DNA of 28,345 nucleotides from a virus. Positions 1-28,345 of this stretch are shown here, in pieces (position 1 is the first letter of the stretch; each line of letters starts with the position of its first letter). The notes below the pieces were generated by a model. That model made no database searches, had not been told where the DNA came from, and was given only the letters and a program-made list of their open reading frames with translations. The translations under genes and the position numbers were made by a program. The stretch lies in the IMG/VR virus record IMGVR_UViG_3300027791_000101, positions 1 to 28,345 of that record, one strand, 5' to 3'.

Positions 1-1
1 A

Positions 2-940
2 GCTCAAATGGGAGCTGGTGCAGGTAGCCGTAGTAGAATTCGTAGTATGGGGGGCAAAGGTACTATTGTTAAAGTACCTGCTACTCAAAATTCTAGACGT
101 ACAGCTAAACAAACAGGTTTGAATATGGTTGTTTTTGATGATGCTATAGCAGCAGCACAGAAAAAAGCCAATACAGCAACTACAGCAGCAGCTAAAGCAG
201 CAGCAGATAAAGCCGTAGCAAAAGCTAAAGCAGCTAAAGCAGCAGCCATAGCAAAAGCTAAAGCAGATAAAGCAGCAGCAGCCAATAGAGAAAAAGGTGC
301 AGCAGCATCTAGGGCAGCAGCAGCTAAAGCAGCTAAAGATAAAAAGGCATCAGCGATTAGCTCAGCTGGAAGAGGCGGATCATCTGCAGGCAAAGGTGCT
401 GGAAACAAACAAGGACAAACTCCTGGCGGTCCAGGCAAAGGCAGACAAAGTAGTCGTGGTAACACAGGTAGTCGAGGTCCAGGTGGCAGAGGCGGTCGTG
501 GCGGCGGCGGAGGCGGCGGAGGCGGAGGCCAAGGCGGTGGTTCTGGAGGTTGCTTTGTAGCTAACACTTTAGTTGAAATGCTAGACGGTTCTGAGAAACG
601 CATCATAGACATTAATGTTGGTGAGCATACTAAAGGTGGTATTGTAGAAGCTAAGATGGAATTTATTCCACAAAGTATATACAACTATAAAGATGTTAAA
701 GTATCTGGTTCACATTTAGTAATAGAAGATGGCAAGTTTGTTAAGGTAGAAGATAGTAAGCATGGAGTTCTAACTAATAATGTAGAGAGTGTGTACTGTT
801 TTGAAACATCAGCAAATAGAATATGGGTTAAAGGCATTGAGTTTGGAGATTACCTAACAGGTTCCGATGAACAATGGCAGCCACATATAGATGTTATGCT
901 AGATACTATTAATAAACAAATCCAGGCTGTTGCTAACTAA
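2..940 (+). CDS. Gly-rich protein with C-terminal Hint (hedgehog/intein-type) domain, copy 1, probably 5'-truncated by the window
   Basis: The reading frame is open from base 2. The first ATG is at base 8, but no ribosome binding site can be seen, so the gene probably begins upstream. Numbering from that Met: residues 45-115 are an Ala/Lys tract of helical, histone-H1-tail-like composition; residues 120-181 are Gly-rich with several Arg-Gly-Gly motifs and a run of ten Gly; residues 182-310 are a Hint-like domain. Hint features seen: Gly-Cys junction at Cys182, an early DG-x-x-K-x-I strand, and a block-B-like GSH with His236. I see no Asn/His splice pair at the end, so hedgehog-like cleavage or transfer of the N-terminal part is more likely than splicing (inference). 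About two thirds of the first 105 Hint residues match the second copy at 6922-8385, without gaps. The substrate and acceptor are unknown. Confidence 0.8.
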   Translation, partial: AQMGAGAGSRSRIRSMGGKGTIVKVPATQNSRRTAKQTGLNMVVFDDAIAAAQKKANTATTAAAKAAADKAVAKAKAAKAAAIAKAKADKAAAANREKGAAASRAAAAKAAKDKKASAISSAGRGGSSAGKGAGNKQGQTPGGPGKGRQSSRGNTGSRGPGGRGGRGGGGGGGGGGQGGGSGGCFVANTLVEMLDGSEKRIIDINVGEHTKGGIVEAKMEFIPQSIYNYKDVKVSGSHLVIEDGKFVKVEDSKHGVLTNNVESVYCFETSANRIWVKGIEFGDYLTGSDEQWQPHIDVMLDTINKQIQAVAN

Positions 941-1071
941 TGACAATGCCGTTTTCTGAACTAACTGATCTGCTTAATAAAAGATCAAAAGAGCAGACTA
1001 AAGCTAGAAGAGAACGATTTAAAGACAGAGTTAAAAAAAAGCAAGCATGGCAAAAAGCAAAAGCACAGTAA
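940..1071 (+). CDS. Small highly basic protein, 43 residues
   Basis: The ATG at 940 shares its A with the stop codon of the Hint gene (TAATG), and the ORF ends at 1071, inside the start of the next gene. The product begins MTMPFSELTDLLNKRSKEQT and is then almost entirely Lys/Arg/Gln, probably helical. The second Met (base 946) is an alternative start. No family was recognised. The stop/start coupling and its place in a run of small basic genes support it as real. Function is unknown; nucleic-acid binding is only a guess from charge. Confidence 0.55.
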   Translation: MTMPFSELTDLLNKRSKEQTKARRERFKDRVKKKQAWQKAKAQ

Positions 1072-1229
1072 ACAAAGCAGGCAACTATACTAAACCTACC
1101 AAGAGAAAGCAAATCTTTAATCGTATTAAAGCTCAAGCATCTCATGGTACAGGTGCAGGACAGTGGTCTGCCCGTAAGGCACAAGCATTAGCCAAAGCCT
1201 ATAAAAAAGCTGGTGGCGGATATAAGTAA
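1047..1229 (+). CDS. Small Lys-rich conserved marine-phage protein, 60 residues
   Basis: The protein starts MAKSKSTVNKAGNYTKPTKR and contains an AGQWSARKAQ segment and a GGGYK C-terminus. I recognise this pattern from small proteins near the packaging genes of marine phages, but know of no assigned function. It is very basic, with no Cys and no membrane segment. It overlaps the previous ORF by 25 bases and shares one base with the next start (stop 1227-1229, ATG 1229), so translation is probably coupled. The Shine-Dalgarno sequence is weak (A-rich upstream). Confidence 0.8.
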   Translation: MAKSKSTVNKAGNYTKPTKRKQIFNRIKAQASHGTGAGQWSARKAQALAKAYKKAGGGYK

Positions 1230-1477
1230 TGGCTCTTGCAAAAAGTCAAAGAAGTTTAAAGTCTTGGGGTAAACAGGATTGGCGAACTAAGTCAGGAAAG
1301 AAATCTTCTGTAACTGGTGAACGTTATCTACCTGCAAAAGCAATCAAGGCATTATCTTCTTCTGAATATGCAGCCACTACAAAAGCCAAAAGAAAAGCAA
1401 AGGCAAAAGGTAAACAAGTTGCAAAGCAGCCAAAAACCATAGCCAAGAAAGTAAAGCAATATAGGAAGATAACGTAA
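1229..1477 (+). CDS. Small basic protein, DUF5872-like
   Basis: 82 residues, with a KSWGKQDWRTKSGK segment near the start, a TGERYLPAKAIKALSSSEYA core and a Lys-rich end containing KQPKTIAKK. The pattern matches, from memory, a small phage and environmental family of unknown function that I believe is DUF5872; a Pfam search should confirm the number. It is coupled to both neighbours by TAATG overlaps. Strong positive charge and conserved Trp and Tyr residues suggest a small folded nucleic-acid or scaffold-associated protein, but no activity can be assigned. Confidence 0.8.
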   Translation: MALAKSQRSLKSWGKQDWRTKSGKKSSVTGERYLPAKAIKALSSSEYAATTKAKRKAKAKGKQVAKQPKTIAKKVKQYRKIT

Positions 1478-1743
1478 TGGCTAAGTCACCTGCATGGACT
1501 AGAAAAGAAGGCAAGAGTCCCGAAGGGGGACTGAATGCTAAAGGTCGTGCAAGTTATAATAAAGGCAAAACCAAAACGGGAAAGAAACGTAACCTTAAAG
1601 CTCCAAGTAAAGTTAAAGGTAATAAAAGACGAGCATCATTCTGTGCTAGAATGAAAGGCATGAAGAAAAAATTAACATCAAAAAAAACAGCAAATGATCC
1701 TAACTCTAGGATTAATAAATCATTAAGAGCATGGAATTGCTAA
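1477..1743 (+). CDS. Small basic protein, DUF6321-like
   Basis: 88 residues starting MAKSPAWTRKEGKSPEGGLN, with RRASFCARMKGMKKK in the middle and ending SLRAWNC. The WxRKEGK-(N/S)P-xGGLNxKGR and RRxSFCARM elements match a small phage family I recall as DUF6321, of unknown function. The two Cys (in SFCAR and at the C-terminus) are conserved in the relatives I remember and may pair or bind metal (inference). It starts in a TAATG overlap with the previous gene and is the third of three consecutive small basic conserved genes. Confidence 0.8.
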   Translation: MAKSPAWTRKEGKSPEGGLNAKGRASYNKGKTKTGKKRNLKAPSKVKGNKRRASFCARMKGMKKKLTSKKTANDPNSRINKSLRAWNC

Positions 1744-1753
1744 AGGAGATAAT

Positions 1754-1861
1754 ATGAAAAAAATAATGTGGATTAAAGATAAAGTTATGGCTATGCCTAA
1801 ACATAAACAAATTGCTTTGGCTATTTGTGTTGTAGCTATAGTTATTGTTGTATGCTTCTAG
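1754..1861 (+). CDS. 35-residue single-pass membrane protein
   Basis: A strong ribosome binding site, AAGGAG at 1743-1748, lies five bases before the ATG. The product has a basic N-terminus (MKKIMWIKDKVMAMPKHKQ) followed by about 15 hydrophobic residues (IALAICVVAIVIVVCF), so a single membrane helix fills the C-terminal half. Its last ten bases overlap the small terminase start. It could be a small holin-like or other membrane peptide. It has too few residues for family assignment, but the clean SD and the membrane pattern make it a credible gene. Confidence 0.65.
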   Translation: MKKIMWIKDKVMAMPKHKQIALAICVVAIVIVVCF

Positions 1862-2235
1862 ACAAAAAAGAAACAACAGAGTTAACAGAAAAACAACAAG
1901 AGTTTCTCTCTGCTTTATTTGGTGAAGCCCAAGGTGATCCAAGAACTGCAGCAGAGATTGCAGGCTATGCTCCCACCTCATATCCGAAAGTGGTGCAAGG
2001 TTTAAAAAACCAAATCATAGAACGTGCCGAAACGGTATTAGCAGCTCACTCACCGAAAGCTGCCTTAAGCATAGCCAACGCAATAGACGATGATGGCTCT
2101 ATACCAGGAGCAAGTATTAGAATGGAAGCAGCTAAACAAGTGTTAGATAGAGTAGGTTTAGTTAAAAGAGAAAAATTAGATATTAATGCCAAAGTAGCCC
2201 ATGGTATTTTTATACTGCCAGCCAAAGAAGCATAA
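1852..2235 (+). CDS. terS: Terminase small subunit
   Basis: Start chosen at ATG 1852 (127 residues, MLLDKKETTELTEKQQEF) because the longer ATG at 1825 adds only nine unlikely residues lying inside the upstream membrane gene. No SD is visible, so coupling to the upstream gene is likely. Residues 10-60 form a predicted helix-turn-helix region (LTEKQQEFLSALFGEAQGDP, then AAEIAGYAPTSYPKVV), followed by helical oligomerisation-type sequence (RMEAAKQVLDRVGLVKREKL) and a short hydrophobic tail ending in LPAKEA. This layout is typical of phage small terminases that recognise the packaging site on concatemeric DNA. Its place shortly before the large subunit supports the call. Confidence 0.8.
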   Translation: MLLDKKETTELTEKQQEFLSALFGEAQGDPRTAAEIAGYAPTSYPKVVQGLKNQIIERAETVLAAHSPKAALSIANAIDDDGSIPGASIRMEAAKQVLDRVGLVKREKLDINAKVAHGIFILPAKEA

Positions 2236-2336
2236 TGAAAAATATAGTATACAAGATATTTATTTGGTCAGGAAAAATACATAGTTGGTCGTGGACAATG
2301 TTATATGGGAAACGAAACAATGAGTCTAGGTCATAG
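2235..2336 (+). CDS. Small hypothetical protein, 33 residues
   Basis: The ATG at 2235 overlaps the terminase small subunit stop (TAATG). The product starts MKNIVYKIFIWSGKIHSWSW and ends with a short basic tail. It is aromatic-rich and could sit at a membrane surface. It overlaps the next gene start by 32 bases in another frame. Without this ORF, 69 bases between terS and the HTH-like gene would be unexplained. Function is unknown and it may be spurious. Confidence 0.4.
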   Translation: MKNIVYKIFIWSGKIHSWSWTMLYGKRNNESRS

Positions 2337-2553
2337 AAAAAGAATTGCAAGAACTGTTCCATTTGGATACAAAGTAAGTGAACAAGACGATAAGTTATTA
2401 GAGCCGATCCAAGAGGAACTCGAAGCTATAGAACAAGCAAAACAATATATTAAAAGTTGTTCCTATCGAGAAGTTGCTGGATGGATGGAAAAGAAAACAG
2501 GCAGATATATATCTGCACCAGGTTTAAGAAAGGTATTATCAAGAAGTGAATGA
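2305..2553 (+). CDS. Small HTH-like protein upstream of terminase
   Basis: 82 residues with a PFGYK motif near the start, an acidic linker (LLEPIQEELEAIEQAKQYIK), then a helix-turn-helix-like block (CSYREVAGWMEKKTGRYISA, PGLRKVL). The pattern resembles the short recombinase-linker/HTH region of serine recombinases (PFGY followed by S-x-R-E-(V/I)-A), but there is no catalytic domain, so it is not a recombinase. From memory, in some marine phages a similar segment sits at the N-terminus of the large terminase; here it is a separate ORF overlapping the terL start by eight bases. A role in DNA binding during packaging is an inference. Confidence 0.7.
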   Translation: MGNETMSLGHRKRIARTVPFGYKVSEQDDKLLEPIQEELEAIEQAKQYIKSCSYREVAGWMEKKTGRYISAPGLRKVLSRSE

Positions 2554-4165
2554 TATACCACCACCTAAACCTAAACATAAAAAGGTTATAGCCAAAGCTA
2601 AACGATCAGCTAAAGCTAGCATTAGTGATATAGCTAAACAAGTACAGAAAGCTAAAGATGATTATCATAATGCACAAAAAAAATTAAAGAATAAAAAAGA
2701 AGCTATTAAAAAAATTGATGGTGTACTAGAAAACAAACAAAATATAATTGTAGAAGATGATCTAGACATCTTACCACCAAACGTAAAAAAAGTAGTAGAA
2801 GAACAAGAAGTTATATTTGAACCAAACAGTGGACCTCAAACACAATTCTTAGCTGCATCTGAACGAGAGGTATTTTATGGTGGTGCAAGGGGTGGTGGTA
2901 AATCATATGCAATGCTTATTGATCCATTACGTTATTGTGATAAACAAAAACATAGATGTCTATTGCTTAGACGTTCTATGCCAGAGTTAAGAGATTTAAT
3001 TAATCACTCACAACAACTATACCCTAAAGCGTATCCTGGTGCTAAATGGAGAGAGCAAGAAAAAGAATGGAGATTTCCATCAGGAGCAAAAATAGAATTT
3101 GGATATGCTGAAAATACTACTGACGTACTTAGATATCAAGGTCAATCTTACACCTGGATTGGAGTGGATGAACTTCCCCAATATCCTAATGCAGATATCT
3201 ACAACTTTTTAAGATCATCTCTTAGATCTGTAGATCCTGAGATACCAGTATTTATGAGAGCTACAGGGAATCCAGGGAACATAGGTTCAGGCTGGGTAAA
3301 AGAAATGTTTGTTGATCCTGCTGTTCCTAATACAAGATTTGATATTGAGATACAAACACCAGTAGGTGTAAGAAAAATAACTAGAAGATTTATACCCGCT
3401 AAGTTACAAGATAATCCATACTTGATGCAAACAGAGGATTATTATATTATGCTAGCCTCTTTACCAGAGGTACAAAGGAAGCAATTCTTAGATGGTGATT
3501 GGAGTGCATATGAAGATGCTGCATTTCCTGAGTTTAATAAGGTAAATCATGTTGTAGAACCATTTGATATACCTAGTAATTGGCATAAGTTTAGAGCATG
3601 TGACTGGGGTTACTCTTCTCCTGCTTGTGTACTCTGGTTCGCTATAGACTTTGACGATAACTTGTATGTCTATAGAGAACTGTATACAAAAAAAGTAGTA
3701 GCAGATATATTTGCTAATCAAGTTTTAAATTTAGAATACAATGAGTATATTAGATACGGTGTTCTAGATTCAAGTACATGGGCACGAAGAGGTGATGTCG
3801 GTCCAAGTATTGCAGAGACAATGATCAATGCAGGATGCAGATGGCGACCATCTGATAGATCACCAAGAAGTCGTATAAATGGTAAACTAGAAATACACAA
3901 AAGGTTATCAGTTAGAGATACTAATGATGGAGATAAACCATCTCTATTTATTTTTAATAACTGTATTAACTTAATACGAACACTACCTCTACTACCGTGT
4001 GATAAAAACAATCCAGAGGATGTTGATACTCACACAGAAGACCACGCATATGATGCGTTAAGATACGGATGTATGTCTCGCCCCATTAATCCCCATGGTC
4101 ATGGTTACTCATCATTTAATAATGGAAGTAACTATACACCATCTGATAAAATGTTTGGATATTAA
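2546..4165 (+). CDS. terL: Terminase large subunit (packaging ATPase-nuclease)
   Basis: 539 residues. The only usable start in the open frame is GTG at 2546; the frame is closed upstream at 2525-2527 and the first internal ATG lies beyond the ATPase motif. Residues 1-90 are a Lys-rich, coiled-coil-like extension. The ATPase domain has Walker A GGARGGGKS (112-120), Walker B WIGVDE (Asp208/Glu209) and a coupling motif RATGNPG (238-244). The RNase H-like nuclease has acidic candidates Asp353 (ACDWG), Asp408 (VLDSS) and Asp503 (EDHAYDALRYG). The enzyme pumps DNA through the portal and cuts it. It overlaps the HTH-like gene by eight bases and is followed directly by the metallopeptidase gene. Confidence 0.95.
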   Translation: MNDIPPPKPKHKKVIAKAKRSAKASISDIAKQVQKAKDDYHNAQKKLKNKKEAIKKIDGVLENKQNIIVEDDLDILPPNVKKVVEEQEVIFEPNSGPQTQFLAASEREVFYGGARGGGKSYAMLIDPLRYCDKQKHRCLLLRRSMPELRDLINHSQQLYPKAYPGAKWREQEKEWRFPSGAKIEFGYAENTTDVLRYQGQSYTWIGVDELPQYPNADIYNFLRSSLRSVDPEIPVFMRATGNPGNIGSGWVKEMFVDPAVPNTRFDIEIQTPVGVRKITRRFIPAKLQDNPYLMQTEDYYIMLASLPEVQRKQFLDGDWSAYEDAAFPEFNKVNHVVEPFDIPSNWHKFRACDWGYSSPACVLWFAIDFDDNLYVYRELYTKKVVADIFANQVLNLEYNEYIRYGVLDSSTWARRGDVGPSIAETMINAGCRWRPSDRSPRSRINGKLEIHKRLSVRDTNDGDKPSLFIFNNCINLIRTLPLLPCDKNNPEDVDTHTEDHAYDALRYGCMSRPINPHGHGYSSFNNGSNYTPSDKMFGY

Positions 4166-4534
4166 ATGGAATTAGACAATAAAAAATTAAGAGTTGGATT
4201 TCAAGATCTAACTATTAAAGTAGAAAATCCTGATTTTAAAAAGGATAACTTAACAGATTGTTATGGACAGTATTTACAAAGAGAAAATGCTATTCAAATC
4301 AATGCAGGTTTAGAAACTCATGATTTACTAAATACAGTAATACATGAAATTTTTCATTCTTGCGTATACGTTAGTGGACTAACCCAAAAAGATAATCCAC
4401 TTGCAGACGATGAAAAGGAAGAGACTGTAGTTAATAACTTAGCCAATACCTTTCATGTTGTTATAAGAGACAACCCATGGCTTCTTAAATTTATGCAAGA
4501 AGCTGTAAACAAAACAAAAACTAAGGAGAAATAA
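4166..4534 (+). CDS. Putative zinc metallopeptidase (HExxH)
   Basis: 122 residues; the ATG follows the terL stop with no gap. HEIFH at 60-64, preceded by hydrophobic LLNTVI, is a classic zincin motif: His60 and His64 as ligands, Glu61 as base. A third ligand could be Glu85 or Glu86 in DEKEETVVNNLANTF, about 20 residues on, as in minimal gluzincin-like phage and ImmA/SprT-type proteins. It has no signal peptide. Location between terminase and portal suggests a virion or assembly protease acting on a head protein, or an anti-host factor; its target is unknown. A separate HK97-type capsid protease was not found in the window. Confidence 0.75.
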   Translation: MELDNKKLRVGFQDLTIKVENPDFKKDNLTDCYGQYLQRENAIQINAGLETHDLLNTVIHEIFHSCVYVSGLTQKDNPLADDEKEETVVNNLANTFHVVIRDNPWLLKFMQEAVNKTKTKEK

Positions 4535-4717
4535 ATGCCAAATATAATGCAAAAATATAAACAAGGCGATCTTGATGAGACTACTACTAGCTTAGAAAGA
4601 CCTGCTAACAATATGCCTGCTGTTGAAGAAGGTGGAAAAAACGAAGATGCATCTAAAGTAAAAACTAATATGGTCGATGGAAAAATATTTTCTATGGCTG
4701 ACGAACGAGACTACTAA
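4535..4717 (+). CDS. Small acidic hypothetical protein, 60 residues
   Basis: Starts MPNIMQKYKQGDLDETTTSL after an AAGGAG ribosome binding site at 4523-4528, and ends MADERDY. It is hydrophilic, rich in Asp/Glu/Asn and probably disordered, with no recognised family. It lies between the metallopeptidase and portal genes, 17 bases before the portal ATG. It may be a small head-assembly accessory; nothing in the sequence says more. Confidence 0.65.
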   Translation: MPNIMQKYKQGDLDETTTSLERPANNMPAVEEGGKNEDASKVKTNMVDGKIFSMADERDY

Positions 4718-4734
4718 AATAGTTAGGAAACTTA

Positions 4735-6894
4735 ATGGCTAAGATAGATCTATCCGATGACGAAGTTGTAGGAGTAGAAGAACAAGGTAAAGATGATTCT
4801 GTTAGAAATGATTTTTCTAGTCTAGAAGGTGTCATTAAGTCTCGTTTTTTAAAAGCAGAAGATGCTAGGTACTTTGATGAAAGTAGATGGCTAACAGCAT
4901 ACAGAAACTATAGAGGAATCTATGGTGCTGATATGTCTTTTACAGAAAGAGAAAAGTCTAGAGTCTTTGTTAAAATAACTAAAACAAAAGTTCTAGCAGC
5001 GTTTGGTCAATTGATTGAAGTACTATTTTCAAGTGGTGGCTTTCCAATTGGTGTAGATCATACACCCATACCTGATGGTATAGCAGAATTTGCTAGAGTA
5101 AAAGGTGAAGACGAAGAAGAAAAGCCATTACAAAGAGATGAAAGTAATATAGTAGATCTATATGGTTTTCCTGGTGATGGTAAAGAAATTGCAGCAGGAA
5201 CAACTACAGCTGATTTATTGCGTGGATTATCAAAAGATTATGAAGGTATAGACTTTGCAGAAGGTCCATCACCTGATTCTCCTAATACTCCACATATTGA
5301 GCCAGCACGAGAGGCTGCTGCTAATTTACAAAAGCTAATAAACGATCAATTAGATGAAACATCAGCTATAACAGTACTAAGACATGTTCTATTTGAGATG
5401 GTATTACTGGGTACTGGAGTACTAAAAGGACCATTTACAGATGAAAAAGTCTTACATAGCTGGGATAAAGATGAAGAAACTGAAGAACAAGTATATAATC
5501 CTAAACTTAAAACAGTACCTAAGTTAGAAGCTGTAAGTATATGGGATTTTTATCCTGATCCAGATGCTACTAATGTAGATGATTGTGATTATGTAATACA
5601 AAGGCATTCTTTTAATAGAGGACAGTTAAGGGGATTAGCTAAAAGACCATTCTTTAGACCTGATGCTATATCAGAATGTTTAAAAATGGGTGCTAACTAT
5701 GAAGTAAGAGGTTTTGAAACTTCATTACTTGATAGAGAAAATGTAGATGATCTTCAAAAAAATAGATTTGAAGTATATGAATACTGGGGCACAATGGATA
5801 AAGAACTTGCTGAAGAAGCAGGTCTTGAGTTTAGCTCAGAACTAGAAGCATTAGATGAAATACAGATTAATGCATGGATATGTAATGGAAAATTATTAAG
5901 ATTAGTATTAAATCCATTTACTCCTGATAGAATACCCTATCATATTTGTCCTTATGAAATAAATCCGTATCAATTTTTTGGTGTGGGTATACCAGAAAAT
6001 ATGGAAGATGCACAAATGGTAATGAATGGTCATGCAAGAATGGCTATTGATAACTTAGCATTAGCTGGTAATTTAGTATTTGATATAGATGAAACCCAAT
6101 TGGTACCAGGTCAAGACATGTCTATATATCCTGGTAAAATATTTAGAAGACAGTCTGGAGTAACAGGAACTGCAATTAACGGCATTAAGTTTCCAAGCAC
6201 AGCAACAGAAAATTTACAAATGTTTGATAAGTTTAGACAGTTAGCAGATGAATCTACAGGTATACCTTCGTACTCTCATGGTGCAACTGGAGTACAATCA
6301 ACAACAAGAACTGCAGCAGGTATGTCCATGCTTATGGGTGCAGCTGCATTAAGTATTAAAACAGTAGTAAAAAATATAGATGATTATTTATTAAGGCCCC
6401 TTGGTGAATCTTTATTTGCATGGAATATGCAATTTAATAACAGCATGGAATCAATAAAAGGCGACTTACAAATTAAAGCAATGGGAACATCTTCGTTAAT
6501 GCAGAAAGAAGTTAGATCACAAAGACTAATGACATTTATGCAAACTGCGAACAATCCTAATATTGCACCATTTGTAAGATGGCATTCAGTACTTAAAGAA
6601 ATTGCTAAATCGTTAGATATTGATCCAGATCAATTAATCAATGATCCAGAGAATGCACAAATTTTTGCTAAAATAATGGGGATGACAAATGGAAATCAAC
6701 AAACTACAGGCCCTGGTGAACAACCACCAGGCATGGGTCCTGCTGGAGGAGTACCTCCAGGAGCAAATCCAGCAGACGCAACGGGAGCTGGAGGTGGCAA
6801 CATCGGAGCTGGAAGTGTACCGCAGCCAGGGGAAGATCAGTTCGCTGCGCAAGCTGCTGTGCCTCAAGGATCAAATCAAAACCAACAAGGATAA
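4735..6894 (+). CDS. Portal protein (head-tail connector)
   Basis: 719 residues; the call rests on size, position after the terminase and before scaffold and capsid genes, and the overall pattern. Residues 40-100 (RWLTAYRNYRGIYG, then KITKTKVLAAFGQLIEVLF) resemble the helical start of short-tailed phage portals. A central section has IWDFYPDPDATNVDDCDYVI, a wing-type element typical of these portals, and residues 420-560 are helical with MVMNGHARMAIDNLALAGN. From about residue 650 the tail is Gly/Pro/Gln-rich and probably disordered. Portals form the dodecameric DNA channel at one capsid vertex. It has only a weak SD (TAGGAAA). Confidence 0.85.
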   Translation: MAKIDLSDDEVVGVEEQGKDDSVRNDFSSLEGVIKSRFLKAEDARYFDESRWLTAYRNYRGIYGADMSFTEREKSRVFVKITKTKVLAAFGQLIEVLFSSGGFPIGVDHTPIPDGIAEFARVKGEDEEEKPLQRDESNIVDLYGFPGDGKEIAAGTTTADLLRGLSKDYEGIDFAEGPSPDSPNTPHIEPAREAAANLQKLINDQLDETSAITVLRHVLFEMVLLGTGVLKGPFTDEKVLHSWDKDEETEEQVYNPKLKTVPKLEAVSIWDFYPDPDATNVDDCDYVIQRHSFNRGQLRGLAKRPFFRPDAISECLKMGANYEVRGFETSLLDRENVDDLQKNRFEVYEYWGTMDKELAEEAGLEFSSELEALDEIQINAWICNGKLLRLVLNPFTPDRIPYHICPYEINPYQFFGVGIPENMEDAQMVMNGHARMAIDNLALAGNLVFDIDETQLVPGQDMSIYPGKIFRRQSGVTGTAINGIKFPSTATENLQMFDKFRQLADESTGIPSYSHGATGVQSTTRTAAGMSMLMGAAALSIKTVVKNIDDYLLRPLGESLFAWNMQFNNSMESIKGDLQIKAMGTSSLMQKEVRSQRLMTFMQTANNPNIAPFVRWHSVLKEIAKSLDIDPDQLINDPENAQIFAKIMGMTNGNQQTTGPGEQPPGMGPAGGVPPGANPADATGAGGGNIGAGSVPQPGEDQFAAQAAVPQGSNQNQQG

Positions 6895-6921
6895 TAAGAG
6901 TAGAGGATATTTTAAATCAAA

Positions 6922-8385
6922 ATGACAGTACAAGCTAACCCACCATTACCAGATCCAGTAACAGGCAGAATGCCTGCATACTCACAAGTAATGCAACAAA
7001 ATAGTAATGGCCAGTGGGTTATTATGTACGATGTACAAAACGTACAGACTACTTCTACAACAGGAACTATAGCTCCTTTACCTGGACCAGGAGTACCTTC
7101 TGTTCCAGATATAGAAACTCCTATAACAACATTCCCAGAACCAGGAGATCCAGAAATAATATACCCAGAACCTACTCCTTTTCCTATAGATCCCGAACCT
7201 GTTCCAGTAGATCCTGGGCCTGTGTTTGGAGGTGGTGGCCGTGATAATAGAGATAATATGGGACCAACAGGACCAGGAGCAGTGTCAATAGGTGGTGGTT
7301 GGTTTGATGGAGAAACAGGACAGCCATATGGAAAAATTGCAACCGCAGCATATAATGGACTTACAGGTAACATACCTGGATTAGGATCAATAAGTGTAGT
7401 TGGAAAAATTGTAGGGGCATTGGCTAAAGCAAATATGAATAACGCAATTGCATCTATGACAGATGAAGCTAGATCAGCTATGTTTGGCAGTGAAATAGGA
7501 AAAAAAACATTAAGTAAAATGACAGTTGCAGAACGTAGTAAATTAAAAAAATCTTTACAAGCTAAAATGACAAAGAAAAAGAAAGGTTTAAACGTAGGCT
7601 TTGATGTACACCCAAATTATTCTTATGATGAAAATCAACGTAATATGAGAGATGTTTCTGGTGAAGTAGATTTAGATAAATCTGCTGGTACTGATAGTAA
7701 CTATGGTGGTACAGGAAGTACAGTAACAGGTAGTCGAGGGCCAGGAGGAGCTGCAGCTAGACAAAAAGGTGGTCCAAGTGGAGGAACAGGAAGTACAGGA
7801 ACAGGAAGTACAGGAACAGGAAGTACAGGAACAGGAAGTGCAGGACCAGGAGGTGCAGGAGGTAGACAAAAAGGTGGACCTTCAGGCGGAACATCACCAG
7901 GAAGTAAAAGCAGAGATGGCGGTAATCCAGGAGGTAACTCTAGTGGCGGTGGATCAGGAGGTTCAGGTGGATCAGGAGGTTCAGGTGGATCAGGAGGATG
8001 TTTTGTTAAAGGAACTACAATTCAAATGGCTGACGGCACTACAAAAGAAATTACAACTATTAAAGTTGGTGAGGAGACTAGAGGTGGTATTGTACAGGCT
8101 AGAATGGAATTTATGCCACAGAGTATATACAATTACCAAGGAGTATTAGTTTCTGGATCCCACTGGGTAATAGAAGATAATCAATTTATTGAAGTAGAAG
8201 ATAGTAAACATGGAGTCCTTACAGATAAAATAGAACCTGTGTATACCTTTAAAACTTCAGACAATAGAATATGGATTAACGATATAGAATTTGGAGATTT
8301 TGAAACAGGATCTGATGATGACTGGGCACCATACTTTGAACAAGTTAAACAAGATCTAAATAAAAAATTACGAGGAGAAGCATAA
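6922..8385 (+). CDS. Gly/Pro-rich protein with C-terminal Hint (hedgehog/intein-type) domain, copy 2
   Basis: 487 residues in four parts: 1-100 Pro-rich; 100-245 a mixed region with a short hydrophobic stretch (GLGSISVVGKIVGALAKANM) and a Lys-rich patch; 245-359 a low-complexity Gly/Ser/Thr arm built from tandem TGTGS and GGS units; 360-487 a Hint-like domain. The Hint domain begins at a Gly-Cys junction (Cys360), has ADGTTKEI, and a GSH motif with His414, matching copy 1 closely. The final 25 residues are a helical tail after the GSDDDW segment, and I see no His-Asn splice pair. The expected chemistry is an N-to-S acyl shift at Cys360 that could release or transfer the arm. The gene lies between the portal and scaffold genes, so the product may be a virion or assembly protein. 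SD is weak. Confidence 0.85.
   Translation: MTVQANPPLPDPVTGRMPAYSQVMQQNSNGQWVIMYDVQNVQTTSTTGTIAPLPGPGVPSVPDIETPITTFPEPGDPEIIYPEPTPFPIDPEPVPVDPGPVFGGGGRDNRDNMGPTGPGAVSIGGGWFDGETGQPYGKIATAAYNGLTGNIPGLGSISVVGKIVGALAKANMNNAIASMTDEARSAMFGSEIGKKTLSKMTVAERSKLKKSLQAKMTKKKKGLNVGFDVHPNYSYDENQRNMRDVSGEVDLDKSAGTDSNYGGTGSTVTGSRGPGGAAARQKGGPSGGTGSTGTGSTGTGSTGTGSAGPGGAGGRQKGGPSGGTSPGSKSRDGGNPGGNSSGGGSGGSGGSGGSGGSGGCFVKGTTIQMADGTTKEITTIKVGEETRGGIVQARMEFMPQSIYNYQGVLVSGSHWVIEDNQFIEVEDSKHGVLTDKIEPVYTFKTSDNRIWINDIEFGDFETGSDDDWAPYFEQVKQDLNKKLRGEA
7783..7839 (+). repeat. Tandem 15-bp repeats encoding TGTGS units
   Basis: Near-perfect tandem copies of an AGT-ACA-GGA-ACA-GGA unit, about three and a half copies, coding a Gly/Thr/Ser arm in the second Hint protein. 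The copies are identical at DNA level, implying recent slippage expansion. Confidence 0.9.
7948..7998 (+). repeat. Tandem 18-bp repeats encoding GGSGGS linker just before the Hint cysteine
   Basis: Two perfect 18-bp units (GGT-GGA-TCA-GGA-GGT-TCA) and a partial third one run up to the Cys360 codon at 7999. This gives a flexible Gly-Gly-Ser arm directly at the predicted cleavage junction. Confidence 0.9.
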
Positions 8386-8900
8386 TGGCAATGATGCCCC
8401 CACAAGGAATGATGTCACCAGAAGAACCTATGATGTCAGAGGAAGATATGATGTCAGAGGAAGATATGATGTCAGAGGAAGATATTATAGCTCAAACGCC
8501 AGTAATTGGAGGCATAGCTAAAGAAGCAACAGAAGGAGAAGCTACAAATTTTGTAATAACTAAAGAACAATTTGTTTCTACTTTAGACGATCAAGTTCTT
8601 GAAGTCCTTCAGACAAAACTAACTCCAAGTATGAGATCTGCATTATCTATTATATTAGGCCCAGAAGTAGGAGAATTACTAGAAGGTATAGGATTAGAAG
8701 AGCCACAACATTTAGTGCCTCAATCTGCAATTGCTAATGCATTTCCAGCTGCAACAATAGAAGAGTCTATTGCTATGTTTGATGAAAGCCTAGGAGGTAC
8801 TATGGCACCCCAACAAGAGATTCCTAATGCACCCACAAGTGGATTAGGCGGAGCACCAATGATGGATGCTCCACCAACTAACGTGCCACCTGTAGTTTAA
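8385..8900 (+). CDS. Acidic Met-rich hypothetical protein with MMSEED repeats
   Basis: 171 residues; the start overlaps the stop of the Hint gene (TAATG). Residues 15-33 contain three perfect MMSEED repeats. Residues 55-110 look folded and helical (FVSTLDDQVLEVLQTKLTPS, then ALSIILGPEVGELLEGIGLE). The end is Pro/Met/Ala-rich and probably disordered. No known family was recognised. Its position between portal/Hint and scaffold suggests a head-assembly or virion protein. The stop codon sits in a hairpin that begins the leader of the scaffold gene. Confidence 0.7.
   Translation: MAMMPPQGMMSPEEPMMSEEDMMSEEDMMSEEDIIAQTPVIGGIAKEATEGEATNFVITKEQFVSTLDDQVLEVLQTKLTPSMRSALSIILGPEVGELLEGIGLEEPQHLVPQSAIANAFPAATIEESIAMFDESLGGTMAPQQEIPNAPTSGLGGAPMMDAPPTNVPPVV
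8430..8483 (+). repeat. Three perfect 18-bp tandem repeats encoding MMSEED
   Basis: The unit ATGATGTCAGAGGAAGAT occurs three times without a mismatch at 8430-8447, 8448-8465 and 8466-8483. Length changes of whole units keep the frame, so copy number could vary between relatives. Confidence 0.95.
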
Positions 8901-8955
8901 CTACAGCACACGAGGGCTACCCTTCCCCATAAGGCACCCAACTCAACTAAGGAGG
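8890..8955 (+). promoter_or_regulatory. Folded, GC-rich 5' leader of the scaffold/capsid genes
   Basis: A 6-bp hairpin CTGTAG/CTACAG with loop TTTAA (8890-8906) contains the upstream stop codon. It is followed by a GC-rich element in which GGG 8914-8916 can pair with CCC 8937-8939, and CCTT 8921-8924 with AAGG 8931-8934. An alternative small hairpin, AGGG-CTA-CCCT (8913-8923), excludes part of this. A near-consensus ribosome binding site, AAGGAGG (8949-8955), then precedes the scaffold ATG at 8961. RNA stabilisation, processing or translational control are all possible; which one is inference. Confidence 0.55.
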
Positions 8956-8960
8956 ATACT

Positions 8961-9851
8961 ATGGTTGACGACACGAATGAAGATGTAATAGAAACAACTG
9001 AAGAAACTACTGAAGAAGTTTCTCTTACACCTGAACAGGAACAAGTAGAAGAAATGCTTGAGCCGACACCTTATCAAAATAAGTATAAAAGAGATCTCGA
9101 TGATAAGGTTACTGATACAGCTACCGAACAACAGGACACCGAAGAAGAGGCTACTCCTGAAGAACGCCCTGTAACAGCCGAGGAAAAGGCTTTTAAGAAA
9201 CGTTATGACGATCTTAAACGCCATTACGACAAGACTTTAAGTAAACATAAGAACGAAGTTACGAAACTTAAGACTCAAGTTGAACAAAAAGCAAATGAGA
9301 TGCTACCACCTAAAGATCCAAAGGAACTTGCAGAGTGGAGACAAAAGTATCCAGATGTCTATGATGTTATAGAGTCAGTATCTTTGCAACAAGCAGATAC
9401 TAGAACTAAACAACTTGAAGAAAAATTTCAGTTTTTACAGGAACAGCAAACGCAGATTTCTAAAGAAAAAGCTGAAGTTGAATTGGTTAAACGTCATCCT
9501 GATTTTGCAGAGATTAGGGCCCAAGATGAATTTCATGAATGGGTTCAATCACAAGATCCTACAATTCAAGGATGGTTGTATGACAATACAGATAATGCAG
9601 ACTTAGCCGCAAGAGCTATTGATCTTTATAAAATGGATAAGGGACTTTCTAAACCAGAAAAGAAAACTAATTCAGACATAAAAAAAGAAGCTGCAAGATC
9701 AGTCACAACAACTAGAAAAGCCAATCAAACAGACGTAGCTGAAAAGAAAATTTGGAGTATTGATGAGATTTCTAAACTGAAGCCTCAACAATTCGACAAA
9801 CACGAAAAAGACATTATGTTAGCTCGAAAAGAAGGTCGTATAAAAGCATAA
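8961..9851 (+). CDS. Scaffolding (capsid assembly) protein
   Basis: 296 residues, strongly acidic at the start (Glu/Thr-rich residues 1-75), then charged coiled-coil segments (EKAFKKRYDDLKRHYDKTLS; a second near 140-180 with QLEEKFQFLQEQQTQISKEK). The middle contains HPDFAEIRAQDEFHEWVQSQ, a pattern I know from marine-phage scaffold proteins, and the C-terminus is basic (RKEGRIKA), as in scaffold proteins that bind coat protein by a C-terminal positive patch. It lies directly before the major capsid gene, as gene 9 does before gene 10 in T7. It has the strongest Shine-Dalgarno sequence in the window (AAGGAGG), consistent with high expression. Confidence 0.85.
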   Translation: MVDDTNEDVIETTEETTEEVSLTPEQEQVEEMLEPTPYQNKYKRDLDDKVTDTATEQQDTEEEATPEERPVTAEEKAFKKRYDDLKRHYDKTLSKHKNEVTKLKTQVEQKANEMLPPKDPKELAEWRQKYPDVYDVIESVSLQQADTRTKQLEEKFQFLQEQQTQISKEKAEVELVKRHPDFAEIRAQDEFHEWVQSQDPTIQGWLYDNTDNADLAARAIDLYKMDKGLSKPEKKTNSDIKKEAARSVTTTRKANQTDVAEKKIWSIDEISKLKPQQFDKHEKDIMLARKEGRIKA

Positions 9852-9887
9852 ACTAAAAACTTAACTTAACGCTATAAGGAGAATAAT

Positions 9888-10808
9888 ATGGCAATATCAA
9901 GATCTGCGGGTTATAATAACCTGCCATCAGATAATTTCATACCTGCAATTTATAGCCAGAAGGTTCAAAAGTTTTTCAGAACTGCTTCGGTTGTTGAAGA
10001 CATTACAAACACCGACTATGCTGGAGAAATCGAATCTTATGGTGACACGGTAAATATTATCAAAGAACCTACAGTTACTGTAGCTGCGTACACACGCGGT
10101 GCATTAATTAATACACAAAACTTAGCTGACGATCAATTACAACTAATTGTTGACCAAGCCAATGCTTTTGCTTTTAAAGTGGATGACATTGAAGAAAGAC
10201 ACTCTCATATAAATTTTGAGTCTGTTGCAAGTTCTTCAGGTGCATATGCTCTAAAAAATGCTTATGACAAAAATGTCTTAGCAGCAATGGTAGCTGGTGC
10301 TGGAACTACAAATGGTTCTGACGGATCTGGCAACGCTGATGTAGGAGTATACCCAGAGGGTACTTCTCTAGCATCTAGTGCTGAAGTTGATCCAATCAAC
10401 ATCTTAGCTAAACATTCTAAACAATTAAACTCAGCAGACGTTCCAGAAGAAAATAGATTCTTCGTAGCTGGACCTGAGTTTTATGAGCAACTAGGACAGG
10501 CAAATAGTAAGCTAATGGCTGATACTACTGGCAATGCTGCACCATTAAGAAATGGTAAAGTATATCAAGGTAAGATCAATAACATGAGCTTATACATGAG
10601 CAATAACTTTGCTGCTGCTAGTACTTCTAATGTTTTCTTATGTTTATCTGGTCACATGTCTTCCACTGCAACTGCTAATCACATTGCAAAAATGGAAGTC
10701 GTTAGAGATCAAGATTCATTTGCTGACGTAGTTAGAGGCTTACATGTGTTTGGTAGAAAAGTACTAAGATCAGAAGGTCTTATTGCTGAATTTTTATTAA
10801 TTGATTAA
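9888..10808 (+). CDS. Major capsid protein (HK97-fold expected)
   Basis: 306 residues after AAGGAG at 9876-9881. The N-terminus (LPSDNFIPAIYSQKVQKFFR, then GDTVNIIKEP) matches the N-arm/E-loop arrangement of short-tailed phage coat proteins. The middle has FKVDDIEERHSHINFESVAS, the spine-helix region, and the C-terminal part (DSFADVVRGLHVFGRKVL) is typical of the last beta strands of this family. Together with the scaffold gene upstream and the terminator after the next gene, this is the main head protein. The fold is assigned from family knowledge rather than from any one motif. Confidence 0.9.
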   Translation: MAISRSAGYNNLPSDNFIPAIYSQKVQKFFRTASVVEDITNTDYAGEIESYGDTVNIIKEPTVTVAAYTRGALINTQNLADDQLQLIVDQANAFAFKVDDIEERHSHINFESVASSSGAYALKNAYDKNVLAAMVAGAGTTNGSDGSGNADVGVYPEGTSLASSAEVDPINILAKHSKQLNSADVPEENRFFVAGPEFYEQLGQANSKLMADTTGNAAPLRNGKVYQGKINNMSLYMSNNFAAASTSNVFLCLSGHMSSTATANHIAKMEVVRDQDSFADVVRGLHVFGRKVLRSEGLIAEFLLID

Positions 10809-10827
10809 TTAGGAAAGGAATAATAAC

Positions 10828-11280
10828 ATGGCTACTTATGACGTAACAGGTAATACTAGTTCAACTAGTGTACCTTCAAGAAAGAACCCTGGTGTAAGAA
10901 CTCCTTACCTAGTGGAAAATACAATTGACATATCAAAAGTCAACAGCGATGCTGGAACAACAAACGGAGATGTACTACAAGTAATAGACATTCCTGCTGA
11001 AACTCTAGTACTACACGCTGGTATTGAAGTTATTACTGCACTATCTAGTAGTGCAACTATGGACTTTGGTATCACTGGTGGAGACGTTGACGTATTTGTT
11101 GATGGAGATGCTAACGCAACAGGATACTCTGTACTAACAGCTACTGCAAGACCAATTATTGCAAGTGCTGACACTATCGACTTACTAGTCGCAGGTGCAG
11201 ATTCTTCTGCAGGTAAAGTCAGAGTCTTCGCACTTTTGTGTGATGTTTCTGGTGTTTACGAAACAGCAAACAATGCTTAA
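10828..11280 (+). CDS. Probable head decoration or capsid-associated protein
   Basis: 150 residues starting MATYDVTGNTSSTSVPSRKN. It is largely beta-type (VLQVIDIPAETLVLHAGIEV, then TMDFGITGGDVDVFVDGDAN), with no Lys/Arg-rich tail and no membrane segment. I recognise the pattern as a conserved marine-phage protein encoded directly after the major capsid gene. Its small beta-rich nature and location, before the terminator, fit a decoration protein on the capsid surface. A capsid-fibre or head-completion role cannot be excluded. It has an SD (AAAGGA) before the ATG. Confidence 0.65.
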   Translation: MATYDVTGNTSSTSVPSRKNPGVRTPYLVENTIDISKVNSDAGTTNGDVLQVIDIPAETLVLHAGIEVITALSSSATMDFGITGGDVDVFVDGDANATGYSVLTATARPIIASADTIDLLVAGADSSAGKVRVFALLCDVSGVYETANNA

Positions 11281-11293
11281 TTGTTAATTAGTT

Positions 11294-11315
11294 GGGAGCC
11301 TTCGGGCTCCCTTCT
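11294..11315 (+). terminator. Intrinsic terminator with UUCG loop after the capsid genes
   Basis: A perfect 7-bp stem GGGAGCC/GGCTCCC (11294-11300 with 11305-11311) closes a TTCG tetraloop, followed by TTCT. The U-tract is short, so termination may be partial. Its place after the capsid and decoration genes parallels the T7 terminator after gene 10, where partial termination lowers downstream expression. Confidence 0.85.
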
Positions 11316-11331
11316 ATTACTAAAGGAATTT

Positions 11332-11511
11332 ATGGCTACAATAGATTTAAGAAATATTACAGAGGCATCGACTGGACAAAAAAAAGTTGAAATGTATGGC
11401 GAGTCTACTATACATTTAGATGATAAGACCAAACAGTGTGACTGTGGGGCAAAAATAAAAGAACAAGATGCAAAAATAGACAAGATATTAAAATTATTAG
11501 AGAATAGATAA
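11332..11511 (+). CDS. Small coiled-coil protein with CxC motif, 59 residues
   Basis: Start chosen at ATG 11332, directly after AAAGGA (11322-11327). A longer frame from 11281 would translate through the terminator hairpin and is rejected. The product starts MATIDLRNITEASTGQKKVE. The end CDCGAKIKEQDAKIDKILKL has a Cys-x-Cys pair followed by a short amphipathic coiled coil. It resembles small proteins between capsid and tail genes whose role is unknown. The stop shares a base with the next start (TAATG at 11511). Confidence 0.7.
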   Translation: MATIDLRNITEASTGQKKVEMYGESTIHLDDKTKQCDCGAKIKEQDAKIDKILKLLENR

Positions 11512-12605
11512 TGGATTATTTAACACTAACTAATCAGGTATTAGCAGAATTAAATGAAGTGCAACTAACTAGTAGTAACTTTGTTAGTGGTGCTGTAGGT
11601 ATTCAACAGACTACAAAAGATGTAGTTAATAAAGCACTTAGAGATGTATACTCTTCAGAGCTAGAATGGCCTTGGTTACATAGTGATAAGATACAAGCAA
11701 CTTTTGCAGGACAAAAAGAATATGCATTACCTACTGATTATAGATCAGTTGACTATGATTCATTCTACATAGTTCCTACAGAGTTAGTAACAAATTCAAC
11801 TTTTGATAGTAACATAACTAATTGGACAACTTCATCTGGAACTCCAGCATATACAGCTACAGGAAATGGTAGACTAAGATTAAATGCAGCAGCAGCTTAT
11901 GCTACTCTATCAACAGTAAAGAATAAAGAATACAGATTACAAGTTAGATTAATAGATAGTTCTTCTAGCGGATCTAGTTTAAAAATACAAGTAGGTACTT
12001 CTCCTGCAGGCACACAAAATTTAAGTACTACTTTAACAATAGCTGATTTTGGTGATGGCTCAATTCTAGATATTAAATTTACAGCAACTGCATCTACTTC
12101 ATACTTAACTTTAGATAATGATGACTCCAATAATTTAGATGTAGATTTTGTAAAGGTATCAGAAAATATTGCACCTAAAAAATTAACATACATTACATAT
12201 GATGATTATAGAAGAAGATTTTTAAGTACTGCACAGATAAATAGTAGTGATCAGTACGGAGTTCCTGATTATATATACAAATCACAAGACGGAAAGTTTG
12301 GATTGTATCGTATACCAGATTCAGATGGGTATAGCATAAACTACGAATATTGGAAAACTCATGATGATTTATCGGCTACAACCGATACTCCAGATATACC
12401 TGCCAGATTTCATGATGTAGTAATAGCAAGAACTAAGTACTATATATATCAACTACGATCTGATCCTCAGTTTACTCAATTTGCTGCAGCAGACTATCAG
12501 GCAGGAATAAAAAGAATGAGAATAGAATTAATTAATTCTCCAACACAAATGTTAGATACTCGTGTAAACATTACTAAAACTAGAGGAGCTGCAATAGGTG
12601 GCTGA
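11511..12605 (+). CDS. Tail-tube A (gp11-like) head-tail adaptor with inserted beta-sandwich domain
   Basis: 364 residues. Residues 1-90 (MDYLTLTNQVLAELNEVQLT, then LRDVYSSELEWPWLHSDKIQ and AGQKEYALPTDYRSV) and 219-364 (LTYITYDDYRRRF, FGLYRIPDSDGYSINYEYWK, then ARTKYYIYQLRSDPQ) together match T7-like tail tubular protein A, which forms the ring beneath the portal. Residues 91-218, absent from the ~200-residue T7 protein, read as a carbohydrate-binding-module-like jelly roll (NSTFDSNITNWTTSSG, then RLRLNAAAAYATLSTV, YRLQVRLIDSSSSGSSLKIQ, DVDFVKVSE). This insert may bind host surface glycans. The gene overlaps the next one by eight bases. Confidence 0.85.
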   Translation: MDYLTLTNQVLAELNEVQLTSSNFVSGAVGIQQTTKDVVNKALRDVYSSELEWPWLHSDKIQATFAGQKEYALPTDYRSVDYDSFYIVPTELVTNSTFDSNITNWTTSSGTPAYTATGNGRLRLNAAAAYATLSTVKNKEYRLQVRLIDSSSSGSSLKIQVGTSPAGTQNLSTTLTIADFGDGSILDIKFTATASTSYLTLDNDDSNNLDVDFVKVSENIAPKKLTYITYDDYRRRFLSTAQINSSDQYGVPDYIYKSQDGKFGLYRIPDSDGYSINYEYWKTHDDLSATTDTPDIPARFHDVVIARTKYYIYQLRSDPQFTQFAAADYQAGIKRMRIELINSPTQMLDTRVNITKTRGAAIGG

Positions 12606-14139
12606 TACTTCACAAATATCTCCCTTTATATATGGGTGCTCTGGAGGTTTAGTATTAAACAAAGATACTTTTTCTTTTCAACCAGGAGAGTCTAGAATAT
12701 TACAAAACTTTGAGCCAGACATTAAGGGCGGATATAAAAAAATATTAGGTACTTCATTTTATAATACTAATATTGTTCCTCAAGTATCTAATGCTAATGA
12801 ACGCGTAGTAATGTCTGCTATATTTAATGATAGGGTATTAGTAGCAAGAGGTGGAACTATATATCAAGGAGATGCGGGCAGTGGTAGTTGGACATCTGTA
12901 CAAGCTAGTTTAGGAACTCCTACTGCTAACTATACATTTAGTAAATTTAATTTTACTGGGACAGACAATATAGTAGTAGCAACGGGAACTTCATTTCCTA
13001 AGATAATAGATACTTCTTATAATGTAATTAATGTTAATGCGTCAGGAAGTCAAGATACTTTTAGTATTGTTGAAGTGTTTAAAAATCATATCTTTTTTGC
13101 AGGCGCTACAGGATCTACACAAGAAATTAAATTTATGGGTCCTTTTCAAACTAATGATTTTACTACTGGTAATGGTGGTGGTGCTATTAAAGTAGATACT
13201 ACAATTATAGGAATGAAAGTATTTAGGGGTAGCCTATTTATATTTGGGCTAGACAAAATATTTAAGTTAACTGGAACTTCATTAAGTGATTTTTCTATAA
13301 CTCCAGTAACAAGAACTATTGGTTGCTTAGATCGTGGATCAATTCAAGAGCTTGGTGGTGATATTGTATTTCTTGCACCAGATGGAATTAGAACTATTGC
13401 AGGTACAGAAAGAATTGACGATGTCGAATTAGGTACTGTGTCTAAACAAATACAAGAACGTATTGATGAGGTTGGAGTAGATAATATAAGTTCTTTAGTA
13501 ATAAGAAAAAAATCTCAATACAGAATGTTTTACCCTAAAACAAGTGGAGCAGAAGTAGCTTCTAGAGCAGTAATATCTGTTGTAAAAACTAATAGTAATA
13601 CTGGACAATTAGGTTATGAATATGCAGATATGTTAGGAGTTAAGCCGTCTTGTTGTGATTCTGATTTTGTAGGATCTACTGAAACTGCAGTACATGGTGG
13701 CTATGATGGTTACATATATCTGCAGGAATCAGGTAATGTATTTACTAGAGTAGGCGGTACAGCAAACATAGAAAGTATTTATAAGTCTCCCGATTTAGCA
13801 ATGGGAGATCCAGGCATACGCAAGAGTATGCAAAGAGTTATTGTAAACTATACTAATGAAGGGTTAGTAGATGCTGATCTTACATTAAGATATGATTATG
13901 ATTCGGCAACAACGCCACAACCAAGTACTTATCCTTTAAATACAGGAAACGTACCAGCAATTTACGGAACAGGAACATACAACAATTCTACCTATAATCA
14001 ATCAAGTCTACCTTTAGTAAGACAAGATGTACAAGGATCAGGATTTGCAGTAGCTATTAAAGTTATTGATAGTAGTGCCTTTCCACCAATAAGTTTAAAA
14101 GGTTTTGAACTAGAATTTACCCCAGGAGGCAGAAGATAA
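12598..14139 (+). CDS. Tail-tube B (gp12-like) protein
   Basis: 513 residues from a GTG start at 12598, preceded by GAGGAG (12583-12588) inside the end of the previous gene. The start MADTSQISPFIYGCSGGLVL fits, as does LNKDTFSFQPGESRILQNFE, the usual beginning of this family; a GLDKIFKLTG segment sits in the middle and the C-terminus has repeated beta strands. T7 gp12 is longer (about 790 residues); shorter marine homologues are common from memory. The product forms the tail nozzle below the A ring. The next gene begins two bases after its stop. Confidence 0.8.
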   Translation: MADTSQISPFIYGCSGGLVLNKDTFSFQPGESRILQNFEPDIKGGYKKILGTSFYNTNIVPQVSNANERVVMSAIFNDRVLVARGGTIYQGDAGSGSWTSVQASLGTPTANYTFSKFNFTGTDNIVVATGTSFPKIIDTSYNVINVNASGSQDTFSIVEVFKNHIFFAGATGSTQEIKFMGPFQTNDFTTGNGGGAIKVDTTIIGMKVFRGSLFIFGLDKIFKLTGTSLSDFSITPVTRTIGCLDRGSIQELGGDIVFLAPDGIRTIAGTERIDDVELGTVSKQIQERIDEVGVDNISSLVIRKKSQYRMFYPKTSGAEVASRAVISVVKTNSNTGQLGYEYADMLGVKPSCCDSDFVGSTETAVHGGYDGYIYLQESGNVFTRVGGTANIESIYKSPDLAMGDPGIRKSMQRVIVNYTNEGLVDADLTLRYDYDSATTPQPSTYPLNTGNVPAIYGTGTYNNSTYNQSSLPLVRQDVQGSGFAVAIKVIDSSAFPPISLKGFELEFTPGGRR

Positions 14140-14140
14140 C

Positions 14141-17100
14141 ATGGCAGGCTACTCAGCTCGACAGAGCTCATATTCAAGTGGAGATACTATTAACGCTGCA
14201 CATAGTAATGATGAATTTAATACTATATTAGCAGCATTTAATGTATCAACAGGACACACACATGACGGCAGTAGTGCTGGTGATGGTGGCCCTATATCTA
14301 ATCTATTTAGTAATGCACTAGTATTTGGTACTAATGCAAATACAGATATAGCAATTACATTTAATGCTACTAGTAATGATGGTGTATTAACATGGATGGA
14401 AGACGAAGATTACTTCCAGTTCTCTGATGATATATTATTAGCAACTACAGAAAAATTACAGTTTAGAGACACTGCTGTATATATTAACTCATCTGCAGAT
14501 GGTCAACTAGACTTAGTGGCAGATACAGAAATACAAATAGCAGCTACTACAGTAGATATTAATGGTGCAGTAGACATATCTGGCAACTTAGGAGTTGGTG
14601 GTAATCTAACAGTAACAGGTACTACGACTTTTAACGGTGGTACACTTACTTTAGGAAACTCAGCAGGTGACAATGTTGTATTTGGTGCTGACGTAGACTC
14701 TAGTATTATACCTGATGATGATGATACTTATGACCTTGGTAGTTCTTCACAAGAATGGAGAAACTTATTTATTGATGGTACAGCTAATATAGATAGCCTT
14801 GTAGCTGATACAGCAGATATTAATGGTGGTACTATTGACGGTGCAGTTATTGGTGGTGCAAGTGCAGCTGCCATAACAGGTACAGCAATTACTGGTACTA
14901 GTTTTGTTATAGGTTCCGCAGACATTGGAGAAGCAGAACTAGAAATATTAGATGGTGCTACGCTTTCAACTGATGAGATTAATCTCCTTGATGGCGTTAC
15001 AGCTACAACTGCAGAGTTAAATATTTTAGATGGTGTTACAGCAAGTGCAACAGATATTAATCTTATTGATGGAATAACCAACGGAACAGTAATAGCAAGT
15101 AAGGCTATTATAACAGATTCAAACAAAGACATAACTGGTGGTAGAAATATTACTATTAGTGGAGAACTTGATGCAGCTACTTTAGATATATCAGGTAATG
15201 CTGATATTAACGGAACTACAAACTTAGACGTAGTAGATATAGATGGTGCTGTTGACATGGCTACAACTCTTACTGTAGCAGGTAACGTAGACTTTAATGG
15301 TGATTTAGATGTAGATGGAACATTAGAAACAGATGCCCTTACTATTGCTGGCGTAACTCTAGCAGAAACAATTAGTGATACTGTAGGAGCTATGGTAACA
15401 AGCAATACTGAATCAGGTATTACAGTAGCTTATCAAGATGCAGATAATACATTAGACTTTACAATCGGTACACTTAACCAAGATACAAGTGGTACAGCAG
15501 CAATAGCCACAACAGTTACTATTACAGACAACGAAAACACAAACGAAAACAACGCAATTATCTTTACATCTGGTGGAGACTTAGATGGTGGTAACTTAGG
15601 TTTAGAATCAGATGGTGATTTAAAATACAATCCAAGCACAGGAACATTAAGTGTACCTAACGTATCAGTAAGTGGTACATTTAGTACGGTTAATAGTGTT
15701 ACTATGGATGCTAACAATGCTGTAATCTTTGAAGGATCAACGGCTGATGCTCACGAAACAACCTTAACATCTATTGATGCTACAGATGATAGAACAATAT
15801 CTCTACCTAACGTATCAGGTACAATTCCTGTATTAGCTGTAGCAAGTAATACACAAATTACTTCTACACCTGAAGAGTTAAATGCCTTAGACGGTATTAC
15901 TGCAGTAGTCGGAGAGCTTAATGCTCTTGACATAGGCTCTACAGCTGTTGGTACAGCAGTAGCTTCTAAAGCAGTTATATTAGATTCTAACAAAGATTAT
16001 ACAGGCATAAGAAACTTAACAATTACTGGTGAGCTAGATGCAGCTACACTAGACATTTCAGGTGCAATAGACGTAGCTGGAACATCAAACTTAGACATAG
16101 TGGATATAGACGGTGCTGTTGATATGGCTTCTACCCTTCAAGTTGATGGTGTAGCTACTTTTACTGGCAGAGATATTCATAGTGGTGGCATTACTATTGC
16201 CAATGCAGGACAAATTGGCTCAGTTGGAGATACTGATGCAATCGCAATCGCAAGTGATGGAGTTGTTACTCTCACACAAAAATTAGTAGGTACTGAATTA
16301 GACATCTCAGGCAACATAGACGTAAACGGAACATCAAACCTAGACGTAGTAGATATAGACGGAGCTGTAGATATGGCAACTACACTTACACTTGCTGGTA
16401 ATGCAGACTTTAATGGTGATTTAGATGTTGACGGTACTACTAACCTTGATGTCGTAGACATTGATGGTGCGGTAGACATGGCTACTACACTAGCAGTAAC
16501 AGGTATTGCTACTTTTACAGATGATATAATTATAGGTGATGGCAAAACTATTGGTTCTGCTTCAGATGTTGATGCAATAACAATCGCTGCAAACGGACAA
16601 CTAACACTTACACAAACATTAATAGGTACAGCATTAGACATATCTGGTGATGCTGACATTGATGGTACACTAGAAGCTGACGCTATAACAGTTGATGGTA
16701 CTGCACTAGCTACAGTTATTGCAGGAACAACAGTCACTAACACAACAAACTCTGCTCACGTTCTAGTAACTGACAATGAAAGCACAAATGAAGAAAATCT
16801 TATTGCTTTTGTAGAAGGTGCAACATCAAGTACAGGTAATGTTGGACTAGAAATGGATGGCAATTTTGCGTATAACCCAAGTACAGGTACAGTTTCAGCT
16901 ACTATATTTAAAGGCAATATTGATGCAGTTGATGGAGACTTTGATGGTACTCTTGAGGCTGATGCGATAACTATAGGGGGTACAGCTATTGGTTCTATTT
17001 ATAGTGTTATAGCAGGTAGCTCTAGTATTGTAACAACTGGTGCTTTAAATAGTGGATCTATTACTTCTGGTTTTGGAACCATTAATAATGGGGCATCTGC

Positions 17101-18958
17101 TATTACAACTACTGGTACAGTTAATTTTGGTAGCCTAGCTGACGGAACCATAACAGTTACAGCATTTGTAGACGAAGATGATATGAGTACAAATTCAGCT
17201 ACATTAGTACCTACCCAGCAGTCTGTAAAGGCTTATGTAGACGCAAATGCTGGTGGGGGTTTATCGTTAATTGATGAAGATAATATGGCTAGTGATTCTG
17301 CTGGTAGACCACCAAGTCAACAGTCTGTAAAGGCTTTTGTGACTGGATTAACAGGGGGTAACATTGTTGCAACTGGAGCATTAAATTCAGGCTCAGTTAC
17401 ATCAGGATTTGGAAACATAGATACAGGATCATCTACAATTACAACAACAGGTTTAATTAGTGGTGGTTCTTTAGATATTGATAATGTTTTAATTAATGGC
17501 ACAACAATAGGACATACAGATGATACCGATTTAATAACTGTAGCAGATGGTTTAGTAACTGTTGCTGGTGAAATATCAGTAACTACATTAGATATTGGAG
17601 GTACTAATGTATCTTCAACTGCAGCAGAATTAAATATCCTTGATGGAGTAACTTCAACGGCAGCAGAACTAAACATCTTAGATGGTGTTACTTCTACAGC
17701 CGCAGAACTTAATATACTCGATGGAGTAACTTCAACTGCAGCAGAATTAAATGCTTTAGATGGCATTACCGCAGTTGTAGGTGAGCTAAATGCTCTTGAT
17801 ATAGGATCTACGGCTGTAGGAACTGCTGTAGCTTCTAAGGCTGTTATACTAGATTCAAATAAAGATTATACTGGAATTAGAAATTTAACTGTATCTGGTG
17901 AACTTGATGCAGCTACTGGTGATTTTAGTGGTAACGTAGATATAGATGGTACATTAGAAGCTGATGCCATTACTGTAAACGGTACAGCATTGGCTGAAGT
18001 TATTTCTGATACTGTTGGAGCTATGGTAAGTTCTAACACTGAGTCAGGAATTACAGTAGCCTATCAAGATGCAGACAATACTCTAGACTTTACAGTTGGA
18101 ACTCTTAACCAAAACACTACAGGTTCGGCAGCTACTTTAACAACAGCAAGAACTATTGGTGGCGTAAGTTTTAATGGTAGTGCAAATATTAATTTACCAG
18201 GTGTAAATGCAGCAGGTAACCAAAATACTTCAGGTTCAGCAGCTACTTTAACAAATGCTAGAACAATTGGTGGTGTTTCGTTTAACGGTTCTGCTAATAT
18301 TAACTTACCTGGCGTAAATGCAGCAGGTAACCAAAATACTTCAGGTACTGCAGCTACAGTAACTACTGCAGCTCAATCAAACATTACATCATTAGGCACA
18401 CTAACAACTTTAACAGTTGATGATATAACTATAAATGGTAGTACAATATCAGATGGTGGTGATCTTACACTTGATGTAGATGGAGATATTATATTAGATG
18501 CTAATGGTGGTGACATATTTTTTAAAGACAATGGTACTACATTTGGTAGTGCAACTAATACTTCAGGAAATTTAATAATTAAATCAGGCACAACTACTGC
18601 CGCCACTTTTAGTGGAGCTAATGTAACACTTGCAGGTACTGTAGGATCGGGTGCAATAACTAGTTCTGGAAACATCACAGCCTTTAGTGACCAACGATTA
18701 AAATCAGACATCAAAACAATAGATAATGCCTTAGACAAAGTGTCTAAAATGAGAGGTGTTATGTTTATTAAAGATGGAGAACTATCTAGTGGTGTTATAG
18801 CACAAGAGATGGAACAAGTTGCTCCTGAATTAGTTATGGATGGAGAATATAAATCAGTAGCTTATGGCAATATAGTTGGTTATCTTATTGAATCAATTAA
18901 AGAATTAAAAGCTGAAGTCACAAACTTAAAATGCAGAAAAGAATGTGAGTGTAACTAA
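14141..18958 (+). CDS. Large repetitive tail fibre with C-terminal S74 self-cleaving chaperone
   Basis: 1605 residues, the largest complete protein here. An AGGAGG sits ahead of the ATG. The N-terminus (MAGYSARQSSYSSGDTINAA, with HTHDGSSAGDGGP) is a virion-attachment type seen in marine phages. Residues 50-1500 are beta-helix-like repeats: NLDVVDIDGAVDMATTL units, AELNILDGVT units (four in tandem from residue 1160), and GVSFNGSANINLPG units. Residues 1516-1605 are the intramolecular chaperone of peptidase family S74: SDQRLKSDI with Ser1516 and Lys1521 as the expected catalytic pair, then GVIAQEMEQVAPELV and a coiled-coil end. Self-cleavage before Ser1516 should release the chaperone after trimer folding. 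The fibre presumably determines host range. Confidence 0.9.
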   Translation: MAGYSARQSSYSSGDTINAAHSNDEFNTILAAFNVSTGHTHDGSSAGDGGPISNLFSNALVFGTNANTDIAITFNATSNDGVLTWMEDEDYFQFSDDILLATTEKLQFRDTAVYINSSADGQLDLVADTEIQIAATTVDINGAVDISGNLGVGGNLTVTGTTTFNGGTLTLGNSAGDNVVFGADVDSSIIPDDDDTYDLGSSSQEWRNLFIDGTANIDSLVADTADINGGTIDGAVIGGASAAAITGTAITGTSFVIGSADIGEAELEILDGATLSTDEINLLDGVTATTAELNILDGVTASATDINLIDGITNGTVIASKAIITDSNKDITGGRNITISGELDAATLDISGNADINGTTNLDVVDIDGAVDMATTLTVAGNVDFNGDLDVDGTLETDALTIAGVTLAETISDTVGAMVTSNTESGITVAYQDADNTLDFTIGTLNQDTSGTAAIATTVTITDNENTNENNAIIFTSGGDLDGGNLGLESDGDLKYNPSTGTLSVPNVSVSGTFSTVNSVTMDANNAVIFEGSTADAHETTLTSIDATDDRTISLPNVSGTIPVLAVASNTQITSTPEELNALDGITAVVGELNALDIGSTAVGTAVASKAVILDSNKDYTGIRNLTITGELDAATLDISGAIDVAGTSNLDIVDIDGAVDMASTLQVDGVATFTGRDIHSGGITIANAGQIGSVGDTDAIAIASDGVVTLTQKLVGTELDISGNIDVNGTSNLDVVDIDGAVDMATTLTLAGNADFNGDLDVDGTTNLDVVDIDGAVDMATTLAVTGIATFTDDIIIGDGKTIGSASDVDAITIAANGQLTLTQTLIGTALDISGDADIDGTLEADAITVDGTALATVIAGTTVTNTTNSAHVLVTDNESTNEENLIAFVEGATSSTGNVGLEMDGNFAYNPSTGTVSATIFKGNIDAVDGDFDGTLEADAITIGGTAIGSIYSVIAGSSSIVTTGALNSGSITSGFGTINNGASAITTTGTVNFGSLADGTITVTAFVDEDDMSTNSATLVPTQQSVKAYVDANAGGGLSLIDEDNMASDSAGRPPSQQSVKAFVTGLTGGNIVATGALNSGSVTSGFGNIDTGSSTITTTGLISGGSLDIDNVLINGTTIGHTDDTDLITVADGLVTVAGEISVTTLDIGGTNVSSTAAELNILDGVTSTAAELNILDGVTSTAAELNILDGVTSTAAELNALDGITAVVGELNALDIGSTAVGTAVASKAVILDSNKDYTGIRNLTVSGELDAATGDFSGNVDIDGTLEADAITVNGTALAEVISDTVGAMVSSNTESGITVAYQDADNTLDFTVGTLNQNTTGSAATLTTARTIGGVSFNGSANINLPGVNAAGNQNTSGSAATLTNARTIGGVSFNGSANINLPGVNAAGNQNTSGTAATVTTAAQSNITSLGTLTTLTVDDITINGSTISDGGDLTLDVDGDIILDANGGDIFFKDNGTTFGSATNTSGNLIIKSGTTTAATFSGANVTLAGTVGSGAITSSGNITAFSDQRLKSDIKTIDNALDKVSKMRGVMFIKDGELSSGVIAQEMEQVAPELVMDGEYKSVAYGNIVGYLIESIKELKAEVTNLKCRKECECN
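15371..15487 (+). repeat. 39-codon fibre duplication, copy A
   Basis: Encodes ISDTVGAMVTSNTESGIT, then VAYQDADNTLDFTIGT. The second copy is at 18002-18118. The proteins differ at only a few residues (Thr/Ser, Ile/Val, Asp/Asn), while the DNA differs at many silent positions. Confidence 0.9.
15875..16048 (+). repeat. 58-codon fibre duplication, copy A
   Basis: Encodes ELNALDGITAVVGELNALDI followed by GSTAVGTAVASKAVILDSNK and a GELDAAT end. The second copy is at 17744-17917. 56 of 58 residues are the same, but 29 codons differ silently (counted by eye). Confidence 0.95.
17618..17773 (+). repeat. Four tandem 13-residue AELNILDGVT repeats
   Basis: 39-bp units begin at 17618, 17657, 17696 and 17735. 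Units 1-3 code the same 13 residues (TAAELNILDGVTS), but with different codons for Thr, Leu, Asn, Ile, Gly, Val and Ser. Unit 4 is a variant (NALDGITA). Confidence 0.95.
17744..17917 (+). repeat. 58-codon fibre duplication, copy B
   Basis: The partner of 15875-16048; the two amino acid changes are Ile-Thr to Val-Ser near the end. The last tandem repeat above forms its start. Confidence 0.95.
18002..18118 (+). repeat. 39-codon fibre duplication, copy B
   Basis: The partner of 15371-15487. Both copies lie about 85-130 codons beyond an ELNxLDG-type region, so larger blocks may have been duplicated together. Confidence 0.9.
18203..18346 (+). repeat. 33-bp exact direct repeat in fibre, 111 bp apart
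   Basis: The run starting GTAAATGCAGCAGGTAACC is identical at 18203-18235 and 18314-18346, inside two 37-residue GVSFNGSANINLPG units. The upstream halves of the same units differ at silent sites. Confidence 0.85.
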
Positions 18959-19461
18959 TGGCAGTTGCTAGTAGTGGTGCAATTTCACTAAATGACTTTC
19001 ATACTGAAGCAGGCGGAAGTGCTAACAGTACCTGTACCCTTAATGATTCTGATATTAGGGGATTAATAGGTAAATCTGCTGGTGCAAGTATGAATTTTGA
19101 GGAGTGGTATGGAGCGTCAGGTACAGTGTGGAGTACAACTATGACAACTGGAACAACTAGTAATAAGTCTGGAACATTTACTGGTTTTGATAGAGGAAAT
19201 TTTGGTGCTCTATCTGATGACACAGTAGACTTTTCAAGTGGTAGACTATGCTTAGATTTAAATCATGAATCAACAGGAAACAAAGTAGTCTTTAGAATTG
19301 ATACTGGTGCAACGAATGCAGGTTTTACTACAATGACAGTAGGAAGCACTGCTTATCAACGTACAGACGCAACATTTAGTAGCAATCCTGCTTCGCAAGC
19401 AATATGGGAGTGGGGTAGTAGTAATCCTTTTAGTGGCGAAATAGTAATTACCTGGACTTAA
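18958..19461 (+). CDS. Fibre-associated protein, marine-phage NDFHTEAGGS type
   Basis: 167 residues; the start overlaps the fibre stop (TAATG). The N-terminus MAVASSGAISLNDFHTEAGG and the IRGLIGKSAGASMNFEEWYG block are a pattern I recognise from tail-fibre-linked proteins of marine phages. The C-terminal 100 residues are beta-rich, with Thr/Ser/Gly/Asn predominating and a WEWGSSNPF segment. Probably a fibre tip or adaptor, or a small receptor-binding protein. There is no catalytic motif and no membrane segment. Confidence 0.75.
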   Translation: MAVASSGAISLNDFHTEAGGSANSTCTLNDSDIRGLIGKSAGASMNFEEWYGASGTVWSTTMTTGTTSNKSGTFTGFDRGNFGALSDDTVDFSSGRLCLDLNHESTGNKVVFRIDTGATNAGFTTMTVGSTAYQRTDATFSSNPASQAIWEWGSSNPFSGEIVITWT

Positions 19462-19473
19462 TATTAAATAATT

Positions 19474-20655
19474 ATGAATATACTTTTTATAGAATACGAC
19501 TCTCAACACTTTCATCAACAAGTTAAATTAGTTGATGGCGGACATAATGTATGGTCTACTTGGAGTAATAAAGAATACCATACAAAATTTGGAATACAGA
19601 ATTGTGACAGTGGTAATTGGACAACGTGGACAGAAAGTAGTTATCAGTCTTTGACCAATAAAATTACTAGTTTAAGTATCGATACAGTTATTTTAGGTAT
19701 ACCTTGGTTACATTGGTTGCGTGGGGTAATGCCCGAAGGAGTAACCTTTTTAGCCGCTACAGAAGATGCATTTAAACTAGAGACTGATAAATTTGCAACT
19801 AGGACTGCAGTTGGTAACTTAGGTTTAAATGTATTAGATGTTGTAGGACAAGGAAAAACAGATGCTTTTGATTTATCTGGGTATTCAGTAAGGCCTGTTA
19901 TAGTTAAGCCTAAAAATAGTTTTGTAGGTACTTATGTTATTTATGAAAATCAAGACGCAGCAGCTATTGCACACTTTGACAATTTTACTGAATCACAACA
20001 TTATGATTATTATTTAGAAAAATTTTTACCAAACATGAAATTAGAGGCAGAGGTACATTTTATTATTGCTAATGATAAATGGGCTATTTACTATACTGGA
20101 GAAATGCAAAACGAAATAGATCGTAGAACATTTATTAAAAATAAAGCTACCTCTCCTTGGATAAATGATGTAGTCCTTAAAAAACTTTCTTCAGATATTA
20201 ACACAAAAGTATTAGCAGCAGCCAAAACTTTTTTAGATTGGGCTGTTACAAAAGGTGGTAACTATTGTGGCTCAATAAATTTTGGAGTTGATAATAGTGA
20301 TGAACTTTATTGGATTGAATGTAATGCTAGAAAAGATGCTTATAGTTGTTTGCCGTGTAATATATCTGGAAGTGATTATCTTGCGGCACTAACTACAGAT
20401 CCTGATAAATATGTAACCGATATAAGCCAATGGACATTTACTACAGTAGCATCCACAATAGATAATTCTCCTATTCAGGAGTATCCATTTAACTTACATG
20501 CTGAATATGAAGTTGATCCACCAAACTGTTTGCTTAAACAGGAAGATAAATACAGGACTAATCATGGTGGAATAGTTATATATTCTCAAGGAGATCTTCC
20601 TACAGAATTTGTTACTAAATTAACTGCAGATGGAAAATATAAAATTGTATCGTAA
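19474..20655 (+). CDS. ATP-grasp enzyme, PurD-like
   Basis: 393 residues. Residues 1-100 are a Rossmann-like preATP-grasp domain (MNILFIEYDS, then SIDTVILGIP). The ATP-grasp fold follows: FKLETDKFATRTAVGNLGLN (100-119) matches the linker of phosphoribosylglycinamide synthetases, VIVKPKNSFVG has the nucleotide-binding Lys145, YYLEKFLP has Glu182, and WIECNAR has the metal-binding Glu282 and Asn284 and Arg286. These enzymes activate a carboxylate with ATP and join it to an amine or thiol. Purine synthesis is unlikely for a lone gene between fibre and methyltransferase genes; ligation of an amino acid or peptide is an alternative. No Shine-Dalgarno sequence is visible. Substrate unknown. Confidence 0.8.
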   Translation: MNILFIEYDSQHFHQQVKLVDGGHNVWSTWSNKEYHTKFGIQNCDSGNWTTWTESSYQSLTNKITSLSIDTVILGIPWLHWLRGVMPEGVTFLAATEDAFKLETDKFATRTAVGNLGLNVLDVVGQGKTDAFDLSGYSVRPVIVKPKNSFVGTYVIYENQDAAAIAHFDNFTESQHYDYYLEKFLPNMKLEAEVHFIIANDKWAIYYTGEMQNEIDRRTFIKNKATSPWINDVVLKKLSSDINTKVLAAAKTFLDWAVTKGGNYCGSINFGVDNSDELYWIECNARKDAYSCLPCNISGSDYLAALTTDPDKYVTDISQWTFTTVASTIDNSPIQEYPFNLHAEYEVDPPNCLLKQEDKYRTNHGGIVIYSQGDLPTEFVTKLTADGKYKIVS

Positions 20656-20664
20656 TTAATAAAA

Positions 20665-21135
20665 ATGTTTTATTATAAGGTAGAGAATAGAAAATCACCA
20701 ATACAAGGAGAGGGTCTATACACATTAGATGATATTAAAAAGGGCAGTATTATTTTTTATTGGGGATCAGATCAAGATAGGATCATTAATGAAGCTACCT
20801 ATTTAAAAAAACGAAAAGATGTGTCTGATAATATATTTCAAAAAACATCTGGTAGATGGGTACACAATAAATTTTTACACTGCAAAGAATGGGGCCTTGA
20901 TTGCTATATGAATCATTCTTACAGCCCTAATATACTATACTATTGTGGTATTGGCTTTGCAAAAAAAGACATTAAAAAAAATGAAGAGCTATTTATAAAT
21001 TTTCAATACCTTTTATCAGATAAAGACTCTGCATGTTTTACAGATATAGAAACTAATAGGCAAGTTATAGGGTTAGATAATGACGAATGCTTAAAAGAAT
21101 CATCTAAAGAATTAATCTTATTACTTAATAAATAA
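20665..21135 (+). CDS. SET-domain protein (predicted protein-lysine methyltransferase)
   Basis: 156 residues, close to a minimal SET domain. Motifs in order: SPIQGEGLYTLDDIKKGSII (11-30; the G-x-G-L-(Y/F) AdoMet loop), CYMNHSYSPNILYY (80-93; the NHS-x-x-PN pseudoknot motif) and DIKKNEELFINFQY (102-115; the GEEL-x-x-x-Y motif with Tyr115). No post-SET cysteine cluster is seen. SET proteins transfer methyl groups from S-adenosylmethionine to lysine side chains. It lies 9 bases after the ATP-grasp gene, again without a visible SD, so the two are probably co-expressed. The substrate is unknown: a virion protein, one of the Lys-rich phage proteins or a host protein are options. Confidence 0.8.
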   Translation: MFYYKVENRKSPIQGEGLYTLDDIKKGSIIFYWGSDQDRIINEATYLKKRKDVSDNIFQKTSGRWVHNKFLHCKEWGLDCYMNHSYSPNILYYCGIGFAKKDIKKNEELFINFQYLLSDKDSACFTDIETNRQVIGLDNDECLKESSKELILLLNK

Positions 21136-21136
21136 A

Positions 21137-21164
21137 TTGACAAAATTGGTATACATTGTATAAT
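21137..21164 (+). promoter_or_regulatory. Consensus sigma-70 promoter
   Basis: A perfect -35 TTGACA (21137-21142) and a perfect -10 TATAAT (21159-21164) are separated by 16 bases. It begins two bases after the SET gene stop and lies 44 bases ahead of the next ATG. In such AT-rich DNA a TATAAT alone would mean little, but the paired perfect boxes in an intergenic gap are convincing. It should be read by the host RNA polymerase. Confidence 0.8.
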
Positions 21165-21208
21165 ATAAGTAAGACTATGAAAAAAAAGAATAAATAAAAG
21201 GAAGAACC

Positions 21209-21436
21209 ATGAAAATGGAACCACAAACTGAACGCGAACACATAATTTCAATACAAGGGCATATTACTGGCGTGAAAAGAGATATTAATAATCTTAAAGA
21301 AGATGTGCAACACTTGCACAAAGATGTAGAAACATTGGGTGGCAAGATAGATAAAATCTATTGGGTTGTGTTATCTATAGTGGGGGCTGTAGGTTTAATG
21401 GTTATTGAAAAATTAATAGAAATGGTAGGCAGATAA
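21209..21436 (+). CDS. XhlA/holin-like coiled-coil membrane protein
   Basis: 75 residues after an AAGGAAG ribosome binding site. Residues 10-48 are an amphipathic coiled coil (GVKRDINNLKEDVQHLHKDV), followed by one membrane helix at about 51-68 (YWVVLSIVGAVGLMVIEKLI) and a short basic end. This arrangement matches the haemolysin XhlA family and similar phage proteins placed near lysis genes. No endolysin is recognised nearby in the window, so a holin or an ejection-related membrane role are both open. First gene after the sigma-70 promoter. Confidence 0.65.
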   Translation: MKMEPQTEREHIISIQGHITGVKRDINNLKEDVQHLHKDVETLGGKIDKIYWVVLSIVGAVGLMVIEKLIEMVGR

Positions 21437-21600
21437 TGGAAAAGAAATTAAAAACTTTAACAGACAGACAAAAAGCAACTATGAAAAAACACTCAGTGCA
21501 TCATAGTACAAAGCATATGTCTTCTATGAAAAAAGCTATGCTGTCTGGAAAATCATTTACAGCAGCTCATAAAATAGCACAAAAAAAGGTAGGTAAATAA
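21436..21600 (+). CDS. Small basic protein with TDRQK start, 54 residues
   Basis: The ATG at 21436 overlaps the previous stop, and the stop overlaps the next start (TAATG at both ends). The sequence starts MEKKLKTLTDRQKATMKKHS and ends FTAAHKIAQKKVGK. It is rich in Lys, His and Met, and probably helical. I recognise this as a small conserved protein of marine phages with no known function. It adds to the set of very basic small proteins at 940-1743. Confidence 0.75.
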   Translation: MEKKLKTLTDRQKATMKKHSVHHSTKHMSSMKKAMLSGKSFTAAHKIAQKKVGK

Positions 21601-22949
21601 TGGCAACAACAGTATCGCCACAATCGGTAGCCATACAAACAGAGGTAGGTAAGCTAGTAAAAAATCCACAGCTTCCAACTGGATCTACTGTTAAACCACA
21701 AATGCAACAAGTAGGTGTTGGAGAAGACATGACTACTGCAGGTGCAAATGCCACAGCACCTCAAGCATCTACTACCGCAAGTCAATCTCCCACAGCACCC
21801 ACTATATCTACTACTACTGGTGGCACATCAGCAACTCAAACAGGCGCAACAGCAGCAACAGCACAGCAATATACAGCAGCTGCAAATGCTGCTTCTCAAG
21901 CACCTGTAGTAACTGCAGCCCAAGGTACAGGTACCTTAACTCAAGAGGCGGTTGGACAAACAGGTACTATTACTGATCCTGCAACTGTAAGAGGACAGCT
22001 AGCAGAAATTACCACAGATATTGAAAATGCAATGGCATCAGGATCACCCCTTCCTGCATTTGCTAGAGGTGCATCTAAAATGGCTATGGCAGCCATGGCA
22101 CAAAGAGGATTGTCTGCTAGTACTATAGCAGCAGATGCAGTAGCAGAAGGTGTACTAAGAGCTTCTACTCAGATAGCAGCAGCAGATGCAGCTACTTACA
22201 AAGACATGATATTTCAAAATTTAAGTAATCGTCAACAGGCTATGATTACTAATGCACAAAATTACTTTCAAAGAGATATGGCTAATCTTAATAATCGTCA
22301 GCAAGCCTCTATAACTAATGCACAAATTAAGCAACAATCTTTACTATCAGATCAAGCAGCTGTAAATGCTTCTAAGCAATTTAATGCAACTAATAAACAA
22401 CAGACCGATCAATTTTTTGCAGGCTTAAATGCAAATATTCAAGAGTCTAATGCAAAACGTTCTGATGCTATGAATCAATTTAATGCACAAGAAACTAATA
22501 AAATATCAGCACAAAATGCTGCTAATAGTGTGGCAGTTAATGAAGCTAATGCACAGCGAAGAGCTACTATAGATCAGTTTAATGCAGGCATACAGGATCA
22601 ACGAGATAGATTTAATGTAGAGAATCAAAGAATAGTAGATCAAAGTAATGTTGAATGGAGACGAGCAATTAATACTGCAAATACTGCAGAGGTTAATGCT
22701 GCTAATCAAATCAATGCACAAAATACATTGGATCTTTCTAACTATGCTATGAATGCTTTATGGCAACAGTGGCGTGATGAAGCATCATGGTCACAGACAG
22801 AAGGCGAGAATGCAAAAAATAGAGCCCACAATTTAGCTGTAGCCGCTATGGAAAGAGCTACAACATTTGATATAATGGACGAAGATAAAAAAAATAAACT
22901 ACTAGAACTTCTTGGTAAGTTTGCAGTAGGCGTATGGGCAAAACCTTAA
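21600..22949 (+). CDS. Long helical Ala/Gln/Asn-rich protein, probable internal virion protein
   Basis: 449 residues. Residues 1-120 are Thr/Ala/Gln-rich and disordered. Residues 135-200 include FARGASKMAMAAMAQRGLSA, a pattern common in marine-phage internal proteins. Residues 200-400 form a long helix rich in Gln, Asn and Ala with repeated QFNAxxxxxxDQF/NAQ motifs and no prolines. It ends in FDIMDEDKKNKLLELLGKFA, a short amphipathic helix. Position after the tail-tube proteins corresponds to T7 gp14/gp15, so it may belong to the ejected core or be a rigid rod. No catalytic motif was seen. Confidence 0.7.
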   Translation: MATTVSPQSVAIQTEVGKLVKNPQLPTGSTVKPQMQQVGVGEDMTTAGANATAPQASTTASQSPTAPTISTTTGGTSATQTGATAATAQQYTAAANAASQAPVVTAAQGTGTLTQEAVGQTGTITDPATVRGQLAEITTDIENAMASGSPLPAFARGASKMAMAAMAQRGLSASTIAADAVAEGVLRASTQIAAADAATYKDMIFQNLSNRQQAMITNAQNYFQRDMANLNNRQQASITNAQIKQQSLLSDQAAVNASKQFNATNKQQTDQFFAGLNANIQESNAKRSDAMNQFNAQETNKISAQNAANSVAVNEANAQRRATIDQFNAGIQDQRDRFNVENQRIVDQSNVEWRRAINTANTAEVNAANQINAQNTLDLSNYAMNALWQQWRDEASWSQTEGENAKNRAHNLAVAAMERATTFDIMDEDKKNKLLELLGKFAVGVWAKP

Positions 22950-22960
22950 GGAGATAATAT

Positions 22961-23287
22961 ATGGCTAATTGGATGACGGATGCATGGACTTGGACTAAAG
23001 ATTTAATTGGAGATACTGACTATGGAGATTTAGTAGATGGTGCTAAATTTGCTATAAGCTATTTTGATGATGATAAAGATTCATCTTCAGGAAGCCCTAA
23101 TAGTTTAGTAAATCTTTCTGGAAAAATTAAAACTTCTATATCTGCACCAAGATCAGCAACCGCTAATAAAATTTCTAAGTCACCAATAACTAGTAACGCA
23201 GAAGCCGCTGTTGCTAAACATAGAAACATTATGGCAAGAGCAATAAATCAAGCAACAAGAATAACAGCAACATCAAAGAGAACATAA
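22961..23287 (+). CDS. Small hypothetical protein, 108 residues
   Basis: Clear ribosome binding site AAGGAG (22948-22953). The N-terminus MANWMTDAWTWTKDLIGDTD is aromatic and acidic, continuing YGDLVDGAKFAISYFDDDKD; the end is basic and Ser/Ala/Lys-rich (ARAINQATRITATSKRT). No family was recognised. Its place among internal-virion-type genes suggests a small virion component. Confidence 0.65.
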   Translation: MANWMTDAWTWTKDLIGDTDYGDLVDGAKFAISYFDDDKDSSSGSPNSLVNLSGKIKTSISAPRSATANKISKSPITSNAEAAVAKHRNIMARAINQATRITATSKRT

Positions 23288-23288
23288 T

Positions 23289-23825
23289 ATGGCAGAACCA
23301 ATAGTACCAGAAATGGAATATGATGAGTTTAATTCTCCTATTCCAGGACAATCATTAACTGATGAACCAGGCAATGCTAAGTGGGAAAACCCACCTAGGT
23401 ATACAAAGGTAGAAGAAGTTTCTGAAATGATTATGAAAAAAGTATTTAATAAAGAAGCTGTTAAAAATATTTTAATGATGTTAGAAGCAGGAATTCCTGT
23501 AGAAGGAGTAGCTAGAACTATAGTATTTGCAGGCTATGCTGAAGGTCAATACAATCCAGACGTAGGGGTATTAATAGCAAGATTAACTTTTGAAGCAGTA
23601 CTTACCATAGGAGTTGTAGGTAAAGTAAAAAATTTAAAGATAACACTTAAACCTAAAGACACAGAAAAGAATGACTTTGCATTTGAAATGGGACAGCTTA
23701 AGTTTGCTAAAGAAATTGCAGATAATATGGGTAAACAAGATCTTAAAAAAGCTGATGATGAAACAATTAAAGAGATGGGCGGTATGAGCCTTATGTCTAA
23801 ACCTATGATGGAGGATACTAAGTAA
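23289..23825 (+). CDS. Conserved marine-phage virion-module protein (PIPGQSLTDEP type)
   Basis: 178 residues. PIPGQSLTDEPGNAKWENPP (17-36) and AGIPVEGVARTIVFAGYAEG, with a following YNPDVG segment, are a pattern I recognise as widely conserved in marine tailed phages, with no known function. The central segment (VLIARLTFEAVLTIGVVGKV) is moderately hydrophobic and may be membrane-associated. The C-terminus is charged and Met-rich. The start follows the previous stop directly and has no strong SD. Confidence 0.75.
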   Translation: MAEPIVPEMEYDEFNSPIPGQSLTDEPGNAKWENPPRYTKVEEVSEMIMKKVFNKEAVKNILMMLEAGIPVEGVARTIVFAGYAEGQYNPDVGVLIARLTFEAVLTIGVVGKVKNLKITLKPKDTEKNDFAFEMGQLKFAKEIADNMGKQDLKKADDETIKEMGGMSLMSKPMMEDTK

Positions 23826-25351
23826 TGGATTTTGCAAGTGGACTAATGAGTTTTGCTACTGGTGCAGTTAAAGGCGGTATTAAAATACAAGAGGATAGAA
23901 AAAAAAGAGAAGATGAGTTAATAACTACTGCAGAAACAGATGCTGCTACTGAAGTAGAAACAATGATAAATGATGCTAGAGCAGAACTTAGATCTTCTCA
24001 AAATATTTTTAACACTACAGCTAATAACCAAATTAAAAACTGGAAACAAATAGCATCAGAATACGGTGATGACTTTAACGATGATTTAAGTATACTTGCA
24101 GTAAGCAGACCTGATTTATTTCAAGGGGATGATCTAGATAAAATTAGAACTGGAGTAAAACAGTTTATGAATGTTGGCCCACTAGGAGAAGGTATAACTC
24201 CTGATTCTGATGTGACTAAACAATTTTATCAAGACTATGGCCAAGGAGCAACAGGCTCTTCTGTATTTAAAGCACAGCAAGATGCATATAATGCTAAAGT
24301 TAGAAACAATATGTCTCAACTTGTAGGATCAAATAGTACTAAACTATTACTAGATGATTACTTACCACAAGGTGCAGTTAAAGGAGATCAAACTTTTATT
24401 AGACCAGAAAGATTAGAGAGAGCACAAGAAGGTAAAGTATCTCGTGAAGCATTTTTAGGTAATGTAAATGATTTAGTTAATAGTGAATTTACATCAAATC
24501 CAGCATCTGTATCAGCTGGTAGGTATTTAGCTACAGCAAATTGGGTGCCAGCCATAAGTATGAAAGATATGAGACAGGTATTAAGTTCTCAAGGAGTTAA
24601 TGATCCTATGCAACAAAATACAGAAATTATGTTACAAGTTGCTGGAATACAAAGAGCACTTGAATTGCAAGGTGTAAAAAAAGAAAGCATACAAGGACTA
24701 TTACTAGAGAAAGGTATTACCGATACTGATAATATAATGGCAATGCAAAGTAGTATTCAACCTATAGTATTAGGTAATTTTAATACAAGATTAGAAAACT
24801 TGAGCAAATCACCGCTTACTAATCCAACAACAAAAGCATTAATTTCAAACTATCTAAATAATCCAGAGGGTATGGATCCAGAATCTTTAAGTACTCTTAA
24901 GGGAACGTTAGAAGAGCAATTATTTGCTGCTGAAAAAGAAGTAAGAGGAACAGGATATGTAGATGCTGTAGGAAACTTTATACAATCTGTTGATCCTGAT
25001 GTAATTAAACAGACTAATCCTCAACTATTAATTAATCTTGGCGATAAAGATAATCCAACTAAAGGTATAGTAGATCCTAAACTTACAGATGGAATATTAA
25101 GTATAAGAGATTATAATCAAAACATAATAGGAACTATGGATATAGAAGATTTCTTTTCACCAGGATATGTAAATGATAAAGGAGAATTTATACAAGGGGG
25201 GGAAAGCGGCAGTACAATCTATAGATCAAACTATGATTATAGATATGGAGAAAGCTATGGAAAGAGAATGCGACAAATAATATATTTAATGAATGGTGGT
25301 CAAGCAGAAGTTCAAAGACTATTAGAAAATAGAAAACCAAATACTGAATAA
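23825..25351 (+). CDS. Probable internal virion protein, 508 residues
   Basis: The start overlaps the previous stop (TAATG), with GGAGG ahead. The N-terminus MDFASGLMSFATGAVKGGIK is small-residue-rich and could be membrane-active; a charged coiled coil follows (KKREDELITTAETDAATEVE), then mostly helical sequence with Gln/Asn and short motifs such as LAVSRPDLFQGDDLDKI. No enzymatic motif was recognised. Size and position before a giant protein parallel T7 gp15 before gp16, so a role in the ejection core is the best inference. Confidence 0.65.
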   Translation: MDFASGLMSFATGAVKGGIKIQEDRKKREDELITTAETDAATEVETMINDARAELRSSQNIFNTTANNQIKNWKQIASEYGDDFNDDLSILAVSRPDLFQGDDLDKIRTGVKQFMNVGPLGEGITPDSDVTKQFYQDYGQGATGSSVFKAQQDAYNAKVRNNMSQLVGSNSTKLLLDDYLPQGAVKGDQTFIRPERLERAQEGKVSREAFLGNVNDLVNSEFTSNPASVSAGRYLATANWVPAISMKDMRQVLSSQGVNDPMQQNTEIMLQVAGIQRALELQGVKKESIQGLLLEKGITDTDNIMAMQSSIQPIVLGNFNTRLENLSKSPLTNPTTKALISNYLNNPEGMDPESLSTLKGTLEEQLFAAEKEVRGTGYVDAVGNFIQSVDPDVIKQTNPQLLINLGDKDNPTKGIVDPKLTDGILSIRDYNQNIIGTMDIEDFFSPGYVNDKGEFIQGGESGSTIYRSNYDYRYGESYGKRMRQIIYLMNGGQAEVQRLLENRKPNTE

Positions 25352-25354
25352 TAT

Positions 25355-28345
25355 ATGGGAACACTTTCATTTGCACCTATAGAACCAGAAGATACTTCTA
25401 CGGATATAAACTCTAACGCAAAGTTAAAGTTTTCACCAATAGAAAATAAAAACCTTGATATAAATAAACTTAATCTATTTCAAGATAGTGTCTTTGATAT
25501 GCAAGAAAAACTAGAATTAGATAAAACTCCTTATGTAAGTGAAGAAGAATATGAAAAAGCTAATAAGGGAGTACAGTTAGGTACGGCTGCAAAATACGGA
25601 TTTAATTCTTCTGTACAGGGAGCAGTATACCATGCATCTGCAGTACCAGGATGGACCGATAGAGCTGCCGATTACATGATAGATTTTTTTGGAGGTGACG
25701 CAGATAAGTGGACAACCAATTATCTATACGGAGATGAGCTTACTAATCAAGCTGGCATAACTAACAATGAAGATTTTATTAATTTACAAAAAAAAATTAA
25801 AGAGAAGGATGAATTTAAAGCAAGTCTAGATAATAACTTTTTTAAAAAGGTAACGTTTAATACCCTAGCATCTATAGATGCAACTGAAGAACATTTAAAA
25901 AGTTATGCACAGAGAGTTCAGCCATTTACTGTAGATCCTTTATTTCAACCTGATGGTATTGCAGAAAAAGTTGCAATGGGTTTTGGTGGTATGCCTATTC
26001 AAATAGCTGAAGTAGGAGCACTTACTCTTGCAGCTGCTGGAGGTATAGCTTTAGCTACAGGAACAGCAATTGGTGGTGCTCCTATTGCTGCTGCAGGTAT
26101 TGGATTTGGAACTCTAGGATTTTTGGCATCGTATGAAGAAGAAGCTGGAGCCGTTTTATATAATACTATTATAAGTGCAGGTGAGGGTATGGCATTTGGA
26201 GGCCTATCTAAATTACCTGGATGGAAAAGTAGGACTGTTGCAATGGGAGGGCTTGGAGCCGCATCTGCTAGATTGCACGGTGGTGGATCTGAAGAGATGA
26301 TAGCAGGTGCAATTAATCTAGCCTCTCTAGGATTTGCTGGAAGAGGATTTGATAAACTTACAGGTAAAAATGTATTTGGCACACAGCCTAAAGAGCCAAC
26401 CCCTAAACCTCCTGAGTATACATTTTTAAAAGCTAAAGATGTTTTACAACATGATATTAGAAAATTAGATGCAAGTACAAAACCATTAAGAGACTACATA
26501 AAAGAAGATGGTAAGGGATATCATGTAGAAGCTCAAGCTATACCTTTTGAGATATCAAAAGAAAGTTCTATAAGTTTACTTAAAGAATCTAAATCTAAAA
26601 AAGACTTTGAATTAAAGTTAGGTAATGTAGAAAAATTAGAATTAACTGCAAACACAAGAAGAGATATAGAATCTGGAAGAGATACAGTTAGATTTAAAAA
26701 AATAACAAAAGAAACAAAACCAGAAGAACTTGCATTAAATGAAAAAACAATTAAAAAAGATGTAGAGATAGATAAACAATTTGTAATTAAAGATGGAAAA
26801 TTAATAGATTATACATATCATTTAGACGCTGCAACTTTAACCATAAAGCCAAAAGGATTTACTGAAACATTTAAAGATACTGGAATAAACAGAACTCAGT
26901 ATAATCAAAAGGATGCTATACTGGATAGGTATAACAACTCTAAAATAATTAATGGTAAGTTAAAATCTATTGATGCTAATACAATAGAGATATCTTTTAA
27001 ACAACTTATGTCTATATACAGACAAAAAGGTGCAGAGCATAAATGGGCAAAGCCTGCTTTTAAAGAAGCTAGTGCAATAAAGAAACAAGAAGAAACAAGT
27101 ATGCTTAATAGGTTTACTAAGTATGTTGAAGAGGCGGATATAAATAGGTCTCATATGGATAGGCTTTTAAATATTACAACAAGAGTAGATCCTCATCCTG
27201 GTGAAAGCAAAATACCAAATGCTAATGAGTTATTATATGCTATAACTGAAATGGTTAAAGACCCTAAGACTGGTAAAAATACATTTAAAATAAAAAAAGA
27301 TAAAAAAACTGGACAGGATAAAGAGGTAGACTTAAACAAGTCCGAAGCAGGAACAGGAGCTAATGAAATAAAAGGCCTATTAGAAAGACAGTTAATTCCT
27401 ATTAAACTAACAGGTGATGCATCAAAAAATAATATTAAACTATTTGTTTCTACAAAAGTAAAACAAATGAAAGGTGCGGTTGATGCTGGTATAAATGATA
27501 TACTATACAGACAAAGATCAGTACTAGATCAGCCTATTAATAAATTTCAATTTATAGAAGAGAAAAAAGGATTCCTTCAAGAAAAAGTTTTTTTTAATTT
27601 TACAAATGCAATAGGGCAAACAAAAACATATAGATCTAAAGAAGGCGCCTTAACTGAATTTGAAAGTTTAACTGTAAAAGAAGCATACAATATTCCTGGA
27701 AAAATGAAAGGGGTTAACTCTCAGAAAAAAATTATAGATGCTATGATAAACAGAGAAATTGTCATGGAAAAAAAAGCAGCTAGTGCTGCAAAAAATAAAA
27801 CTCCTAAAGAAATAAAAGCAGAGTATCTTAAAAAAGACAATAAGGATAACTTTGTCTATAGAATGTCGTATGAGACTTTACAAAAAAATTATAAACTAAC
27901 TCCCGAAGAAACTAGAATTGTTAGAAAACTAGATGAGGGTTTAACTAATGCTAGAATACTATATAATAAAGAAATGCAGTTAAATCCTGCTGCTGGAAAA
28001 TTAATTGATGAGCTTCCAAACTACTATCCTCATGCTTGGATAGGAAACCATAGGGTATATATTAAAGATCCTATAACTAATGATTTAGTAGGATCTATTG
28101 TTGGATCAAGTAGAGCTGATGTGTTAAAACAATATCAAACGTTTAAACAAAAAAATCCTAAATATGATAACTACCCTTATGAGTATGTCCCACAAAGTCA
28201 AAGTACTGGCAAAGGTAAGGAAAATTTATATGAGGCATTCTATGAAGCAACCAGAATAATGGATTTAAAAGATCCACAGTTAGGCACTGCACTAAAAGAA
28301 GCATATAGAGATTACATTAGTGGAGATTCTTTCTCTAGAGTTAAA
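25355..28345 (+). CDS. Giant internal virion-type protein, 3' end outside the window
   Basis: Begins with ATG 25355, three bases after the previous stop, and is open to the last base (997 codons), so it is incomplete. The start MGTLSFAPIEPEDTSTDINS is acidic. Residues 213-258 are a long hydrophobic Gly/Ala-rich stretch (MPIQIAEVGALTLAAAGGIA, then LGFLASYEEE), likely to insert into membranes. Residues 350-880 are Lys-rich and helical. Near 888 there is PNYYPHAWIGNHRVYIKDP, a pattern I recall from giant virion proteins of marine phages. By position this is the T7 gp16 equivalent, which spans the envelope and carries a transglycosylase in T7; I see no such motif in the part present. Confidence 0.75.
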   Translation, partial: MGTLSFAPIEPEDTSTDINSNAKLKFSPIENKNLDINKLNLFQDSVFDMQEKLELDKTPYVSEEEYEKANKGVQLGTAAKYGFNSSVQGAVYHASAVPGWTDRAADYMIDFFGGDADKWTTNYLYGDELTNQAGITNNEDFINLQKKIKEKDEFKASLDNNFFKKVTFNTLASIDATEEHLKSYAQRVQPFTVDPLFQPDGIAEKVAMGFGGMPIQIAEVGALTLAAAGGIALATGTAIGGAPIAAAGIGFGTLGFLASYEEEAGAVLYNTIISAGEGMAFGGLSKLPGWKSRTVAMGGLGAASARLHGGGSEEMIAGAINLASLGFAGRGFDKLTGKNVFGTQPKEPTPKPPEYTFLKAKDVLQHDIRKLDASTKPLRDYIKEDGKGYHVEAQAIPFEISKESSISLLKESKSKKDFELKLGNVEKLELTANTRRDIESGRDTVRFKKITKETKPEELALNEKTIKKDVEIDKQFVIKDGKLIDYTYHLDAATLTIKPKGFTETFKDTGINRTQYNQKDAILDRYNNSKIINGKLKSIDANTIEISFKQLMSIYRQKGAEHKWAKPAFKEASAIKKQEETSMLNRFTKYVEEADINRSHMDRLLNITTRVDPHPGESKIPNANELLYAITEMVKDPKTGKNTFKIKKDKKTGQDKEVDLNKSEAGTGANEIKGLLERQLIPIKLTGDASKNNIKLFVSTKVKQMKGAVDAGINDILYRQRSVLDQPINKFQFIEEKKGFLQEKVFFNFTNAIGQTKTYRSKEGALTEFESLTVKEAYNIPGKMKGVNSQKKIIDAMINREIVMEKKAASAAKNKTPKEIKAEYLKKDNKDNFVYRMSYETLQKNYKLTPEETRIVRKLDEGLTNARILYNKEMQLNPAAGKLIDELPNYYPHAWIGNHRVYIKDPITNDLVGSIVGSSRADVLKQYQTFKQKNPKYDNYPYEYVPQSQSTGKGKENLYEAFYEATRIMDLKDPQLGTALKEAYRDYISGDSFSRVK

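Follow-up and report, generated by a model that had tools for sequence, protein, structure and literature searches.

A Hint (hedgehog/intein) domain moves horizontally as a cassette between otherwise unrelated marine phages, carried on proteins of the structural gene block. Two copies lie in the window, the whole stretch of DNA analysed here, a 28.3-kb IMG/VR virus record, in genes on either side of the packaging and portal genes. In the clade nearest the window, the gene after the portal ends either in this Hint domain or in an unrelated five-helix domain, and the two modules are exchanged on one body. We give even chances, judging from sequence features, to the reading that the Hint domain of both proteins is a single-turnover N-cleaving module, resembling B-type BILs, that cuts off the arm preceding it.

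Two Hint proteins in an HMO-2011-type podovirus

The window belongs to an HMO-2011-type podovirus. Its portal is 51–64% identical to those of HMO-2011 and HTVC033P, and the nearest cultured phage by portal is pelagiphage HTVC033P, at 64%. Packaging, portal, slot (post-portal), scaffold, coat and tail genes follow an identical order in the window and in HTVC033P-type phages; portal, capsid and terminase genes and their order are common to the window and the group. We base the assignment on this closest cultured relative and on the shared gene order. The features discussed below all lie on the + strand.

8–550, +, gene 1 (H1), N-terminal body and Gly/Arg-rich arm to Gly181; basic, Ala/Lys-rich (frame open to base 2; homologue in L046)
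551–940, +, gene 1 Hint domain, Cys182 to the C-terminus, including the stop codon (58% identity to the gene 2 Hint; family alignment)
1047–1743, +, three small basic genes of 60, 82 and 88 aa, between gene 1 and the terminase genes (ORFs, synteny)
1825–6894, +, packaging and portal block (PHROGs, Pfam, HTVC033P portal identity and gene order)
1825–2235, +, small terminase candidate (position, and order in HTVC033P)
2546–4165, +, large terminase (PHROGs, Pfam)
4166–4534, +, SprT-like metallopeptidase candidate (weak, below cut-offs)
4735–6894, +, portal (64% identical to the HTVC033P portal)
6922–7998, +, gene 2 (H2), N-terminal body and Gly/Ser-rich repeat arm to Gly359 (bodies common to Hint- and helix-bearing relatives)
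7999–8385, +, gene 2 Hint domain, Cys360 to the C-terminus, including the stop codon (fold, DNA boundaries, dN/dS)

The two genes, at 8–940 and 6922–8385, and their domains lie where a preliminary description of this DNA had placed them, with the codons of the presumed nucleophiles at 551–553 (Cys182) and 7999–8001 (Cys360). That description had judged their Hint domains, of 129 residues in gene 1 and 128 in gene 2, to be roughly two thirds identical without gaps; the alignment is indeed ungapped over 129 residues, and the identity, slightly overestimated, is 58% (77% similarity, E 5e-59). A search of the whole record with one Hint domain returned the other copy at E 6.5e-52 and nothing else. 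The Gly-rich arm ahead of the Cys, the GSH motif and the missing His-Asn pair had all been read correctly, and between the N-terminal regions there is, in line with it, no significant similarity (the best match, at E 0.17, is low-complexity Gly).

Gene 1 is an accessory gene. Its slot is optional, since in relatives such as L005 and L187 the conserved neighbour is followed immediately by the small basic genes, and the gene 1 bodies of two-copy relatives have a pI of 11.8–12.0. Because its reading frame extends unbroken to base 2 of the contig, and because the L046 relative has about 45 extra N-terminal residues, gene 1 is probably truncated by the contig start, its true start lying upstream of the window. 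The 88-aa product of the small basic genes behind it is a DUF6321 protein (PF19846, E 1.5e-18). Gene order alone suggests that H1 and H2 both belong to the structural module.

The metallopeptidase candidate between large terminase and portal, SprT-like or DUF6782-like, has an HEIFH motif and is a possible protease of the virion or of the Hint proteins. The tail region encodes a lysine-methyltransferase-like SET-domain protein (20665–21135; PF00856, E 2e-10), directly preceded by a probable ATP-grasp-type protein (19474–20655; PF02786, E 0.0014, a weak match just below cut-off); the pair might act in peptide or protein modification. A repetitive tail fibre of 1605 aa (14141–18958) ends in a Peptidase_S74 self-cleaving chaperone (E 3.7e-12), and its repeats match the L132 and L012 phage groups at the DNA level.

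A predicted Hint fold with a replaced terminal motif

Structure prediction confirms, at the level of a model, the Hint superfamily fold that the preliminary description had called for the domain of both genes. AlphaFold, given a 30-row alignment, predicted the domain with a mean pLDDT of 91.4, and the top Foldseek match was BIL2 of Tetrahymena (E 1.8e-4), followed by inteins, Vint and hedgehog. In VIA-align the model superimposed on the MchDnaB-1 intein (Z 14.0, 99 residues, 1.7 Å), BIL2 (Z 13.9, 103 residues, 1.6 Å), the Clostridium BIL 2lwy (Z 12.8) and hedgehog 1at0 (Z 12.5), the matches to intein, BILs and hedgehog spanning about 100 residues at 1.6–2.0 Å. The longest listed match was to Vint 8r2c, with 115 residues at an rmsd of 3.2 Å, reaching model residue 118 inside the C-terminal helix. 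The residues of the superfamily are present too, namely an N-terminal nucleophile Cys and a block-B His.

Sequence profiles, which the preliminary description had proposed as a further check, said less. Pfam, NCBIfam and PHROGs gave block-A-level or low-complexity matches, below curated cut-offs where such exist, and matches of this kind do not by themselves prove a Hint domain. The Pfam Hint model covered block A only, below its cut-off, and Hint_2 did not appear among the Pfam matches listed, which of itself says nothing on B-type BIL membership. Sequence searches of the PDB returned chance hits such as Lmo2446 and Pizza proteins, which we set aside, the remaining matches being weak and in block A.

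The C-terminal His-Asn pair has been replaced rather than merely lost. By the VIA-align end points, model Asp101 (counting Gly as 1 and Cys as 2) coincides with the Asn that ends the inteins gp41-1 and MchDnaB-1, whose numbering we take from the alignment ranges and established knowledge. The family reads (G/A)D there in 92 of 96 members, Ser-Asp in one and Ala-Asn in two, and this conserved Gly/Ala-Asp is what argues for replacement. A Tyr or Phe follows, then a C-terminal helix of about 20 residues, and 27–34 residues separate (G/A)D from the end of the protein.

An Asp so placed (93 of 96 members, against Asn in 2 of 96) raises the idea that the domain cleaves at its C-terminal side, additionally or solely, with Asp cyclisation at (G/A)D releasing the helix; some class 1 inteins do have a C-terminal Asp (PMC7664689). 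We rate this very improbable: Gly or Ala stands in place of the penultimate His, the next residue is Tyr or Phe and offers no nucleophile, and the helix beyond the Asp is conserved within clades. The fold matches bear on another reading, in which an acceptor (an amine, sugar, lipid or virion protein) captures the thioester as in hedgehog and the arm becomes covalently attached. In hedgehog, too, the Hint is C-terminal and lacks His-Asn (PMC7664689), 1at0 is among the fold matches, and the C-terminal helix, into which the Vint match extends, could be the acceptor-binding part. No acceptor and no sterol-recognition region is found in the phage proteins, however, and acyl transfer seems improbable to us.

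A conserved family known from viral contigs

Relatives of the Hint domain occur in at least 272 IMG/VR contigs, with further loci besides, and keep its active-site residues. In a non-redundant alignment of 116 rows, a few of them distant relatives sharing mainly block A, the invariant positions are Cys1 (115 of 115), the block-B His (111 of 111), Thr6, Met10, Lys16, Ile18 and Gly24; the two residues needed for an N-to-S acyl shift, as the preliminary description had supposed, are thus present. Both are retained even by family members that share only about 41% identity with the domain of the window. In block B, the Thr of the common TxxH motif gives way to Ser or, in one large clade, to Ala. 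L065–L076, which are inteins or HN-type Hints with mainly block A in common, were left out of later counts, although some remain in the 116-row column table.

The setting of the domain is as constant as its active site. It is C-terminal in every complete member, behind an arm with a median of 30% Gly over the 40 residues before the Cys (below 15% in 3 of 104 proteins), and the residue before the Cys is mostly Gly, with Phe, Tyr or Trp in another clade. The domain is under purifying selection, with dN/dS in the Hint region of 0.04–0.18. Two Hint copies per contig, as in the window, also occur in L008 and L049.

Outside viral metagenomes we found no full relative, whether among bacteria and archaea, sampled with one genome per species for 84,980 species, or, at full length, in 50,697 records of cultured phages. 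The genome scan gave five matches, mostly of block A and therefore no bacterial member of the family, and matches in the phage records were confined to intein block A, in proteins such as UvsX and helicases. The family is thus known here from viral metagenome contigs only. The literature searched, largely open-access papers, held no account of a C-terminal Hint domain in phages of this kind, which does not prove that none exists; the words Hint and intein are absent from a comparative paper on HMO-2011-type phages (PMC9038755).

Three loci carry tandem Hints within one protein (L045:3–1001, L131:2176–3663, L143:3359–5188), in which an HN-ending, BIL-like Hint is followed by 10–19 mostly Gly residues and then by an HN-less Hint. 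hhalign joins the HN-ending and HN-less Hints through block A at 97% probability.

Could the domain be a degenerate intein, a selfish remnant without a role? Its block A matches intein-associated Hint models, and a canonical HN-ending Hint stands just upstream in three relatives. Set against this, no complete member has a C-extein, there is no endonuclease, purifying selection acts on the domain and it sits on different bodies, which leaves the idea close to refuted.

The Hint module moves as a cassette

DNA comparison and phylogeny show the Hint module moving horizontally. In L009, L010, L011, L013, L015, L016, L019, L024, L030, L034 and L047, the DNA in common with the window is the Hint module only, at 77–85% identity; L042 has, besides the module, a short segment of a small basic gene in common with the window, and L012 a segment of the tail-fibre repeat. 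In most groups the shared DNA starts at 7984–7995, on the Gly359-Cys360 codons or only a few codons ahead of them; where the match takes in the Gly arm as well, it starts at 7945. It ends at 8360–8374, so that the shared part of gene 2 is roughly 7995–8374.

The cassette lands at varied places in the gene order. Hint genes adjoin the portal in L030 and L034, stand two genes before it in L024 and L042, lie behind a tail-nozzle-like structural protein in L009–L019 and L061, follow the large terminase in L148 and precede the tail fibre J gene in L160.

In the family tree, Hints from the gene 1 and gene 2 slots are intermixed. The gene 1 Hint of L008 falls among gene 2 Hints, that of L053 stands beside the gene 2 Hints of L008, L108 and L110, and well-supported branches force at least two slot changes. 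The two window Hints are not each other's closest relatives, and the tree does not support a simple duplication between gene 1 and gene 2, so that "paralogous", the term used in the preliminary description, should not be taken to imply one. Its proposal of a reusable module on unrelated N-terminal bodies is borne out across phage loci and in the tree, with one revision, since what it presented as a feature of two paralogues is a mobile cassette of many phages.

Hint and five-helix ends alternate after the portal

In the clade of the window, the gene behind the portal has two alternative, exchangeable ends. In a sample of 80 IMG/VR loci chosen by portal alone, all 29 complete post-portal genes of the clade nearest the window have one or the other, 17 the Hint domain and 12 a five-helix domain. 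(L003, one of the 17, has a partial portal and hence falls in a lower score band of the table.) Neither end occurs in any of the 19 complete genes of a more divergent clade. Exchange is plainest between L186 and L005, whose bodies are almost identical over about 240 residues and 71% identical over 446, the end module switching through a diverged linker.

The alternative end is a domain of about 100–115 residues behind a low-complexity linker. The post-portal genes of HTVC033P and HMO-2011 also end in it, with a domain that starts (I/V)(I/V)C(T/S).

L186:3719–4054, alternative five-helix domain
L172:12185–12532, alternative five-helix domain of HMO-2011
L170:8302–8601, alternative five-helix domain of HTVC033P

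The domain is predicted to form five helices (pLDDT 90.8) and has an invariant Cys. It matches no Pfam or NCBIfam family and has no profile similarity to Hint; its model matched nothing in the PDB, which does not of itself establish a new fold. As the profile was too variable, the scan of the collection used one member. A third Cys-containing end, GGYSCYVATALNAKGYW, stands behind a Gly-containing linker in gp49 of Roseobacter phage CRP-1, its post-portal gene (L173:9757–11904).

An unrelated helical domain can take the Hint's place, and the shared function of the slot therefore need not be Hint chemistry. This counts against a purely catalytic reading and favours either docking or attachment, or two unlike solutions to one step. 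Were the Hint fold kept for docking, the two ends would act as adaptors or tips that can replace each other on a long, flexible arm and bind a partner within the head-tail connector or the host. That every complete portal-adjacent gene of the nearest clade bears one of two unrelated modules on related bodies fits this well, but docking alone does not need an invariant active-site Cys1 and block-B His. We think the docking reading rather unlikely.

Proposed N-terminal cleavage

Under the N-cleavage reading, the invariant Cys would attack the preceding Gly-Cys bond with the block-B His assisting, in an N-to-S acyl shift that would hold the arm and N-terminal body as a thioester. Water or a small thiol would then free arm and body by hydrolysis or thiolysis. 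The module would not splice, because His-Asn is absent and there is no C-extein. Composition and gene order suggest what such a cut might achieve: in gene 2 it would detach the swappable end from a portal-slot protein whose N-terminal motif is conserved, and in gene 1 it would set free a basic Gly/Arg-rich chain of the nucleic-acid-binding kind.

The evidence for N-cleavage is of several kinds. The predicted Hint fold, with its high pLDDT and its Z scores to inteins, BILs and hedgehog, is consistent with it. The invariance of Cys1 and the block-B His, the low dN/dS, the constant C-terminal place behind a flexible Gly arm and the mobility of the cassette are observed and all support it. By analogy, losing the C-terminal motif while keeping the N-terminal ones, as reviews describe for N-cleaving B-type BILs (PMC7765530) and hedgehog (PMC7664689), points the same way. 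Counting against it are the Ser or Ala at the block-B Thr, the five-helix domain that replaces the Hint in 12 of 29 complete slot genes, so that the slot can work without Hint chemistry, and the near-invariant Asp at the terminal-Asn position, which N-cleavage alone leaves unexplained.

A broader proposal treats the Hint cassette as a cleavage or acyl-transfer device functionally interchangeable with the five-helix domain, the two being unlike solutions to the same portal-adjacent maturation or attachment step in several abundant marine phage groups. We advance it tentatively and consider it rather unlikely.

HMO-2011-type phages, SAR11 phages included, are a dominant group with a wide distribution in the sea (PMC9038755). 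Their post-portal protein has had no assigned function; in the window clade it bears one of two exchangeable C-terminal modules, of which one is a Hint. A possible protein-processing step in abundant ocean viruses thereby becomes testable, by asking whether the Hint protein cuts itself at Gly-Cys. A compact N-cleaving Hint that transfers naturally could, if it is active, also be used as a module for tag release.

Comparison with known systems

With the phage domain, the superfamily of inteins, Hog, Vint and BILs gains a branch that is phage-borne, C-terminal and of the (G/A)D type. By motif definition it resembles the B-type BILs, which have the intein motifs except the C-terminal one, occur in variable non-conserved proteins and are reported to cleave N-terminally (PMC7765530). 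The phage family likewise has the Hint fold, the N-terminal Cys and the block-B His, with blocks A and B present and HN absent. Unlike B-type BILs, described from bacteria, it is found in viral contigs only, is always C-terminal and has (G/A)D in place of HN. A-type BILs share the fold, as the match to 2lwy indicates, and in L045, L131 and L143 the HN-less Hint has a BIL-like HN Hint joined to it on the upstream side; the phage domain is shorter, lacks their insertion and has no conserved C-terminal His-Asn. Class 1 inteins differ in the same terminal motif, the phage (G/A)D being followed by Tyr or Phe and by no C-extein.

Hedgehog Hog is also a C-terminal Hint without His-Asn, placed behind a body to be released, but only a C-terminal helix, of a different kind, follows the phage Hint where hedgehog has its sterol-recognition region. 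Vint of Tetrahymena (8r2c) is, like the phage domain, a Hint that is neither intein nor BIL, and the Pfam Vint model weakly matched 5 of 30 members (best E 0.0052). Vint is eukaryotic, however, and the phage bodies match no Pfam VWA domain, lack Vwaint and so do not form a VWA-Vwaint-Vint architecture.

Cultured HMO-2011-type podoviruses (HTVC033P, HMO-2011, CRP phages) have the gene order of the window, and in those read here the slot gene ends differently. PT-HINT was not among the profile matches listed for the two proteins, yet polymorphic toxins offer a parallel for the swapping of ends: in CdiA and others, the PT-HINT/BIL is the joint at which a protein with an exchangeable end processes itself (PMC4725963). 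In those toxins the Hint precedes the variable C-terminal domain, whereas in the phage proteins the Hint is itself the swappable end.
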